Source: Myxococcota bacterium | GTDB lineage: Bacteria; Myxococcota_A; UBA9160; SMWR01 | Reading direction: 5' to 3' | NCBI GenBank assembly: GCA_039030075.1 | Contig: JBCCEW010000006.1 | Coordinates: forward strand, 1 to 64,000 | Length of the DNA stretch: 64,000 nt | Shown here: piece after piece, positions 1 through 64,000 of the stretch | Layout: the number at the start of each line of letters is the position of its first letter | Position numbering within the stretch: position 1 is the first letter of the stretch | The notes under the pieces: model-generated | Databases searched by the model: none | Seen by the model: the letters and a program-made list of their open reading frames with translations, nothing else | What the model was told of the DNA's origin: nothing | Position numbers and translations under genes: made by a program

Positions 1-356
1 ATAAAATTAATTTGGCATGGAGCTCACCAACACTAGTCGTAGGGTGCAGCCAAATTTCATGTACATAAAATAGGATGTAATGTTGAGAGGGAAGATGATG
101 ATTTACAAAACACTACAATCGGATGGTTAAAAAATATTTGCCTTGCAGCTGGCCTCCGTCAGGTAGTGACATGCTGGGTCGCCACCTTTCACTGTTATAA
201 TCAGGAAAGAACTTCAAGTCAGGTGCTGGCTCTCCATAAATCCTTCACCTACAACAATGTAAAATTTAAAACATCGTTTCAACGCAATCTCAGCCCACTG
301 ACCTCTAAACAATGATCTCTAGTCAGTAGAATTCTGCACAAAGTTTAGAAGTCGGG
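1..356. other. AT-rich gene-free contig end, probably foreign or chimeric
   Basis: No credible coding region, RNA gene or promoter is visible here. The stretch is rich in A and T runs, whereas everything after about 356 is strongly GC-rich with GC-biased third codon positions. The change is abrupt and sits at the stop codon of the neighbouring acyl-CoA dehydrogenase. The most economical reading is an assembly chimera or contaminant joined to the bacterial contig. A genuine low-GC island boundary is possible but unsupported. Confidence 0.6.
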
Positions 357-1541
357 TTAGCTGGGCAGACCCAGGATGTGCTTCGAGATGATGTTCTTCT
401 GGATCTCGTTGGATCCACCGTAGATCGTGGCCGCCCGCAGGTAGTTGAACTGCGAAGCCACCCAGCGCTCGTGCTCGGGGAGCGCCTCTTCCGGCGAATC
501 GAACCAGCCCAGGGCCCCGTGCCCCATCGCGTCCATCGCGAGCTCGGTCAGCTCCTGCTGGAGCTCCGTGCCCACGACCTTGATGATCGAGCTCTCGGGC
601 CCCGGCGCGTGGCCGAGCTGGGCCGCGGCCAGCGTCCGCAGGTTCGCCATCTCGACCGCGCGGAAGCGCATCTCGAGCTGGGCGATGCGGCGACGGAACT
701 GGGGCTGGTCGAGCAGCGTGCCCGAACCGACCGGGCGGTTCGCGGCGATCTGCTTCACGCGCTTCACCCACTTGCCGCTCTCCGAGACTCCGCCGATCGA
801 CGTGCGTTCGTGGCCGAGCAGGGCCTTCGCCATCTTCCAGCCACCGTGCTCGGGGCCGACTCGGTTTTCCTGGGGGACGCGGGCGTCCTTGAACCAGGTC
901 TCGCTGAAGGCTTCCGTGCCGCCGGTGGTGAGGAAGGGCTTGACCGTGATGCCGGGCGTGTTCTTCACGTCGGCGAGCAGGAAGGAGATGCCCTCCTGCT
1001 TGCGGCCGCTGTTGTCGGTGCGGCAGAGCACGAAGATCCAGTCCGCGTTCTGGGCGTAGGTCGTCCAGGTCTTCTGGCCGTTGAGGATGTAGTCGTCCCC
1101 GTCCTTCTCCGCGCGGAGCTGCAGGCTCGCGAGGTCCGAGCCCGAGTTCGGCTCGGAGTAGCCCTGGCACCAGACCTCTTCGCCCGAGAGGATCTTGGGC
1201 AGGAAGCGCTCCTTCTGCTCGTCGGTGCCGAACTGGATGATCAGCGGCCCGACCATCACGAGACCGAAGGGCGAGAGCTCGGGCGTGTTCGCCTGGACGA
1301 TCTCGTCCTGGAAGATCGTGCGGCGGCCGATGTCCCAGCCCGTGCCGCCCACTTCCTTGGGCCAGTTCGGGGCGATCCAGCCCTTCTTGTAGAGAATCTT
1401 GTGCCACTCCATGGTCTCGGCGTGGCTGAAGCTCGCGCCGGCATCGGCCTTGCGCTTCATCTCGGGCGGCATCGCTTCGGCGATCCAGGCGCGCACTTCG
1501 TCGCGGAAGGCGAGCTGCTCGGGGGAATACGACAGATCCAT
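357..1541 (-). CDS. acyl-CoA dehydrogenase family protein (394 aa)
   Basis: This is a flavin-dependent acyl-CoA dehydrogenase that would introduce a trans-2 double bond into an acyl-CoA in fatty-acid, steroid or aromatic side-chain breakdown. The flavin-contacting segment reads QGYSEPNSGSDLASL near residues 125-140, and the family's C-terminal signature YGGSNEIQKNIISKHILGLP closes the protein. Length is normal for the family. The ATG at 1541 is chosen because AGGAGG lies just upstream and the protein then begins MDLSYSPEQ, a typical N-terminus; an upstream in-frame ATG lacks this. The stop codon abuts the AT-rich contig end, but the C-terminus looks complete. The substrate cannot be told from sequence. 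Confidence 0.93.
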   Translation of the reverse strand: MDLSYSPEQLAFRDEVRAWIAEAMPPEMKRKADAGASFSHAETMEWHKILYKKGWIAPNWPKEVGGTGWDIGRRTIFQDEIVQANTPELSPFGLVMVGPLIIQFGTDEQKERFLPKILSGEEVWCQGYSEPNSGSDLASLQLRAEKDGDDYILNGQKTWTTYAQNADWIFVLCRTDNSGRKQEGISFLLADVKNTPGITVKPFLTTGGTEAFSETWFKDARVPQENRVGPEHGGWKMAKALLGHERTSIGGVSESGKWVKRVKQIAANRPVGSGTLLDQPQFRRRIAQLEMRFRAVEMANLRTLAAAQLGHAPGPESSIIKVVGTELQQELTELAMDAMGHGALGWFDSPEEALPEHERWVASQFNYLRAATIYGGSNEIQKNIISKHILGLPS

Positions 1542-1718
1542 GGGGGTCCTCCTGCGCTGGGCGGGCCGGGTGTCGAGCCGGCGCGCGGGGCCCTGGCGCG
1601 GTGTTTTAGACAGGAACCCTGACATTTTAAGGAGACCCGCCCCAGATTGCACCGTGACTGAGAGTCAGGCCGCACGGCTCGACGAGTTTCGTCGCCTTTC
1701 GGGGGAGAAAGCGGGTCA

Positions 1719-3350
1719 TTGCCCGGATCCGTCGCCCGCGGAGGGATGGGGCCGCGCCCCCCGCGTGGAACGCTCGCAGCGACTCCACGCGAGGCACGCT
1801 GCATTTCGGCCCTTCCCCGCATCCTCCTGGCCCTGACCTCGGGCGGCCTCCTCGCGGTGCCTCTCCATCTGCCCCGCGCCTGGTTCCTGGCGAGCGTGGC
1901 GTTGGTCCCCTGGATCGTCGCGGCGCGATCGGCGCGTCCGCGCCTGCAGGCCGGCCTCGCGATCGGGGTGGGGCTCGTCTACGGCGCGGGGGTCGCCGGT
2001 TGGGCGCCCTCGGCGCTCCGCTCGCAGGGAGCGTCGCCGCTCGGGTCCTGGTCGGCCGCGCTGCTCGCCGTCGCGGCCGTGAAGCTCCCGGTGTTCCTCG
2101 GACTCGGCGCCGCGATCGCCCTCGGTCGTTATGCCTCACTCGGGTGTCGGTGCGGCATCGCCGCGCTGACGATCTTCGCAATCGAGACCTGGGTGTCGGT
2201 CTCGGGCGTGCCCTGGGCGCTACTCGGCCACACCCAGTGGGGCGCTCTGGGCGTGGCGCAGTTGGCGCTCGTCGGAGGGGTGCCGTTGATCTCGGCGCTG
2301 CTCGTCGCGTCGAACCTGGCGACGGCCGAGTGGATCGGCGCGGCCCATCGCACCGAGCGAGCGCGCGCGTTCCCGCCGGCCACCGCACTGGCGGCGGCAG
2401 TCTTCGGTCTCGCCGCCTGTGGGGTGTGGGTTGCGGAGGCGATCCGAGCGACGCCCGCGTCGTCGGGTTCGAGCGAATGGCTGGTGGTCCAGCCCAACCT
2501 GCCGCGCGGCGATCGTTGGGTCGCCCGCTCTCAGCCGTTGCACCTGGAGCGGGTGCGGGATCAGACGCGACGCGCCTTCGAGGCCGGTTCGAGGCGACCC
2601 GATGCGGTGGTGCTGCCCGAGAACCTGTTGACGACTCCCCTCGACGGACACCGCGAACTCGAGAGGGAAGTCACGGACTGGGTGACCGCGTTGGGGACCC
2701 CCGTTCTCACCGGGATGGTGATGCGTTCGGAGACAGCCGGCCGGTATCGCAACGCGGCCCTGTGGATCGCACCGCGGGCGGGCATCGTCGGGCGCCTCGA
2801 CAAGGAGCGCGCGGTGCCCGTGGTGGAGAGCGGGAGCGGGTTCCCGGGCCGAGGGATCGTCTCTACGCTGATTGGCGCCGCCGGACGCGGGCTGCGCGTC
2901 GAGGAGGAGACTTCGGCGCTACCGCTTCGTGGCCCGCATCCCGTCGTGGTCGCGCTGTGTTTCGAGGCGCTGCTTCCTTCCCTGGTCGCGGGACGCCGAA
3001 CCCAGGACAGCGTGGCCATCGTCCACCTGGCCGACGACCGCTGGGTCGGCTCGGAGACGGTCACGGATCACGTGCTCGCGATGGCCCGCTATCGCGCCAT
3101 CGAACAGCGATTGCCGTTGCTCCGGGTCGCGCACGGGGGCCGCACGGCCCACGTCGATCCCTACGGTCGGATCGCGCGGCAGCTGCCCCTCGATCGCTAT
3201 GCGTCCCTGCGCGTGAAGCTCCCGACCACGGTGGTGCCTCCGACCCACCGCGAACGCGTCGCGATCCTCGCGTTGCCCGTCGGGTTCGGCTGCGTTGCCG
3301 GAGGGTTGGCTCGCTCCTTCGTCGGAAGGAGCCGCCGCCATCGAGGTTGA
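1719..3350 (+). CDS. apolipoprotein N-acyltransferase-like protein (CN-hydrolase family)
   Basis: The protein is probably an Lnt homologue, which N-acylates the lipid-modified cysteine of lipoproteins in the inner membrane. The N-terminal half holds several hydrophobic segments and the C-terminal half is a nitrilase-type domain. All three catalytic positions are present in order: Glu301 (LPEN), Lys362 (LDKE) and Cys414 (ALCFEA). The surrounding motifs are looser than in enterobacterial Lnt (the usual VPFGE is VPVVES), so it may be a divergent paralogue. Start: TTG at 1719 has GGGGGAG about 11 nt upstream; the next ATG at 1746 has a GAGGG too close to serve it. It is divergent from the acyl-CoA dehydrogenase. 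Confidence 0.8.
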   Translation: MPGSVARGGMGPRPPRGTLAATPREARCISALPRILLALTSGGLLAVPLHLPRAWFLASVALVPWIVAARSARPRLQAGLAIGVGLVYGAGVAGWAPSALRSQGASPLGSWSAALLAVAAVKLPVFLGLGAAIALGRYASLGCRCGIAALTIFAIETWVSVSGVPWALLGHTQWGALGVAQLALVGGVPLISALLVASNLATAEWIGAAHRTERARAFPPATALAAAVFGLAACGVWVAEAIRATPASSGSSEWLVVQPNLPRGDRWVARSQPLHLERVRDQTRRAFEAGSRRPDAVVLPENLLTTPLDGHRELEREVTDWVTALGTPVLTGMVMRSETAGRYRNAALWIAPRAGIVGRLDKERAVPVVESGSGFPGRGIVSTLIGAAGRGLRVEEETSALPLRGPHPVVVALCFEALLPSLVAGRRTQDSVAIVHLADDRWVGSETVTDHVLAMARYRAIEQRLPLLRVAHGGRTAHVDPYGRIARQLPLDRYASLRVKLPTTVVPPTHRERVAILALPVGFGCVAGGLARSFVGRSRRHRG

Positions 3351-3407
3351 ACCGAAACGCGTCCAGGGCGGTATGATCCTCCCTTCGCCCGCGAAAGGAT
3401 CTCCCTC

Positions 3408-4805
3408 ATGCACACCCTCACCATCGACGGAAAGGCGGTCGCCGGCGCTGGCGCCCGCGAGGTCATCAACCCCGCCACCGGCGCGGCCTTCGCCCAGGCC
3501 CCGGATTGCTCCCGGGCTCAGCTCGACGAGGCGATGGAATCGGCCCAGGCGGCCTTCGGTCCCTGGAGCCGCGACGAGCAGGCCCGCCGGCAGGCCCTGC
3601 GCGACTGCGCGGCGGCCCTGCGCGCGGCCGCACCCGAAGCGGGGCGGGTGTTGACCCAAGAGCAGGGGAAGCCGCTCCAGAAGGCCATCGGCGAGTTCAT
3701 GGGCTCGGCCGTCTGGTTCGACTTCACGGCCGGGTTGGAAATCCCGGTGGAAGTCGTCCAGGACGACGAGAAGGCCCGCATCGAAGTGCGCCGCCGTCCG
3801 CTCGGCGTCGTCGGAGCGATCACGCCCTGGAACTTTCCCGTCTTGCTGGGCGTCTGGAAGATCGCGCCAGCGCTCCTCGCCGGGAACACGGTGGTGATCA
3901 AGCCCTCGCCCTACACGCCGCTCTCGACGCTGGTGCTCGGCGAGATCCTGCGCGACGTCTTGCCGCCGGGCGTGCTCAACGTGGTGTCTGGCGGCGACGA
4001 GCTCGGCGCCTGGATCACCGAGCACCCGATCCCGCGGAAGATCTCCTTCACCGGCTCGGTCGCCACCGGTAAGCGCGTCGCTGCCGCGGCCGCGCCCGAC
4101 CTGAAGCGCCTCACCCTCGAGCTCGGGGGCAACGACGCGGCCATCTTGCTGCCCGATGTCGATCCGGGCGCCGTGGCCGAGAGGCTCTTCTGGGGCGCCT
4201 TCGAGAACAGCGGCCAGATCTGCAGCGCGGTGAAGCGCGTGTTCGTCCACGAGGATCGCCTCGCCGACGTGCGCGACGCGCTCACCGACATCGCGCGTGG
4301 CGTCGTCGTGGGCGACGGTCTCGACGCGGCGTCTCAGATCGGTCCGATCAACAACGCGCCCCAGTTCGAGCGCGTCTGCGAGCTGCTCGAAGACGCCAAG
4401 GCCGCGGGCGCGACGATCCACGGCAGCGGCGCCCGCAGCGGCGACGGCTACTTCTTCGAGCCCACGATCGTCACCGACGTGGCCGAGGGCGTGCGGCTGG
4501 TCGACGAAGAACAGTTCGGTCCGGCGCTGCCGCTGCTCTCCTACCGGGACGTCGACGACGCGGTCGAGCGCGCGAACGGCACCGAGTTCGGCTTGTCGGG
4601 TTCGGTGTGGTCGAACGACGTCGAGCGCGCCACCGATGTCGCGTCGCGGCTCGTGTGCGGCACCGCCTGGGTCAACAAGCACGTCGACATCGTGCCCCAC
4701 GCGCCCTTTGGTGGGGCGAAGTGGAGCGGCGTCGGCGTCGAGAACGGGCCCTGGGGGCTGCTCGGGTTCACCGAGCTCCAGACCCTCAACGTCGCGAAGG
4801 GCTGA
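3408..4805 (+). CDS. NAD(P)-dependent aldehyde dehydrogenase
   Basis: A 465-residue member of the aldehyde dehydrogenase superfamily, oxidising an aldehyde to an acid with NAD(P). The cofactor-binding segment ITPWNFPVLLG and VIKPSPYTPLS are intact, with the general base Glu238 in LELGGND and nucleophile Cys272 in GQICSA. The C-terminal part has the usual EEQFGPALP and FGGAKWSGVG blocks. The ATG at 3408 follows an AGGAT ribosome site. It follows the Lnt-like gene on the same strand after a 57-nt gap and may be cotranscribed. The physiological aldehyde is not predictable. Confidence 0.93.
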   Translation: MHTLTIDGKAVAGAGAREVINPATGAAFAQAPDCSRAQLDEAMESAQAAFGPWSRDEQARRQALRDCAAALRAAAPEAGRVLTQEQGKPLQKAIGEFMGSAVWFDFTAGLEIPVEVVQDDEKARIEVRRRPLGVVGAITPWNFPVLLGVWKIAPALLAGNTVVIKPSPYTPLSTLVLGEILRDVLPPGVLNVVSGGDELGAWITEHPIPRKISFTGSVATGKRVAAAAAPDLKRLTLELGGNDAAILLPDVDPGAVAERLFWGAFENSGQICSAVKRVFVHEDRLADVRDALTDIARGVVVGDGLDAASQIGPINNAPQFERVCELLEDAKAAGATIHGSGARSGDGYFFEPTIVTDVAEGVRLVDEEQFGPALPLLSYRDVDDAVERANGTEFGLSGSVWSNDVERATDVASRLVCGTAWVNKHVDIVPHAPFGGAKWSGVGVENGPWGLLGFTELQTLNVAKG

Positions 4806-4813
4806 ACCCGGGG

Positions 4814-5212
4814 TCAGCCCCGCTCGTCCACGACTGCCGCGACGACCAGGGTGAGTCCGTGCACCGCGCGGACGCGCACCCGTGCGCCGGCGTCGACGGC
4901 GTCGTGGTCGGGGCCGAGCTCCGCGCGCCAGCGCTCGGGGCCGATCCGCACGTATCCGCCCGGGTCGAGGCGATCGAGGGCTTCGCCTTCGCGCCCCACC
5001 AACAGCTCCGCGGCGTCCGGACCATCTTCGTAGGCCTTGCGCAGCCAGGGGTAGAGCGCGAAGTCCTTCGCCACCCAGCCGAGCCACAAGAGCACCGCCC
5101 AATGGAGCGCGAGCCCCCAGCGATCGACGATGAACCAGAGCAACACCGCAGCCAGGGTCCAACCCGGCAGCTCGAGGAGCAGGTAACGGCGGAAGGTCTT
5201 GGAGATCATCAT
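4814..5212 (-). CDS. NfeD-like membrane protein with C-terminal OB-fold domain
   Basis: A 132-residue protein with two hydrophobic segments at about residues 10-30 and 35-52, followed by a small beta-rich domain (GREGEALDRLDPGGYVRIGPE...) characteristic of the NfeD C-terminal OB fold. NfeD-like proteins usually work with stomatin/flotillin-type membrane proteins or membrane proteases, but no such partner is adjacent here. Two ATG codons stand in tandem at 5212 and 5209; either could initiate. It lies 24 nt downstream of greB on the same strand and converges with the aldehyde dehydrogenase. Confidence 0.82.
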   Translation of the reverse strand: MMISKTFRRYLLLELPGWTLAAVLLWFIVDRWGLALHWAVLLWLGWVAKDFALYPWLRKAYEDGPDAAELLVGREGEALDRLDPGGYVRIGPERWRAELGPDHDAVDAGARVRVRAVHGLTLVVAAVVDERG

Positions 5213-5236
5213 CGTGTTTCGGGCCCGAACCCGGAT

Positions 5237-5740
5237 CTAGCCAGTGGAATACCGGACGCCCAGAATCTCGTAGACGATGTCGCCCTTGGGGCGGCGTACG
5301 ACGACCTCATCGCCTTCGGCCTTGCCGAGCAGCGCCTTCCCGACGGGGGAGTCCATGCTGATGCGCCCGGCCTCGACGTCGAATTCGTCGGGTCCGACGA
5401 TCTGGTACTCCACCTGGCTGCCGTCTTCGGCCTCGAGGGAGACCCACGCACCGAAGTAGACCTTGCCGTCGCCGCGGTCCCGGGGTTGCACGACCTCGAG
5501 TTCGTCGAGGCGCTTGTTCAGGAATTCGAGGCGGCTGTCGATCTCGCGCAGGCGCTTCTTACCGTAGATGTACTCGGCGTTCTCCGATCGGTCGCCCAGG
5601 GCCGCCGCTTCACCGACCTCGTGGGCCACCTTCGGACGCTCGACCGACCACAGCTGCTGGTATTCGTCCTGCAGCCGCTGCTCGCCCGCGCGCGTGATGT
5701 AGGGCGAGCGCGGCGGGCGCTGCGTGGGGCGCCGGCTCAT
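5237..5740 (-). CDS. greB: transcription elongation factor GreB
   Basis: This factor rescues backtracked RNA polymerase by stimulating transcript cleavage. The N-terminal coiled coil carries the GreB signature GDRSENAEYIYGKKRLREID (about residues 49-68) with the acidic tip residues, and the C-terminal FKBP-like domain ends in KGDIVYEILGV. At 167 residues it has the family's length, with a short basic N-terminal extension (SRRPTQRPPRSP). The ATG at 5740 is the only sensible start; a much longer open frame upstream is low-complexity read-through of GC-rich antisense DNA. Confidence 0.95.
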   Translation of the reverse strand: MSRRPTQRPPRSPYITRAGEQRLQDEYQQLWSVERPKVAHEVGEAAALGDRSENAEYIYGKKRLREIDSRLEFLNKRLDELEVVQPRDRGDGKVYFGAWVSLEAEDGSQVEYQIVGPDEFDVEAGRISMDSPVGKALLGKAEGDEVVVRRPKGDIVYEILGVRYSTG

Positions 5741-5818
5741 CGGCGTCGCCTCGCGCGGCGCACGACGCTTCCGGTATTCTCGGCCGTTCCCTGAAACCCC
5801 GTCCCACTCGAGGCCTTG

Positions 5819-6694
5819 GTGCGCATTCGCTCGATTCTCTCCGGACTCGGCTGGCTTGCGGCGATCGCGCTCGGGGCCGCTCTGGCGACCCCGGGAGCGC
5901 CCGCTGGCGCCGAGGGCGGGGCGCACCGGCTGCTCCTCGCGACCACCACGAGTTTCCGCGACTCGGGTCTGCTCGACCGCCTGTTGCCGCTGTTTCGCGA
6001 GCGTACCGGAATCGAAGTCCAGGTGGTGGCGGTGGGCACCGGGGCCGCGCTGCGCATGGGAGCCGAGGGCAACGCCGATGTCCTGGTCACCCACGCCAAG
6101 GCTGGGGACGAGCAGCTCGTGGCGGCAGGGGCCGCCGTCGCGCGGGTCCCGTTCATGCGCAACCACTTCGTGTTGGTGGGCCCCGCGTCGGATCCGGTAG
6201 CCGCGAGTAGCGCTACCAGCGTGACGGCTGCGCTCCAGCGCATTGCCACCGCGGGTGCACCATTCGTGAGCCGCGCCGACGATTCGGGAACCCATCGCAA
6301 GGAGCAGGCACTGCTGCGCGCGGCTGGCCTCGACCCGAAAGCGCCCTGGGAAGGCGTGATCGAGACCGGTTCGGGCATGGGCTTCTCGCTGCAGGTCGCG
6401 GCCGAGCGTCGGGCCTACATCTTGTCCGACCTCGGCACCTTCCTGAACTACCGGGAGCGCACCGGGCTCGTGCGGCACAGCAGTGACGAGCCCGTGCTCG
6501 AAAACGTCTACTCCATCTTGCGCGTCGACCCGTCGCGCTTCCCCGGGCGCGTCCGCACCGTCGAAGCCGAAGCCTTCGAGCGCTTCCTCGTCGCGCCCGA
6601 CGTACAGCGCACCATTGGCCAGTACGGCACCGACCGCTTCGGAGCCCCGCTCTTCCAACCGTTGCGCGGGGTCGAGTCGGCCGCGGCGAACTAG
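5819..6694 (+). CDS. tupA: tungstate ABC transporter, substrate-binding protein
   Basis: A periplasmic binding protein for tungstate (possibly molybdate). A signal peptide runs to about residue 31 (APAGA before EGG). The mature protein opens with the family hallmark TTTSFRDSGLLDRLLPLF, and the oxyanion-contacting segment SRADDSGTHRKEQ is intact. GTG at 5819 is preferred because GAGG lies 5 nt upstream; a TTG one codon earlier is possible. It starts the tupABC operon, with tupB following after 3 nt. Tungstate is favoured over molybdate because the TTTS...DSG and RADDSGTH motifs are those of TupA rather than ModA. Confidence 0.92.
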   Translation: MRIRSILSGLGWLAAIALGAALATPGAPAGAEGGAHRLLLATTTSFRDSGLLDRLLPLFRERTGIEVQVVAVGTGAALRMGAEGNADVLVTHAKAGDEQLVAAGAAVARVPFMRNHFVLVGPASDPVAASSATSVTAALQRIATAGAPFVSRADDSGTHRKEQALLRAAGLDPKAPWEGVIETGSGMGFSLQVAAERRAYILSDLGTFLNYRERTGLVRHSSDEPVLENVYSILRVDPSRFPGRVRTVEAEAFERFLVAPDVQRTIGQYGTDRFGAPLFQPLRGVESAAAN

Positions 6695-6697
6695 CGC

Positions 6698-7354
6698 ATG
6701 ATCGGCCTGGGTGAAGGAGAGCTGGTCGAGATCACCCTGCGCACCCTCGCCGTGAGCGGGTCGGCCCTGATGATCGCGCTCGGGATCGGGTTGCCGATCG
6801 GCATCTTCCTCGGCCAACGGCGATTCTCGGGGCGTGCAGCCGTGGTGACCGGTGTCAACGCGGGCATGGGAGCGCCGCCGGTGGTGGTGGGTCTGTTGGT
6901 GGCACTGCTCCTCTGGCGCAGCGGTCCCCTTGGTGGCCTCGGTTGGATGTACACGCCCTGGGCGATGGTGTTGGCCCAGGCGCTGATCGCGCTGCCGATG
7001 GTCGTCGGTATCACGCTGGCCGCCGTCGCGGCGCTTCCCGAGGACTGGATGCTCCAGGTGCGCACCCTCGGCGTCTCGACCGGGTGGCGGGGCTGGCTCT
7101 TGCTTCGAGAGATCCGCCTCGGGCTGTTCGCGGCGGTGATCGCGGCGCTCGGAGGGATCCTCTCGGAAGTCGGTGCCGTCATGATGGTCGGCGGCAACCT
7201 GCGCGGTGAGACCCGCATGCTCACCACCGCGATCCTGATGCACACCCAGATGGGCGACTTCGAAGCGGCTCTGGGGCTCGCCGCCGTGCTCTTCGGCTTG
7301 ATGATCTCGCTGGCGGCGCTCCTGACCGTCGTTCAGCAGAGTGGACGCTCGTGA
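6698..7354 (+). CDS. tupB: tungstate ABC transporter, permease
   Basis: A 218-residue inner-membrane permease with about five transmembrane helices. The cytoplasmic EAA-type coupling loop is seen around residues 120-150 (VRTLGVSTGWRGWLLLREIR). The SEVGAVMMVGGN segment is typical of TupB/WtpB permeases. It begins 3 nt after the tupA stop, and its TGA stop overlaps the GTG of tupC, so the three genes are translationally coupled. Confidence 0.92.
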   Translation: MIGLGEGELVEITLRTLAVSGSALMIALGIGLPIGIFLGQRRFSGRAAVVTGVNAGMGAPPVVVGLLVALLLWRSGPLGGLGWMYTPWAMVLAQALIALPMVVGITLAAVAALPEDWMLQVRTLGVSTGWRGWLLLREIRLGLFAAVIAALGGILSEVGAVMMVGGNLRGETRMLTTAILMHTQMGDFEAALGLAAVLFGLMISLAALLTVVQQSGRS

Positions 7355-8409
7355 GCGCAGCGGTTCTCGAGCTCCGCGAGGTCGTCGTCGAGCGCCGTTC
7401 GAAGACGGGAGCGTTCCGTCTCGAGGTGGATGCGCTCGCGGTGGAACCCGGCGAAGTGCTGGTGGTGCTCGGGCCGAACGGCGCGGGGAAGAGCACGCTC
7501 CTGCGCGTGCTGGCCGGGCTCGAGTCGGACGTGACGGGACGGCTGCACGGAATCGGGCCCGAGACGGCGACGCTGGTGTTCCAACAGCCGGCGCTCTTCT
7601 CGGGGACGGTCTTGCACAACGTGCGCGTCGCCCTGCGAGGCCGTGGAGTGCCGCGTGACGCTGCCGATGCCAAGGCGCTGCGGGCGCTCGAGCGCTTCGG
7701 GATGGAGGGCCTGGCCGGACGTCGTGTCGGCGTGCTCTCGGGGGGCGAGCGGCGCCGCACGGCATTGGCCCGCGCCTTCGCCGTCGACCCGAAAGTGTTG
7801 CTGCTGGACGAACCCTTCGACGATCTCGATCTCGCCGCCCAACGCGGTCTGGCGAACGAGTTGCGGCAGCTGGCCGTCGCAGAGGGCATCGCGATCGTGA
7901 TGGTCACCCACGATCTGCGCGGCGCGCTTCCCCTGGCCGATCGCGTGGCCGTCTTGCTCGACGGGAAGCTGCGTCAGGTCGGCCCACGAGACGCGGTGCT
8001 TTCGCGTCCGGCGGATGCGGCGGTCGCTGCTCTGGTCGGAATGGAGAATCTCTGGTCGGCGAGGATCGAGGCGGAGGGCGCGGTCGTCGGGTCGGACCTC
8101 GTGTTGCCACCGCCCGCCGATGCGGAGTCTGGCGCGCGCGGGAGCGTCGGTCTGCGCCCCGAACACCTGTGTCTCGGAGCGGTCGACGATACCGAGGCGA
8201 TCGCGCTGCCGAGCGGGACCGTCCAGGCCCTCCGCGATGATGGCCAGCTCGTGCGGGTCCACGTGCTGGTCGGGCAGACCGACCTCCGTGGTCTGCTGCT
8301 CTCGGGTAGCGCGCGAGCGCAACAGCTCGCGGAAGGCGCACCCGTCGCGCTCGCGGTGCGCGCGCGGCACTTGCACTGGATGCCCGAGCCCCGAGCGAAA
8401 GCGGAGTGA
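7351..8409 (+). CDS. tupC: tungstate ABC transporter, ATP-binding protein with C-terminal TOBE-like domain
   Basis: The ATPase of the tungstate importer. It shows Walker A (GPNGAGKST), the ABC signature (LSGGE), Walker B (LLLDEPF) and the switch histidine (VTHD). Residues after about 230 form an extra oxyanion-binding TOBE-like region (SVGLRPEHLCLG...), which often senses Mo/W and inhibits transport. The start GTG at 7351 shares a GTGA overlap with the tupB stop. Length (352 aa) is that of ModC/TupC proteins carrying the regulatory domain. Confidence 0.92.
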   Translation: MSAAVLELREVVVERRSKTGAFRLEVDALAVEPGEVLVVLGPNGAGKSTLLRVLAGLESDVTGRLHGIGPETATLVFQQPALFSGTVLHNVRVALRGRGVPRDAADAKALRALERFGMEGLAGRRVGVLSGGERRRTALARAFAVDPKVLLLDEPFDDLDLAAQRGLANELRQLAVAEGIAIVMVTHDLRGALPLADRVAVLLDGKLRQVGPRDAVLSRPADAAVAALVGMENLWSARIEAEGAVVGSDLVLPPPADAESGARGSVGLRPEHLCLGAVDDTEAIALPSGTVQALRDDGQLVRVHVLVGQTDLRGLLLSGSARAQQLAEGAPVALAVRARHLHWMPEPRAKAE

Positions 8410-8411
8410 CG

Positions 8412-9008
8412 ATGCGCCTCTACGACTATCTCGAGTCCGGCAACGGCTACAAGGTGCGCCTGCTCCTCCATCAGTTGGAGCGTCGGGTCGAGCGCATCGA
8501 GCTCGACATCGTCGCAGGCGAGACACGCACGCCCGAGTTCCTGGCGCTGAACGCAAACGGCCGGATCCCGACCCTCGTGCTCGACGACGGGACGGTGCTT
8601 CCCGAGTCGAACGCGATTCTCTGCTACCTGGCCGAGGGCACCCGCTTCTGGCCGCAGGACCGCGTCCAGCGCGCCCAGGTATTGCGCTGGCTCTTCTTCG
8701 AGCAGTACAGCCACGAGCCCTACATCGCGGTGCTGCGCTTCTGGGCGCACACGGGCGCGCTCGAGGAGCACGCCTCGGAGGTGCCCGAGCGACGGGTCCG
8801 GGGAGAACAGGCGCTCGCGGTCATGGAAGAGCACCTGGACGGTCGCGACTTCTTCGTCGAAACCTACGGCGTAGCCGACATCGCGCTCTACGCGTACACC
8901 CACGTTGCCGACGAAGGCGGGTACGACCTCGGCGCGTTTCCACGCGTGCGGGCCTGGATCGGACGCGTGGCCGCGCAGCCGGGGCACATCCCGATCACGC
9001 AGGGGTGA
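8412..9008 (+). CDS. glutathione S-transferase family protein
   Basis: A 198-residue cytosolic GST-fold protein. The N-terminal thioredoxin-like domain reads MRLYDYLESGNGYKVRLLLHQ and contains the cis-Pro (RIPTLVL) and the glutathione-binding PESNAI motif at about residues 56-61. The C-terminal half is the helical domain. ATG at 8412 is taken; a GTG at 8406 overlapping the tupC stop would add two residues. It may be cotranscribed with tupABC, but no functional link is evident. Confidence 0.88.
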   Translation: MRLYDYLESGNGYKVRLLLHQLERRVERIELDIVAGETRTPEFLALNANGRIPTLVLDDGTVLPESNAILCYLAEGTRFWPQDRVQRAQVLRWLFFEQYSHEPYIAVLRFWAHTGALEEHASEVPERRVRGEQALAVMEEHLDGRDFFVETYGVADIALYAYTHVADEGGYDLGAFPRVRAWIGRVAAQPGHIPITQG

Positions 9009-9009
9009 G

Positions 9010-9870
9010 CTAGACCCGTCCCGAGGCTTGCAGCGCCTTGAAGATGCGGCGGGTCGAAGGGGAGCGATTCAGCGTGAAGAAGTGGATGCCCGGCGCGCCG
9101 CCGTCGAGCAGCGCCTCGCACTGCGCCGTCGCGTGGCGAACGCCGATCTCCTCGACGCTCTTCGGATCGTCTCCGGCGGCCTCGAGTTCGGCTTCGAGCT
9201 CCTGGGGGATCCGATTACCGTTCATCGCCGCCATCCGTCGAATGCCGGGCAGGCTCGTGATCGGCATGATCCCCGCCACGATCGGCACCTCGATCCCCGC
9301 AGTACGCGCGCGATCGACGTAGTCGAAGTAGTCGGCGTTGTCGAAGAAGAGTTGGGTGACGAGGAATTCGCAGCCCGCTTCCACCTTCCGCCGAAGACCC
9401 AGCATCTCCGTGTCCCAATCCGCCGAGTCCGGGTGCTGCTCCGGATGGGCAGCGCCGCCGACGGAGAAGCCCTGCTCGCGCGCGACCCGGGCCAGGTCCG
9501 ATGCGTACGCGAACTCTCGTTCGATCTCGCCGTCGTCGGGCAGGTCGCCGCGCAGGGCGAGCAGATTCTCGATGCCGTCGCTGCGCAGGCCCGCGAGTAC
9601 GTCGCGCACCTCGTCGCGCGAATAGTGGACGGTCACCAGGTGGGCCATGGTCGGGACGTCGAACTCGTTCTGGATCCGCGCGACCAGGGTGAAGGTGAGC
9701 GAGCGCCGTCCCTTCTCGAGGGGGCAGGTGACCGAGATGTAGTCGGGGCCGAGCTCCGAGAGCTCGGTCACCGCACGCATCAGGATCTCGACGCCCTTGT
9801 CCGTTTTCGGCGGAAAGAACTCGAAGGAGACGACCGGACGTTTCTGCTGGTAGAGCTGGGCGATCTGCAT
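9010..9870 (-). CDS. metF: methylenetetrahydrofolate reductase
   Basis: The FAD enzyme reduces 5,10-methylene-THF to 5-methyl-THF for methionine synthesis. It starts with the typical VSFEFFPPKTDKG and contains LRGDLP and TQLFFDN, all diagnostic of MetF. The C-terminus GIHFFTLNRS is complete. At 286 residues it is the short bacterial form. The ATG at 9870 is chosen; a longer open frame upstream is low-complexity. It converges with the GST gene (1-nt gap) and diverges from the YheU gene. Confidence 0.95.
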   Translation of the reverse strand: MQIAQLYQQKRPVVSFEFFPPKTDKGVEILMRAVTELSELGPDYISVTCPLEKGRRSLTFTLVARIQNEFDVPTMAHLVTVHYSRDEVRDVLAGLRSDGIENLLALRGDLPDDGEIEREFAYASDLARVAREQGFSVGGAAHPEQHPDSADWDTEMLGLRRKVEAGCEFLVTQLFFDNADYFDYVDRARTAGIEVPIVAGIMPITSLPGIRRMAAMNGNRIPQELEAELEAAGDDPKSVEEIGVRHATAQCEALLDGGAPGIHFFTLNRSPSTRRIFKALQASGRV

Positions 9871-9953
9871 GGCGGGTTTCCCCGGGGGTCGGAGGAGTAT
9901 AGGAGACGCGTGCAGCCTTGCCTCGATCCGTCGGGGCCGACACCCTACCCGCG

Positions 9954-10211
9954 ATGTCCGGCGATTTCGACGACGACGCCCCGCAGCACGTGGTCGTGCC
10001 ACGCGACGCCTTGCCGCCCGAGGTCGTGAGCGCCCTGCTCGAGGAGTTCGCGAGCCGCGACGGAACCGACTACGGGAGCGTCGAGCGCAGCCTGGCCGAG
10101 AAGGTCGCCGACCTGCGCCGCCAGCTCGAGCGCGGCGAGATCGGCATCGTGTTCGATCCGGGGTCCGAGACGACCACGCTGGTGCCCGCCCGCGAACTCC
10201 CCGACGGGTAG
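9954..10211 (+). CDS. YheU (UPF0270) family protein
   Basis: A small acidic protein of 85 residues. It matches the YheU/UPF0270 pattern: an opening V-P-R/W-D-L-P-E segment, then REGTDYG-like RDGTDYGSVE, then the LxxKVADLRRQLERGE helix, and a terminal I/V-F-x-P-x-x-E-T-x-x-L-V-P strand. Its function is unknown throughout the family. The ATG at 9954 is placed to match the family N-terminus; no strong ribosome-binding site is seen. Confidence 0.85.
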   Translation: MSGDFDDDAPQHVVVPRDALPPEVVSALLEEFASRDGTDYGSVERSLAEKVADLRRQLERGEIGIVFDPGSETTTLVPARELPDG

Positions 10212-10503
10212 GCGCGCGCAGCTTCGGGGCGCCGAGAGGTGTGGAGCCGACGAGGTCGACCCCACACCGGGGTCGCAAAACGAACCCCTTACCCAGTGAG
10301 GCCATTCTGTCCCGCCGACGGTGCTGCCGTCAACGCGGTGCTCTCCGTCGGTGGACGGGCACCCTTGGGCTGCGATGGACCGTTGCGCGCGAGTAACGGG
10401 AGAAGGAGAATCCGCCACACACCCCCGCCTCGCTCGCGGCCGCGCCCGGACCGCGCCAACCACCGCCTTTCGACCCGGACGCGGTCGGCCACCAGGAGTT
10501 CTG
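10212..10503. other. intergenic region before cysteine synthase
   Basis: About 290 bases with no credible gene. A weak inverted repeat (GGTGTGG at 10238-10244 with CCACACC at 10262-10268) follows the YheU stop and could act as a transcription-ending hairpin, but there is no T-run. An AGGAG ribosome site lies just before the cysteine synthase ATG. Confidence 0.4.
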
Positions 10504-11457
10504 ATGATCTACGACAGCATTCTCGACACGATCGGCAACACCCCGGTCGTGCGCCTCGACCACATCGCGCCTCCGGGCATCGATCTCTTCGCGAAGGTCG
10601 AGGCCTTCAACCCGGGCGGCTCGGTCAAGGACCGCCTCGCCTACGCGATCCTCCAGGACGCCGAGAAGCGTGGCGTCCTGAAGCCGGGCCAGACCATCGT
10701 CGAAGCCACTTCGGGCAACACGGGCATCGCGCTCGCCATGGTGTGTGCGGCGAAGGGCCATCCCTTCGTGGCGACGATGGCCGAGTCCTTTTCGATCGAG
10801 CGGCGCAAGGTGATGCGCGCGTTCGGTGCGAAGGTGATCCTGACGCCGGCGGCCGAGCGCGGCACCGGAATGGTGAAGAAGGCCGAAGAACTCGCCGAGC
10901 AGCACGGCTGGTTCCTGGCACGCCAGTTCCAGAACCCGGCGAACCCCGAGTACCATCGCAACACCACCGGACCCGAGATCCTGCGCGACTTCGCGAACCG
11001 TCGGCTCGACTACTGGGTGACCGGCTGGGGGACGGGCGGCACGCTCACCGGCGCCGGTCAGGTGATCAAGCGCGCGCGTCCCGACACGAAGATCGTGGCC
11101 ACCGAACCCGAGCCGGCCTCGCTCCTGGCGGGGAAGGAATGGCAGCCCCACAAGATCCAGGGTTGGACGCCCGACTTCGTGCCGGACGTGCTCGACGCCG
11201 AGGTCTTCGACGAGCTGATCCCCGTTGGCGAGGACGAGTCGAAGGAGTGCGCGCGCCGTCTCGCTGCAGAGGAGGGCATCTTCGTCGGGCTCTCAGCCGG
11301 GGCGACGCTGGCGGCGGGTCTCCAGATCGCGAAGCAGGCCGAGAAGGGATCGACCATTCTGGTCATGCTCCCGGACACCGGCGATCGCTACCTGTCGACC
11401 TGGCTCTTCGACGACGTCGAGGAAGGCTCGGACGAGGCCTGGCTCTCCACGCTCTAG
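10504..11457 (+). CDS. cysteine synthase (O-acetylserine sulfhydrylase family)
   Basis: A PLP enzyme of fold type II that makes cysteine from O-acetylserine and sulfide. The PLP lysine is Lys42 in NPGGSVKDR and the PLP-phosphate loop is TSGNTG at about residues 69-74. GWGTGGTLTG and the C-terminal LPDTGDRYLST are both family hallmarks. At 317 residues it is a standard CysK/CysM length. AGGAG precedes the ATG by 6 nt. CysK is likelier than CysM from the terminal motif, but the two are not separated with certainty. Confidence 0.92.
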   Translation: MIYDSILDTIGNTPVVRLDHIAPPGIDLFAKVEAFNPGGSVKDRLAYAILQDAEKRGVLKPGQTIVEATSGNTGIALAMVCAAKGHPFVATMAESFSIERRKVMRAFGAKVILTPAAERGTGMVKKAEELAEQHGWFLARQFQNPANPEYHRNTTGPEILRDFANRRLDYWVTGWGTGGTLTGAGQVIKRARPDTKIVATEPEPASLLAGKEWQPHKIQGWTPDFVPDVLDAEVFDELIPVGEDESKECARRLAAEEGIFVGLSAGATLAAGLQIAKQAEKGSTILVMLPDTGDRYLSTWLFDDVEEGSDEAWLSTL

Positions 11458-11472
11458 GCGAACCCGCGCGGG

Positions 11473-13635
11473 CTAGCGCGTGGCGTCGGCCGTCCGAGGG
11501 CCTGCGATCGCGTTCTGCGCGACCGGCGACTCGAGTGCGCGACGAGGCGGGACCGCCTCGCCGGCCACCTGGACGTAGGCGAGGTAGCGGTCGCGCACAG
11601 CGCGCACGTAGCGAACGGGCTCGTCGCAGCGGCAGTAGCCCATCGGGCTCTTCGCGGCGACGCTGCGGCTGCGCTTCGCCAGCATCGCCGTCTCGACGTG
11701 GCCGAACCAGCGGTTCGGGTCGAGGCCCCGCTCGCGAGCGAGCCGACGCGCGTCTGCCAGGTGCCCTTCGCCGGCGTTGTAGGCGGCGAGGGCGAGCCAG
11801 TTGCGATCCGCGACCGAGAGCGAGTCCTCGAGTCGACCGCGCAGGCGTGCCAGGTAGCGAATGCCGGCGTGGATGCCGGTTTCCGGGTGCTCGACGTTCG
11901 GAAGCCCCACCGAACGCGCGGTGCGCGGCATCACCTGCAGCAGGCCTCGCGCTCCCGCGAAGGAGCGCGCGCGCGGGTCGAACTTGCTCTCCTGGTGCAT
12001 CTGCGCGGCGATCAAGCGCCAATCGAAGCCGTAGCGGCTGGCGTAGCGCCGTAGCAGCTCGTCGAAGGGCGACAGGCGTCCCGCCCGTGAGGCGCGATTC
12101 TCCGCGTGGAGTCGAATGCGGGCCGGCGATCGGAAGTAGCGCTTCGCGAGCACGTTGTAGAAGGTGCCCCGGTACTCCTTGCGGAAGAAGGCGTCGATCT
12201 CCGCGCGGAGCTCCGGGTTGTGCCGACGCACGGCCCAGCCGAGTTCGGTGGACCCCGAGAGGGGCAGGGCAGCGCGGACGTCGTCGCGCCAGGCCAGCGC
12301 GATGTCGACGATGTGGCTGTCGGCGACGGTGAGGTCGTAGACGCCGAGCGCCACGCCCTCGATGATCTCTTCGGTCTCGAGATCCTCCGGCACGGCCTCG
12401 ATCTCGATCGCGAGGCCGCTCGCGCGGAGCGCGTGCAGGATCTGCCAATGCGCGCTGCTGCGTCGCACGTGAATGCGTCGACCCTCCAGCGCGGTGAGGT
12501 CGGCGAGTGAAGCTTCGTCCCGCCGCGCGACCACCATCGGGCGCACCCGCTGGGTGCGCTCGGAGAAGGAGACGCCCAGCGCTTCGGCGCGTTCGGGAGA
12601 CCGGAGGAGGGAGGCCGCGATCAGGTCGCCGCGTCCCTTCCGCAACCAGGGAACGAGATCCGCATGGGAGGGGGGCACCACCACTTCGAGCTCGACGCCG
12701 AGCCGGCGCGCGAACTCACGCGCCAGCTCGTACTCGAAGCCGAGGATCCGACCGTTCCAGACGTAGTGGTGGGCCGCGTTGCTGCGGGTGAGGACGCGGA
12801 GCACGCCGCGCTCGCGGATCGCGGCCAGGTCGCCGACCGAGCGCCCGGGGAACCGACGGTCCTGGCGGATCCGCGTGAGAAAGCCATCCACCGCGCGACG
12901 CAGCTTCGGTGCGTCGGGCGCGAGGGCCCAGGCGATCAGCGACATCCCGGGGAGCGCGAACGCGGCCCGCAGCTCGGGGTGGGCGGGCAGGAGGGGCGTC
13001 AACAGGTTGCTGTCGGCGAGGGTCAGGTCGAGATCGCCCTGCGCCACCCGTGCCAGCAGATGTTCGAGGCTCTGATCTTCGTCGACCGCCTCCACCGTGA
13101 TATCCGGGAACTCCTGCGCGAGCGCCTGCAGTCGTTCCCAGTGCGAGGACGAGCGTCGCACCCCGATGCGCCGTCCCGCGAGGTCGGCGGGGCCACGCAA
13201 GCGGGTCCCGTCGCGCCGCGCGACCACGAGCTCACGCACGACAGCCACCGGCGCCGTGAAGGCGACGCGTTCGCGGCGGGACGGGGTCACCGTCAGGTTC
13301 TCGGCGGCGAGATCGCCGCGTCCGTCGGCGATCGCGCGAATCACCTCGTCGAACCCGTCGACGTAGACCCAGCGCACCGACACGCCGAGCTCCTGGGCAA
13401 GGGCGACGGCCTGGCTGCGCTCGGCTTCGAGGGGACGACCCGCCGCGGGAAGCACGGGCGACGCCTCGTAGCGCGGGAGCACGACGCGCAGGTGGCCACG
13501 GCGTCGGATCGACTCGAGGTCGTCGGCGCGGGCGACTCCGGCCCACACCGACGTGAGCAACGCGATGCCGAGCAGCGCGACTCCGAGCGCCAGAGTGCGC
13601 GCGCCGCGCGAGAGCAGACCCGTTCCCCCCTGCAT
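11473..13635 (-). CDS. MltF-like membrane-bound lytic transglycosylase with two tandem solute-binding domains
   Basis: A 720-residue exported protein. A signal peptide runs to about residue 37 (ARA before DD). Two SBP_bac_3 (amino-acid-binding-type) domains follow, at about residues 39-262 and 265-510. They repeat each other: GRRIGVRRSSSHWERLQAL in the first matches GRRIHVRRSSAHWQILHAL in the second. A lytic transglycosylase (SLT) domain follows from about 535, with catalytic Glu549 in HQESKFDPRARS and the AYNAGEGH motif. Standard MltF has only one binding domain, so this is a duplication. The enzyme should cleave murein to anhydromuropeptides in the periplasm. ATG 13635 is chosen because it directly precedes the signal peptide. 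Confidence 0.88.
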   Translation of the reverse strand: MQGGTGLLSRGARTLALGVALLGIALLTSVWAGVARADDLESIRRRGHLRVVLPRYEASPVLPAAGRPLEAERSQAVALAQELGVSVRWVYVDGFDEVIRAIADGRGDLAAENLTVTPSRRERVAFTAPVAVVRELVVARRDGTRLRGPADLAGRRIGVRRSSSHWERLQALAQEFPDITVEAVDEDQSLEHLLARVAQGDLDLTLADSNLLTPLLPAHPELRAAFALPGMSLIAWALAPDAPKLRRAVDGFLTRIRQDRRFPGRSVGDLAAIRERGVLRVLTRSNAAHHYVWNGRILGFEYELAREFARRLGVELEVVVPPSHADLVPWLRKGRGDLIAASLLRSPERAEALGVSFSERTQRVRPMVVARRDEASLADLTALEGRRIHVRRSSAHWQILHALRASGLAIEIEAVPEDLETEEIIEGVALGVYDLTVADSHIVDIALAWRDDVRAALPLSGSTELGWAVRRHNPELRAEIDAFFRKEYRGTFYNVLAKRYFRSPARIRLHAENRASRAGRLSPFDELLRRYASRYGFDWRLIAAQMHQESKFDPRARSFAGARGLLQVMPRTARSVGLPNVEHPETGIHAGIRYLARLRGRLEDSLSVADRNWLALAAYNAGEGHLADARRLARERGLDPNRWFGHVETAMLAKRSRSVAAKSPMGYCRCDEPVRYVRAVRDRYLAYVQVAGEAVPPRRALESPVAQNAIAGPRTADATR

Positions 13636-13687
13636 CGGGTCGATTCTGGACGGCGCGGCGAGTCGTGTAAAGGGATGGGCGGCGCGC

Positions 13688-15154
13688 CTAGGCGTCGCTG
13701 TCCTCCCGCCCGAGCCGCTGGCGCTGGAGCTTTCCGGCCGCCGTTCGGGGGAGACTCGAGACCGTTTCGAAGTGCGCGGGCACCTTGTAGCCGGCGAGTC
13801 GCGCGCGGCAGAAGCCCTCGAGCTCTTCTCCTGTGGGGGATGCGCCGTCGCGCGCGACGATCCACGCCCAGGGCACCTGGCCCCAGCGCTCATCGGAGCG
13901 GCCCGCGACGCCTACCTCGGCAACCTGGGGATGCGCGCTCAACACCGCCTCGATCTCGGCCGGGTAGACGTTCTCCCCCCCGGAAACGATCAGATCGCTG
14001 CGCCGCTCGAGCACGTGGAGTCGGCCCTGGGCGTCCCAGCGACCGAGGTCCCCCGTGCGCAGCCAGCCGTCACGCAGCGTCTCGGCCGTCGCCTCGGGGC
14101 GGTTCCAGTAGCCCCGCATCACCGTCGGGCCACGCACCCAGATCTCCCCGTCGGTGTCCGTGTCGCGACCCTCCGCGTCGACCACGCGCACCTCGGTTCC
14201 CCAGAGTGGAATCAGACCCGGATCGCTCGCGCGCTCGGGGGGGCTCGTCGCCACTTGCGAGGTCGCCTCGGTGAGCCCGTAGGTCAGCGCCACGGGGAAG
14301 CCGTTCGCCAGCGCGCGGTCGTGCAGCGGTTGTGGACACGGACCCCCACCCAGCAGCAGGAAGCGCAGCTCGGGCGGGACGGCGCCGCGGGGCCAGACGT
14401 CGAGCAGGCGTACGAGCATCGTCGCGGTGAGCGACAGTGCGCTGACGCCATCCTCCATCAAGGCGTCTGCAACGCGTTCGGGCTCGAAGCGGTCGTGCAC
14501 GACGACGGTGCTGCCCTGGAGCACGCTGCGCCAGAGAATCGAGAGACCTCCGACATGGAAGAGAGGCAGGCACGCGAGCCAGCGTTCCTGGGGCGACGAC
14601 CCCAGCCCGAAGGCCGAAGCGATGGCCGAGGCTTCGAAGTTCGCGGGCGTGAGGAGCGCGCCCTTCGGGCGTCCCGTCGTGCCCGAGGTGTAGATCAGCG
14701 TGGCCGCGCGAGCGTCGAGCGCGGGATCGGCCGGACGTGACAGCGCCAGGACGTCGCCGCGGTCGAGGTCGGGCCACGCGACGTGCGGTACGCCGGCCGA
14801 GGTCGCCGCCGCGACCGCGTCGTGTTCCGAGGGATCGTGGAGCAAGAGGGCCGCGCCCGCGTCCTCGAGCTGGAACGCGAGCTCGGCGGCGGTCAGGCGC
14901 CGGTTCAAGGGAACCAGGCAGAGCGCGAGCCGGCGCGCCGCGTGGACCGCGCGGGCGAGGTGCACGCCGTCCGGACAGGCGACCGCCAGTCGGTCGCCCG
15001 CTCCGAGGCCACAGCGCTCCAGCGCGTTCGCGACGTCCGACACCGAACGGTGAAGCTCCCCGTAGTCGAGGTGCACGTCGGCCCGTTCGAGGGCGCGGGC
15101 GGCGGGCGTTCGCGCGGCCCGCTCGGCCAGCCAATCGAGCGAACTCACGGGCAT
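13688..15154 (-). CDS. menE: o-succinylbenzoate--CoA ligase
   Basis: This is an acyl-adenylate-forming ligase, last gene of the menaquinone operon, which activates o-succinylbenzoate with CoA. The AMP-binding loop reads IYTSGTTGRPKGALLT (about residues 155-170), followed by YGLTEATSQ, the hinge TGDLGRWD and the terminal catalytic lysine in RTAAGKLQRQRL. Its identity as MenE rather than a general acyl-CoA ligase rests on position next to menC and menA. The start is ambiguous: ATG 15154, or GTG 15148 that would share a GTGA overlap with the menC stop. Either way translation is coupled to menC. Confidence 0.9.
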   Translation of the reverse strand: MPVSSLDWLAERAARTPAARALERADVHLDYGELHRSVSDVANALERCGLGAGDRLAVACPDGVHLARAVHAARRLALCLVPLNRRLTAAELAFQLEDAGAALLLHDPSEHDAVAAATSAGVPHVAWPDLDRGDVLALSRPADPALDARAATLIYTSGTTGRPKGALLTPANFEASAIASAFGLGSSPQERWLACLPLFHVGGLSILWRSVLQGSTVVVHDRFEPERVADALMEDGVSALSLTATMLVRLLDVWPRGAVPPELRFLLLGGGPCPQPLHDRALANGFPVALTYGLTEATSQVATSPPERASDPGLIPLWGTEVRVVDAEGRDTDTDGEIWVRGPTVMRGYWNRPEATAETLRDGWLRTGDLGRWDAQGRLHVLERRSDLIVSGGENVYPAEIEAVLSAHPQVAEVGVAGRSDERWGQVPWAWIVARDGASPTGEELEGFCRARLAGYKVPAHFETVSSLPRTAAGKLQRQRLGREDSDA

Positions 15155-16248
15155 GGGATGGCTTCGATCGGGGCGTCGGGAGCCCAGGCGAGGTGGACAT
15201 GCACCGCTCGGCGTTCGGTCGGCACGTGGAAGTGTCCGGTCTCGAGGCGCGGGGGCGCCCCGAGGTCGGCGGCGAGTACCGGACCCAACCCGGACGGCGG
15301 TCCCTTTGCGAGCGCAGCGGCCAGCGACACGGCGGCCCACGTCCCGACCGCGGAGTCGAGGAAGCCTCCGATCACCGGAAGTGCATCGGAGGCGCGTGCG
15401 AGCTCGGCCATCGCCTGGGTCGCGCGCAGCCCCCCCAGCACCGCCGGCTTGAGCACCCAGACATCGGCGGCCTGCCGCTCGGCGATGCGTCCCGCGCTCG
15501 CGTGGTTGCTCAGACACTCATCTGCGCCGAGCGGTACCGGCGAGGTCTCCCGCAAACGCGCCAGCGCCTCGACGTCGGCGACCGGCTGTTCGACCCAGGC
15601 CGGCCGGTACGGCGCCAGCGCCGCCAGTCGTTCGCGTGCGTCCGCCTCCTCCCACGCCCCGTTCGCGTCCAGCCGGAGCTCGACGGCGTCAGGGCAGACG
15701 CGCCGCACGGCGGCGACGCGCTCCAGGTCGGCGTTGCCGAGTCCTACCTTGAGCTTGAGCGCCGGGAACCCCGCAGCCACGGCGGCGGCGGCTTCCTCGC
15801 CGAGATCGCTGGGGCCGGTCGCGCTCAACAGGGCCGCGACCCCGACGCGTGCCCGCGGACGCCGGCGCCCTCGGTCGGCGAGCAACGCGGACAGGGGAAC
15901 CCCCTGCAAACGCGACGCGAGGTCGTGCAAGGCCGTATCCAGGGCGCCCCGGGCACAGGGGCGATCCTTCGCCATCGCATCGACGTGGTCGAGGTTCGTC
16001 ATCAGCGACCGGCGGCCGAATTTGCAGAGTTCTGCACCCACCGCGCGCAGGGCGGCTTCGGCTTCCTCCCGGGATTCCAGGCCGAACCCGGGCAGGGGCG
16101 CGGCCTCGCCGTAGCCGACTTCGCCCGAAGCGTCGCGCAGCAGCACGATCCAGCCCTCGCGCGCTCGGATCGTGCCGTGGGCCGTCGCCAGTGGAGTGCG
16201 CAACGGAAGCGTGAAGGGTCGCAGGCAGAACTCGGCGACCTGGATCAC
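15145..16248 (-). CDS. menC: o-succinylbenzoate synthase
   Basis: An enolase-superfamily enzyme that dehydrates SHCHC to o-succinylbenzoate. The barrel shows the Lys pair in ALKLKVG, metal ligands in LDANGAW, EQP and GADE, and the second-face lysine in VLKPA. The GTG start at 16248 shares a GTGA overlap with the menA stop, and the protein then begins IQVAEFCLRPF, as expected for MenC; a longer in-frame extension upstream is not credible. Length 367 aa. Confidence 0.92.
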   Translation of the reverse strand: MIQVAEFCLRPFTLPLRTPLATAHGTIRAREGWIVLLRDASGEVGYGEAAPLPGFGLESREEAEAALRAVGAELCKFGRRSLMTNLDHVDAMAKDRPCARGALDTALHDLASRLQGVPLSALLADRGRRRPRARVGVAALLSATGPSDLGEEAAAAVAAGFPALKLKVGLGNADLERVAAVRRVCPDAVELRLDANGAWEEADARERLAALAPYRPAWVEQPVADVEALARLRETSPVPLGADECLSNHASAGRIAERQAADVWVLKPAVLGGLRATQAMAELARASDALPVIGGFLDSAVGTWAAVSLAAALAKGPPSGLGPVLAADLGAPPRLETGHFHVPTERRAVHVHLAWAPDAPIEAIPCP

Positions 16249-17147
16249 GACAGCGCGATTCCCGCCGCGAAGAACGCCGAGAAGAGCAGCGCCAGCCGCG
16301 CGGTGCGTTCGAGGATCGGGTTGAGCGCCGAGCCTCGTTCGCGGCGCAACGCGCGCACCAGGCCGATCGCGGGCGGTGCGCACAAGAGCGGAAGCCAGAT
16401 CCACTGGGCATCGAGCAGGAGCCACCACACGAGCGGCACACCGAGGGCGAGTGCGACCAGCCCCGTGTACTCGGCCCGCGCCGCGGTCTCACCGAAGCGC
16501 ACGGCCAGCGTGCGCTTGCCGGCTACCCGATCCGTCGCCACGTCGCGCAGGTTGTTGACGCAGAGCACCGCCGTCGCGAGTGCGCCCACGGGCAGCGCCG
16601 CCCACCACGCCTCGAGCGGCAGCGTGCCGAGCTGCACCCAGACCGTGCCGCACACCGCACCGAGGCCGAAGAACAGGAACACCGCGACGTCGCCCAGGCC
16701 GTGATAACCCAGCGGGTACGGCCCGCCGGTGTACGCATAGCCCGCGGCGATCGATACCAGCCCGAGCGCCAGGATCGGCCAGCCGCCCACCGCGACGAGG
16801 TAGAGGCCGACGAGGAAGGCCAGCCCGAAGGCGAGCACGGCACCGCGTCGCATCTGATGGGCAGTGAGCCAGCCCTGCTGGACGGCGCGCGGCGGTCCCT
16901 GTCGCGCCTCGGTGTCGGCCCCCTTCTCGGCGTCGGCGAAGTCGTTGACGAAGTTGGACCCGATCTGCAGACACAGCGCCCCGGCCAGGGCGCCGAGGGC
17001 GGGAAGCCACTGGGGCTCGGCCGTGTGTGCGGCGACCGCCGTCCCGACGGCAACCGGCGCGACCGCCAGGGGCAACGTGCGCGGTCGGCTCGCGAGCCAC
17101 CACGCTTGCAGGGCCGAGGGACGTTCGGCCAGCGCCGCTTCAGCCAT
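16245..17147 (-). CDS. menA: 1,4-dihydroxy-2-naphthoate octaprenyltransferase
   Basis: A UbiA-family integral membrane prenyltransferase joining the polyprenyl tail to DHNA. At 300 residues it has about eight or nine hydrophobic helices. The first Asp-rich motif is NFVNDFADAEKGAD (about residues 65-78) and the second lies near NNLRDVATDRVAGKRT. The opening RPRTLPLAVAPVAVG is characteristic of MenA. The ATG at 17147 overlaps the menH stop by 8 nt. Confidence 0.94.
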   Translation of the reverse strand: MAEAALAERPSALQAWWLASRPRTLPLAVAPVAVGTAVAAHTAEPQWLPALGALAGALCLQIGSNFVNDFADAEKGADTEARQGPPRAVQQGWLTAHQMRRGAVLAFGLAFLVGLYLVAVGGWPILALGLVSIAAGYAYTGGPYPLGYHGLGDVAVFLFFGLGAVCGTVWVQLGTLPLEAWWAALPVGALATAVLCVNNLRDVATDRVAGKRTLAVRFGETAARAEYTGLVALALGVPLVWWLLLDAQWIWLPLLCAPPAIGLVRALRRERGSALNPILERTARLALLFSAFFAAGIALS

Positions 17148-17997
17148 CGTGGCTCGCTTCCGAACGGGCCTCGACGCGGCTCCAGAACTCCGAGAGGGAA
17201 GCGGCGAGGAAGTTGGCGTTCTCCCAGTGCGCGGCGTGCCCGGCTGCGGGGACGTCGACGCGCTGCGCGTCGGGGATCTGCCCAGCCATCTGGTCGGCGA
17301 TGGCGACGAACTTCGTGTCTTCGGCCCCGGCTGCGATCCAGCAGGGAACCGACAGCGTTCCCAGGGCGGCGTGCAGCGCCGGCTGTGCGCCGGTCCCCAT
17401 GCCCCGGAGCGAACCCGCCAGGCCCGACGCGCGCTGGGACAGCCGGTCGCGTCGAAGCGCGGCCCGGGTGTCGCCGTCGAGTCGGGTGGTCTGGGAAGCG
17501 AAGAGTGGCAGCGACTCCCACGACTCGACGAACGCGGCCACGCCGTCGGCTTCGATGCGCGCGGCCAGCGCTTCATCACTCGCGCGTCGCGCGGCGCGCT
17601 CGTCTTCGCCGGCGAGCCCGGGGCTCGCCCCCAGCAGCGCCAGCGACGCGACCTTCTCGGGAGCGCGCGCGGCCAAGGCCAGGGCCGTACGGCCCCCCAT
17701 CGAGTAGCCGAAGAGATGCACGCGCCCGAGCGCCTTCGCGTCGATGAGGGCCGACAGCTGTTCGACGCAAGCCTCCATCGCGTAGGGCGCCGCGACACTC
17801 GGGGCCTCGCTGGCGCCATGTCCGACAAGGTCGGGAGCGACGACGCGGTAGCGTTGCGACCACCGCGCGGCGAGCGGCGCGAACCCGCCCCCGGTTCCTG
17901 TGAAACCGTGGAGCGCGAGCACGCTCGGTCCGCGGCCCCAGGCATGCACGGCGAGGGACACGCCCGCGGCCGAGACGTGGGTCACACGCTCAGTCAA
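17140..17997 (-). CDS. menH: SHCHC synthase, alpha/beta hydrolase fold
   Basis: This enzyme removes pyruvate from SEPHCHC to give SHCHC. It has the alpha/beta-hydrolase pattern: LHGFTGTGGGF, nucleophile Ser in GYSMGG (about residue 98), Asp in GAEDTKF and His in AAGHAAHWEN. The start is TTG at 17997, overlapping the menD stop by 8 nt and preceded by AGAGG; a GTG four codons later lacks a ribosome site. Naming as MenH relies on position between menD and menA. Confidence 0.9.
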   Translation of the reverse strand: MTERVTHVSAAGVSLAVHAWGRGPSVLALHGFTGTGGGFAPLAARWSQRYRVVAPDLVGHGASEAPSVAAPYAMEACVEQLSALIDAKALGRVHLFGYSMGGRTALALAARAPEKVASLALLGASPGLAGEDERAARRASDEALAARIEADGVAAFVESWESLPLFASQTTRLDGDTRAALRRDRLSQRASGLAGSLRGMGTGAQPALHAALGTLSVPCWIAAGAEDTKFVAIADQMAGQIPDAQRVDVPAAGHAAHWENANFLAASLSEFWSRVEARSEASHDG

Positions 17998-19795
17998 GGG
18001 AGGCCTCTCGTGCGGCCTCGTGCATCGCCGCTTGCAACGTGCGTCGCTGTTCGACGCTCGCCGCGGCTCGGGTGGGAACGACGAGACAGCGCGGGCCCTC
18101 GGCCGCGGCGGCCTGCTTCAGCGCCGAGCGCAGATGGAGCCAGGAGGTGATGCGCTCGCTCGGAACGCCCGCTGCCTCCGACAGGCGGACGAGGTCGTGA
18201 CCATGCGGGGTGTGGAAGACCTCTTCGAACGAAGCGGCATCCCCGAACGCGGCGACCGGCAGCATCGAGAAGATGCCGCCACCGTCGTTGTCGACCACGA
18301 CCAAGGTGAGCGGAAGGCCGAGCCGTTGCGCGGTGAGCAGACCCGAGAGGTCGTGAAGGCACGCGAGGTCGCCCACGTAGAGGACGGTCCGCCCGCCGCG
18401 CGCGTGGGTCGCCCCGGCTGCCGACGAGATCAGACCATCGATCCCGTTCGCACCCCGATTGCAGAGCACGCGGGGGCCCGCGTGGCCGCTCGGCCAGAAC
18501 TGATCGAGGTCGCGGACCGGCATGCTGCTCGAGACGTAGAGGGCGTCCTCGGGACCGAGGCTCCCGATCAGCTCGTGGGCGACGCGCGCCTCGAGAAGTT
18601 CCTCCTCGGCGGCGAGTGTCGCTTCCAGCACGCGGTCCGCAGCGGCGTCGGCCCGGGCGAAGGCCGCCTGCCAAGTGCCTTGTTCCGGTTTCGGGAGCTG
18701 CGACGCCAGCGTGTCCGCAAACGCCGCGATCTCGGTTTGCCACCACTCGCTCGCCCGGTGGTCCGGATCGTGCCAATGCTCCGCCGGGTCGACGACGACA
18801 TAGACGTCCGGTGCTGCGTCGCGCAGCCAGTGGGCAATGGGCTTCGAGGTGGGTGCGGCACCGAAGCGCAGCACCGCATCGGGTCGGTGGGCGGCAGCGA
18901 AGTCCGGGTCGGCCATCAGCGCGTGGGCCCGGCCGATGCCGGCGCCGCCGAGCTGCGCGGTGGCCTCGCCGAGCAGCGGCCACCCCAACCGGTCCGCGAG
19001 CGCGACCAGCGCGTCGCGTTCGCGCGGCGTCGCATCGAGCGGTCCCACCACGACGACACCCCGCTCCGCGGTACGAAGTTGCTCGACCAGGCCTGCGAAG
19101 GCGGCCTCGTTCGGTAGCGGGGCCGCTGCTTCGACGCGCGCGTAGGCGCTCCGGTCGCGGCCGCTTTCGGCCACCGTCGAACGCGGGGATGCCCTGTCGG
19201 CTGGCACCGGTCGCGGGTCGAGCGGATCCCGGAACGGCAGGTTCAGATGCACCGGGCCGGGTACGGTCCCCGACGCGACTTCAGCGGCCCGACAGGCCAG
19301 CGCGCGTGCGTAGCGGAGCCCGGCCTCGTCGGCCTCGGGGAGGGGCGCCTCGGCGAACCAACGCACATGGCTCCCGTACAGGCGCGGCTGGTCGATGGTC
19401 TGGCCGGCGCCCCAGTCGCGCAGCTCGGGCGGTCGGTCGGCCGTGAGCACGAGCAGCGGAACCCGCGCATAGTGCGCTTCCACGACGGCGGGCGCGAAGT
19501 TCGCGGCGGCCGTGCCCGAAGTGCAGAGCACGATGGCGGGCGCGCGCGAGGCCTTCGCGACGCCCAATGCGAAGAACGCCGCCGAGCGCTCGTCGAGGTG
19601 AACGCTGTGGGGAAGTGCCGCCTGGGCGGCCGCGATGGCGAGCGGGGCAGAGCGGGAGCCCGGACACACGCAGACATGCGTCACTACAGCGCGTTCCCAT
19701 TCCTCGAACAGGGCGTGGGCCACGGCCAGGTTGCGGTTCGGTGCATCCGCCACCGGGCTCGCGACCGGCGGCGGTGTGTCCGACGGCGGAGCCAC
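17990..19795 (-). CDS. menD: SEPHCHC synthase (2-oxoglutarate decarboxylase/isochorismate adding)
   Basis: A ThDP-dependent enzyme that adds the succinyl semialdehyde unit of 2-oxoglutarate to isochorismate. Diagnostic segments are VCPGSRSAPL, the catalytic-glutamate region HLDERSAAFFALG, LTADRPPELRDWGAGQTIDQ, and the C-terminal ThDP motif GDLACLHD...NDGGGIF. The start is uncertain: GTG 19795 (TAGTG junction with the menF stop, about 600 aa) is taken. GTG 19831 would extend it, and GTG 19753 would match E. coli MenD more closely. Confidence 0.93.
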   Translation of the reverse strand: MAPPSDTPPPVASPVADAPNRNLAVAHALFEEWERAVVTHVCVCPGSRSAPLAIAAAQAALPHSVHLDERSAAFFALGVAKASRAPAIVLCTSGTAAANFAPAVVEAHYARVPLLVLTADRPPELRDWGAGQTIDQPRLYGSHVRWFAEAPLPEADEAGLRYARALACRAAEVASGTVPGPVHLNLPFRDPLDPRPVPADRASPRSTVAESGRDRSAYARVEAAAPLPNEAAFAGLVEQLRTAERGVVVVGPLDATPRERDALVALADRLGWPLLGEATAQLGGAGIGRAHALMADPDFAAAHRPDAVLRFGAAPTSKPIAHWLRDAAPDVYVVVDPAEHWHDPDHRASEWWQTEIAAFADTLASQLPKPEQGTWQAAFARADAAADRVLEATLAAEEELLEARVAHELIGSLGPEDALYVSSSMPVRDLDQFWPSGHAGPRVLCNRGANGIDGLISSAAGATHARGGRTVLYVGDLACLHDLSGLLTAQRLGLPLTLVVVDNDGGGIFSMLPVAAFGDAASFEEVFHTPHGHDLVRLSEAAGVPSERITSWLHLRSALKQAAAAEGPRCLVVPTRAAASVEQRRTLQAAMHEAAREASLD

Positions 19796-21189
19796 TAGAG
19801 ATCCAGCAGCAGTGGCAGGACGACGTTCCACTTGAGACGGGTCTCGCGCAGCTCGGCGTCCGGATCCGAGCCCGCCACGATACCGCCGCCGGCGAAGAGT
19901 CGCGCGCGTCGGTCCTGGACCAACGCGCAGCGAAGCGCGGCGGATAGCTCGCCTTCGCCGTCCGGGGTGGTGAAGCCGACGAGCCCCGCGTACCAGCCGC
20001 GCTCGAGCGCTTCGTGCTCACCCAGCCAGGCGCGCGACGCGAGCCGCGGCGCGCCCGAGACGGCCGCGGTCGGATGCGAGCGTCGCGCGACGTCGAAGAG
20101 GGAAGCATCGCTCTCGAAGTGGCCGCGCAGCGGCGTGTGCAGGTGGCGCACCCCGCCGAGCTCGAGCACGCCCGGCGAATCCGGGGCGTCGACTTCGGCG
20201 CCCGCGTCTTCGAGGGCGTCGCGCAACTCACGGACCGCCACCGCGTGCTCGGCCTGTTCCTTCTTGCTCTCGACGAGTGCGCGGCGAAGGCGGCCGTCCT
20301 CCTCCGGGTCGCGGCCGCGCGCGGCCGACCCGGCCAGCGCCATCGCGCGGATCTCGCTGCCTTCGCGTCGCAGGAGGCGCTCCGGGGTGGCCCCGACGAA
20401 ATCCGAATCGCCGAGCCCGACCCAGAACGTCGCACTCGCCGGGTGACCGTGGCGCAGCTCGTGAGTGAGCTTCCAGACGTCGATCGGAGCCTCGCGCTCG
20501 ACGTCCAGCGCGCGGGCCACCACGGCCTTCTCGAGTTCGCCACGCGAGATCGCGGCCAGTGCCGCTTCGACCAGTGCGCGATGCTCGGCTGCAGCCCGGG
20601 CCGTTTCCAGATGCAGCGCTTCGGCAGCGCGCGAGGGGCAGGCGGTCGGTGTCGGGGCGGAGGCCACCGCCCACGCGGCTTCGACGCGCTCGACGGTCGT
20701 TGCCGGGTCATCGCCTGGATCGACGGCGACCGTGGCGGTGCAGTGTCCGAGCTCGCCCGTGCGTGTCCACAGGGTCTCGGGGATCCACCAGCACGCCGGC
20801 GGGAAGGCGTCCCACAGGCCGTGGCTCGGCGCATCGTCGAAGGCGAAGCCCCCGACCCACAGGGGGCTACCGGACGAACCACCGCCGGTGTCCGTTCCCC
20901 ACCAGAGTCGCGCCGAGACATCCGCCATCCGCTCTTGCGCGGTTTCGAAGCGACGGGTCCCCTGGGCCATCACGCTCGCGGCCTGGCCTCGCCCCGCCCA
21001 GGCGCGCTCGGCCGCGGGAATGGCGTAGCCGAAGCGGGCCTTCGGCGAGCCGATCAGCCGTTCGAAGAGATCTCCTTCCGACGTATCGGTCCGCGTCCAC
21101 GCGAGCCATTGGCGACGCGCTTCGCGACCGGCGGTGGCGCACGCCTCTGCCGCCGCATCGGCGAGGGTGGTTTCCGCGCGCCGCCTCAC
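19795..21189 (-). CDS. menF: isochorismate synthase
   Basis: A chorismate-utilising enzyme converting chorismate to isochorismate, the committed step to menaquinone. The C-terminal MST-type catalytic domain shows GELEKAVVARALDV, GATPERLLRREG, MALAGSAARGRDPEED and the terminal FAGGGIVAGSDPDAE. At 464 residues it has the usual length, with a variable N-terminal part. The GTG at 21189 shares a GTGA overlap with the ubiE stop. An EntC-type role is unlikely given the men context. Confidence 0.93.
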   Translation of the reverse strand: MRRRAETTLADAAAEACATAGREARRQWLAWTRTDTSEGDLFERLIGSPKARFGYAIPAAERAWAGRGQAASVMAQGTRRFETAQERMADVSARLWWGTDTGGGSSGSPLWVGGFAFDDAPSHGLWDAFPPACWWIPETLWTRTGELGHCTATVAVDPGDDPATTVERVEAAWAVASAPTPTACPSRAAEALHLETARAAAEHRALVEAALAAISRGELEKAVVARALDVEREAPIDVWKLTHELRHGHPASATFWVGLGDSDFVGATPERLLRREGSEIRAMALAGSAARGRDPEEDGRLRRALVESKKEQAEHAVAVRELRDALEDAGAEVDAPDSPGVLELGGVRHLHTPLRGHFESDASLFDVARRSHPTAAVSGAPRLASRAWLGEHEALERGWYAGLVGFTTPDGEGELSAALRCALVQDRRARLFAGGGIVAGSDPDAELRETRLKWNVVLPLLLDL

Positions 21190-21884
21190 GAGCGCACCCC
21201 GATCAGGATCTGGGCCGTGCCGAGGAGCAATCGCTGCTTCGTGATCTCGCTGAAGCCGGCGAGCTCGAGCATCTCGCGCAGATCGTCGTCGCCCGGCAGG
21301 TAACTCGTCGATTGGGGCAGGTAGGCATAGGCCGCACGGTCGGAAAGCCAGCCGCCCACCTTCGGAACGACGCGATCGAAGTAGAGCGAGTGTCCTGCGC
21401 GCACCACGCCGCTCGGAGGGCGGTCGACCTCGATCAGCACCAGGCGTCCGCCCGGCGTCAACACGCGTCCCATCTCTCGGAACACCTGACCCAGCTCGAC
21501 GAAGTTGCGCAGCGCGAAGCCGCAGGTGAGGACCGTCGCCGAACCCGTCGCGAAGGGCAGGGCGGCGCCATCTCCCTGCGCCAGCGAAACCCCTTCGAGT
21601 CGCCGCTGGGCCCCGCGCAGCATCTCGCGCGCGAAGTCCACGCCGATCACCTGGGCACCCCGCGCCGCGGCCTGCTCGGCGAGATCCCCGGTACCGCAGG
21701 CGAGATCGACCAGGATGTCGTCGGCACCGACTTCGGCTGCGTCCAGCGCACGGCTGCGCCAGCGCTGATCCAGCCCGAGGGTCATGATCCGGTTCAGCGC
21801 GTCGTAGCGCGGGGCGATGCGATCGAACATCGCCTTCACCGCGGCGCGCTTCTCTTCCGGCGGCGGTAGGGCGTCTATCGCCAT
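21186..21884 (-). CDS. ubiE: demethylmenaquinone methyltransferase
   Basis: A SAM-dependent methyltransferase making the last step to menaquinone (MenG/UbiE). The SAM motif is VDLACGTGDLAEQA (about residues 59-72). The UbiE signatures YDALNRIMTLGLDQRWR and LIEVDRPP, and the later YLPQSTSYLP, are present. At 232 residues it is normal. The ATG at 21884 overlaps the stop of the upstream MerR-type gene by 10 nt. Menaquinone, not ubiquinone, is the likely substrate because only men genes surround it. Confidence 0.94.
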   Translation of the reverse strand: MAIDALPPPEEKRAAVKAMFDRIAPRYDALNRIMTLGLDQRWRSRALDAAEVGADDILVDLACGTGDLAEQAAARGAQVIGVDFAREMLRGAQRRLEGVSLAQGDGAALPFATGSATVLTCGFALRNFVELGQVFREMGRVLTPGGRLVLIEVDRPPSGVVRAGHSLYFDRVVPKVGGWLSDRAAYAYLPQSTSYLPGDDDLREMLELAGFSEITKQRLLLGTAQILIGVRS

Positions 21885-22627
21885 GCGACCTCCACTTCGA
21901 GGCGCGCTTGATCCAAGGCTTCCAGAGCGGCTTCGAGCGCGTCGCGCTCCTCGCTGCCGTCGAGACGCTGCAGCGCGCGCGTCACGAGCGTGCGCTGGAA
22001 GTGCATCGCCACCAACCGCGTCACCATCGGCAGCAGCTGCTGGAACTGGTCGGTGATGGCGTGAAGGTCGCCGGCGGTCTCGCCGCCCTTGCGAATGTGG
22101 TCGTCGAAGAGCCCGATCGCGGCGTCGCAGGTCTCGCGGATGTTCCGGTTGTGGGCGGTGGCCTGCTGCAAGAGCAGGTGCAGCGGAAAGCCCGCCTTCA
22201 GGAGATCCATCCCGACGCGCGCGATCTCGACATCGGCTTCGCTGAAGCGGGGCTCGCCGTCGGTATCGAGGGGCTCGAGCAGCCCCGTCTGGATCGCGGC
22301 GCGCAGCAGCACCTCGGGCACACCCGACTCGGCCGCGAGTTCCGGGAGGGTCCAGGTGCGATTGCCGACGCGGGCATCCACGAGGGCCTGGAGCAGGGTG
22401 CGCTCTTCCCCCTGCTCGGACGCGAGCACCTTCTGGATCTGGTCGAGACTGAACCCCTGTCCCTGCAGATCCCGGATGCGCCGCAGCCGCTCCACGTGGG
22501 GTTCGCCGTAGTAGGCGACCCGACCGCGGCGGATGGGCGGATCGAGCAGGCCGCGACCCTGATAGAAGCGGATCGTGTCCACTCCCACTCCGGTCGAGGA
22601 GGCCAGCGCTTCGACGAGATATTCCAC
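21875..22627 (-). CDS. MerR-family transcriptional regulator heading the men operon
   Basis: A 250-residue regulator. The N-terminal winged helix reads STGVGVDTIRFYQGRGLLDPP and RVAYYGEPHVERLRRIRDLQ, both diagnostic of MerR. The long C-terminal part is helical, lacks the cysteines of metal-sensing MerR proteins and has no recognised ligand domain. It is the first gene of the operon and overlaps ubiE by 10 nt, so it probably controls menaquinone synthesis and its own expression. The GTG at 22627 sits exactly where MerR proteins begin and follows a TATAAT by only 6 nt. Confidence 0.88.
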   Translation of the reverse strand: MEYLVEALASSTGVGVDTIRFYQGRGLLDPPIRRGRVAYYGEPHVERLRRIRDLQGQGFSLDQIQKVLASEQGEERTLLQALVDARVGNRTWTLPELAAESGVPEVLLRAAIQTGLLEPLDTDGEPRFSEADVEIARVGMDLLKAGFPLHLLLQQATAHNRNIRETCDAAIGLFDDHIRKGGETAGDLHAITDQFQQLLPMVTRLVAMHFQRTLVTRALQRLDGSEERDALEAALEALDQARLEVEVAWR

Positions 22628-22633
22628 GCATTC

Positions 22634-22663
22634 ATTATAGGAGTAACTGCTCGAATCGTCGAA
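22634..22663 (-). promoter_or_regulatory. candidate promoter of the merR-men operon
   Basis: A perfect -10 hexamer TATAAT lies at 22634-22639 on the minus strand. A weak -35 (TTCGAC, 22658-22663) is 18 bp upstream, the long spacing MerR regulators act on. A near-perfect 8-bp direct repeat (TCGAATCG/TCGAATCA, 22651-22666) covers the spacer and -35. The -10 ends 6 nt before the GTG, so the transcript would be essentially leaderless. Confidence 0.6.
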
Positions 22664-22785
22664 TCATTAGCAATTTCAATTACTTGGCGCTTCGCCCGTC
22701 CGGCTTCCCATGCCTGACGCCCGCCCCGGGGCCAGAGGCGCTACCCGTCTCTGCGCGGTCCGCGCGGCGGGCCCGGGAGGTGTTC

Positions 22786-23052
22786 ATGCGCGTGGCGGCG
22801 GGGGTGTTGTTGGCCGGGATCTTCTTCGCGGCCCTGGTCTGGACCACGCTGGGCCAGACCGCCGTCACCTGTGAGGTGTGTCTGACCTTTGCGGGCCGGG
22901 AGGCCTGTCGCGAATCGTCGGGCGCCGATCGCGAGCAGGCTCGCGCCATGGCCCAGAGCACGGCCTGCGCGGTGCTCTCGAGCGGGGTGACCCAAGGCCT
23001 CCAATGCCAGCGCGTCGTGCCCTCTCGGACGCGATGCGACGGGGACTCCTAG
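22786..23052 (+). CDS. small cysteine-containing membrane-anchored protein, unknown function
   Basis: An 88-residue protein with one N-terminal hydrophobic segment (about residues 3-22, either a signal anchor or an uncleaved signal) followed by a short domain. Five of its six cysteines lie within about 60 residues (CEVC, EACRES, TAC, QCQR, RCDG), suggesting disulfides in the periplasm. GGGAGG precedes the ATG at 22786. I do not recognise a family. The next gene begins 6 nt downstream and may be cotranscribed. Confidence 0.65.
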   Translation: MRVAAGVLLAGIFFAALVWTTLGQTAVTCEVCLTFAGREACRESSGADREQARAMAQSTACAVLSSGVTQGLQCQRVVPSRTRCDGDS

Positions 23053-23058
23053 CGGCGC

Positions 23059-23508
23059 GTGGAGCGCGTCTACTACGACCACAGTCGGGCCGAGGCGGAA
23101 CAGCCCGGTTTTCGCTCGGGGGAGGCCACGAGCTTCGTCCTCGACCCGAACGGAGAGGTCGTGACCTGCGCCCGTGTGAGATTGGCGCCGAACTCGCTGC
23201 ACGCTCTCCACGGTCACGGCGTCGTCGAGGCCTTGAACCGGCTTCCGCTGGCGGTCGGTCCGATCGAGGCGGGATGCGACGCCGTCCTCGAGCCGCGCGC
23301 GTTGTCCGAGGCGTCGCGGATCCTCTACGAGGCCGACCGGAGCACGTATGGCGCGACCTGGGAGTTTCGGGTCGGCGCCGCGGACGCTCCGCCCCGGGAG
23401 TACTGCATCGTGATCGACAACCGGGAGTACCAGCGCACCCTCTCACGGCTCCAGTACCTCGTGGTGCTCGCCGGTCGGGAAGGGCGGGCGGTTCGGCTGG
23501 CCCTCTAG
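23059..23508 (+). CDS. hypothetical protein (149 aa)
   Basis: A soluble-looking protein without signal peptide or membrane segments, starting at a GTG 6 nt after the previous stop. It contains three cysteines (TCAR, AGCD, EYCI) and a beta-rich pattern (TWEFRVGAAD, EYCIVIDNREYQ). GC-biased codon use and tight spacing to its neighbour support it being real. The family and function are not recognised. Confidence 0.6.
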   Translation: MERVYYDHSRAEAEQPGFRSGEATSFVLDPNGEVVTCARVRLAPNSLHALHGHGVVEALNRLPLAVGPIEAGCDAVLEPRALSEASRILYEADRSTYGATWEFRVGAADAPPREYCIVIDNREYQRTLSRLQYLVVLAGREGRAVRLAL

Positions 23509-23578
23509 CGCCCGTGAATCCCGCAGCACCAGCCGGCATCGCAGAGACACCCCACCGATGAACCCGCTGGAGGATCCG

Positions 23579-24070
23579 ATGTCATTCCCGTCTCGTCTGC
23601 GCTCGCCGTCCCGCCCGCGCTCGCCGTCTCTCGCGAGCACGACCTGGGCGCTCCTCGCGACCCTGCTGTTCGCCCACGCCGCGTCGGGTGTCGAAGCCGT
23701 GCACCAGGACCGGAACGGCGTGGCCGTGGAGGGCACGGACGTCGTCGCCTACTTCGCCGACGGTGCCGCCACCGCCGGCAAGGCCGAGTACGAGCACCGC
23801 TGGAACGGTGCCACCTGGCGCTTCGCGAGCGCCGAGCACCGGGACCTCTTCGTCGCCGACCCCGAGCGCTATGCGCCCCAGTACGGTGGCTACTGTGCGT
23901 TCGCGGTCGCCCACGGCAGCACCGCCGGGATCGACCCCGAGGCGTGGACGATCGTCGACGGGAAGCTCTATCTGAACCTCAGCCCGCGCATCCAGCATCG
24001 CTGGACCGCCGATCGCGCACGCTTCATCGAACAAGCCGACGCGAACTGGCCGGGCCTGCGCGATGGCTGA
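23579..24070 (+). CDS. exported YHS-domain protein
   Basis: A 163-residue exported protein. The signal peptide has a basic, serine/arginine/proline-rich n-region and a hydrophobic core (STTWALLATLLFAHAASG). The mature part contains the YHS pattern: GTDVVAYF, then AEYEHRWNGATWRFASAEHRDLFVADPERYAPQYGGYCAFAVA. This arrangement is common in small proteins often found near copper or redox functions, but their role is unknown. GGAGG sits 5 nt before the ATG at 23579; an ATG at 23558 would add seven residues. Confidence 0.85.
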   Translation: MSFPSRLRSPSRPRSPSLASTTWALLATLLFAHAASGVEAVHQDRNGVAVEGTDVVAYFADGAATAGKAEYEHRWNGATWRFASAEHRDLFVADPERYAPQYGGYCAFAVAHGSTAGIDPEAWTIVDGKLYLNLSPRIQHRWTADRARFIEQADANWPGLRDG

Positions 24071-24085
24071 TTCGATCGGGGCGAA

Positions 24086-24832
24086 CTAGGGAGCCTCGAC
24101 GCTCCACTCGGCCGACTGGAGCAGCCGGAACTCGAGCAGGCTGCCGCTCGCGATGCGTCCGCTGCTGTCGGTTTCGGTCACGACTCCCGCGCCACCGACG
24201 CCTTCCTGGTTGCCGGTGACGATCTCGACCGGGGCACCCGACACCTGCAGGGAGGTCAGCTCGAGGCGCAGCCGCTGCAGCGGCGGACCCGTCGGGCTCG
24301 CCGCGCTGACGCGGCCGTACACCGGCGCGCGCGCCGGGACCAGCGTGGTCTCGCCGGTGACGAGAGCGCCGTCGAGGAAACCGGCGAAGCGATCGCCCTC
24401 GGTGCTCTGGCGCGGGTCCAGCGAATCCTGCAGTCGCACGCGCAGGCGCGTCCCGGCAGGCAGTTCGATCCGGCGGATCGCAGGCTCCTGACGCGCCGCG
24501 GGAGGAGCCGGGCGCGCGCTTCCGCCCGCGATCGCCTGGCCGGGGCCGCTCGGCGCAGCGGTCGGCGCCACGCTCGGCACGAGGGATCGGTCCGCCGGCG
24601 GAGCGGGCTCGACCCCAGCCGCAGGGCCGGGCTCGGGCTGGAAGGTCACGGCGACGATCTGGGCGACCGGAATCACCTGTACCACGCCGCCGGTCTCGAA
24701 GCGGACCGCTTGCTGGGTGGCGCCTCGGAACCGGCCCTCGAGGCTGCGGCCATCCCGCAGCTCGACCACGTCGGCGGCGGCTCCCACCGCTACCAGCAAG
24801 AGCACTCCACAGAGCCCGATCGCGTTGCGCAT
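24086..24832 (-). CDS. exported hypothetical protein, proline/alanine-rich linker
   Basis: A 248-residue secreted protein. The signal peptide is MRNAIGLCGVLLLVAVGAAA; a short SH3-like beta segment (VVELRDGRSLEGRF, IPVAQIVAVTF) follows. A Pro/Ala-rich linker covers about residues 70-115, and the C-terminal beta-rich domain begins PAGTRLRVRLQDSLDPRQSTEGDRFAGFLDG. That C-terminal segment resembles repeats found in exported proteins annotated only as hypothetical. A GGAGGGGG ribosome site precedes the ATG. It lies convergent with the YHS gene and divergent from the PpiC gene. Confidence 0.75.
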   Translation of the reverse strand: MRNAIGLCGVLLLVAVGAAADVVELRDGRSLEGRFRGATQQAVRFETGGVVQVIPVAQIVAVTFQPEPGPAAGVEPAPPADRSLVPSVAPTAAPSGPGQAIAGGSARPAPPAARQEPAIRRIELPAGTRLRVRLQDSLDPRQSTEGDRFAGFLDGALVTGETTLVPARAPVYGRVSAASPTGPPLQRLRLELTSLQVSGAPVEIVTGNQEGVGGAGVVTETDSSGRIASGSLLEFRLLQSAEWSVEAP

Positions 24833-24933
24833 TCCCCCTCCCGTCCTTCCAGGGGCTCATCGGACGGTGGCGGGTTGGACTTGTGCCCTGCGGAGGGCCG
24901 CCCCGGAGCGCGTCCTGCGCTACCCAAGGGCCG

Positions 24934-25842
24934 ATGACGGCGCCGGAATCGAAGGTGGGGTCGGCGTATGGATCCCCCCGAGCCTTGCTCTGGCTCGCCG
25001 TGGGCGCCGTCGTGGGGTTGCTGGCCGCCGCCGTCGGGCTCCTGCGCTCGGGTGAGGTCGGCGCCGGCTTGCCCGGGAACGCGGCCGCGTCGGTGAACGG
25101 AGAGGTGATCCGGCTCGAGGAACTCGACCGGGCGCTGGCCGCCCTGGACGCGGACCGCCGGGAGCCATTGGGCCCGGAAGAGCGCCAGCACGTCCTCGAC
25201 CGCCTGCTCGACGAGGAGCTCCTGGTGCAGCGGGGGATCGAACTCGGCCTGGTGCGTCACGACCGCCGGGTGCGTGGCGACATCGTCGCGGCCGTGATCG
25301 AGCTGGTGGTGTCCCAGGCCGACGACGCCGAGCCCACGCAGGCCGAGGTGTCCGCGTTCTACGCCGACAACCAGGCGTACTTCGCGCGCACCCAGCGCCT
25401 CTGGGTGCGCCAGGTGTGGGTGCGCGGCCCGGCCCTGCGCAGCGAGGCCGAGGCCTCCGAGCGGGCCCAGCAGGTGGTCGCGCGGCTGCGTGCGGGCGAG
25501 TCCTTCGAGGCCGTGGCCGAAGAACTCGGCGATCCGCCGGTGGCGCCGGTTCCCGCCGACCTGCTTCCAACGACGAAGCTGCGCGAGTACCTGGGACCCA
25601 CCGCGACGCGGACCGCCGAGGCCCTCGAGCTGGGAGCGACGAGCGATCCCGTGCGCGGCGCGAGCGGCTACCACGTGTTGCAGGTGGTGGATCGTGCTCC
25701 GGGCTTCGTGCCTCCGCTCTCCGAGATCGGCGACGACGTGCGCGCGGAGCTGCGTCGACGCTCCGGTGACGAGGCATTGCGACGCTATCTCGAAGACCTG
25801 CGCTCTCGCGCCGACGTGCGGATTCGTGCCGCCGATTCCTGA
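24934..25842 (+). CDS. membrane-anchored peptidyl-prolyl isomerase (PpiC/SurA-type)
   Basis: A 302-residue protein with an N-terminal membrane anchor (about residues 17-35) and a SurA-like helical domain (VNGEVIRLEELDRALAAL; LLDEELLVQRGIELGL). A parvulin-type domain runs from about 150 to 265 (VRQVWVR, ARLRAGESFEAVAEELGD, GYHVLQVVDR). It should act as a periplasmic folding factor. The neighbouring HupE-like gene overlaps its 3' end by 17 nt, a pairing seen in other bacteria and suggesting the isomerase serves that membrane protein's folding. Confidence 0.85.
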   Translation: MTAPESKVGSAYGSPRALLWLAVGAVVGLLAAAVGLLRSGEVGAGLPGNAAASVNGEVIRLEELDRALAALDADRREPLGPEERQHVLDRLLDEELLVQRGIELGLVRHDRRVRGDIVAAVIELVVSQADDAEPTQAEVSAFYADNQAYFARTQRLWVRQVWVRGPALRSEAEASERAQQVVARLRAGESFEAVAEELGDPPVAPVPADLLPTTKLREYLGPTATRTAEALELGATSDPVRGASGYHVLQVVDRAPGFVPPLSEIGDDVRAELRRRSGDEALRRYLEDLRSRADVRIRAADS

Positions 25843-27055
25843 TCGAGGCCGCAGCCTGCGAGTGTTCGCCGTGCTGGCGCTCGTACTCTGTGGCGTGGGC
25901 GAGGCCGCGGCCCACACGCGCAGCGTCTCCTACGCAAGCTGGCTGGTGCGCGGCGACACCGCCGAGGTGCGACTGCGCATCCCGCTCCTCGAACTCTCCC
26001 GGCTGGCCTTCGATCCCCACTTCGACACGCGTTCCGGCGGTCGGGCTGCGCTCTACCTCGCCGAACACGTCTCCTTCTACCGCGGGGAGCTCCGCTGTGT
26101 TCCCGTCGAGCCGCCCATCGCCGAGACGGCACCGAAGGGCTGGGCTCACTTCTTCTGGCGCGTGCGCTGCGACGGCGCAGGCCCGGGGGCCGTCGAGAGC
26201 CGGGCGCTCCTCGAGGTGGCTCCGTCCCACATGCACTTCGCGCGGGTCGCCGCGCCCGACGATGCCGCGCGCGAGCGCGTCCTGACCGAGGCGGACTCCC
26301 GCTGGACCTTCGAATCGGCCGGCGGCGAACCTGCTGCCGCGGGCACGACCCTGCTCGAGTACGTAGTGCTCGGCGTGGAGCACATCGTCACCGGCTGGGA
26401 TCACCTGGCCTTCGTCCTGGCGTTGTTGCTGCTCGCGCGGCGTGTGCGGGAAGTGGCCGCGCTCGTCACGTCCTTCACCCTCGCCCACAGCGTCACGCTC
26501 GGGCTGGCCGTGTTGGGTTGGGTGCGGCCCGACGGCCACGCCGTCGAGGCGTTGATCGGCTACTCGATCGCGCTCGTCGCCGCCGAGAACGCCTGGTTGC
26601 TCGGGGGCCGGGGTCGCAGCGTGCCGTGGTTGAGCCTGGCCGGGATGATCGCGCTGGGCGTGGCGTCGCTCTTCGGTGTCGGAAACGTGGGCCCGGTCGT
26701 ACTCTTCGGGCTCGCCCTCTTCACCGGTTGCCACTTCGCGCTCCTCGATCGCGTCGCAGCGCCAGGACGGCTGCGCGCGGCCGTCGCCTTCGCCTTCGGT
26801 CTCGTCCACGGCTTCGGTTTTGCGGGAGTCCTGGCCGAGATGGCCCTGCCGGCGAACCGGCTGGTCCCGGCGCTCTTCGGCTTCAACGTCGGCGTCGAGC
26901 TCGGTCAGCTTGCCGTCGTGGCGCTCGCCTGGCCCCTGCTGCTGGGCCTCTCGCGCTGGAGTCCCGAGCGTTGGGCCCCGCGCGTCGCCGAGGTCGGATC
27001 GGCCGCCGTCTGCGGGCTCGGCCTGTTCTGGTTCATCACCCGAACGCTGGGTTGA
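25826..27055 (+). CDS. HupE/UreJ-family membrane protein with extracytoplasmic N-terminal domain
   Basis: A 409-residue protein. A signal peptide (RGRSLRVFAVLALVLCGVG) is followed by an extracytoplasmic domain to about residue 170, then six or seven transmembrane helices. The first membrane motif, LGVEHIVTGWDHLAFVLALL, is the HupE/UreJ-2 hallmark, with further His in FTLAHSVTLG, CHFALLD and GLVHGFGFAG, possibly binding a metal. HupE/UreJ proteins are linked to nickel supply, but no nickel enzyme is in the window. GTG 25826 is chosen because it gives the signal peptide its arginine-containing n-region; GTG 25862 would remove it. Confidence 0.82.
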   Translation: MPPIPDRGRSLRVFAVLALVLCGVGEAAAHTRSVSYASWLVRGDTAEVRLRIPLLELSRLAFDPHFDTRSGGRAALYLAEHVSFYRGELRCVPVEPPIAETAPKGWAHFFWRVRCDGAGPGAVESRALLEVAPSHMHFARVAAPDDAARERVLTEADSRWTFESAGGEPAAAGTTLLEYVVLGVEHIVTGWDHLAFVLALLLLARRVREVAALVTSFTLAHSVTLGLAVLGWVRPDGHAVEALIGYSIALVAAENAWLLGGRGRSVPWLSLAGMIALGVASLFGVGNVGPVVLFGLALFTGCHFALLDRVAAPGRLRAAVAFAFGLVHGFGFAGVLAEMALPANRLVPALFGFNVGVELGQLAVVALAWPLLLGLSRWSPERWAPRVAEVGSAAVCGLGLFWFITRTLG

Positions 27056-27064
27056 TCCCGCGCG

Positions 27065-27946
27065 TCAGTCGATCTTCCCCAGCCACTCGGCCACCGCGGC
27101 GCCGATCTCGTCGGGCGAATCCTCTTGGACGAAGTGGGAGCCGGCGACGGTGACTTCGGTCTGGTTCGGCCAGCTGCGACAGCGTTCGCGTTGGGGACCC
27201 GTCAGGATCGCGCCCGGCTCCGCGTTGATGAATAGCTTCGGCACCGGACTCTGTCCGAGCCAGTCGGCATACTGCGTCGAGAGCGCGACGATGTCGGCTG
27301 GTTCGCCATCGATCGGGAGCTGTCGCGGCCAGGTGAGCGTGGGGCGACGGTCCTCTCCCGGGTTCGCGAAGGGTCGTCGGTAGACGTCCATCTCCGCGTC
27401 GGTGAGACCACGCAGTACGGAACCCGGCAGCACGTTCTCCACGAAGACGTTCTTCTCGAGGATCATCTGCTCGCCCGCCGGCGAGCGGAAGCCCTGGAAG
27501 ACACCTTTTGCTCCTTCCGGCCAATGTTCCCAGGACATCGGGCACACGATCGCTTCCATGTACGCGATACCCCGGACGGCGTCGGGGTGGCGCCGCGCCC
27601 AGTCGAAGCCGAGCGCCGAACCCCAGTCGTGGATTACGAACGTGACGCGCTCGCGCACGTCGAGCGCTTCGAGCAGGGCCTCGAAGTAGCGCGCGTGCTC
27701 CGTGAACGTGTACCGCTCCGGGCCGGAGTCCGGGAGCTTCGCCGAGTCGCCCATCCCGACGAGATCCGGCGCGATGCAGCGCCCGTGACCTTCGAGATGG
27801 GGAATGATGTTGCGCCAGAGGTACGAAGAGGTGGGGTTCCCGTGTTGGAAGACGATCGGGTCGCCGCTGCCCACCTCGACGTAGGCCATCTCCTGACCGA
27901 GGACTTCGATGCGCTTCTTCTCGTAGCGTTCGTCGGGGGAAATCAT
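27065..27946 (-). CDS. haloalkane dehalogenase, subfamily II type
   Basis: A 293-residue alpha/beta hydrolase that hydrolyses carbon-halogen bonds. The full pentad of the LinB-type subfamily is in register: Asn37 (HGNPTSSY), nucleophile Asp107 and Trp108 (HDWGSALGF), Glu131 (MEAIV) and His271 ([14 protein letters not shown]). In LinB these are Asn38, Asp108, Trp109, Glu132 and His272. ATG at 27946 gives the LinB-like length. It stands alone, convergent with the HupE-like gene. The natural substrate is unknown; marine bacteria carry many such genes. Confidence 0.92.
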
Positions 27947-27985
27947 GCCGCGCAGGGTAGCTTGGCAGGGCACCCCGCCGCTGGG

Positions 27986-28642
27986 CTAGCGGCGAACCGG
28001 CATCACCTGGGACATGCACGCCGGGCAGATGCCGTGGCTCAGGTCGGCATCGAAGTGCTGCTGAAGATAGGTGTCCGCGGGCAGCCAGCGTCCCCGAGGC
28101 TCGCGCATGCTCTTGCAGTGTGTACAGATGGGCACGAGTCCACCGAGCGCCTTCGCGCGGTCGAGCGCGGCCTGGAGATCGACGATCAAGGCTTCCCGAT
28201 CGCGCTCGGCGCGGACGCGCTCGGTGATGTCGAAGGCGACGCCGATGGCGCCCTGGATGATCTCGCCCGAAGTGCGCAGCGGCTCGATGTGGGCGCGCAC
28301 GACGCGATCGCCGATCTCGACTTCGAAGCGGCAGGGCTCGCCTTCGAGGGCGGCCCGGTGGGCTTGGATGACCGGGTGTTCCGGATGGTCGCCGAACACG
28401 TCGGTGGCGGTCTTGCCCAGGGTCTCGACCTCGTCGAGGGGCAGGTTCTGCAGGGCGCCGCCGCGCCACCAGGTCAGGCGCGCTTCGAGGTCGATGGTCC
28501 ACACGAAGGCGGGGATCTGCTCGAGGAGTTCGCGCACCCGCTGGGAACTCGGCCCGGCTTCCGGGCGTTCGAGCTCGGCCACCCGCGCGCGCAGGGCCGC
28601 GATCTCCGCCAAGAGCTCGTCCCGGGACCGTTCCACCGCCAC
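27986..28642 (-). CDS. stand-alone PAS-domain protein with C-terminal four-cysteine zinc-ribbon-like motif
   Basis: Roughly 218 residues with no output domain. A short coiled coil (about residues 5-30) leads into a PAS domain (IPAFVWTIDLEARLTWWRGG ... GVAFDITERVRAERDRE). The C-terminus carries CTHC and CPAC pairs in the pattern VPICTHCKSMREPRGRW ... LSHGICPAC, a motif often found after PAS or GAF domains. The start is unclear: GTG 28642 has a GGGGGG stretch upstream, while a TTG at 28672 or a GTG at 28636 would also work. It follows lpdA on the same strand by about 50 nt, so it may be the last gene of the PDH operon. Confidence 0.75.
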   Translation of the reverse strand: MAVERSRDELLAEIAALRARVAELERPEAGPSSQRVRELLEQIPAFVWTIDLEARLTWWRGGALQNLPLDEVETLGKTATDVFGDHPEHPVIQAHRAALEGEPCRFEVEIGDRVVRAHIEPLRTSGEIIQGAIGVAFDITERVRAERDREALIVDLQAALDRAKALGGLVPICTHCKSMREPRGRWLPADTYLQQHFDADLSHGICPACMSQVMPVRR

Positions 28643-28691
28643 CTCGCCCCCCACGAAGAGAGTGGTCGCCAAGACCCCGCGCGTGGCAGGG

Positions 28692-30422
28692 TCAGCGCTT
28701 CAGGATGTCGGTCACGCTACCCGTGGCGACCTCGGCTGTCAGCCCGACGGTCTCCGACAGAGTGGGGTGGGGGTGGATCGTCAGCGCGACATCCTCTGCA
28801 TCGGCGCCCATTTCCAGCGCGAGCACGATCTCGCCGATCAGTTCGCCGGCGTTCGGACCGACGATGCCGCCCCCGAGGAGGCGTCGCGTCTTCGGCTCGA
28901 GGATGAGCTTCGTCAGGCCTTCGTTACGGGCCACCGACAGGGCACGGCCGCTGGCCGCCCACGGGAAATGGGCGATCTCCACCTCGATCCCTTGCTCCTT
29001 CGCGGCCGTCTCGGTCAGCCCGACCCAGGCGACCTCGGGGTCGGTGTACGCCACCGACGGTATCCGGTCGCCGTCGAAGGCGGCGGGCTCGCCGGCGATC
29101 ACTTCTGCGGCTGTCTTGCCTTCATGGGTCGCCTTGTGCGCGAGCATCGGGCCGGGCGTGAGATCCCCGATCGCGAAGATGTGGGGCACGCCGGTGCGTT
29201 GCTCGGCATCGACCGGGACGAAGCCGCGTTCGTCCACGCGGACCCCGGCGGCATCGAGGCCCAGCGTGGTCCCGTTCGGACGCCGCCCGACGGCGACGAG
29301 CACGCGGTCGAAGCTCGCCTCGTCGGGCGCCTTCGCGCCTTCGAAGCGGACGTGAATGCCGTCATCCTCGGCCCACACGTCGGTGACGCGGGTCTCGAGA
29401 TGGATGGCGGCGAACTGTTTCTGGATCCGACGCAGCAGCGGTCGCACGAGGTCGGGATCGGCGCCGGTCATGAGCTGGGGGAGCATCTCCACCACGGTGA
29501 CGGCGCAGCCGAGTGCCGCATACACCGTCGCCATCTCGAGGCCGATGATGCCGCCGCCGACCACGAGCAGGCTCTTCACCTCGGGGTCGATCTCGAGCGC
29601 GCCGGTGGAGTCGACGATGCGCGGATCGTCGGGCAGTCCAGGCAAGGCGACGGGCTCGGACCCGGCGGCGAGAATCACGTGATCGAAAGCGATTCGTTGG
29701 GGGCCTTCGGAGGTCTCGACGACCGCAGCGTGCGCGTCCACCAGACGTGCCACCCCGCGCACGACCCCTACCTTGCGCTGTTTCGCGAGCTGGACGAGGC
29801 CCCCGGTCAGGCGTCCCACCACTCCGTCCTTGTGGGCGCGCAGCTTCTCGAAATCGAGCGTCGGTTCGCCGAAGTCGACGCCGTGCTTCGCGAGCGCGCG
29901 CGCCTCGCCGATCACCTCGGCGACGTGGAGGAGAGCCTTCGAAGGGATGCACCCGACGTTGAGGCACACGCCGCCCAGCGTCTCGTCGCGCTCGACGAGG
30001 ATGACCTGCTTCCCGAGGTCCGCCGCGCGAAACGCCGCGGTGTAGCCCCCGGGTCCCGAGCCGATGACCAGGACCTCGGCCCGGACGTCGGCGTCGCCTG
30101 CACTCGGCACGGGCTCTGCCACTGATGCCGGGGGAGCGCTCGTCGTCGTCGGCTTCGCCTCCGGTGCGGCCGTCCCGGCCGACGCCTCGACCTCGACCAC
30201 CACGAGCGGCGTGCCCTGGCGCACGCGCGACTCGACGGCGACGAGCACCTCGCGCACGACGCCCGCTTCGGGCGACGGCACGTCCATCGAGGCCTTGTCG
30301 CTCTCGAGCGTCACCAGCGGATCTTCCCGCGCGATGCGCTGACCCGGTGTGACGAGGACCTCGATGACCTCGACGTCTTCGAAATCACCGATGTCCGGTA
30401 CCGCGATCGTCTTGGTGGCCAC
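28692..30422 (-). CDS. lpdA: dihydrolipoamide dehydrogenase with N-terminal lipoyl domain
   Basis: The E3 subunit of pyruvate dehydrogenase (576 aa). Residues 1-80 form a lipoyl domain with the lipoylated lysine in ESDKASM. A linker follows, then the FAD domain (IGSGPGGYTAAF) with redox cysteines in GGVCLNVGCIPSK, the NAD segment VVGGGIIGLEMATVYA, and the His-Glu motif HPHPTLSE. The lipoyl domain is much like that of aceF (PDIGDFEDVEV in both). AGGAAG precedes the GTG start. It lies 8 nt downstream of aceF. Confidence 0.96.
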   Translation of the reverse strand: MATKTIAVPDIGDFEDVEVIEVLVTPGQRIAREDPLVTLESDKASMDVPSPEAGVVREVLVAVESRVRQGTPLVVVEVEASAGTAAPEAKPTTTSAPPASVAEPVPSAGDADVRAEVLVIGSGPGGYTAAFRAADLGKQVILVERDETLGGVCLNVGCIPSKALLHVAEVIGEARALAKHGVDFGEPTLDFEKLRAHKDGVVGRLTGGLVQLAKQRKVGVVRGVARLVDAHAAVVETSEGPQRIAFDHVILAAGSEPVALPGLPDDPRIVDSTGALEIDPEVKSLLVVGGGIIGLEMATVYAALGCAVTVVEMLPQLMTGADPDLVRPLLRRIQKQFAAIHLETRVTDVWAEDDGIHVRFEGAKAPDEASFDRVLVAVGRRPNGTTLGLDAAGVRVDERGFVPVDAEQRTGVPHIFAIGDLTPGPMLAHKATHEGKTAAEVIAGEPAAFDGDRIPSVAYTDPEVAWVGLTETAAKEQGIEVEIAHFPWAASGRALSVARNEGLTKLILEPKTRRLLGGGIVGPNAGELIGEIVLALEMGADAEDVALTIHPHPTLSETVGLTAEVATGSVTDILKR

Positions 30423-30430
30423 GCGTCTTC

Positions 30431-31813
30431 CTATAGGATCAGGCGCCGCAGGTCCGAGAGCAGCGCGGCGAGCCGGGTGGTGAACCGCGCGGCATCCGCT
30501 CCGTCGATGACGCGATGATCGTAGGAGAGCGACAGGGGCAGGATCAGCCGCGGTTCGAAGGTCTTCGTCCCCGCGTCCCAGGTCGGACGCCAGTCCATCT
30601 TCCCGACGCCGAGAATGGCGACTTCTGGATGGTTCACGATCGGGGTGAAGAAGGTGCCGCCGATGCCGCCGAGGCTCGAGATGCTGAAGCTGGCTCCCTG
30701 GAGGTCCGTCGGGCGGAGCTTTCGGGTGCGCGCTTTCTCCGAGATCTCCATCAGCTCGCTCGCGATCTCGTACAGGCCCTTGTGGTCGGCGTCGCGCACC
30801 ACGGGGACGACGAGGCCGGCGGGCGTATCGACCGCCACGCCCACGTTGTAGTACTGCTTCGTGATCAGGTTCTCGCCGGTATGGTCGAGGGAAGCGTTGA
30901 AGTGCGGGTGCTCCTTCAGGGCGTAGGCGCAGGCCTTGAGCACGAAGGGCAGGAAGGTGAGCTTCGTGCCACGCGCCTCGGCTTCGGGCTTCATCTCCTT
31001 GCGGAAGCGATCCAGCTCGGTGATGTCGGCCTCGTCGAACTGGGTGACGTGGGGAACCGTGACCCAGCTTCGGTGGAGGTTCGCGGCGGAGAGTTTGCGG
31101 ATCCGGTTGAGCGGCTGGATCTCCGTCGGCCCGAACTTCGCGTAGTCGATCTGTGGCGGTGCAGCGACCGACACGCCCGAGATCGGAACGCCCGCAGCCG
31201 TTCCCTTCTCGATCATGCTCTTCACGTAGCGCTGCACGTCCTCTTTGAGGATGCGGCCCTTCGAGCCCGTGGCGGGGACCAGGGCGAGGTCGGCGCCCAG
31301 TTCTCGGGCCAGGCGCCGCACCGACGGGCTTGCGTGGGGCGGGGCGGCGTCGGGGGCCGGGGTGAGCGGCGGCGCCGAGGCGACCTCGGCTCCGGCGCCT
31401 TCGGCCGGGGCCGTGGTGGGCACCGAAGGGGCGGTCCGCGGCGCTGGGGGCGCGATCGGCTGGGGTTCGGGTGGCGCGGCGGGTGCCGGCCGATCCGTCG
31501 TGGGTACAGGCGTTTCGACGGGCGGAGCGGGCGCCGTCTCCGCGGTTTCGGGCTCGGTCGCCGCGGCGGCGTCGCTCACTTCGAGCACCGCGATCAGAGC
31601 GCCCTGGCTCACCATGTCGCCCACGCCGACCTTGATCTCGAGCACCGTGCCCGCGAAGGGCGAGGGGATCTCCATGCTCGCCTTGTCGCTCTCGAGGACG
31701 ATCAGCGAGTCCTCGACGGCGACCGTGCTCCCGGCGGACACCAGCACCTCGGAGACTTCGACGTCCTCGAAGTCACCGATGTCGGGGAGCAGCACTTCGC
31801 GCTTTTCGCCCAT
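30431..31813 (-). CDS. aceF: dihydrolipoamide acetyltransferase (PDH E2), single lipoyl domain
   Basis: A 460-residue E2 component. One lipoyl domain (lysine in ESDKASM, about residues 1-78) is followed by a long Pro/Ala-rich linker (about 80-160), a peripheral-subunit-binding domain (ASPSVRRLARELGADL) and the catalytic domain. The catalytic His-Asp motif is SYDHRVIDGADAARF at the C-terminus. Enterobacterial AceF has three lipoyl domains; here one is on E2 and another on E3. ATG 31813 starts 2 nt after the aceE stop. Confidence 0.95.
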   Translation of the reverse strand: MGEKREVLLPDIGDFEDVEVSEVLVSAGSTVAVEDSLIVLESDKASMEIPSPFAGTVLEIKVGVGDMVSQGALIAVLEVSDAAAATEPETAETAPAPPVETPVPTTDRPAPAAPPEPQPIAPPAPRTAPSVPTTAPAEGAGAEVASAPPLTPAPDAAPPHASPSVRRLARELGADLALVPATGSKGRILKEDVQRYVKSMIEKGTAAGVPISGVSVAAPPQIDYAKFGPTEIQPLNRIRKLSAANLHRSWVTVPHVTQFDEADITELDRFRKEMKPEAEARGTKLTFLPFVLKACAYALKEHPHFNASLDHTGENLITKQYYNVGVAVDTPAGLVVPVVRDADHKGLYEIASELMEISEKARTRKLRPTDLQGASFSISSLGGIGGTFFTPIVNHPEVAILGVGKMDWRPTWDAGTKTFEPRLILPLSLSYDHRVIDGADAARFTTRLAALLSDLRRLIL

Positions 31814-31815
31814 GC

Positions 31816-34476
<2,661 letters not shown>

Positions 34477-34489
34477 GCGATCCTCCGGG

Positions 34490-35410
34490 CTAGCGGGGTT
34501 GGGCTTCGTCTCGCGCAGCGCGCAGCCGCTGGAAGTCGCGGTCTGCGTGGTAGGAGGACCGGGTCAGCGGCGAGGCGGACACCAGTTGGAAGCCGCGCTG
34601 CGCGGCTTGGTCACGGTATTGCTCGAATTCCTCGGGGGTGACGTAGCGCTCGACCGCTGCGTGCTTCGGCGTCGGGCGCAAGTACTGGCCGATCGTCAGG
34701 AAGTCGACGTCGGCCGCGCGCAGCGCGTCCATCACGGCGAGCACCTCATCGGGCTCTTCACCCAACCCCACCATCAGCCCGGACTTCGTGAACAGCCGCG
34801 GCTCACAGCGCTTCGCGCGGGCCAGGAGCTCCACCGAGTGCTCGAAGTTGGCTCCCGGGCGGATCCGCCGGTAGAGCCGCGGCACGGTTTCGACGTTGTG
34901 GTTGTACACGTCCGGGCACGCGCGAGCCACGCGCTCGATGGCGCCTTCCTTGTGGCGGAAATCCGGCGTGAGGATCTCGATGGTCGTAGCGGGCGTGGCG
35001 CGCCGGATCTCTTCGATACAGCGGACGAAGTGCTCGGCGCCGCCGTCCTCGAGGTCGTCTCGATCGACCGAGGTGATGACGACGTGGCGCAGGCCGAGTT
35101 CGGCCACCGCCTCGGCCAGCCGAGCGGGCTCTTCGGCATCGACCCGGTCCGGGCGCCCCGTGGCGACGTTGCAGAACGCACAGGCGCGGGTGCAGACCGT
35201 ACCGAGCACCATGACGGTGGCGTGCTTCTGCGACCAGCACTCGTGGATGTTCGGGCAGGCGGCCTCCTCGCAGACGGTCCCGAGCTTCAGCCGCCGCATC
35301 AGCGCGCGGGTGTCCTGGAACTCGGCCGACTCGTGCAGCCGGATCCGCAGCCAGGGCGGCTTCGCCGGCGGGACGTCGGTCTTGGCGAGGCGGGTGGGTT
35401 CGGAATCCAT
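34490..35410 (-). CDS. lipA: lipoyl synthase
   Basis: A radical-SAM enzyme inserting sulfurs into octanoyl groups on lipoyl domains, supplying the aceF and lpdA proteins of the same operon. The auxiliary cluster ligands are Cys47, Cys52 and Cys58 ([12 protein letters not shown]), the SAM cluster ligands Cys73, Cys77 and Cys80 (CTRACAFC), and the C-terminal cluster serine lies in LTRSSYHAD. At 306 residues it is standard. ATG at 35410 follows a GGAGTAAGG-like ribosome site. No lipB is present nearby. Confidence 0.96.
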
Positions 35411-35484
35411 GCCTTACTCCAAACTACCGTATCGACGGATCCCGCAAGCAGGTGAGCTGCGACCGGCGCGTCCGGGCGGGCGCC

Positions 35485-36381
35485 TCAGGACCGCCGACGT
35501 CGGGGGAGGGAGTGCTCCCAATCGGCGAGGAGCGTCCTCAGGCCCGTCACGAGCGAAAGCGGTTGATCCAGCATGATGTGGTGGTACGCCTCCGGGATCT
35601 CGATGACGGGCGCGTTTCTGCCCAGCAGCTCGTACATGTATTCCCCAATGTCCGGGGTGACGAGCCCGTGCTGCGCGCGGAACAGGGCCACCCGGCAGCT
35701 GACCTTCGGCAGGATCTCGTGGGTGGCGCGCCGCGTGGTCCGCACGAACAGGGCGGGGTCGAACTTCCAGGTGAAGCCCGCCTCGACCCGCATCAGCGAG
35801 TGCCGAGCGATGTGGTCGATGACGTAGGGCAGGGAGCTCGGCTGGCCGGGGACGGTGCGGAAGCGCTCCAGGGCCGCCTCGATGCTCGGGTAGGTCTTCG
35901 GGTTTCGAAACGAACGACCGTGGGTGCCTTCCTCTTCCTCCGGATCCGGCCGGCGGACTGGTGAGTCGAGGATGACGGCCCCTGCCAGCTGATCGCCGTA
36001 GGCCGCGGCGGTGGCGATCGTGACGAAGCCGCCCATGCTGTGCCCGATGACGATCGGGGGGCCGGCGAAGTCGGCTGCCTGGATCACCGCCATCACTTCG
36101 CGCGCCCAGAGCTCGCGCGGATAGCTGTCGCGGCGATCGCTGTCGCCGTGTCCCGAGAGGTCGAGTGCCACCACGCGGTACTCGGGCAGGAACAGCGGAG
36201 CGATGAAGCTCCACCAGTGTGCGTGGGCTGCTCCTCCGTGCACGAACACGATACCGGGGCGGCCCGCTTCTCCCCACGTGAGGGTGTGGATCTTCGCTCC
36301 TTCGACGGTGATGTGACCGTCGGTCGGCGTCTCTGCGAGTGCCCGGTCGAACCACTCGGGCCTCGCTTGCGGGGATGTCAT
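35485..36381 (-). CDS. alpha/beta hydrolase
   Basis: A 298-residue hydrolase with the oxyanion loop VHGGAAHAHWW, nucleophile Ser in GHSMGGF (about residue 112), a probable acid in the late domain and His in the terminal AYHHIMLDQP. The ATG at 36381 follows GAGGAAC by about nine bases. It is separated from lipA by a 74-nt gap. Family members cleave esters, lactones or halogenated compounds; no choice can be made. Confidence 0.88.
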   Translation of the reverse strand: MTSPQARPEWFDRALAETPTDGHITVEGAKIHTLTWGEAGRPGIVFVHGGAAHAHWWSFIAPLFLPEYRVVALDLSGHGDSDRRDSYPRELWAREVMAVIQAADFAGPPIVIGHSMGGFVTIATAAAYGDQLAGAVILDSPVRRPDPEEEEGTHGRSFRNPKTYPSIEAALERFRTVPGQPSSLPYVIDHIARHSLMRVEAGFTWKFDPALFVRTTRRATHEILPKVSCRVALFRAQHGLVTPDIGEYMYELLGRNAPVIEIPEAYHHIMLDQPLSLVTGLRTLLADWEHSLPRRRRS

Positions 36382-36692
36382 GAGCGTTCGTTCCTCTGGG
36401 CGCGAAACAAGACGGGACGCAGACAAAACCGTTCCGTGCCTGCACTCGGCGGTCAAGGCCCAGCGACGGTCGCCCGATGAAAAATCCCGGGAGGGGTCGG
36501 CGAGGGGCACGTAGATGTGTGCTGTTGCCCTGTTGAAGACGCTGCGCTGCTGCTGAAGTCGAGTACCCCGCGCCTCGCCGCCTCAACCTTCCCCCTCCCC
36601 ACGCCGCCGCGGCCCCCCGCAGACGCACCGCACCGGCCAGCCGCAGGCGACCTGGGTCGCCGCCGACCGGGTTCTCCAGCGCGCGTGAGCGG
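36382..36692. other. gene-free stretch between hydrolase and PilZ genes
   Basis: About 310 bases without a credible gene. A small inverted repeat (GGCGACC TG GGTCGCC, near 36646-36661) is the only visible structure. No clear promoter or T-tract terminator was found. Confidence 0.4.
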
Positions 36693-37727
36693 CTAGAGCG
36701 AGAGGCGCGCTTCGTCGCTGTCTTCGCCAGCGACGGCGCGCAGGAGCGCATCCAGGCGCGCCTGGGCCGAGTCGTCGAGGGTGCAGAAGCGGAGGAAGCC
36801 GCTGTCCTCTTCGCGCCGCTCGAGCACCGCCTCGAGCAGCAGCGGCGGATCGGGTGAGGTGTCGGTCAGCGCGACCCGAATCCGATCGCCGAGCGTGAAG
36901 TGGTCCTGCAGCTCGATCGCCACGCCCTCACTCGAAAGATCGCGTGCGAGCAGGACGGCGGCGTCGCCGCGGCAGGCCGCGAGCACCCGGCGTCGGTAGC
37001 GACCCCGCGGCCGCTCGCGTCCGACCCGCTGGCCGTTGCGCTTCGCCTTGCCGCGCTCCGGCCGATAGTCGACCGCGTGTCCCGCCATCAGCGACCGGAG
37101 AGTCACGCGATCGGTCAGTTCCAGGGGCTCGAAGGCCACCGAGATGTCGAAGGTGTCGCCGTCCGCCGTGGTCGTCTCGCGGCAGGAGAGCGCGCAGCCG
37201 GCCAGCGCGAGGCGGCGCGGCGCGGTGAGATCCTCGGGCACCTCGATCCGCAGGGGCGCGCCCACGGGCACCGGTGCCGGCGAGATCAGCCCGCAGCCTC
37301 CGATCGAAGCGCGGGCCAGCACGACGTCGCGGCGGTCCTCGCCGACCACGATCTGCACCGGCAGCGCGAGCGCGACCCGGGTGGCGAGTCGGCGATCGGC
37401 GCCGTCCGCATCCAGACGGCGCGCGAGCAGCCGCAACGCCTCGGGGTCGATCGGGCGAGACAAGGTCAGGTCGCAGGGAACCGACAGGTCTGCTGCGTCC
37501 CGGCAGACGGAGAGATGCAGGCGATGGGGCGGCGCCTCCGCGTCGCCCGCCGCGAGGGCGCGCGCCTGGTCGGGCGTCGAGATCAGCAGCGCGACCTGCT
37601 CGCCGACCGTGGCGTTGCGCGCTGCGCAGAACTCGATCTCGAGGTCGCGCAGCAGACTGCGCACATCGTCGAGCTCCCCGCGGTCGAGGAACACGGCCTG
37701 AATGTCCGGTCGATTCGCGTCCAGCAC
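36693..37727 (-). CDS. tandem PilZ-domain protein, probable c-di-GMP effector
   Basis: About 344 residues. An N-terminal region (IQAVFLDRGELDDVRSLLRDLEIEF) resembles a degenerate receiver-type fold. A first PilZ-like domain (about 110-215: RLATRVALALPVQIVV ... ASIGGCGL) has lost the Asp/Asn of the DxSxxG motif. A second (about 235-335: RYRRRVLAACRG ... DLSSEGVAIEL) keeps both the arginine cluster and DLSSEG, so it should bind c-di-GMP. The GTG at 37727 is the best internal start, but upstream starts cannot be excluded. Its target is unknown; it is divergent from the patatin gene. Confidence 0.72.
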   Translation of the reverse strand: MLDANRPDIQAVFLDRGELDDVRSLLRDLEIEFCAARNATVGEQVALLISTPDQARALAAGDAEAPPHRLHLSVCRDAADLSVPCDLTLSRPIDPEALRLLARRLDADGADRRLATRVALALPVQIVVGEDRRDVVLARASIGGCGLISPAPVPVGAPLRIEVPEDLTAPRRLALAGCALSCRETTTADGDTFDISVAFEPLELTDRVTLRSLMAGHAVDYRPERGKAKRNGQRVGRERPRGRYRRRVLAACRGDAAVLLARDLSSEGVAIELQDHFTLGDRIRVALTDTSPDPPLLLEAVLERREEDSGFLRFCTLDDSAQARLDALLRAVAGEDSDEARLSL

Positions 37728-37993
37728 CCCGCGATTCTTCGGCGTGTTGTGCCCGCGGCTGAACGTGGAACCGCGGGCGCGGCGGGGGGCGGCGCCTCGG
37801 ATGGGACCCAGGGGCAGCGGAAAGCTCCAGCACTGCGCGCGGAGATTCCCTGTTGGGTTTCCACCAGAGTTCCGGCCCGGTGCCGAGCAGGTCGGCACCG
37901 CGCACCCGTTGGCTTAGGATGCGTCGGACCGTTCGCCGCGCAACGCCGCGGGGATCGCGTCATCCAACGGGCCCGAAACGTGGAGGCGAGCCG

Positions 37994-38866
37994 ATGGCAG
38001 GCGGCGAAGAGAAGTTGGCGTTCGTGATGGCCGGCGGTGGCAGTCTGGGCGCCATCCAGGTCGGCATGCTCCGCGCATTGGCGGCCCATCGTGTGGTGCC
38101 GGACCTGCTGGTGGGGGCCTCCGTCGGGGCGATCAACTCGGCCTACTTCGGCTGGTCGCCCGACGGCGAGGGTGTCGCTGGTCTCGAGCGCATCTGGCGT
38201 GGAATCACCCGCGGCACGATCTTCCCCTTCTCGCCGATGCGCAGCGTGCTGGGGATCTGCGCGGTGGGAGACAGCCTCGTGAAGCCCGACGGACTGCGGC
38301 GCATGCTCCAGCGCAATCTTCCCTACGAGCGCCTCGAGGACACCCAGGTGCCGGTCTACGCCGTGGCCACCGACATCCTGTCGGGGACCGAGGTGGTCGT
38401 GTCGAAGGGAGACGCGATCGATGCGCTCGTCGCCAGTGCGGCGATTCCCGGCATGTTCCCGCCGGCGCGCGTCGGTGACCGCGAGGTCGTGGACGGCGGT
38501 GTTGCCAGCAATACGCCGATCTCGGTGGCCGCCACGCTAGGCGCCACCCGGGTGGTGGTCCTGCCCGCGGGCTACGCCTGCGCGCTCGGCAAGCGGCCGC
38601 GCGGGCCTCTCGGCGTCGTGTTGAACTCCCTGAACCACATCATGTGCCGTCAGCTCGTGGTGGACGTCGAGCGCTTCCAGCGCGACATCGAGGTCCTGGT
38701 GGTGCCGCCTCTTTGCCCGTTGAAGGTGTCGTCGTCGGACTTCAGCCGTACGGAAGAGCTGATGGATGCGGGCGAGAGCACGACCGCGGCCTGGATCGAC
38801 GACGGAGGGCTCGAGGGACGCACCGGCGATCCCTTCCCCATGCAGCTGATGCCCCACATCCACTGA
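37994..38866 (+). CDS. patatin-like phospholipase
   Basis: A 290-residue serine lipid acyl hydrolase. The oxyanion loop is AGGGSLGAIQVGML (about residues 13-26), the nucleophile Ser43 is in GASVG and the catalytic Asp167 in VVDGGVAS, the standard patatin dyad. GGAGGCGAG precedes the ATG. No signal peptide is seen, so it is probably cytoplasmic or membrane-associated. Substrates of bacterial patatins range from membrane phospholipids to storage lipids. Confidence 0.9.
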   Translation: MAGGEEKLAFVMAGGGSLGAIQVGMLRALAAHRVVPDLLVGASVGAINSAYFGWSPDGEGVAGLERIWRGITRGTIFPFSPMRSVLGICAVGDSLVKPDGLRRMLQRNLPYERLEDTQVPVYAVATDILSGTEVVVSKGDAIDALVASAAIPGMFPPARVGDREVVDGGVASNTPISVAATLGATRVVVLPAGYACALGKRPRGPLGVVLNSLNHIMCRQLVVDVERFQRDIEVLVVPPLCPLKVSSSDFSRTEELMDAGESTTAAWIDDGGLEGRTGDPFPMQLMPHIH

Positions 38867-38888
38867 CGCGGGCCCGCGCGTCCCGGCG

Positions 38889-39527
38889 CTAGAGCTCGTC
38901 CTCGAGAATCACCGCGTTCGGCAGCTGATCCTCGCGCGGGGTCGGGGCCGGGAAGTGTCGCGCGAGGATCTCGCCGCAGCGTCGCAGGGCGGTGTCGAGA
39001 CCGTCGACCGGTTGCCCGGCGTGCAATCCCTTCACCGCCAGGTCGACGACCTGCTGCCAGCTCTCGTCCGGATCCAGCACCGCGTTGATCCCCGCATCGC
39101 CCAGCACGATCACCCGGCGTTCGAGGAGCGAGACGAGGACCAGGATCCCGGTCTGTCGGCGGGTGCGCGCCAGCCCGTGCTCGGTGAACGCACGACGTGC
39201 GCGCTGCGCCAGGCGGTGCTCGACCCAGGGCCCGGGGAGCAGCAGGCGCCGCAGCGGTGCGAGCCGCGCCAGCGCGTGCCCGAGGGCGAGGGCCAAGCCC
39301 TGGACCCCGAGGTAGAGCCAGAAGGGCTGCGGCGGAAACGCGATCGCGACCCCGAGATAGGCCAGGAGCGCGAAGGTGACGCCGACGCGCCAGCCGACGT
39401 CGGCGTAGGCGTCACAGGCGGGGACCACCACGACGATCAACTCTCCTTCGGTCGCTCGTTCGACCTCGTGGATGGTGGCCTCGAGGCGCTCGCGTCCATC
39501 GGCATCGATCCAGGTGCTCGGCCGCAT
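38889..39527 (-). CDS. TPM-domain membrane protein
   Basis: A 212-residue protein with a TPM (DUF477-type) domain: TIHEVERATEGELIVVVVPACDAYADVGW near the N-terminus and TGILVLVSLLERRVIVLGDAGIN later. Between them are two hydrophobic segments (about residues 48-90). It follows the other TPM gene by 3 nt and lemA upstream of that, forming a three-gene cluster. TPM proteins have been linked to phosphatase activity and to photosystem repair in plants; the bacterial role is unclear. Confidence 0.82.
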   Translation of the reverse strand: MRPSTWIDADGRERLEATIHEVERATEGELIVVVVPACDAYADVGWRVGVTFALLAYLGVAIAFPPQPFWLYLGVQGLALALGHALARLAPLRRLLLPGPWVEHRLAQRARRAFTEHGLARTRRQTGILVLVSLLERRVIVLGDAGINAVLDPDESWQQVVDLAVKGLHAGQPVDGLDTALRRCGEILARHFPAPTPREDQLPNAVILEDEL

Positions 39528-39530
39528 CGC

Positions 39531-40388
39531 CTACCAACCCCCCGAGGCGCCGCCGCCTCCGAAGCCTCCGCCTCCACCGCTGAAGCCACCGCCTCCGAAA
39601 CCGCCACCGCCGAAGCCGCCCCCCCAGGCGCCGCCACGCCCATGCGAACCCAGCGAACCCGGGTGCCCCGGCCACCACATGCCGAACAGGAACGCCAGCA
39701 CCGCCGCGACCCCGACCCACCATCCGAAGCCGGCCCAGAGAGTCGCCATACCGGCCGCGATCCCCGCACCCACCAGCGCACCCCCGACGCGTTTGCCACC
39801 GGAGAGAATGCGCGCCCAGATCCCGCCGAAGAACACGGCGAAGGCGAGCTCTTCGAGGGGCAAGCCGCCGCGGCGGGGCCTGCCGCGCTCGGGCAGGGGG
39901 AGGACTTCGCCGCGCGCCGCGGCGTCGAGCGCGTTCACCCCGGCCGTGATGCCCCCGGCCATGTCGCCGCGGCGAAACAGCGGGCGGATTCCATCCGAGA
40001 TGATGCGCTTCGCCGTGACGTCCGGGATCGCCCCCTCGAGCCCATAGCCCACCTCGATGCGGATGCGGCGTTCGGCGATCGCGACGACGAGCAGCACGCC
40101 TTTGTCGAAGCCGGCGCGCCCGAGCCCCCAGCCTTCGGCCACGCGCAGCGCAAACTCCTCGATCGGCTCGCCCTCGAGCGACGGGACCGTGAGCACGGCC
40201 AGCTGATGGCTCGTCTCCTGCTCGAGGGCGGCCAGCTGCGACGCGAGCCGCGCCTCCGCGTCGGGTGCGAGCACGTCCGCCAGATCGGTGACGCGCGCCT
40301 CGAGGCGCGGCATCGGCTGCTGCGCGTGCGCGATCGCGGCGAGCAGGACCAGCCCGAGCGCCAGCCCACCGACCCCGCATCGCGTCAG
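39531..40388 (-). CDS. secreted TPM-domain protein with glycine-rich tail; likely CTG start
   Basis: From ATG 40313 the protein would lack a signal peptide. In-frame codons between 40388 and 40313, however, encode a textbook one: Thr-Arg-Cys, then GLALGLVLLAAIAHA before QQP. The only plausible start is CTG at 40388, sharing a CTGA overlap with the lemA stop. The TPM domain follows ([21 protein letters not shown] ... IRIEVGYGLEGAIPDVTAKRII); two membrane segments lie near residues 180-230, then a glycine-rich tail (GGGFGGGG repeats), typical of this family next to lemA. Length is about 285 aa from the CTG. Confidence 0.85.
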   Translation of the reverse strand: MTRCGVGGLALGLVLLAAIAHAQQPMPRLEARVTDLADVLAPDAEARLASQLAALEQETSHQLAVLTVPSLEGEPIEEFALRVAEGWGLGRAGFDKGVLLVVAIAERRIRIEVGYGLEGAIPDVTAKRIISDGIRPLFRRGDMAGGITAGVNALDAAARGEVLPLPERGRPRRGGLPLEELAFAVFFGGIWARILSGGKRVGGALVGAGIAAGMATLWAGFGWWVGVAAVLAFLFGMWWPGHPGSLGSHGRGGAWGGGFGGGGFGGGGFSGGGGGFGGGGASGGW

Positions 40389-40981
40389 AACTGCACCTCC
40401 GGCGCCGTCTCGGCACCCGGCTCCGCTTCGAAGTTCGGGCGGACCTCGGCGCCGAGCAGCCAGCGCGCCGTCAGGTTGGTCGGGAAGAAGCGCACGAGCT
40501 TGTTGTACTCGGCGACCTGATCGACGTAGCGCTTGCGCGCGACGGCGATGCGATTCTCGGTGCCCTCGAGCTGAGCCTGGAGGTCGCGGAAGGCCTCGGT
40601 CGCCTTGATGTCAGGGTAGCGTTCGACGGTGACGAGGAGCCGACCCAGCGAACGGGAGAGCTCGCCCTGGGCCGCCTGGTACTGCCGGAACATCTCGGCG
40701 TTCTCCAGCAGCTCGGGGCCGGCCTCGATCTTCGTCGCGCTGGCGCGGGCGCGCACGACCGCCTCGAGGGTCTCGCGCTCGAAATCGGCGGCGCCCTTCA
40801 CTGTCGCGACCAGGTTCGGGATCAGGTCGGCGCGACGCTGGTACTGGTTGCTGACTTCCGACCAGGCGGCCTTCACCTCTTCGTCCGCACCCTGGATGCG
40901 GTTGTAGCCGCAGCCCTGGGGCGCCAGGGCCAATACGACGAGAAGGCAGGCCACGCGCGCGTAGCGAAGGCTCTGATTCAC
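40385..40981 (-). CDS. lemA: LemA family lipoprotein
   Basis: A 198-residue protein. A lipobox (ALAPQGC) ends a signal peptide at about Cys24, so it should be lipid-anchored. The LemA core reads YNRIQGADEEVKAAWSEVSNQYQRRADLIPNLVATVKG, followed by LLVTVERYPDIKATEAFRDLQAQLEGTENRIAVARKRY. The GTG at 40981 has GGGAGAC upstream. It heads the lemA-TPM-TPM cluster; the family's biochemical role is not known. Confidence 0.92.
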   Translation of the reverse strand: MNQSLRYARVACLLVVLALAPQGCGYNRIQGADEEVKAAWSEVSNQYQRRADLIPNLVATVKGAADFERETLEAVVRARASATKIEAGPELLENAEMFRQYQAAQGELSRSLGRLLVTVERYPDIKATEAFRDLQAQLEGTENRIAVARKRYVDQVAEYNKLVRFFPTNLTARWLLGAEVRPNFEAEPGAETAPEVQF

Positions 40982-41118
40982 GAGGGTCTCCCGGTTGGGG
41001 GCAGTCGCGCGGAGTCGCGCGGGCCCGGAGCCCGGGAGTCTGCACCAGGGCGCCGCGGTCGTTCCACTGCATCCGGGCGCGATGGCGGCGAAAGACCGCG
41101 ATGGCTTCGCGCCGTGGG

Positions 41119-41439
41119 TCAGGCCGCGGCTTTGTCGAGCAGGCGCTGGAGTTCGCCGCTCTCGTACATCTCGATCACGATGTCGCAGCCGCCCTGGAAC
41201 TCACCGCCCACATAGAGCTGGGGAATCGTCGGCCACGACGAGAACGCCTTCACGCCTTCGCGGATTTCGGGGTCTTCGAGCACGTTCACCGTCTCGTACT
41301 CGGGGAGCAGCTGATCGAGGATCTGAACGACCGTTGCCGAGAACCCACACTGCGGCATGTGGCGGTGCCCTTTCATGAAGAGCAGGACCGGGTGGTCCTG
41401 CACGAGGGCGGCGATGCGGCTGCGCATGTCTTCGTTCAT
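41119..41439 (-). CDS. grxD: monothiol glutaredoxin, Grx4/GrxD type
   Basis: A 106-residue glutaredoxin with the monothiol active site CGFS at residues 31-34, the glutathione-binding WPTIPQLY and GGCDI motifs, and a KGHRHMPQ loop. Such proteins carry and deliver Fe-S clusters. GGAGG precedes the ATG, which shares an ATGA overlap with the Rrf2 gene stop; the two are one operon. The pairing suggests Fe-S homeostasis. Confidence 0.94.
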
Positions 41440-41936
41440 TGCGGGTCCTCCTTCGGAGTCGGCAGGGCGGTGAGTGGGGTGAGCCGCGACGGGTCGAGCC
41501 AGTGCAGCATGCTGCGCTCGTCGCGTTGAAGGTCGGCGAGGGACACGCCCTCGAGGGTGTCGCGCAGGGCCGCCTGGATCGTGCGCCAGAGCGCGCGGAG
41601 CGAGCAGTCGCTGCTTCGTACGCACTGGGGCTGCTGGCCGCCGTGGCAGGCGCAGAAGGCTTCGGAGAAGAAGGTGCCCCCGAGGACCTGGAGCGCGTTC
41701 CAGACGCTGATCTCGCGGGCCGGTCGCGCCAGACGGTAACCGCCGTCGGCACCGCGCACGCTCTCGACCAGCTTCCCGATCCGCAGCTCGCGCATCAGCT
41801 TCGCCGTGTACTGCGGCGAGAGCCCCTCGGCTTCGGCGATCGCGGAGATCGAGACCGGGGTCGCGTCGGGCCCGCCCGCCCGCGCCACTTGGAGCAGGCA
41901 GCGAAGGCCGTACTCTTCACTGGCCAGGAGCTGCAC
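41436..41936 (-). CDS. Rrf2-family (IscR-like) transcriptional regulator
   Basis: A 166-residue regulator. The winged helix reads [14 protein letters not shown]...[41 protein letters not shown]. The cysteine cluster region has CACHGG, QCVR and DCSLR, compatible with a [2Fe-2S] cluster. A GTG start at 41936 matches the family N-terminus. It is coupled to grxD and divergent from moaA, so it probably regulates its own Fe-S operon. It differs from classic IscR in having four cysteines in this stretch. Confidence 0.9.
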
Positions 41937-42022
41937 CCGGCTCAGGCTACGATACTATACCCGCGAGTCAACATTCCCCGCGGCTCCTTTCCCATGGGAG
42001 CGCGGCCTCCGTCTGGTTCTCC

Positions 42023-43096
42023 GTGCCTCCCCACACCGAGCCCTCCGAAACCCCCGCGTCCGCGTCGCCCGGTGCGCCGGCCCGAGACGCCCTGGGCCGT
42101 CGCCTGCACGACCTGCGGATCTCCGTGACGGATCGCTGCAACTTCCGCTGTCCCTACTGCATGCCTGCGGAGATCTACGGCGAGAAATATCAATTCCTGC
42201 CGCGGCCCCAGCTGCTGCGCTTCGAGGAGCTGGAGCGCCTGGCGCGCCTCTTCGTGGAGCTCGGGGCGGAGAAGATCCGCATCACCGGGGGCGAGCCGCT
42301 GCTGCGCACCGGCCTGCCCGACCTGATCGCCTCGCTGCGCGCGATCGAGGGGCTTCAGGATCTGACCCTCACCACCAACGGCTACCTGCTTCCGAAGCTC
42401 GCCCAGCCCCTCGCCGACGCGGGCCTCCAGCGGATCACCGTGAGCCTCGACAGCCACGACGAGGCGATCTTCCGCAAGATGAGCGGCCGCGACTTCAGCC
42501 CGGCGCGGGTTCTCGAGGGCATCGACGCGGCGGCCGCCGCCGGGCTGCGCCCGATCAAGATCAACTGCGTCGTGCAGAAGGGCGTGAACGATCACCAGAT
42601 CGTCGAGCTCGCCCGCCACTTCCACGGCACCGGCCACATTCTGCGCTTCATCGAGTTCATGGATGTGGGCACGCTCAACGCCTGGGACCACTCCCAGGTG
42701 GTGACCGCCCAGGAGATCGTCGAACGCATCGACGCGGCCCTTCCCTTGGAGGCCCAGGACGCCAACTATGCCGGTGAGGTGGCCCGGCGCTGGCGCTACC
42801 GCGACGGCGGCGGAGAGATCGGCGTGATCGCATCGGTGTCCCAGCCCTTCTGCGGCGACTGCACTCGCGCGCGACTCACCATCGAGGGCCGCCTGGTCAC
42901 CTGCCTCTTCGCTGCGGGGGGCGTCGATCTGCGCGGCCCGCTCCGCGACGGCGCCAGCGACGACGAACTGCGCGAGCGGATCGCCGACGTCTGGCACGCC
43001 CGCCGGGATCGCTACTCGGAGGAGCGTGCCGGGCTCGGCCCGGCGGACGCGTCCCGACCCCGCCCGAAGATCGAGATGTACCAGGTCGGCGGTTAG
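42023..43096 (+). CDS. moaA: GTP 3',8-cyclase, molybdenum cofactor biosynthesis
   Basis: A radical-SAM enzyme that converts GTP to the precursor of molybdopterin. The SAM cluster ligands are Cys39, Cys43 and Cys46 (CNFRCPYC); the C-terminal cluster ligands are in [20 protein letters not shown]; and the essential terminal GlyGly (QVGG) is present. At 357 residues it is slightly long because of a 20-residue N-terminal extension. GTG 42023 is the likely start. The stop overlaps the convergent desaturase stop. It fits the window's tungstate transporter and molybdopterin enzyme. Confidence 0.95.
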
Positions 43097-44082
43097 CGCT
43101 CGACGGCTCGCAACGGAGCCAATGCGCGTTCGAAGCCTGGCGCCTGCGAACGGCGTGGGGCGTTTCCGCGCGACCACGCTCGCAGGTCTCGTACGAGTCC
43201 AAGGCGCTCGAGCGCGAGCAGCATCGTCCAGCCCAAGTCGAACTCGCTCGGTTCCACGCCGAAGCGCGCGGAGTCTGGATGCGCGTGGTGGTTGTTGTGG
43301 AATCCTTCGCCGAAGGAGATCCATCCCAGCAACAGTGAGTTCGTGCCGACCTCGGTCGCGCCGGCGATATCGAAGCGCGATCGGCCGTGCTTGTGGGTCC
43401 AGAAACCGATGAACCAGTGGCCCACCACGCCGCCCGCGACACGAGCGGGACCCACCACCAAGGCCGTCTCCCACCCCCAGGTGCCGCCGACGAGAGCGAA
43501 GCCAAGGATCGGCCAGATCCACCACGTGCGTTCGCAGAATCGCAGGAACGGGTCGGACTCGATTTCCGGATCGAGCTCGTACCGGTCCCAGGACGCGGGT
43601 ACGAAGCGGAAGTGCAGATTCCACAGGAAGTCACGCAGCAGGCTGTGTCGATACGCGAAGTAGCGCGGGCAATCGCTGCGGTTCTGCCAGTAGTCGCGAA
43701 CGTGGTGGAGACGAATCCACGACAGGGGGCCGCCCAGACCCGTTAGCAGGAACAGGGACACCAGGAATCGCTGGAAGAATCGTGAGGTTCGATAGGTCCG
43801 ATGGATGATTCCCCGGTGCAGGCCTACCGAGTGCCCCAGACAAAGTGTCGGAAGCGTGAGCAGGCAGGCCGCCAGGGCGTCCCCGATGGCGATACCTCGA
43901 GCCAATACGACACCGGCGGCCACCAGATGAAGCCAGAGCCACAGGGACTTCCCGGGAGCGAACTCGATGCGACCGATGGATCCCGACGCCGCAGCGCCGC
44001 CGTTCGTGACGGGTTGCAGGGCGTCGCGCGTCAGCGCGCTCGCGGGGTGTTCTAGACGGTGGGAAGTCGCGCTAGGCATCAT
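43093..44082 (-). CDS. membrane fatty-acid desaturase (acyl-CoA delta-9 type)
   Basis: A 329-residue integral membrane di-iron desaturase. The three histidine boxes are HSVGLHR (His84, His89), RLHHVRD (His126-127) and HNNHHAHP (His262, His265-266), with the extra His222 in GHWFIGF. Several hydrophobic segments flank them. It should unsaturate acyl chains for membrane lipids. It overlaps the upstream GbsR-type gene by 11 nt, so it is cotranscribed with its probable repressor. Two tandem ATG codons start it (44082, 44079). Confidence 0.9.
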
Positions 44083-44602
44083 TTCCTTCCGCTCCGAACT
44101 GGCTCTTCAAGAGTGCGATCATGGCGGCCGAGGCCATTGGGTTGTCGAGAACCTCCCGTCCCAGGCGGTCGACGGTGCGTAGGTACTCACCGATCGCCGC
44201 CAGTCGCGCGGCCCGCTCTGGGTCGTCGGCCTGCTCGGAGAGCGTTGCGAGGGCATCGAGCGCCTGATGCACGACGGGATCGAACTCGCGTCGCTTGCGC
44301 TCGCGGGCGATCGCGAGGGTTTGCTCGAAGAGATCGCCGCGGCTCTCGTAGTAGTCGCACCGGTCGCCTGGGCGCGACGACCGCTGCACGACTCCCCAAC
44401 CGCGCAGCTCCTTCAAGCACATGCTCACGTTGCCCCGGCTCAGCCCGAGCCTTTCCGAGATCTCCGCTGGCGAGAGGGCGTGGCCCGAGCCGATCAGGAG
44501 CCCGCTGATCCGTGCGGTCGATGGGCTGAAACTGAACAGCCCCGCCATCGATGCCCAGGCATCGACGAACGCGGCTTCCGCAGATTCGGCAGTCGCTGAC
44601 AT
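44072..44602 (-). CDS. GbsR/MarR-type transcriptional regulator of the desaturase operon
   Basis: A 176-residue regulator with a winged helix (ISGLLIGSGHALSPAEISERLGLSRGNVSMCLKELRGWGVVQR) typical of the GbsR family, followed by a helical domain. The ATG at 44602 is chosen because the palindromic operator and promoter lie directly upstream; a longer in-frame reading would run through them. It overlaps the desaturase gene and probably represses both by binding the 26-bp palindrome 9 nt upstream. The effector may be a fatty acid or acyl-CoA, which is inference. Confidence 0.88.
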   Translation of the reverse strand: MSATAESAEAAFVDAWASMAGLFSFSPSTARISGLLIGSGHALSPAEISERLGLSRGNVSMCLKELRGWGVVQRSSRPGDRCDYYESRGDLFEQTLAIARERKRREFDPVVHQALDALATLSEQADDPERAARLAAIGEYLRTVDRLGREVLDNPMASAAMIALLKSQFGAEGNDA

Positions 44603-44608
44603 GCAGTC

Positions 44609-44637
44609 ACTGTATTTCAGAAATTTCTGAAATACAA
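44609..44637 (-). promoter_or_regulatory. perfect 26-bp palindromic operator within the gbsR-desaturase promoter
   Basis: Positions 44611-44636 form an uninterrupted inverted repeat: TGTATTTCAGAAA then its exact complement. A -35-like TTGTAT (44632-44637) and a -10-like TACAGT (44609-44614), both on the minus strand, lie exactly 17 bp apart and fall over the palindrome's ends, so a bound dimer would block RNA polymerase. The -10 ends 6 nt before the ATG, suggesting a leaderless transcript. Confidence 0.85.
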
Positions 44638-44828
44638 GACTAGTCCGCAAAACGGGTCCCCGGTGGGAAACCGCGGGCCCGCTAGGAATTATCGTTCCGT
44701 CGAGATGGCAATCCGGTTCCTGTCCCGGGCCGGCAGAGCGCGTGCAGGCGAACTTGCAGAGCCGCGAAATCCCTGACTTTTCGGCTGCTTGCGGATCCCC
44801 CATCCGGGCGACACGAGATCGCGTCACC

Positions 44829-44844
44829 TGGTACGGAACTTGCT
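44829..44844 (+). promoter_or_regulatory. sigma-54 (RpoN) promoter for PEP-CTERM gene
   Basis: The 16-mer TGGTACGGAACTTGCT matches the consensus TGGCACGNNNNTTGCW with one mismatch and keeps the invariant GG-N10-GC spacing. It lies 49 bp upstream of the PEP-CTERM ATG, with AAGGAG near 44878. Transcription would start near 44855. A sister site precedes the other PEP-CTERM gene. Confidence 0.75.
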
Positions 44845-44892
44845 CTTGTCCTCCCCGTTCATTGGGCCCTCCTCGGGAAGGAGATCGAGACC

Positions 44893-45678
44893 ATGGCGTT
44901 CCCTCCGGCACTGTGCCGACGCTCTTCTGTTTCGACACGCGGATCTGTCACGACTGGCCTGGTGGGCCTGGTCGCCGCGTGTCTGCTGGCTCCCGGCGCG
45001 GCCTCCGCGGCCACGACCCTGGACTTCGAGTTCCTGCTGAACGGCGAAGCTGGGCCCTACGTCGTCGTCACCCCCGACGGCACCGTCACGATCTCGGGCT
45101 CGGGCTCGAACCAGGGCGTCGCGGCCTTCGACACGAGCGACCCCGGCCCGAACGCCGGTGGCGAGGACACCGACCTGCTCGTGAACTCGGGCCTCGCGCT
45201 GATCCTGCAGGACGACAACGAGCCGACCCAGACCACCTCCGGCATCTTCGACGTGCCGGACGACGACGCGAACGGCGGCACGATCAGCTTCGTCTTCTCC
45301 CAGGCGGCGCAGCTCTTCTCGCTCGACCTGATCGACATCAACGGCAACGGCCCGGCCACCGTCACCCTCACCGACGGGGGAGGCAACAGCCGCATCTACG
45401 ACGTGCCCTTCGATTGGACCGGCGACATCGCCCAGGGCGCGATCGGCATCCAGACCCTCGACCTCACGACGCTCGCCGCTCAGGTGGGTGTGGGTCCCGG
45501 GAATCCGCTGGCCACCGCGTCCCAGGATGCCGGCTTCGACGATACCGGTGTCGTCCAGCTCGACGTGTTCTTCGCCGGCTCGGCCGCCCTCGACAACCTG
45601 GTCTTCGTGCCCGAGCCCAGCACTGTGCTCCTGGTGGGGCTGGGCCTCGGGACTCTCGCGCTGCGCCGCCGCTCCTAA
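44893..45678 (+). CDS. PEP-CTERM sorting-domain protein
   Basis: A 261-residue secreted protein. The signal peptide ends near residue 40 (GAASAA). The body is Asp/Gly/Asn-rich and beta-like, without cysteine after the signal region. The C-terminus is the exosortase sorting signal: VPEPST, a hydrophobic helix LLVGLGLGTLAL, then RRRS. It would be cleaved by an exosortase and displayed with exopolysaccharide; no exosortase gene is in this window. AAGGAG lies before the ATG and a sigma-54 site upstream. A strong terminator follows. Confidence 0.9.
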   Translation: MAFPPALCRRSSVSTRGSVTTGLVGLVAACLLAPGAASAATTLDFEFLLNGEAGPYVVVTPDGTVTISGSGSNQGVAAFDTSDPGPNAGGEDTDLLVNSGLALILQDDNEPTQTTSGIFDVPDDDANGGTISFVFSQAAQLFSLDLIDINGNGPATVTLTDGGGNSRIYDVPFDWTGDIAQGAIGIQTLDLTTLAAQVGVGPGNPLATASQDAGFDDTGVVQLDVFFAGSAALDNLVFVPEPSTVLLVGLGLGTLALRRRS

Positions 45679-45705
45679 CGCGCCAAGCTGCTCTCGCTTC
45701 GATCG

Positions 45706-45741
45706 AAACGCCCCGGCTCCCCTGGACCGGGGCGTTTCTCT
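45706..45741 (+). terminator. rho-independent-type terminator after PEP-CTERM gene
   Basis: An 11-bp perfect stem (AAACGCCCCGG at 45706-45716 pairing with CCGGGGCGTTT at 45727-45737) encloses a 10-nt loop, followed by a short pyrimidine tract TCTC. It lies 28 nt after the PEP-CTERM stop. Confidence 0.8.
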
Positions 45742-45835
45742 TCGGGGCGTCTTCTCACCGCAGTCGCGCGCACCGAGCCGGTAGACTGACGGCCCGGGCC
45801 AGGCGTGCTGGCCCGCAAGGTGGAGGCCAGCGCGC

Positions 45836-47005
45836 GTGACCGCTCCACAGCGCTACCCCGCCTTCGACGCCCTGCGGGCGAGCGCGATGGAGCTGGGACT
45901 CGTCCTGCACGCGGCGGTTCCCTACACCCAGGGGTGTCCCTCGAGCTGGGCGGTTTGCGACCCGTCCCGCAGCGGCCTCTTCGATCTGGCGAACACCCTG
46001 ATCCACGCGGTGCGGATGCCCGCGTTCTTCCTGATGTCCGGGTTCTTCGCCGCGCTCCTGTGGGATCGCGTGGGCACGCGCGCCTTCCTCCGCCATCGGG
46101 TGAAGCGGATCGTCGTGCCGTTCGTCGTGGCCTGTCTCGTCCTGGTGCCGCTGACCCGCGCGATCTGGATCTGGGGAGCGTTCGCGCGTCCCATCGACCC
46201 GGTGGTGGGGGACTTCATCGCCTCCCTGTCCGCTCACTTTCATGAGCACGGGCTCGGCGTCTTCGCGACGGTCTGGCACCTCTGGTTCCTGGAGTACCTG
46301 CTGATCCACACCGCCGTGTTCGTGGGTTGGCAGGGCCTCTTCGACGGGCGTTCGTTCCCAGGAACGGCGCGTCTCGGATCGGGGCTCACCGGTCGCGCGC
46401 GCGCCGTCTGGCTCGTGGTTCCCACGGCGATCGCGATGGGCTTCATGAGCGGTTGGAACGTCGACGGCGTCTCGGAGCTGGCGCCCGTTCCGCATCTGCT
46501 CGCCTACTACGGGCTCTTCTTCGCGGCGGGGGCCGTGCTGTTCTCGCGACGCGCCGAGCTCGACCGGCTCGCCCACGGCTGGCGTGCGCACCTGCTGGTC
46601 GCCGTGGCGGTCGTGCTGCCGGGGTTGATCGCGCTGAGCCGGGTCGCCGCGGGCGCGCCCGCGCCCTGGGTCGACGTCGCCGGGCGCGTCCTCTCCGCCG
46701 TGCTCACCTGCAGCTTGCTCTACGGCGTCGTGGGCTTCTTCTGGGTGCGCTTCTCGGACGCCCATCCGACCCAGCGCTACCTCTCGGACGCCGCCTACTT
46801 CGTCTACCTGACCCACTTCCCGCTGATCGCGGCGCTCGGGATCTGCGCGGCCTCCTGGCCGCTGCCGGCCGCGCTGAAGTTCGCCGGGGTGCTGGGCGTC
46901 AGCTTCCCTCTGCTACTGGCGCTGTATCACACGGGCGTGCGCTACCGGGGCTTGGGGCGTTGGCTCCACGGGCCGCGGGAGCGGCCCGTGGAAGGCCGGA
47001 GCTAG
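45836..47005 (+). CDS. acyltransferase 3 family membrane protein (OpgC/MdoC-like)
   Basis: A 389-residue protein with about ten transmembrane helices. It begins with the family pattern FDALRASAMELGLVLHAAVPY, and MPAFFLMSGFFAALLWDR is the typical second motif. The late segment YLSDAAYFVYLTHFPL matches the MdoC/acyltransferase-3 signature. It would transfer an acyl group (often succinyl or acetyl) to a cell-surface glycan. GTG 45836 has GGAGG nine bases upstream. Its stop overlaps the convergent propeller gene stop (CTAG at 47002-47005). Confidence 0.87.
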   Translation: MTAPQRYPAFDALRASAMELGLVLHAAVPYTQGCPSSWAVCDPSRSGLFDLANTLIHAVRMPAFFLMSGFFAALLWDRVGTRAFLRHRVKRIVVPFVVACLVLVPLTRAIWIWGAFARPIDPVVGDFIASLSAHFHEHGLGVFATVWHLWFLEYLLIHTAVFVGWQGLFDGRSFPGTARLGSGLTGRARAVWLVVPTAIAMGFMSGWNVDGVSELAPVPHLLAYYGLFFAAGAVLFSRRAELDRLAHGWRAHLLVAVAVVLPGLIALSRVAAGAPAPWVDVAGRVLSAVLTCSLLYGVVGFFWVRFSDAHPTQRYLSDAAYFVYLTHFPLIAALGICAASWPLPAALKFAGVLGVSFPLLLALYHTGVRYRGLGRWLHGPRERPVEGRS

Positions 47006-50000
47006 GCCCGGGCCCGCCGCGCGCGAGCCAAGGTCAGCACCGCTGCGACGATCGCGACAGCCTCGAAGCCCCGCGACGGTTCGGGCAGCAGCACCGGCTC
47101 ACAGGCGTCTCCGGTGCCGTTCCCGTCGCCGTCTTCCTGGGCCAGGGAGCAGACGCCGCCCGCCCCGCAGTCGCCGTTCGCCGTGCAGGTGCCCCCGAGC
47201 GTTGCGGCGTCGCCCGCCGTGCAGGTGCCGAGCGACGCTCCGTTCGGCCAGCCGGGGCAGTTGTCGACGGCGTTCAGTGTGCCGTCCTGGTCACGGTCAT
47301 TGCCCATCCGCACGCCCGAACCCGGCGGCACGCAGGAGAAGTTGATGTCCTGGGAGTTCGAGCCGGCGCCGCTCGTTCGCGCCAGGTTCTTCAGCGTGGC
47401 GAGCGCGATCGCCGCGCCGCCGTCGTCGGGCTGCATCATGCCGCCGACCTCGGCGTAGCTGCGCTGCGCGCCGCCCTCGACGGTGCTCGCGATCAGGTCG
47501 CACTCGGTGACGGGGCCGCCCAGGGTGGCCGACGAGAAGAAGGTACTGGCGCGCGTGTCGAGCAGATCGATGCGCCCGTTCACGCCGACCGTGATCGTGT
47601 CGCCCGCGCCGTTCAGGCTGCCATCACTACCTGGCCCGACGCTCATCTGCTGCCCGACCACCGGGGCCAGGTCGCTCGGAAAGGCGAGCATGAAGGCCTC
47701 GAGCTCCTCGATCTGGTTGGTCGTGAGAGCAAAGGGACCTTCGTTCAGGAAGTTGAAGAGCGTGTCGACCGCGCCGTCGTGCAGGAAGCCGAAACCGCGT
47801 ACCTGGGGGCCGGTGTTCGTGGAACCGGTCACGCCGACGAGCCCGAACATGCCGACCTTCTGATACATGTTGCGCAGGTGAGCGACCTTGAAGAGCTGGG
47901 GCTCACCCTCGAAGGTCTGCGACCCGCCCGACCCGAAGAATCCGAATCCCGGGTTCAACACGTGGCAGAAGTTGCAGGTGATGCTCGCGTCCGAGGGGTT
48001 CGTGAAGTAGACGGTCTCGCCGTTCGCTTCTTCGGGGGTCTGGGTGCCGTCGATGGCGGCCACCGGGTTCGGCGGCTGCATGAGCTGCATCGTGAAGTCG
48101 GTGAACTTCTGCATCTCGGTCGTGGCGATGAGGCCTTCGTGTCCGATCAGGCCCTCGAACGCGACGATGAAGTTGTTGAAGGAGAGCGCTTCATCGCAGT
48201 CGCCGGCGGCCGGGCTCACGCACGGGGAGGGCGCCGGGTTGAAGAAGCCGTTGCTGCGGTCGCCGCGCCAGTGCAGGGCGCCGTGGGTCGACATGCCGCG
48301 TAGCGTCTGGGTCGTCATCGGCCCCTTCATCGGGTGGAAGTCGGGCCCGGTGCCCGGGCCTGCGCCGAGTACGTCCTGCGGGTTCGACGTCGACGGGTCG
48401 TCCGGGTTGCCGAGATTCCAGGCGAGGCTGTCGAAGTCGCCGAAGATGTGGCAGCTGGCGCACGAGGCCTCGCCGTTCCCCGAGGTGTTGACGGCGTCGT
48501 AGAGCACCGGGCGACCGTCGACGACGGAATCCGGCTCGGCGGTCGGCATCCGCACGGTCTGCACCGTGGTGGTGAACGCGCCGCCCACCTTGATCATCGA
48601 CACGCTGTTGTCGAAGCGGGTGTAGACGTAGAGCCGATCGCCAGCGGTGTTGAGGGCGAGGCCGGCCGGACCGCCACCGGTGGGGATGTAGTTGGCGCTC
48701 TCCACCGTGGGGTCGAAATTCGTCTCGAAGTTCGCGTCCTCGAGATCGGACGCGTCGAACACGCCGATCTTTGCCGAGCCGAACGCGGCGACGTAGACCT
48801 TCTGATCCGGGCCCACCACCGCTTGTACGGGAGTCGCGAGGCTGTGGGGGATCTGGGCGGCGATCGCCGCATGGTTGGCACCGGCGTCGGTGTGGAGCTG
48901 GCCGTAGTCGATGTGCTGGTTCAGGTGCTGAGGATCGGGCGCCGTCATCGGGGCGGCCGGATCGATGACGGTGATGCGCGACTCGGCCAGGTGGCCCTGC
49001 ACCGTGGTCCCGCCGTGATCGCCTGGCCCTTCGAAGCGCACTTCGTTCCGCGCTTCCGTGTTGGTGACGTAGAGCTTCCCGGTCGTCGGGTTGAGCACCA
49101 TGTTGAAGAGGATCGTTCCCACCGAGGTGAACACGCTGCCCGAGGCCAACGTGTTCGCGTTGACGGCGAAGACGTCCTGGTCGGGCAGCTCGAGCTCGAC
49201 GGCCGCGTTCCAGGAGCAGCCCTGGGCATCGACCCAATCGGATCCGTTGAACTGAACGATCAGTCCGCTCTGGGGGGCCGAATCGCCATTGGCGTTGTCG
49301 CTCGGGCCCGGCACGCCGGTACCGACGCCGCCCCCGCCGCAGCTGTTGGTAAACGCGTTCGGCACCGCCGTTTCGGGGATCGCCGTGGTTTGATTGCCCG
49401 AGTGGAAGGCCGCGACGTAGACGGTGGTGCCATCGGTCGCGAGGGCGCGCGGCGTGTCCGCGAAGAAGCTGAGGAGCTCGACCGGCACACCGCCGAGGGC
49501 CGCACCGGGCGACGCGGCGTCGAATACCCAGACGTCGGCGCGTCCGATGCCCTCGGTCGTGAGCTGGGGATCGCCCGCCCCGGTCACCGCAGAAATCGAC
49601 CCATCGATGCGGTGCTGGCCCCGGTGGGCGGTGGTGATGAAGGCCCGCTCGGGCGTGCCCGCGAACACCAGGTCGCGGGGCTCGTCGCCGACCAGCAGGG
49701 TGCGCGTGACACGGGGCGGCGTGCTGCCCACGTCGACGATGCTCACGCTGTCGGAGAGATGGTTCACCACCCAGACTTCGCTGTCGGTTCGGGCGACGGC
49801 CGTGACCGGCTCGAGGCCGACGGGCACGCTCCCTGCCGGAGTCAGCTCGCCTTCTGCGTCGACGTCGAAGATCTCGAGGTGGCCCTCCGGTGTGTTCGCC
49901 ACGAAGAGCTTCTGCCCGTTCGGCGACAGGGCGACCGGCCGGACCGGGCCACTCTCGAACAGGACGTAGGCGGGCTGGGCATGCCCGGCAGACGCGAAAA

Positions 50001-50058
50001 GGAGCAGGAACAGCAGAGCTGCCGCCGCGCGAGGGACAGCGGCGCGGGCACCACGCAT
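47002..50058 (-). CDS. large secreted beta-propeller / di-haem cytochrome c protein with PEP-CTERM-like tail
   Basis: A 1018-residue exported protein. Signal peptide to about residue 27 (ASAGHA). The N-terminal half shows YVTN-type propeller repeats (PVALSPNGQKLFVANT, RTDSEVWVVNHLSDSVSIVDV, PTTGKLYVTNTEARNEV). Two CXXCH haem sites follow: CASCH (533-537) and CNFCH (695-699), in a peroxidase-like C-terminal half. A calcium-binding-type segment (DRDQDGTLNAVDNCPG) lies near the end, then LLPEPSRG, a hydrophobic helix and RARRARA, a PEP-CTERM-like anchor. It is probably a surface redox or metal-linked protein. GGAGG precedes ATG 50058. Confidence 0.88.
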   Translation of the reverse strand: MRGARAAVPRAAAALLFLLLFASAGHAQPAYVLFESGPVRPVALSPNGQKLFVANTPEGHLEIFDVDAEGELTPAGSVPVGLEPVTAVARTDSEVWVVNHLSDSVSIVDVGSTPPRVTRTLLVGDEPRDLVFAGTPERAFITTAHRGQHRIDGSISAVTGAGDPQLTTEGIGRADVWVFDAASPGAALGGVPVELLSFFADTPRALATDGTTVYVAAFHSGNQTTAIPETAVPNAFTNSCGGGGVGTGVPGPSDNANGDSAPQSGLIVQFNGSDWVDAQGCSWNAAVELELPDQDVFAVNANTLASGSVFTSVGTILFNMVLNPTTGKLYVTNTEARNEVRFEGPGDHGGTTVQGHLAESRITVIDPAAPMTAPDPQHLNQHIDYGQLHTDAGANHAAIAAQIPHSLATPVQAVVGPDQKVYVAAFGSAKIGVFDASDLEDANFETNFDPTVESANYIPTGGGPAGLALNTAGDRLYVYTRFDNSVSMIKVGGAFTTTVQTVRMPTAEPDSVVDGRPVLYDAVNTSGNGEASCASCHIFGDFDSLAWNLGNPDDPSTSNPQDVLGAGPGTGPDFHPMKGPMTTQTLRGMSTHGALHWRGDRSNGFFNPAPSPCVSPAAGDCDEALSFNNFIVAFEGLIGHEGLIATTEMQKFTDFTMQLMQPPNPVAAIDGTQTPEEANGETVYFTNPSDASITCNFCHVLNPGFGFFGSGGSQTFEGEPQLFKVAHLRNMYQKVGMFGLVGVTGSTNTGPQVRGFGFLHDGAVDTLFNFLNEGPFALTTNQIEELEAFMLAFPSDLAPVVGQQMSVGPGSDGSLNGAGDTITVGVNGRIDLLDTRASTFFSSATLGGPVTECDLIASTVEGGAQRSYAEVGGMMQPDDGGAAIALATLKNLARTSGAGSNSQDINFSCVPPGSGVRMGNDRDQDGTLNAVDNCPGWPNGASLGTCTAGDAATLGGTCTANGDCGAGGVCSLAQEDGDGNGTGDACEPVLLPEPSRGFEAVAIVAAVLTLARARRARA

Positions 50059-50288
50059 GGGACCTCCGGAAATTGGGACGGCCCATTGTGCCCAAGGCGG
50101 CGCGCCAACGGGTGGTTTTCGCGGGGCCGGGAGCTGGCGGCCCCGTGGGGTGGGAGGGTTCTCCGACTCTGGGTCGGACCCGGGCCGGGCGCCGATCCGA
50201 GCACTGGCCCCTGCTGCCCGCGCGGGGTTGGACCTTCTCCGGGAGACCCGGCGAAGCGATACTCGGCGCCCCAACCGTCGGAGGATCC

Positions 50289-51083
50289 ATGGGTCAGCGC
50301 CAACGCTTCCTCGAGCTTCACAAGACGCCCTTCATCATCCCCAACCCCTGGGATCGCGGCTCGGTGCGGCTGCTCGAGACGGCCGGGTTTCCCGCCCTCG
50401 CCACCACCAGTGCCGGGTTCGCGGGCACCCGCGGGCGGCTGGATGGGGACGTGACCCGCGACGAGGTGCTCGCCCACGCGCGCGACCTCGTCGGTGTCAC
50501 CGAGTTGCCGATCTCTGCCGATCTCGAGAACGGGTTCGGAGACCGTCCCGAGGACGCGGCCGAGACGATCCGCGGCGCGGCCGAGACCGGGCTCGCGGGT
50601 GGCTCGATCGAGGACTACGGCGGACCCGACGTCGGTCTCTATCCGGCCGAGTTGGCGGCCGAGCGCATTCGTGCGGCGGTGGAGGCGAACCAGGGGCTCG
50701 AGGAGCCGCTGGTTCTGACGGCTCGCGCCGAGAATCACTTCCGGGGCCATCCGGATCTGGCAGACACCATCACGCGCTTGCAGGCGTTCCAGGAGGCCGG
50801 CGCCGATGTGCTCTACGCGCCGGGTCTCTCGAGCCTGGAGGACTTCCGGAGCGTCGTCGCATCGGTGGACCGTCCGATCAACGGGCTCATCCTGCCGGGG
50901 GGTCCCTCCGTGCCCGAGCTGTTCGAGGCGGGCGTCACGCGCGTCTCGACGGGGAGTGCCCTCCACATGGCGACCCAGGCGGCGCTGCTCGAGGCGGCCC
51001 AGGAGTTGCTGGGCGCGGGCACCCACGCGTTCTGGCAGCGAGCGCTCGCCCACGCCGGATCCGTTCGCGACGCCTTGAGCTGA
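50289..51083 (+). CDS. isocitrate lyase/PEP mutase family protein
   Basis: A 264-residue TIM-barrel enzyme of the PEP mutase/isocitrate lyase superfamily. It keeps the opening IIPNPWDRGSVRLLETAGFPALATTSAGFAG and the metal-binding ADLENGFGD. SIEDYG and the LTARAENHF motif complete the pattern. It lacks the long insertions of true isocitrate lyase, so it is more like oxaloacetate decarboxylase or 2-methylisocitrate lyase-like members whose substrates are uncertain. The GAGGATCC context precedes ATG 50289. It is divergent from the propeller gene. Confidence 0.88.
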   Translation: MGQRQRFLELHKTPFIIPNPWDRGSVRLLETAGFPALATTSAGFAGTRGRLDGDVTRDEVLAHARDLVGVTELPISADLENGFGDRPEDAAETIRGAAETGLAGGSIEDYGGPDVGLYPAELAAERIRAAVEANQGLEEPLVLTARAENHFRGHPDLADTITRLQAFQEAGADVLYAPGLSSLEDFRSVVASVDRPINGLILPGGPSVPELFEAGVTRVSTGSALHMATQAALLEAAQELLGAGTHAFWQRALAHAGSVRDALS

Positions 51084-51189
51084 CCCTTTCTTCTGGACTC
51101 CTCGGTCATCCCGACCCTCGGTTCTCCGGACTCCTCGGCTCGCGTCCCGGCGGGAGCGAGTGATAGGGTTGGCGCCCGAAGGAGCTTCC

Positions 51190-52056
51190 ATGACGATTCG
51201 CACCGGTTTCATCGGCCTCGGCAATCAGGGCAAGCCCATCGCCGCGCACCTGGCGCCTGCGGGCTTCGAGACGACGGTCTTCGACATCGCGCCCGAACCG
51301 GTGGCCGAGTTGACCGCCGGGGGAGCCAAGGCCGCGGCCACACCACGCGAACTCGGGACCCAGGCCGACATCGTCGGGATCTGCGTGCCCGAGGACGATC
51401 ACGTCCGCCAGGTCGCGCTCGGCGACGACGGACTCGTGGCCGGAATGTCGGCGGGCGGCGTGATCCTGATTCACAGTACGGTGTTGCCCGAGACCGCGGC
51501 CGAGGTCGCGGCAGCCGCGGCCGAGAAGCAGGTGGCCGTGATGGACGCCTGCGTCACCGGAGGCGCGGCGCGCGCCCAGAACAAGCAGATCACCTACCTG
51601 ATCGGCGGGCCGGAAGACGCCTTGGAGAAGGCGCGGCCCTACCTCGAGGCCACCAGCGAGGTTCCCCTCGTGCATGCCGGGGAACTCGGCAGCGGTGCGA
51701 AGCTGAAGCTCTGCATCAATCTCATCACCTACATCCAGTGGGCGGCGGCCTACGAATCGATGGCGCTGGCCCGGGCCGTCGGGTTGCCCCAGGAGGTTCT
51801 CGAGCAGGCGGGTCGCGCGAACGGTCAGCTCACCGACATGATGGTGATGTACCTCGCCACGCACAAAGCGCCCGAGGACGTGCGGACGAGCGACGGCTTT
51901 CAGGCGTTGATGCGAAACCACATGAACATCGCCGAGAAGGATCTCGCCTGGGCGCTCACGCTGGCGCGCAAGTCGGGGGTGTCGCTGCCCGTCGGCTCGC
52001 TGGTCTCCCAGTCGATGGCGCGGCTCTACGGCGTGACCGACCCGGCGCGCCGCTGA
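51190..52056 (+). CDS. beta-hydroxyacid dehydrogenase (3-hydroxyisobutyrate dehydrogenase family)
   Basis: A 288-residue NAD(P)-dependent dehydrogenase. The Rossmann motif GLGNQGKPIAAHL opens the protein; the substrate motif DACVTGGAARAQNKQITYLIGG and the catalytic Lys173 in GSGAKLKLCIN follow. ATG 51190 has a GGAG ribosome site upstream. It follows the PEP-mutase-type gene on the same strand after a 106-nt gap. Possible substrates include 3-hydroxyisobutyrate, tartronate semialdehyde or similar beta-hydroxyacids. Confidence 0.9.
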   Translation: MTIRTGFIGLGNQGKPIAAHLAPAGFETTVFDIAPEPVAELTAGGAKAAATPRELGTQADIVGICVPEDDHVRQVALGDDGLVAGMSAGGVILIHSTVLPETAAEVAAAAAEKQVAVMDACVTGGAARAQNKQITYLIGGPEDALEKARPYLEATSEVPLVHAGELGSGAKLKLCINLITYIQWAAAYESMALARAVGLPQEVLEQAGRANGQLTDMMVMYLATHKAPEDVRTSDGFQALMRNHMNIAEKDLAWALTLARKSGVSLPVGSLVSQSMARLYGVTDPARR

Positions 52057-52104
52057 TGCGCGGCGGTCCATCGCCGCGGCGGCCGTCGACCGCTCGGGAT
52101 CATC

Positions 52105-53769
52105 TCAGGACCCGAAGGGCAGCTGGCGCGGACGCACGCCCGGCCGGTCCTCCAGCTGGTCGACCCGGCTCTCGCCGTCGCGGCAGATCGGGGTCCCGTT
52201 CACGAGCACGTGGCGGATTCCGCTCGGGGTGTCGGCCGTGAGGCGGTCGGCGTTGGCCGGGAAGTCGCGCACTCGACGCAGCTTCCCGGGCCCGACCGTG
52301 TTCGGATCGAAGACGCACACGTCGGCGTGGGCGCCGGGGGTGAGCACGCCGCGATCTTCGAAGCGGAAAATCGAGGCAGGCTCGGACGTGAGCTTGCGGA
52401 CGGCTTCGGAGAGCGGCAGCACGCCGCGTTCCCGCACCCAGTTGCCCAGCAGGTCGGTGGGGAGCGGTGCGTCGCAGAGCATGCCGACGTGGGCTCCGGC
52501 GTCTGAGAGTCCGATCGCCATCTGTTCCTGCTGGAGGAGATGGGCGATGCCTTCTTCGTCGTCGTTCGCCTGCACGTAGCGGAAGCGCGTCTCGAGGTTC
52601 TCTTCCAGAGAGAGGGCGATCATCGTGTCGAGCGGAGACTCGCCCCGCTCCTTCGCCAGGTCGACGAGCTTGCGATCGATCAGGTCGGTGTGCACGTTGC
52701 TCTCGGCGAGCTCGAAGTTCTCCCAGCGCGTGGGCAGCGGGGTGTTCGCCAGTTCGTCGAGCGCCCGGGATCGCCAGGCCGCGTCGCGGTAGGCGGCTTC
52801 GCGTTCGGCGCGCGTTCCCGCGTGGAGGGCCGCGAAGCACGCGGCCTGATCGAAGGGGAAAGGCTCTTTGAGCTGGGTCTGGAGCGTGATCTTGCGACAC
52901 GAGATCTGGGGCCAGACGTCGGTGCCCTCGGCGAGCTGCTCCGCGTGGATCTTCGAGCCGTGCTGCCAGAGTCCCGGGATCGCGAGCAGGGCCGTGTAGG
53001 TCACCGGCACGCCGACGCGTCGCTGGAAGGCGTAGATCGTGTCGAAGGCGAACCCCTCGCCCAGCGTGGCTTCGATCACGCCGCGTCCGAGCTTCGCGAG
53101 TTCCTTGCCGAGCGCTTCGAACTCGGACAGCTCGGCGAGACGGCTGCACACCGGCTTGCCGTCGATGCCGACGTGGGTCGGCGCGAAGCTCGACGCCAGG
53201 CCAACGGCGCCGGCCTGCATGGCCTCGCGCACGGAGCTGGCCATCGCCGTCACCTCGTCGTCGGTGGCGGCGCGCTCGTAGGCGTCCGCGCCCATGTGAA
53301 AGAGACGCAGGGCGGTGTGCCCGATGTAGGCGCCGTAGTTCAGGACGGTGCCCCGCCGCTCCACCGATGCCAGGTACTCCGGGAAGGTCTCGAAGTCCCA
53401 AGGAATCCCTTCCATCAAGGAGGCGGGATTCATGTCCTCGACCTTCTCGAGGGTCAGCGCGATCGTCTCGCGGTCGGCTGCGCGGGTCGGGGCGACCGAG
53501 AAGCCGCAGTTCCCCGCGACGACGGTGGTCACGCCGTGGAAGCAGGACGGGGTGAGGGCCGGGTCCCAGAAGACCTGGGCGTCGTAGTGGGTGTGGATGT
53601 CGATGAAGCCGGGCGTCACGACGGCGCCGCTGGCATCCAGTTCGGTGTCGCCCGAGAGCTGGGTCCCGATCTCGGCCACGCGGCCGTCTTCGATGCGGAC
53701 GTCGGCGTCGAAGCCCGGACGGCCCGTGCCGTCGATTACGCTGCCGCCGCGGATCACGAGGGAGGACAT
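52105..53769 (-). CDS. amidohydrolase, N-acyl-D-amino-acid deacylase-like
   Basis: A 554-residue metal-dependent hydrolase. It has the beta-sandwich plus TIM-barrel architecture of the D-aminoacylase group: GGSVIDGTGRPGFDADVRIEDGRV, the metal-ligand HTHYDAQVFWD, SFAPTHVG, and the late GLSDAGAHVG with the catalytic Asp. AGGAG precedes ATG 53769. It is convergent with the dehydrogenase gene. Marine bacteria carry many such paralogues; the natural substrate is unknown. Confidence 0.9.
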   Translation of the reverse strand: MSSLVIRGGSVIDGTGRPGFDADVRIEDGRVAEIGTQLSGDTELDASGAVVTPGFIDIHTHYDAQVFWDPALTPSCFHGVTTVVAGNCGFSVAPTRAADRETIALTLEKVEDMNPASLMEGIPWDFETFPEYLASVERRGTVLNYGAYIGHTALRLFHMGADAYERAATDDEVTAMASSVREAMQAGAVGLASSFAPTHVGIDGKPVCSRLAELSEFEALGKELAKLGRGVIEATLGEGFAFDTIYAFQRRVGVPVTYTALLAIPGLWQHGSKIHAEQLAEGTDVWPQISCRKITLQTQLKEPFPFDQAACFAALHAGTRAEREAAYRDAAWRSRALDELANTPLPTRWENFELAESNVHTDLIDRKLVDLAKERGESPLDTMIALSLEENLETRFRYVQANDDEEGIAHLLQQEQMAIGLSDAGAHVGMLCDAPLPTDLLGNWVRERGVLPLSEAVRKLTSEPASIFRFEDRGVLTPGAHADVCVFDPNTVGPGKLRRVRDFPANADRLTADTPSGIRHVLVNGTPICRDGESRVDQLEDRPGVRPRQLPFGS

Positions 53770-53889
53770 CGCTTCACTCCTGGTCTGCGCCACGAGCCGC
53801 GGGCCAGGAGCAGCCGGCGGTGGGGGCGCGGAGAGCGATTCTACCGCGGGCGCGCGCAGGGCGGGGTGCGGATCGGTCGGAAGCGGGTG

Positions 53890-55101
53890 CTAGGGCTTCC
53901 AGGCCGTCCCAGCGGAGGGTCCCGGCGCACCGAAGGTCTCGAAGCCCGGCAGGAAGAGCAGGAAGTCCTCACCGGAAACGGCCCCGTCGGTGTTCATGTC
54001 CGTGCCGATCCCGGGATCGACGCCCGTCTGGTAGGCGGGCAGAAAGTTGTCGCCGAAGTCTTCTGAGTCGCAGAGATTGTCCTGGTTGAAGTCGCAGTCG
54101 CAGCCATTCCCGAAGCCGTCGGAGTCCGTGTCCCCCTGCGACGGGTTGGAGATCAGCGTGCAGTTGTCGACATCGTCGGTCAGGCCATCGCCGTCCGTGT
54201 CGACGACCAGCTGCGGCGCGATCCAGGCCGCGCGATCCGAAACGCGAACGGCGAACGCCGACGTCGGGCGCGGGGCGAAGGGGTTGAACGGCACCAGGAA
54301 CTCGGAACCCGCCTCGCCGATGTAGAGGCCACCGTACTCCCAGAGCATCGCGTCGAAGACGATCCCGGACGGGCCACCGACGTTCTGTTGGAAGGGGCCG
54401 GTCACCGAGGAGCTGATGCCGGCGAGCTCCCAGGCGCCGTCGACCGTGTCGAAGACGAGCCAGGGACCGCTCGAGTCGCCCCCGGAGATGTGGCACTCGT
54501 TCGCGACGCCGCCGGAGGCGTTGAAGTCGGCGGCGATCAGCGGTCCGAGCTGGGGGTCGTTGACGAAGCGCTCGATGCGGTTGCGGCCCCAGGACCAGAC
54601 CCCGCTGCCACCCCATTCGAACCCGCGCAACTGCCCGGAGACGAACACGTTCGGCCCCGCGCCGCCGCCCCTGCCGAACACGGTCATGGTGGCGTTCAGC
54701 TCGGAGCTGCCCGTGTAGAGGGGCACCCAGGAGGCGAACAGGCCGCTGATGCGCCAGAGGCGCAGGTCCGACGCGGGATCGTCGACGAACCCGATCGTCG
54801 TGTAGGTGCCCTGGTTGGGGCCAGCGTCGAAAGTGATCGTCTGGCCGACGCTGCCGCCGATGTGCTTCGCCGCGAGGAAGTGACGCGGACCCACGGCGGT
54901 CGCCAGGAAGCCACCGAACACGCCGGCGTCCTGCACCACCGCCGCCTCACCGTTCAGGCCGGCGCTGGTGGTGTTCTGTGCCGGCTGCTGCCCGTTGAGG
55001 ACGACAACTCCGGTCGCCGTGAGCGGCAGCCAGCCGAGAACCAGTGCGATCGCTAGGGCGAGGGAGCCGGTGCGTCGCTTCCCTTGCTTAGCAGCGCCCA
55101 C
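53890..55101 (-). CDS. secreted trypsin-like serine protease with calcium/dockerin-like C-terminal repeats
   Basis: A 403-residue exported protein. Signal peptide to about residue 30. The chymotrypsin-fold triad is readable: His80 (LAAKH), Asp112 (ASDLRLWRI) and Ser210 in GGDSSGPW, a variant of the usual GDSGGP. After about 285, the tail holds Asp-rich calcium-binding repeats (DTDGDGLTDDVDNC; DTDSDGFGNGCDC; DFNQDNLCDSEDFGDN) followed by a dockerin-like DMNTDGAVSGEDF. There is no PEP-CTERM anchor. GTG 55101 overlaps the PEP-CTERM gene end by 14 nt, so the two are cotranscribed under one promoter. Confidence 0.82.
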   Translation of the reverse strand: MGAAKQGKRRTGSLALAIALVLGWLPLTATGVVVLNGQQPAQNTTSAGLNGEAAVVQDAGVFGGFLATAVGPRHFLAAKHIGGSVGQTITFDAGPNQGTYTTIGFVDDPASDLRLWRISGLFASWVPLYTGSSELNATMTVFGRGGGAGPNVFVSGQLRGFEWGGSGVWSWGRNRIERFVNDPQLGPLIAADFNASGGVANECHISGGDSSGPWLVFDTVDGAWELAGISSSVTGPFQQNVGGPSGIVFDAMLWEYGGLYIGEAGSEFLVPFNPFAPRPTSAFAVRVSDRAAWIAPQLVVDTDGDGLTDDVDNCTLISNPSQGDTDSDGFGNGCDCDFNQDNLCDSEDFGDNFLPAYQTGVDPGIGTDMNTDGAVSGEDFLLFLPGFETFGAPGPSAGTAWKP

Positions 55102-55813
55102 GGTCGTGGCGGCGCCAAATGCCGAGACCGCCCAGGGCGAAGCTCAGGAGCAGACCCGTCGAAGGCTCCGGAACGACCGAACCGGGCCCGAGGAACGTGA
55201 AGGTCATGCCCTCGGTGTTGGTCAGTGAGCTGACGCCGGCGCCCGTGTTGTTCAGCGTGATCAGGATCGAGATCTGGATCTCGGTGGCCGAGGCCGTCTC
55301 GAAGCCCGGGAAGCCGCCGAGGATGGTGCCGACATCGAAGACGAAGCTGTTGTTCCAGGTGCCGCCGGGGACGCTCAGGACCTGGTTGTACGGGGTCGTC
55401 GTGGAGTTCACCGGCGCCGTGCCGCCGAGGTTCGTTTCCGTGATGTCGACGGTGACGCTCGCGTCCACCACCGAGGTGCCGGTGAAGACGTTCGCGATGC
55501 CGTCCATGTCGACGATGAACTGGTCGATCAGGAAGCGGTCCGGGCCCGGGCCGTCGGGGTCGAGCGTGCGAACCGTGAAGTTCAGCTGCTCGAAGGCCAA
55601 GCCGCCGGGGCCGGCGACGATGCTCGGGTTGAAGTCGAGGGTGTCGAGGTTCGTGGTCGGCGTGCCGAAGCCGCCGCCGAAATCGGTCACCTGGAGGAAC
55701 TCGACGGTGTCCGAAGTGAAGTCGCCGTAGTTGACGGCGAGGGCGCTGGTGGGCGCCAGGAGCAGAAGGACGGCGGCGAGAGCAAATCCGCGTGCACAGC
55801 GAGAGGCAATCAT
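55088..55813 (-). CDS. PEP-CTERM sorting-domain protein
   Basis: A 241-residue secreted protein. Signal peptide to about residue 27 (TSALA before VNYG). The body is Thr/Asn/Gly-rich and beta-like (VTVDITETNLGGTAPVNSTT). The C-terminus carries the exosortase signal VVPEPSTG, a hydrophobic stretch LLLSFALGGLGIW, and RRHDRGRC. An AAGGGGA-type site precedes ATG 55813, and a perfect-spacing sigma-54 promoter lies 116 bp upstream. The next gene downstream is the overlapping trypsin-like protease. Confidence 0.9.
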   Translation of the reverse strand: MIASRCARGFALAAVLLLLAPTSALAVNYGDFTSDTVEFLQVTDFGGGFGTPTTNLDTLDFNPSIVAGPGGLAFEQLNFTVRTLDPDGPGPDRFLIDQFIVDMDGIANVFTGTSVVDASVTVDITETNLGGTAPVNSTTTPYNQVLSVPGGTWNNSFVFDVGTILGGFPGFETASATEIQISILITLNNTGAGVSSLTNTEGMTFTFLGPGSVVPEPSTGLLLSFALGGLGIWRRHDRGRC

Positions 55814-55928
55814 CTTCAGGGTCCCCTTCCCAAGGGTTGAAAACGCTTCGTGGAAGGAGCCCGGCCGCGCGGCTCGAAAAGCGGCCGCGGCAGGCGCTGG
55901 ATCGCGCCCCTTCCCAGTCGCGCGAGGT

Positions 55929-55944
55929 TGCAATCTTAATGCCA
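55929..55944 (-). promoter_or_regulatory. sigma-54 (RpoN) promoter for PEP-CTERM/protease operon
   Basis: On the minus strand the 16-mer TGGCATTAAGATTGCA matches TGGCAC-N5-TTGCW except for one base, and keeps GG-N10-GC. It is within an AT-rich stretch. Transcription would begin near 55917, giving a leader of about 105 nt to ATG 55813. It is the second such site ahead of a PEP-CTERM gene in the window. Confidence 0.8.
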
Positions 55945-56072
55945 TGGCGGAAAACAGGGGGAGCTTTTTCGGGTAAAAATTCCCTATTGAAATTGAGAGG
56001 TTACGCCTATTCCCCGCGTGCTCGAGAGCCGGCAAGTGAGCGGCAGGCGGCACGCAGCGGAACACGGAAGGG

Positions 56073-56110
56073 GTTTTCCACCGGGCGATGGAAACGCGTT
56101 TCCGTTTTCC
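56073..56110. promoter_or_regulatory. candidate operator: palindrome flanked by direct repeats
   Basis: GGAAACGCGTTTCC (56090-56103) is a perfect 14-bp palindrome with a central CG, as in LacI/GalR-type operators. The heptamer GTTTTCC occurs on both sides (56073-56079 and 56104-56110). It lies between the sigma-54 promoter of the PEP-CTERM operon and the DUF3604 gene. No regulator of this type is encoded in the window. Confidence 0.4.
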
Positions 56111-56241
56111 CCTAGGGGCCAAGCGGCCTGCCGATCCTCGTGCTCACCGAGCGCCGGGCCGGAGTACCCTGCCGGCCCGCGCGTAGCCCCCGGGCATCGA
56201 CGGACCCGAGGCCCGGGAGCGCGGACGAGTTGGAGGAGCCC

Positions 56242-58479
56242 ATGGCACGGGGACGCCGTCTCGCAGGAAGCCTGATCGGGGTGGCCGCCCTGTTGGCGTG
56301 CAGCGGCGAGCACCAGGGGCCGGGAGCCGTGACCGAGCATGCGCTCGATCCCGGCTGGGAGCGGGCTCCCGACGCGGCTCAGTCCGCCGTGCGCGCGGAA
56401 AACGGCTTGCCCGACGACAGCCAGGTGCTGTTCGGCGACCTCCACACCCACACCACCTTCTCCCCCGACGCGTTCATCATGTCGCTGCCGATGCTCGGGG
56501 GGAGCGGTGTCCACCCTCCCGCCGACGCCTGCGACTTCGCGCGGTTCTGCGCCGATCTGGACTTCTGGAGCATCAACGACCACGCCGAGGGCATCTCGCC
56601 GCGCCACTGGTCCGACACGATCGACGCCATCACCGAGTGCAACCGCGTGGCCGGCTCCGGGGACACACCGGATCTCGTGAGTTTCCTGGGCTGGGAATGG
56701 AGCCAGGTCGGTCCGACGCCGGAAGAGCACTACGGACACAAGAACGTGGTGCTCCTCGAAACCGATCGGACGCGGGTTCCCGCCCGCCCGATCGCGGCAC
56801 CCCGCCCCCAGTTTCGCGCCATGTCGTTCGGTCCGGTGGCGACCCTCGCCCTGGCCACCCTGCATTTCTCGGAGCGTCAGCGGATCTTCGACTACGGCTA
56901 CTACACCGACGCGTTGCAGGCAGTGCCCGCCTGCGACGCCGGGGTCGACCCGCGTGAGCTGCCTCTCGATTGTCACGAAGTTGCGCCGGATCCGAGCACG
57001 CTCCACGCGAAGCTCGACGCCTGGGACACGCCATCGATCGTGATCCCCCACGGCACGAGCTGGGGCCTGATGACACCGCGCGGGTTCTCCCTCGAACGCG
57101 AACTCGCCGCGGGACAACACGACCCGTCGCGTCAGCGCCTCTTCGAGATCTATTCGGGGCACGGCAGCGCCGAGCCCTACCGCGACTGGGCGGCCGAGGG
57201 GCCCGGGGAGGCGGCGATGTGTCCCGTGCCGACGCCGGACTATCTGCCTTGCTGCTGGCGCGCCGGTGAGATCATCCGGGAACGCTGCGAGCGCGAGTCG
57301 GGCGAGGACTGCGACGCCCGCGCCCAGACGGCGCAACGTCACTACCTCGAGGCCGGAGCGTCGGGTTTCCAGACCGTCCCCGGCGCCGAGGTCGCCGACT
57401 GGCTCGACTGCGATCAGTGTCGCGATTGTTTCAACCCGGCCTTCTCCCATCGTCCCGCCGGGTCCGCCCAGGCGGCGACCGCGTTCGCCTCCACCGACGG
57501 GCCGGGCGGCGCCGAACGCCGCTACCGGTTCGGGTTCATCGGCTCGAGCGACACCCACGACGCGAGACCGGGCAACGGCTTCAAGGAGTTCGCGCGCCTC
57601 GAGAACACGGAGGCGTCGCCGGTGCGCAACGGCAGCGGCGACGATCCCGTCGCCGAGTCGCGCCCGATCGACTGGGCGAAGATCGGAACCGCGGGGCGGC
57701 GCTACATGGAGCGCGCGGCGTCGTACCTGTACACGGGAGGGCTCGCCGCGGTGCACGCCCGCGGGCGCGATCGCGAAGCGATCTGGGATGCCTTCGAGCG
57801 ACGCGAGGTCTACGGGACGTCGGGGGACCGGATTCTCCTGTGGTTCGATCTCATGAACAGCGCGGAGGGTCCCCAGCCGATGGGCGCCTGGGTCCAGGAC
57901 TTCGCCGATACGCCGCGCTTCCGTGTCGCAGCGGCGGGCGCCTTCGAACAACGCCCGGGCTGCCCCGATCCGGTGCATGACGCGCTCACCCCCGAGCGAC
58001 TCGAGGCGCTGTGTCTCGGCGAGTGCTTCCACCCCGGCGAACGCCGTCGACGCATCACCCGCATCGAGGTGGTGCGCATCCGGGCGAGCGCCGGCGCGTC
58101 GCCCGTCGAGACGCGGGTCGAAGACCCCTGGCGGGTGTTGCCCTGTGAAGACGCAGGCGATGGCTGCCGCGTCGAGTTCGAAGACCCGGAGTTTACGTCC
58201 GCAGAGGGAGAGGTCGCCTACTACGTGCGCGCGATCCAGGAACCGACGCCGGCCGTGAATGCCGGCGGGGTCCGCTGCACCACCGACGACGCGGGGGACT
58301 GTCTCGAGGTCGACCCCTGCTACGGCGACGACCGCACGTCGCCCGAGGACGACTGCCTCGCGGACAATGAGGAGCGCGCCTGGTCGTCGCCGATCTTCGT
58401 CACCCCGGCCGCCGCGCCCGTCTCGGAAGCGACGGCGGCGCTGCCGCGCGCCGCCGGGCTGTCGGCGGCAATGCGATAA
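56242..58479 (+). CDS. DUF3604 (PHP-like) lipoprotein
   Basis: A 745-residue exported protein with a lipobox (LLAC, Cys20) after a basic n-region, so it should be lipid-anchored. The core is the DUF3604 domain: VLFGDLHTHTTFSPDAF, FWSINDHAEGIS, GWEWSQVG, IPHGTSWG and FIGSSDTHDARPGNG. The conserved histidines and aspartates resemble the PHP metal-binding set, suggesting a phosphoesterase-like metal enzyme, but no activity is established. Many cysteines (CCWRAGE, CDQCRDCF, CGECF-like pairs) suggest disulfides. GGAGGAG precedes ATG 56242. Confidence 0.85.
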   Translation: MARGRRLAGSLIGVAALLACSGEHQGPGAVTEHALDPGWERAPDAAQSAVRAENGLPDDSQVLFGDLHTHTTFSPDAFIMSLPMLGGSGVHPPADACDFARFCADLDFWSINDHAEGISPRHWSDTIDAITECNRVAGSGDTPDLVSFLGWEWSQVGPTPEEHYGHKNVVLLETDRTRVPARPIAAPRPQFRAMSFGPVATLALATLHFSERQRIFDYGYYTDALQAVPACDAGVDPRELPLDCHEVAPDPSTLHAKLDAWDTPSIVIPHGTSWGLMTPRGFSLERELAAGQHDPSRQRLFEIYSGHGSAEPYRDWAAEGPGEAAMCPVPTPDYLPCCWRAGEIIRERCERESGEDCDARAQTAQRHYLEAGASGFQTVPGAEVADWLDCDQCRDCFNPAFSHRPAGSAQAATAFASTDGPGGAERRYRFGFIGSSDTHDARPGNGFKEFARLENTEASPVRNGSGDDPVAESRPIDWAKIGTAGRRYMERAASYLYTGGLAAVHARGRDREAIWDAFERREVYGTSGDRILLWFDLMNSAEGPQPMGAWVQDFADTPRFRVAAAGAFEQRPGCPDPVHDALTPERLEALCLGECFHPGERRRRITRIEVVRIRASAGASPVETRVEDPWRVLPCEDAGDGCRVEFEDPEFTSAEGEVAYYVRAIQEPTPAVNAGGVRCTTDDAGDCLEVDPCYGDDRTSPEDDCLADNEERAWSSPIFVTPAAAPVSEATAALPRAAGLSAAMR

Positions 58480-58490
58480 GCTTCGCCGCC

Positions 58491-58637
58491 GTGTTCCGCG
58501 ACCGACGTCCGCTGATCATCGCCATCCTGGTGCTCGCGCTGAGTGCCGTGCTCGGTGCCCTGCGCTTCTCGCGCACCGAGTCGCCTCCGCCCGTCGAGAC
58601 CTCCGCGCCCGCACCCGTCGACGTGCCCGCGCCCTAG
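58491..58637 (+). CDS. small single-pass membrane peptide (48 aa), hypothetical
   Basis: A short frame starting at GTG 58491, 11 nt after the DUF3604 stop. It encodes a basic start (FRDRRP), one hydrophobic helix (LIIAILVLALSAVLGALRF) and a Pro/Ala-rich tail (SPPPVETSAPAPVDVPAP). No clear ribosome-binding site is seen. The membrane-helix pattern and tight spacing make it plausible, but it could be chance in GC-rich DNA. Confidence 0.45.
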   Translation: MFRDRRPLIIAILVLALSAVLGALRFSRTESPPPVETSAPAPVDVPAP

Positions 58638-58654
58638 CACGGTCGGAGCGCGGC

Positions 58655-60304
58655 TCAGATCAGCTGGGATTCCCGTCCGCGGGCGACGAAGCGCTCGCGG
58701 AGTGCAGCGATGTCCGCCGCTTCCAGCCGACGCAGCGCGGCACCGCGTTCGGGGCGGTACCACACGGTCTCGTCGCACTCCCAGCGTTCGGCCCGCAGCT
58801 GGCGCTTCTGCACCTTGCTGGTCTGGGTCACCGGCAGCGCGGTACTCAGCCGGACGTAGCGGGGCGTCCACTTGGTGCCGAGGTCGGCCTGCTCGGCGAG
58901 GAAGGCGTCGAAGGCGGCGGGGTCGAACCCGTCGGGATCGGTCACCTCCAGGGCGGCCATCACCTGGTCGCCCACCTCTTCGTCGGGCACCGCGTACACG
59001 GCGGACAGCACCACCCCCGGGTAGCGCGCGAGGATGCGCTCGACGGGCGCGGCGGAGAAGTTCTCGCCGTCCACGCGCAGCCACTCGAAGTCGCGGCCGG
59101 CGAAGTAGATGAAGCCGTCGGCGTCGCGATAGGCGAGGTCGCCGGTCCAGTACATGCCGTCGCGCATGCGCTGGGCGTTCGCTTCGTCGTTGTTGTAGTA
59201 GCCCTCGAAGAGCGCGCGTCCGCCGGTGTTGACGAGCTCCCCGATGGCTTCCTCGGCGTTCAGCAGGCGACCCGAATCATCGAACCGAGCCGGCGGGCAC
59301 TCGTTCCCTGTTTCCGCATCGAGCACGCGGGTGGCGTCGTCGCCGCGTCCGAGCGATCCCTTCGGCATGTCGGGCGTGCGCTGGACGGCGACACCGGTTT
59401 CGGTCGACCCGTAACCGTCGACGACTTCGGTGGCGAAACGCTTCGCGAAGCGCTCGATGTCGAGGTCGGCGGCCTCGTTGCCGAAGACGACCCGCAGCGG
59501 GTTGTCCGCGTCGTCGGGGCGCTCGGGTTGGGCGAGGATGTAGGAGAGCGGCTTGCCCACGTAGTTGAAGTAGGTGCAACCGTACTTCTTGATGTCAGGG
59601 ATCGTGCCCGACGCCGAGAACTTCCGGCGCAGGACGGCGGTGCCGCCGACGACGATCGTGGGTGCGGTGCCGGTGAACAGCCCGTTGCTGTGGAACATTG
59701 GCATCGACTGGTAGGAGACCGTGTTCTCGTCGAGGGCGAGTCGGCCCGCGAGATTTTGGGCGACGAGCGACAGCTTCCCCTGGCTGCAGATCACCGCCTT
59801 CGGTGCGCCACTCGTGCCCGAGGTGAAGAGCAGAAGCAGGAGGTCGCTCATCTCGACCTCGACGTCGGGAATGTCGGCCCCGGCGTAGGGCGCGAGCGTT
59901 TCCGCGAAGGCCGGCGTGTCGACGTCGAGGATGCGATCGGCGGGGACGTCGGTGTCGAGGCCCGCGAGCAGGTCGCGGTGGGCGGCTTCGGTCACGATCC
60001 AGCCACAGTCGGTGTGGCGGATGTCGCGGGCGAGCTCGGCGCCGCGGCGGGTCGGGTTGATGCCGACGATGACGCCCTTCGCGAGCGCGGCGGCGCCGAT
60101 CCACATCGGGAAGTCGGGGACGTTGTCGAGCAGGACGCCCACGTGCAGGGGGCCGTCGCCCCGATTCGCCAGCAGGTACGCGGCGCGCTGGGCGCAGCCC
60201 GCGACGAACGCGCGGTAGCTGAGCGTCTGATCCTCGAAGCGCAGGGCAGGGCGGTCGTCGTCGCGGCGCGCGACGATCCAATGACGGAACGGGACCAACT
60301 CCAA
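58655..60304 (-). CDS. acyl-CoA synthetase (FadD-like AMP-binding enzyme)
   Basis: A 549-residue acyl-adenylate ligase. The AMP-binding loop is LFTSGTSGAPKAVICS (about residues 164-179), the adenine motif YGSTETG, the hinge TGDLAYRDADGF and the lysine-containing end TSKVQKRQLR are intact. It resembles actinobacterial FadD17-type long-chain or steroid side-chain acyl-CoA synthetases, but the substrate is uncertain. TTG 60304 is the start, with GGAGG upstream. Confidence 0.9.
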   Translation of the reverse strand: MELVPFRHWIVARRDDDRPALRFEDQTLSYRAFVAGCAQRAAYLLANRGDGPLHVGVLLDNVPDFPMWIGAAALAKGVIVGINPTRRGAELARDIRHTDCGWIVTEAAHRDLLAGLDTDVPADRILDVDTPAFAETLAPYAGADIPDVEVEMSDLLLLLFTSGTSGAPKAVICSQGKLSLVAQNLAGRLALDENTVSYQSMPMFHSNGLFTGTAPTIVVGGTAVLRRKFSASGTIPDIKKYGCTYFNYVGKPLSYILAQPERPDDADNPLRVVFGNEAADLDIERFAKRFATEVVDGYGSTETGVAVQRTPDMPKGSLGRGDDATRVLDAETGNECPPARFDDSGRLLNAEEAIGELVNTGGRALFEGYYNNDEANAQRMRDGMYWTGDLAYRDADGFIYFAGRDFEWLRVDGENFSAAPVERILARYPGVVLSAVYAVPDEEVGDQVMAALEVTDPDGFDPAAFDAFLAEQADLGTKWTPRYVRLSTALPVTQTSKVQKRQLRAERWECDETVWYRPERGAALRRLEAADIAALRERFVARGRESQLI

Positions 60305-60373
60305 AGCGGCTGCCTCCAGTCGGGGTCGTGGGGGGGTGAACGCGGACGCGACGAGGCGCAGGCCGGAAGGAGC

Positions 60374-62554
60374 TCAGCGCAGGGCGGCGCGTTCGATGCG
60401 GACCGGAATGTTGCTCATCCGCGGCAGCCCTGAAAAGGGGTCGTATTCGCGTTCGACGGAAGTCAGGCGGCCGGTATTACTGCCGAGCTCGGCGACGTCG
60501 TCGTCGTCGGTGGCCCCGCCGAAGGCGTGGCTCATCGAGACGAGGCCGCGACGCAGGCTGGCGTCGGCTTCGACGATGCCGTCGATGCGCGCGTGGTCGG
60601 ACACGATCGACACGCGATCGCCGGGCGCGAGGCCGAGGGTGGCCAGCTCGTCCGGGTGCAGGAAGGCCGGGTTGTAGCGCCACTTGCGCTGGAGCGCGGG
60701 GAGGTCGCGCGCCGAGGAGTTGTACGCATTCATCATGCGCCGGGAGATCAAGCGCAGCGGGTACGCTTCGCCAGGCTCCACGCGCGCTTCGGCGGACAGT
60801 CCAGCCAGCGCGGCGAGCATGTCGGTGTTGCCGACGTCGAGGCGTCCGGTCCAGCCGGCGTCCTTCGGGGCCACGTGCACGGCCGGCTCGGGGAAGGTGG
60901 CGCCGTGGGGATGGCGCTTGAGCTCCTCGAAGGAGATGCGCGCGTCGCGCATCAGGATGGCGAAGATGTCCTCGGAACTCGGCTTGTCGTCCATGTCGAG
61001 GGGAATCGGTTCGCCGCGTGCCGGCCCGGTCAGTGCCATTTGCTTCAGCGCGAGCGGCAGCTGCATGCGGCGGGCCGTCTCGTAGAAGAACTCCCATTCC
61101 TCGACGACGTCGGAGCCCTCGGGCGGCGCCACCAGGGCCGGCGTGTACTGGCCGTAGGCTTCCGGGTAACCGAAGCCGACACCGTAGAGCGCCAGGTAGT
61201 CCTGATTGAGCGTGATGCCCGGCATCTCGAGGGAGTGCTTCGCCGCGATCACGTAGTCGGCGAGTTGCGCGGTCGCCGACATCTTGATGTCGATCTGGAC
61301 CAGCAGGTCGAGCTTCTCGAGCGCCGCGAGCGTCTTCCGCTGGTCGGGCCACGCGGCGACCGGATTGCCGCCGAGGTTCACCAGGGCCCGCACCCGCCCC
61401 TCGCCCTCCAGCAGGATCTCGTCCGCGAGCGCCGGGGTCGGCATACCCGCCGCCGTGTTGGTGAAACCGCGTACGCGAAGCTTCTCGCCGAAGCCCCAGG
61501 CCGGCCAGGGGGGCAGCGCCTGTGCCTTCGCGGAGAAGGTAGGGACGACCGCGCCCGGGTTGGCGACGCGCTCGCCGGCGCGCAGCCAGCGGCCGCACAC
61601 CGTGTTGAGGCACAGCAGCAGGTACTCGAAGAGCGTGCCGTTGCCCGACATGTTCGGGCCGGTCCCGGCCGTGGCGACGCCGCGCCCCGCGGTGGCGAAG
61701 AGGCGCGCGGCGGCGATCAGGGCGTCGGGCTCGAGGTCGGCGCGGCGCGCGACCTCGGCAGGGGTGAACGGCGCGATCGCGGCCCGCAGGGCATCCAGGC
61801 CCCCGACGTGCTCCTCGCAGAACCCGGCGTCGTGTAGCCCCTCTTCCAGGATGACGTGCAGCAGCGCCGCCACGATCGCCGCATCTTCCCCGGGGCGCGG
61901 TTGCAGGTAGTGCTGGGCGCGGCGGGCGGTCTCCGTGCGGCGCGGATCGATCGCGATCAGACGCAAGCCGCGCGCCAGGGCGTCCTCCAGGAACCGGCCC
62001 GGATTGCCCTGGGGGATCCCGCCCGACATCGCGACCAGCGGGTTGACGCCGATCAGCAGCGCGACGTCGGCCGTGGCGAAGTCCTGGAAGGGCGCCATCC
62101 ACATCCCGTGGAGTGCCTGGGCCAGCGCCTTCCCGGGTTGATCGATGGTGTTCGAGTTGAACGCCATCCGAGATCCGAGGGCCTTCATCCACGCGGTGGC
62201 CAGGGTCCCGTTTGCCGGGTTGGCGGTGCTGAAGGTGCCGCTGTAGAGCGCAATCGAGCGCGGGCCGTAGGTCTCGCGGATTCGGGCGAGTCGCTCGGCG
62301 ATCTCGTCGAAGGCCTGCGTAGAAGGAATGGGCCGGTGCTGCCCCGCCGCGTCGCGCTTCTGGCTGTGGAGGAGCCGCTCCGGGTGTCGGCGCGCCTCCA
62401 GCAGCTGCTGGCCCTTCACGCAGAAGTAGCCCTGGTAGACGGGGTTCTCGCGGTCCCCGCGGACCGCGACCGGTTCGCCGTCCTCGAAGTCGACGAGCAT
62501 CGCGCAGGCGTTGAAACAGAATCGGCAGTACGAGGGGCGGGTTTCTCGGGCCAT
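60374..62554 (-). CDS. molybdopterin oxidoreductase (DMSO reductase superfamily)
   Basis: A 726-residue Mo/W-bis-MGD enzyme. The N-terminal [4Fe-4S] ligands are Cys10, Cys13, Cys17 and Cys45 (CRFCFNAC ... YFCVKG). MGD-binding segments include GVNPLVAMSGG and LIAIDPRRTETARRA, with the C-terminal domain DRVSIVSDHARIDGIV. No signal peptide or Tat motif is seen, so it is probably cytoplasmic. I cannot name the substrate or the metal ligand. It stands alone, without obvious small subunits, and would require the cofactor made by moaA and relatives, possibly with tungsten from tupABC. Confidence 0.88.
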   Translation of the reverse strand: MARETRPSYCRFCFNACAMLVDFEDGEPVAVRGDRENPVYQGYFCVKGQQLLEARRHPERLLHSQKRDAAGQHRPIPSTQAFDEIAERLARIRETYGPRSIALYSGTFSTANPANGTLATAWMKALGSRMAFNSNTIDQPGKALAQALHGMWMAPFQDFATADVALLIGVNPLVAMSGGIPQGNPGRFLEDALARGLRLIAIDPRRTETARRAQHYLQPRPGEDAAIVAALLHVILEEGLHDAGFCEEHVGGLDALRAAIAPFTPAEVARRADLEPDALIAAARLFATAGRGVATAGTGPNMSGNGTLFEYLLLCLNTVCGRWLRAGERVANPGAVVPTFSAKAQALPPWPAWGFGEKLRVRGFTNTAAGMPTPALADEILLEGEGRVRALVNLGGNPVAAWPDQRKTLAALEKLDLLVQIDIKMSATAQLADYVIAAKHSLEMPGITLNQDYLALYGVGFGYPEAYGQYTPALVAPPEGSDVVEEWEFFYETARRMQLPLALKQMALTGPARGEPIPLDMDDKPSSEDIFAILMRDARISFEELKRHPHGATFPEPAVHVAPKDAGWTGRLDVGNTDMLAALAGLSAEARVEPGEAYPLRLISRRMMNAYNSSARDLPALQRKWRYNPAFLHPDELATLGLAPGDRVSIVSDHARIDGIVEADASLRRGLVSMSHAFGGATDDDDVAELGSNTGRLTSVEREYDPFSGLPRMSNIPVRIERAALR

Positions 62555-62711
62555 CCTCCTCATTTTCGCACACCGTTGCCGGTGCGTGAGGCGGCAGCTT
62601 CGAAGCCCTACACGCGCATGTGGAAAATGACCCCTCTTGGGTCTCAAGTCGCCGACGCATCGCGTCGAAACCTGGGCCGGACCTCACTCGCGCCTGCGAC
62701 GGAGACACCTC

Positions 62712-63470
62712 ATGCACCACCCCAAGTGCGCACAGCGCGCGCTCCCCCTCGTCGTGTTCCTGTTCCTGGTCGGGATCCTGGCTTCGGCCGCTCCCGCCTT
62801 CTCCGAAGAGAGCGTCGATCTCGGCAACGGCCGGATCGTGCTCGTTCCGCCCAACCTCGGTGTCCGCGCCGTGGACGAGGTGGAGCCCGGCATCGAGCCG
62901 GTCTGGCAGGAGATGCTCCAGCACTTCGCGGCCCAGGAGCGCCCCGTCACCGCGATCGAGCGCACCAGTGGCGTCGCGCTCTGGAACGACGTGATGGCCG
63001 AGCTTCAGAAGCGCGAGGAAGAGACGGGCCAGAAGCCCGGCGTCTATGACGCCTACGCGCTCTTCGCCCAGCGCGTGGCCGAGCAGGTCGACTACGAGAA
63101 GATCGTCTTCCCGTCCCTCGTGACCCGCGTCGCGAAGGTGCGTGGCAGCACCGCGAGCTGGGACGGCGTCCGCCAGCGGATCGACATGCCGTCCCTGGAC
63201 GTGCCTGCGATCGAGGGGCTCGTCGTGGCCCAGCGCGGCGTCAACGGCGAGCTCGCCGCGGCCTCGCTCCACGTGGCGATCCTCCAGTCCGATGGCCAGC
63301 TCTTCTTCGAGGGCACCGGCGGCCTGGCGCTCCTCCAGGAAATCAAGCCGGACACCCGCGACGAGATCGCGGCGACCCTGCGCGACGATGCCTTCGACGA
63401 CGACCGCGCCCTGCGCGAAGGCGTCGAGGTCGCGTTCCGCAAGCCGCTGCCGGCCTCCCGCGCGCGCTAG
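62712..63470 (+). CDS. exported hypothetical protein (252 aa)
   Basis: A secreted protein with a clear signal peptide (ALPLVVFLFLVGILASAAPAFS, cleaved near residue 31) and no other membrane segment. The body is mixed alpha/beta, with repeated-looking polar helices (EEVEP, QKREEETGQKPGVYDAYALFAQRVAEQVDYEKIVFPSLVTRVAKV). The later VVAQRGVNGELAAASLHVAILQSDGQLFFEGTGGLALL resembles parts of uncharacterised exported proteins. GGAG precedes the ATG. No family is recognised. Confidence 0.72.
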   Translation: MHHPKCAQRALPLVVFLFLVGILASAAPAFSEESVDLGNGRIVLVPPNLGVRAVDEVEPGIEPVWQEMLQHFAAQERPVTAIERTSGVALWNDVMAELQKREEETGQKPGVYDAYALFAQRVAEQVDYEKIVFPSLVTRVAKVRGSTASWDGVRQRIDMPSLDVPAIEGLVVAQRGVNGELAAASLHVAILQSDGQLFFEGTGGLALLQEIKPDTRDEIAATLRDDAFDDDRALREGVEVAFRKPLPASRAR

Positions 63471-63479
63471 CCCGGGAGC

Positions 63480-64000
63480 TCAGCTGGCCTCGGTGGTCGC
63501 CCGCCGAAAGGCGACGGCCACCGCGGCAGAGGCGGGCACGACCAGCGCGCCGTAGAGGAGCGGCACGCGCAGGATCTCCTGCGCGTGGGCATCGGCGAAG
63601 CTCACCACGATCACACCGATCGCGAGCGGTGCGTTCTGGATGCCTGTCTCGAGGCAGATCGCGCGACGCTGGGGGCCCGGCACGCGCAACAGACGCGCGC
63701 CGAGCCACCCGAAGACGAAGCCCAGCGGCCCCAGCGCCGTGCCCGCGAAGACTTCGGCCGCGCTGAAGCTCGTGATCCGCTCGTGGTCGCGGAACACGCT
63801 CACCGCGAAGACGAGCACCAGGACCGCGATGCCGGCGAGGCTACCCACCCGCTCGGCCCGCCGGGCCCAGTCGGGGCGGCGCGTGCGCAGCCAGACCCCG
63901 GCGGCTACCGGGACCAACACGGCCACGAGGGTCGAAACGACGTTGGCGTAGGGCACCTCGAGGTCGTCGCCGGTGAAGGGAGCGGTGTAGATCCCCAGGG
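63480..64000 (-). CDS. bile acid:sodium symporter-like (BASS) membrane protein, truncated at window edge
   Basis: The 3' part of a membrane transporter running off the window. The frame stays open to base 64000 (reading ...LGIYTAPFTGDDLEVPYANVV), so a GTG at 63956 is not the true start. About five hydrophobic helices are visible. The segment ICLETGIQNAPLAIGVIV is diagnostic of the bile-acid/arsenite BASS superfamily. Sodium-coupled organic-acid import is likely, but the substrate is unknown. It converges with the exported hypothetical gene. Confidence 0.85.
   Translation of the reverse strand, partial: LGIYTAPFTGDDLEVPYANVVSTLVAVLVPVAAGVWLRTRRPDWARRAERVGSLAGIAVLVLVFAVSVFRDHERITSFSAAEVFAGTALGPLGFVFGWLGARLLRVPGPQRRAICLETGIQNAPLAIGVIVVSFADAHAQEILRVPLLYGALVVPASAAVAVAFRRATTEAS

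Follow-up and report, generated by a model that had tools for sequence, protein, structure and literature searches.

A widespread, apparently undescribed variant of the lytic transglycosylase MltF with two tandem solute-binding domains

MltF (membrane-bound lytic transglycosylase F), a family 1E enzyme of P. aeruginosa and E. coli, carries an SBP_bac_3 regulatory domain directly N-terminal of its SLT catalytic domain. The P. aeruginosa enzyme is described as being activated when muropeptides occupy this regulatory domain (PMC10746161). A gene in the 64,000-nucleotide stretch of Myxococcota DNA analysed here (contig JBCCEW010000006.1, positions 1 to 64,000; the window) encodes a protein with two such domains ahead of the SLT domain, and the initial annotation saw in it a new control arrangement in which two ligand inputs act on one murein-cleaving enzyme. 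This raises the question of what the additional domain is, how old it is, and whether it could bring a second signal to murein cleavage.

Two sensor domains on an MltF core

The reading frame runs on the minus strand from an ATG at 13635 down to 11473, stop codon included, and encodes 720 amino acids (Table 1). Pfam detected SBP_bac_3 in two stretches of the protein (112.2 bits, cut-off 26.4; best stretch 287-502), and a scan of the genome placed the two matches at 12130-12786 (64.1 bits) and 13159-13410 (44.3 bits), both above the same cut-off. With the SLT match, the domain search thus returned two SBP_bac_3 domains and one SLT domain, all above their cut-offs, as had been anticipated. The signal peptide of the window protein is not accompanied by the lipobox pattern that is found in 29 of 42 double-domain relatives.

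Table 1. Features of the transglycosylase gene, in window coordinates
Feature	Position	Strand	Basis
MltF-type lytic transglycosylase with tandem solute-binding domains, complete gene	11473..13635	(-)	ORF and translation; NCBIfam NF008112
Sec-type signal peptide, residues 1-37, without lipobox cysteine	13525..13635	(-)	Sequence inspection
D1, N-terminal SBP_bac_3 / Venus-flytrap domain, residues 40-262	12850..13518	(-)	Pfam; D1 family profile against PDB
Codons 62-64, Leu-Pro-Ala, D1-specific pocket-entrance motif	13444..13452	(-)	Column comparison
Arg120 codon, presumed ligand-carboxylate anchor of D1	13276..13278	(-)	Alignment column
Asp208 codon, presumed ligand-amino anchor of D1	13012..13014	(-)	Alignment column
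D2, second SBP_bac_3 / Venus-flytrap domain (residues 269-505), counterpart of the lone regulatory domain in MltF	12121..12831	(-)	Pfam, PDB profile search, tree
Arg349 codon, D2 counterpart of Arg120	12589..12591	(-)	Same alignment column
Asp439 codon, D2 counterpart of Asp208	12319..12321	(-)	Same alignment column
SLT catalytic domain, residues 528-636	11728..12054	(-)	Pfam 78.9 bits, cut-off 21.3; same coordinates in genome scan
Glu549 codon, catalytic glutamate by alignment with P. aeruginosa MltF	11989..11991	(-)	phmmer alignment

The two sensor domains are homologous to each other, as first proposed. Aligned to D2, the window D1 scores 318, whereas 500 shuffles average 37 and reach 67 at most; the two are 38.5% identical, and the motif GRRI-VRRSS-HW is found in both. 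In the genome scan the D1 match spans only positions 29-98 of the 132 in the Pfam profile. A family profile built from 22 of the 42 D1 sequences has the P. aeruginosa MltF regulatory domain as its top PDB chain and aligns to it over 2-214 of 219 positions, indicating that the first domain is not a partial fragment. This coverage, with dN/dS values of 0.05-0.24 in all eight pairs compared, rules out a fragment or a decaying copy. MltF was also the top PDB match of the D2 profile. An origin of D1 in BvgS or in an amino-acid transporter is likewise ruled out, because among solved structures MltF chains are its best matches, with BvgS well below (1.4e-27 versus 1.5e-34). AlphaFold models, made from alignments of three sequences each, reached pLDDT values of 50.7 and 56.5, too poor to show clefts.

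From D2 onwards the protein resembles MltF. D2 lies directly ahead of the SLT domain in the manner of the MltF regulatory domain, and residues 270-684 align with P. aeruginosa MltF, including the catalytic glutamate and the C-terminal stretch to about residue 690. The claim of an intact SLT domain with Glu549 holds: besides the Pfam score, this residue pairs in the phmmer alignment with the glutamate of the QES motif in P. aeruginosa MltF, whose catalytic residue is given as E316 (PMC10746161). The column holds Glu in 40 of 42 double-domain relatives. Two divergent doubles from the window's phylum, L041 (G198) and L043 (G270), have Val and Gly there and may, judging from this substitution, be non-catalytic sensors or binding proteins. 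The window protein differs from MltF in its extra, complete N-terminal flytrap with a pocket-entrance motif of its own, and in having two SBP_bac_3 stretches where the solved MltF structures have a single regulatory domain. A separate variation was seen by eye in L028 (G049), a single-domain MltF relative with a peptidoglycan-binding-like C-terminal extension after the SLT domain.

A gap of 52 bases separates the gene from an AMP-ligase-like (menE-like) reading frame that precedes it on the same strand. That frame belongs to a run (13688-22631, minus strand) that by eye resembles a menaquinone cluster, with menE-, menC-, menA-, menH-, menD-, menF- and methyltransferase-like frames. The sister genome G001 retains the menE-like neighbour upstream and, on the opposite flank, a cysteine-synthase-like gene. 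A comparison of 23 neighbourhoods revealed no conserved operon partner, the neighbours of the window gene being shared by G001 only.

Age and spread of the double architecture

How old the first domain is was addressed with two trees. In a quick tree of 106 domains (42 D1, 42 D2, 21 from single-domain proteins and one outgroup), a branch with an SH-aLRT of 97 parts D1 from D2 and the singles. In a careful tree of 47 domains, drawn from 20 of the 42 doubles and seven of the 21 singles, all D1 sequences form one clade across phyla with support of 100/100, while the D2 domains form a group of their own beside single-domain MltF (87/84). Constraining D1 and D2 of the window lineage to group together costs 132 log-likelihood units (AU test on the careful tree, p-AU 5.17e-05). 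These phylogenies place the divergence of D1 and D2 before the separation of the window lineage and Gammaproteobacteria. The only pointer towards a recent, lineage-specific duplication without established function is raw identity, since the window D1 is nearer to its own D2 than to Pseudomonadales D1 (24%); under the tree model, this higher identity within the protein reflects fast evolution of D1. Given the cost of the constraint and the single D1 clade, we regard a recent duplication, which the likeness of the two domains had invited, as highly improbable, and the tree and AU test reject it under the model used. The trees cannot say whether D1 was gained in the doubles or lost in the singles.

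Contrary to the first interpretation, the double architecture is also not a local novelty. Among 60 relatives, 18 match at E <= 1e-20, and three of these are doubles: the window genome, its sister G001 and G038 from the same order; the other 15 are single-domain MltF or partial matches. Within the window's phylum (377 genomes), 12 genomes reach E <= 1e-90, of which 10, counting the window genome, carry the double. A sample of 369 Gammaproteobacteria, the class to which the L030-bearing Pseudomonadales MAG belongs, gave 42 matches at E <= 1e-110, at least 39 of them doubles by alignment span, and the whole phylum of that MAG (398 genomes) contains at least five genomes with the double. All of these counts are lower bounds, as the thresholds were strict and no more than two or three candidates from each genome were scored. 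All 10 relatives scanned with Pfam have a pair of SBP_bac_3 stretches together with an SLT domain, and the two named records with the double are a Pseudomonadales MAG and a Gammaproteobacteria MAG. No double was found in the plasmid collection, where none of 35 matching records covers 80% of the query, and the three matching loci on viral contigs match in the SLT region only.

The two main groups of carriers differ in what accompanies the double. A separate single-domain MltF-like match is present in 24 of 32 double-bearing gammaproteobacterial genomes (one of the 24 being partial) versus none of 10 in the window's phylum (E <= 1e-40), so that the double is a paralogue in Gammaproteobacteria and stands by itself in the window's phylum. 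Two further loci deserve mention. In G099 (contig 3, 93388-97572), one of the 10 double-bearing genomes of the window's phylum, the double-domain genes L038 and L044 are adjacent, a second-level duplication. In G740 (contig 173, 5783-7162) a second, strong match (564 bits) aligns from profile position 242 on within a frame of 677 amino acids, and the N-terminal part of that protein may be a further diverged first domain.

Current naming hides this architecture. The window protein scores 408.7 bits against NF008112, the NCBIfam MltF equivalog, above the cut-off of 354, and NCBI's model would give it the name MltF; with the many genomes counted above, the architecture thus turns out to be common under the MltF name, contrary to the novelty first claimed for it. 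Our search of the open-licence PMC literature found no description of two solute-binding domains on a lytic transglycosylase, and the double-flytrap protein is apparently a widespread but undescribed MltF variant. The name MltF2 is unsuitable for it, as it already denotes a different family 1E enzyme of P. aeruginosa (PMC4694138).

Ligand-site residues and selection on D1

Whether D1 could still bind a ligand can be judged from two alignment columns, which we take to be those that hold the carboxylate and amino groups of the ligand in amino-acid binding proteins. The first is Arg in 35 of 42 D1, 31 of 42 D2 and 19 of 21 single-domain MltF sequences; the second is Asp in 38 of 42, 37 of 42 and 20 of 21, respectively, and in a 22-sequence alignment of D2 domains D439 is invariant. 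The pocket entrance tells the two domains apart. Position 62 is aromatic (Phe or Tyr) in every D2 (42/42) and every single (21/21), and Leu or Val in 35 of 42 D1 domains; at position 64, Arg prevails in D1 and Trp is the commonest residue in D2; and at position 210 most D1 domains have Asn where D2 has His. By column count, Leu-Pro-Arg occupies positions 62-64 in 27 of 42 D1 domains, and the window protein has Leu-Pro-Ala. This combination of kept anchors and a changed entrance agrees with a D1 binding site whose side-chain pocket differs, and agrees less well with a spent copy.

Substitution rates point the same way as the anchors, indicating that D1 is under purifying selection. Its dN/dS ranges from 0.054 to 0.241 in eight close pairs, the values being rough in the four pairs where dS exceeds 1, and that of D2 from 0.060 to 0.339 in the seven computable pairs. 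D1 is nevertheless the least conserved domain, with 15 columns conserved at >= 85% versus 25 in D2 and 54 in SLT. Because each of the two complete domains retains the presumed Arg and Asp anchors, the two ligand inputs proposed for this enzyme are plausible, and the systematic difference at the pocket entrance makes inputs of different specificity plausible, though unproven.

Possible roles of the outer flytrap

Tandem flytraps that act on one output are known from other sensors. The sensor kinases BvgS and EvgS also have two tandem periplasmic flytraps ahead of the output domain. BvgS homologues are described with one to five flytraps, and both flytraps of BvgS affect output, the kinase being switched off on closing of VFT1 or by nicotinate at VFT2 (PMC4352136). 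CdgH, a diguanylate cyclase of Vibrio cholerae, has tandem PBPb domains that differ in ligand preference, one preferring Arg, Lys and Orn and the other Gln and His (PMC5431781). Unlike BvgS, which signals across the membrane to a cytoplasmic kinase, and CdgH, whose output is a cytoplasmic diguanylate cyclase and not a murein enzyme, the window protein has a periplasmic murein-cleaving output: Pfam found no kinase or cyclase domain in it, and the output is SLT.

These precedents, the D1 clade (100/100), the kept anchors and the purifying selection on D1 lead us to a reading in which the window protein is an MltF-like (family 1E) lytic transglycosylase of the periplasm, from an old and widespread two-flytrap subfamily. 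D2 and SLT form an ordinary MltF core, and by homology with P. aeruginosa MltF, muropeptide occupancy of D2 would open the catalytic site. D1 is an additional flytrap of MltF origin that retains the presumed ligand anchors behind an altered entrance, and would most likely bind a different amino-acid- or peptide-like ligand. Its open or closed state would be passed via D2 to the catalytic domain, and murein cleavage would thereby depend on two cues. What the sequences establish is the domain anatomy, a single and ancient origin of D1, its divergent pocket and the purifying selection on it; the reading as a whole has, in our view, an even chance. Residue 64 of the motif is Ala rather than Arg in the window protein, D1 is the domain with the fewest conserved columns, and no conserved gene neighbour in the 23 neighbourhoods points to a ligand, all of which speak against two inputs. 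A more specific form of this reading, an ancient dual-input class whose outer flytrap senses a non-peptidoglycan cue such as a free amino acid and gates turnover together with a muropeptide-sensing inner flytrap, is possible but doubtful.

That D1 and D2 are each nearest to the regulatory domain of MltF, and share the same Arg and Asp anchors, would also suit flytraps that bind the same ligand class, muropeptides or peptidoglycan stem peptides, with D1 adding avidity, cooperativity or substrate capture instead of a second signal. The systematic differences at positions 62, 64 and 210 across 42 proteins, and the very long separation of D1 and D2 in the tree, make us think this unlikely. Low conservation is in turn consistent with a looser structural role, in which D1 would serve as a spacer, dimerisation face or partner docking surface without a functional ligand; the membrane-distal flytrap of BvgS, which gives dimer contacts and is unliganded in the crystal (PMC4352136), offers a parallel. 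A ligand-free scaffold would not need the anchors that most D1 domains keep, nor does purifying selection on D1 favour it, and we judge such a role still less probable than shared ligands.

A family model that calls all of these proteins MltF conceals a second, distinct architecture, one that coexists with ordinary MltF in most of the double-bearing Gammaproteobacteria examined. If D1 does read a second ligand, a single polypeptide would couple cell-wall cleavage directly to a metabolite from outside or from the periplasm.

Follow-up and report, generated by a model that had tools for sequence, protein, structure and literature searches.

What is the role of a perfect 26-bp palindrome that lies immediately upstream of a gene for a GbsR-type regulator, which in turn overlaps a fatty-acid-desaturase-family gene? 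A first-pass annotation read the palindrome as the site of feedback repression of membrane unsaturation, a claim that combines a binding site, a binding protein and a signal. Here we take these components separately, using the whole 64,000-nucleotide stretch of DNA that was analysed (the window), its genome and relatives of the regulator. Our preferred reading, to which we assign a probability of roughly 90 %, is that the palindrome would serve as operator for the GbsR-type repressor whose gene immediately follows it, and that this repressor, by analogy with known systems, would autorepress the regulator-desaturase operon. The features of the locus are as follows.

43093-44082, minus strand: fatty-acid-desaturase-family gene (329 aa), overlapping the regulator gene by 11 bp, with GAAGGAA just ahead of ATGATG
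44072-44602, minus strand: GbsR/MarR-type regulator gene (176 aa, winged helix-turn-helix), from Pfam and profile matches
44609-44614, minus strand: -10-like hexamer TACAGT, 4/6 matches to consensus, 6 nt ahead of the regulator ATG
44611-44636, no strand: perfect 26-bp palindrome TGTATTTCAGAAATTTCTGAAATACA, proposed operator of the GbsR-type regulator, from repeat and uniqueness analysis
44615-44632, no strand: conserved 18-bp operator core TTTCAGAAATTTCTGAAA, from relatives, alignment and phylum scan
44632-44637, minus strand: -35-like hexamer TTGTAT, 3/6 matches to consensus

The palindrome and its promoter

The two arms of the palindrome (44611-44623 and 44624-44636) are complementary at 13/13 positions with 0 nt between them, exactly as first described. 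Arms of at least 13 bp are expected about 0.006 times in the window, the longest arm in 60 first-order Markov simulations of the window did not exceed 11 bp, and the runner-up perfect palindromes in the window have arms of 8 bp. At up to 3 mismatches, 44611-44636 is the sole copy of TGTATTTCAGAAATTTCTGAAATACA in the window. The palindrome is moreover an A/T-rich island, with 23 % G+C inside compared to roughly 65 % in the flanks. Its length relative to the simulations and its composition relative to the surroundings therefore indicate that it is not a chance feature.

The minus strand carries TTGTAT and TACAGT at a spacing of exactly 17 bp, astride the palindrome centre. The first-pass annotation had the palindrome cover the gap between these hexamers; the spacing holds, but the palindrome enters both of them, including 5/6 bases of the -35-like and 4/6 of the -10-like hexamer, and the 4 bp by which each arm extends beyond the core overlap these hexamers. 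The promoter is weak: because the hexamers match the consensus at just 3/6 and 4/6 positions, the pair is unlisted in a sigma-70 scan at a 9-of-12 threshold. The regulator ATG at 44602 follows directly downstream with 8 nt between it and the palindrome, the 9 nt given previously counting to the A of the ATG. No Shine-Dalgarno-like sequence was found ahead of this ATG, and the regulator mRNA is therefore probably leaderless. A distance of 6 nt from the best -10-like hexamer to the ATG is also seen in two other regulator-desaturase pairs, from genomes G332 and G157. In the related genome G021, the ATG comes straight after a stop codon and the site is located further upstream; on these grounds we rejected an upstream TTG start (44650) that would make the palindrome part of the coding sequence.

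The palindrome is located within a 290-bp divergent intergenic region, upstream of both start codons. This region is common to the divergent PEP-CTERM gene (44893-45678, + strand), which the operator might in principle control as well. However, the site lies about 257 bp from the PEP-CTERM start compared to 8 nt from the regulator, and the PEP-CTERM neighbour is absent from the relatives examined, making such dual control very improbable.

A GbsR-type regulator and its operator core

The assignment of the regulator to the GbsR family is borne out by matches to Pfam MarR_2 (3.2e-9, 37.3 bits for a cut-off of 27) and to the profile of MJ223 (1KU9), the template for structural models of GbsR (1.3e-18, positions 6-150 of 173, full-length similarity). 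Against the CudC/GbsR choline-responsive equivalog NF047500 the protein scores 29.7 bits, below the curated cut-off of 218. Its C-terminal half, which probably reads the signal, is poorly conserved, and a single-protein query of the genome contigs returned one distant relative only. The 11-bp overlap with the desaturase-like gene was recovered as well: the regulator stop codon (44072-44074) falls inside the desaturase ORF starting at 44082.

The closest link to a characterised system is to CydE, a GbsR-type repressor of cydEAB in Alishewanella sp. WH16-1 that protects TATTTCAGAAATTTCTGAAAGTTCA in its own promoter from DNase I (PMC6096048). Positions 44613-44632 of the window, 20 contiguous bp, are identical to this footprint, the whole 18-bp core included, and a search of published full text for the core sequence retrieved the CydE paper as sole match (PMC6096048). 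The core consists of half-sites TTTCAGAA with centres 10 bp apart. A CydE-type operator is characterised by the core TTTCAGAAATTTCTGAAA placed at the promoter of the operon that encodes the regulator, an arrangement present in the window operon. As in the CydE system, the repressor gene comes first in the operon it would control, and the autorepression described for CydE can be proposed likewise for the window regulator (PMC6096048). In contrast to the window operon, the targets of CydE are cytochrome bd genes, and sulfate relieves its repression (PMC6096048), while the window site, unlike the CydE operator, is symmetric over 26 bp and has a desaturase-like gene downstream. CydE also binds a second, unrelated sequence (PMC6096048), so the motif does not fully capture recognition.

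Other members of the group show how far this resemblance extends. CioR of Chromobacterium violaceum, a cyd-linked GbsR-type MarR regulator, is reported to directly repress its own cioAB operon and, unlike the proposed window regulator, has cytochrome bd as its target (PMC11837568). GbsR and OpcR of Bacillus subtilis (PMC7396694) and OpuAR of Bacillus infantis (PMC6207618) belong to the same MarR-type repressor subgroup as the window regulator. Their operators are A/T-rich like the window site, with an inverted repeat in the case of GbsR, but differ from it in sequence and spacer; their inducers are choline or betaine, and their targets, unlike that of the window regulator, are osmoprotectant genes (PMC7396694, PMC6207618). 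B. subtilis GbsR acts as a downstream roadblock (PMC7396694), which is not the mechanism proposed here. The window site thus appears to be a known type of switch in a new place, its modest novelty being that the operator is kept while the controlled genes change.

Taken as an operator for autorepression, the site is strongly supported by homology and by a footprint from another group. We infer that a dimer of the window regulator would bind the 18-bp core as TTTCAGAA-NN-TTCTGAAA, with the half-sites separated by one turn of the helix. Since the -35/-10 spacer is occupied by the operator, the bound repressor would block RNA polymerase at the promoter and silence the bicistronic regulator-desaturase operon including its own gene, that is, exert negative autoregulation. 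A putative inducing ligand or stress would release the repressor, whereupon the transcript would probably start, leaderless, at or beside the regulator ATG and the overlapping desaturase gene would be translated in coupling with the regulator.

The first-pass annotation had suggested a genome search with the half-site. With the 18-bp core as query and up to 3 mismatches, the window site is the sole match in the 5.76-Mb genome, and the regulator therefore seems to control no operon other than its own. A second site obtained with a looser pattern was set aside as a chance match because it lies within an aminotransferase ORF. A weight matrix built from relatives only scores 37.2 bits at the palindrome compared to 9.5 bits for the next best site in the window. 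In a same-genus comparison aimed at recent insertion of the operon, the matching contig stops short of the locus.

Conservation of the core

The three regulators closest by protein (52, 45 and 43 % identity) have the upstream sites TTTCAGAACATACTGAAA, TTTCACAATATTCTGAAC and TTTCAGAAACATCTGAAC, and the motif stands just upstream of the start codon in 3/3 of the nearest regulator relatives in the same order (G021, G076 and G024). The first-pass annotation had named a lack of conservation at orthologous loci as grounds for refutation, and the site withstands this check. Among close or CydE-like loci, 13 of the 17 carry a site that matches at 12-18 of 18 bases (p<=0.013 against resampled upstream DNA), alongside the match to a published GbsR-type footprint; four of the 17 (L056, L058, L073 and L019) have no significant site. 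Among more distant loci of the FWGFKRNMGR-type subgroup, none of 21 exceeds 10 of 18.

The site-bearing loci include cyd operons of Rhizobium and Azospirillum as well as the two other regulator-desaturase pairs. In Rhizobium sp. WSM4643, a GbsR-cydDC-cydA cluster is preceded by a perfect 26-bp palindrome of its own, GTGATTTCAGAAATTTCTGAAATCAC, whose 18-bp core is identical to that of the window, and Azospirillum thermophilum has TTTCAGTAATTCCTGAAA ahead of GbsR-cydAB. At the G332 and G157 pairs, a degenerate form of the site overlaps the promoter. Alignment of the relatives reveals conserved half-sites, with variation in the central two bases and in the outer 4 bp of each arm; thus the conserved unit is the 18-bp core.

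The motif was also located independently of any protein search. An exact scan for TTTCAGAANNTTCTGAAA across 379 genomes of the phylum yielded 9 places compared to 0 for a reversed-pattern control, and 8/9 adjoin a GbsR-type gene. The remaining match, in G214, falls within an ORF that has no neighbouring regulator gene.

These observations bear on whether the palindrome could instead be a structural element such as a terminator, attenuator, RNA hairpin or cruciform, as a perfect inverted repeat might suggest. The repeat has no loop, 23 % G+C and no T-run, no terminator-like site was found there, and it lies between two divergent genes, ahead of the start codon of each. What is conserved is sequence, in the TTTCAGAA half-sites, while the outer arms and centre vary, and its occurrence tracks GbsR genes. 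We consider a purely structural role extremely improbable.

Several further arrangements were observed among relatives. One locus (L061/L085, G365:C32) has two operator copies, a 15/18 match before the regulator and an exact TTTCAGAANNTTCTGAAA after it, ahead of the next gene, which encodes a small membrane protein with no Pfam match. A GbsR subgroup with the signature IEHWGFRKxLGR (L086-L090, four families of the phylum) combines an exact upstream motif with a polyprenyl synthetase-like neighbour, Pfam-checked in L086 only. GbsR-type genes on two Methylobacterium plasmids (L069 and L070) and a Novosphingobium plasmid (L071) have a different operator layout with half-sites TGACAGAAA; the probable ATG is at the centre of perfect palindromes of 36, 34 and 18 bp, respectively, for example TGTCTGTAATTTCTGTCATGACAGAAATTACAGACA.

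Controlled genes and the candidate signal

The genes downstream of operator-bearing regulators vary, comprising cytochrome bd, NAD-binding SDR, polyprenyl synthetase and, in G332 and G157, desaturase-family genes; in G021 a DUF805 protein gene follows the regulator. In the window there is no cydAB linkage: the next gene is of the desaturase family and the neighbours are moaA and the PEP-CTERM gene. The desaturase gene and moaA (42023-43096, + strand) are convergent with a 4-bp overlap at 43093-43096, and further along (41119-41936, minus strand) are an Rrf2-type regulator (166 aa) and then a monothiol-glutaredoxin-like ORF.

The desaturase-like protein is related to SCD1 (5.5e-7) and has histidine boxes 1 (HRGIIH) and 3 (HNNHH). 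SCD1-type acyl-CoA desaturases are defined by HxxxxH, HxxHH and HNxHH; the canonical box 2 (HRxHH in SCD1-type enzymes) is missing from the window protein, which has HHVRD there and so departs from this definition at box 2. The reaction itself is therefore uncertain. In the desaturases of the paired relatives, box 2 reads HHELRD or HHEVRD. More generally, a subfamily including the window protein (with L062, L063 and L078-L082) has HHVRD, HYVRD, HYLRD, HNTRD, HDQRD or HHExRD as box 2, and its boxes 1 and 3 look intact.

Gene trees place the pairing in context. The regulators of G332 and G157 belong to a different clade from the window regulator, which groups with G021 and the SDR-linked regulators of the same order. 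Among the enzymes, the window desaturase clusters with the TetR-linked one of G117, apart from those of G332 and G157. With both genes in different clades, the association of the operator-regulator module with a desaturase probably arose more than once, or the partners were exchanged. The TetR-like gene that accompanies the G117 desaturase, the closest relative of the window enzyme, does not accompany the window desaturase itself; the desaturase relatives in G117 and G241 adjoin a TetR-type regulator instead of GbsR.

Acyl-CoA-responsive repressors of desaturase genes, such as DesT, resemble the window regulator in its proposed target but are a different kind of regulator from the GbsR-type one. 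MadR is reported as another acyl-CoA-responsive repressor controlling a desaturase gene (PMC8872791). A literature search for GbsR together with desaturase returned nothing relevant.

The regulator could sense acyl-CoA or membrane fluidity and adjust the desaturase to hold unsaturation constant, as the overlap of the two genes and the recurrence of the pairing in two other genomes might suggest. Yet the signals reported for GbsR-type regulators are choline, glycine betaine, sulfate, zinc and iron, the operator also stands before cyd, polyprenyl synthase and SDR genes, which have no relation to desaturation, and the HRxHH box of SCD1-type desaturases is replaced by HHVRD in the window enzyme. 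The separate clades of the window pair and the other pairs further argue that regulator and enzyme did not evolve together as a unit. We regard such a lipid-feedback circuit as unlikely. Of the feedback repression of membrane unsaturation originally claimed, autorepression is thus well grounded, but the lipid or acyl-CoA signal finds no support and box 2 is atypical.

Desaturases are an oxygen- and metal-dependent enzyme type, and the signal may tentatively be sought in respiration, redox state or metals, along the lines suggested for CydE and CioR, with the desaturase among several membrane functions under this cue. Such a signal is compatible with operator-based autorepression and specifies it further. 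The operator is identical to that of cyd-linked GbsR regulators, zinc or iron is reported to abolish DNA binding by CioR (PMC11837568), and the other genes under the motif are respiratory or isoprenoid. The operator does not, however, determine the ligand, and the C-terminal half of the regulator is poorly conserved, leaving this proposal somewhat short of an even chance.

With autorepression at the operator as the preferred reading, a palindrome seen by eye becomes a testable operator with a named family of binding proteins. The lipid-feedback loop illustrates that a circuit should not be read from gene adjacency alone. The motif is precise enough, with eight of nine exact matches adjoining GbsR genes, to find targets of a poorly characterised regulator branch. 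More broadly, and with odds that we judge evenly balanced, a branch of GbsR-type autorepressors extending from Alpha- and Gammaproteobacteria to this phylum may have kept one operator while the attached genes (cytochrome bd, polyprenyl diphosphate synthase, SDR, desaturase) were repeatedly exchanged, and would thereby form a portable cassette that silences itself and serves membrane and respiratory functions.
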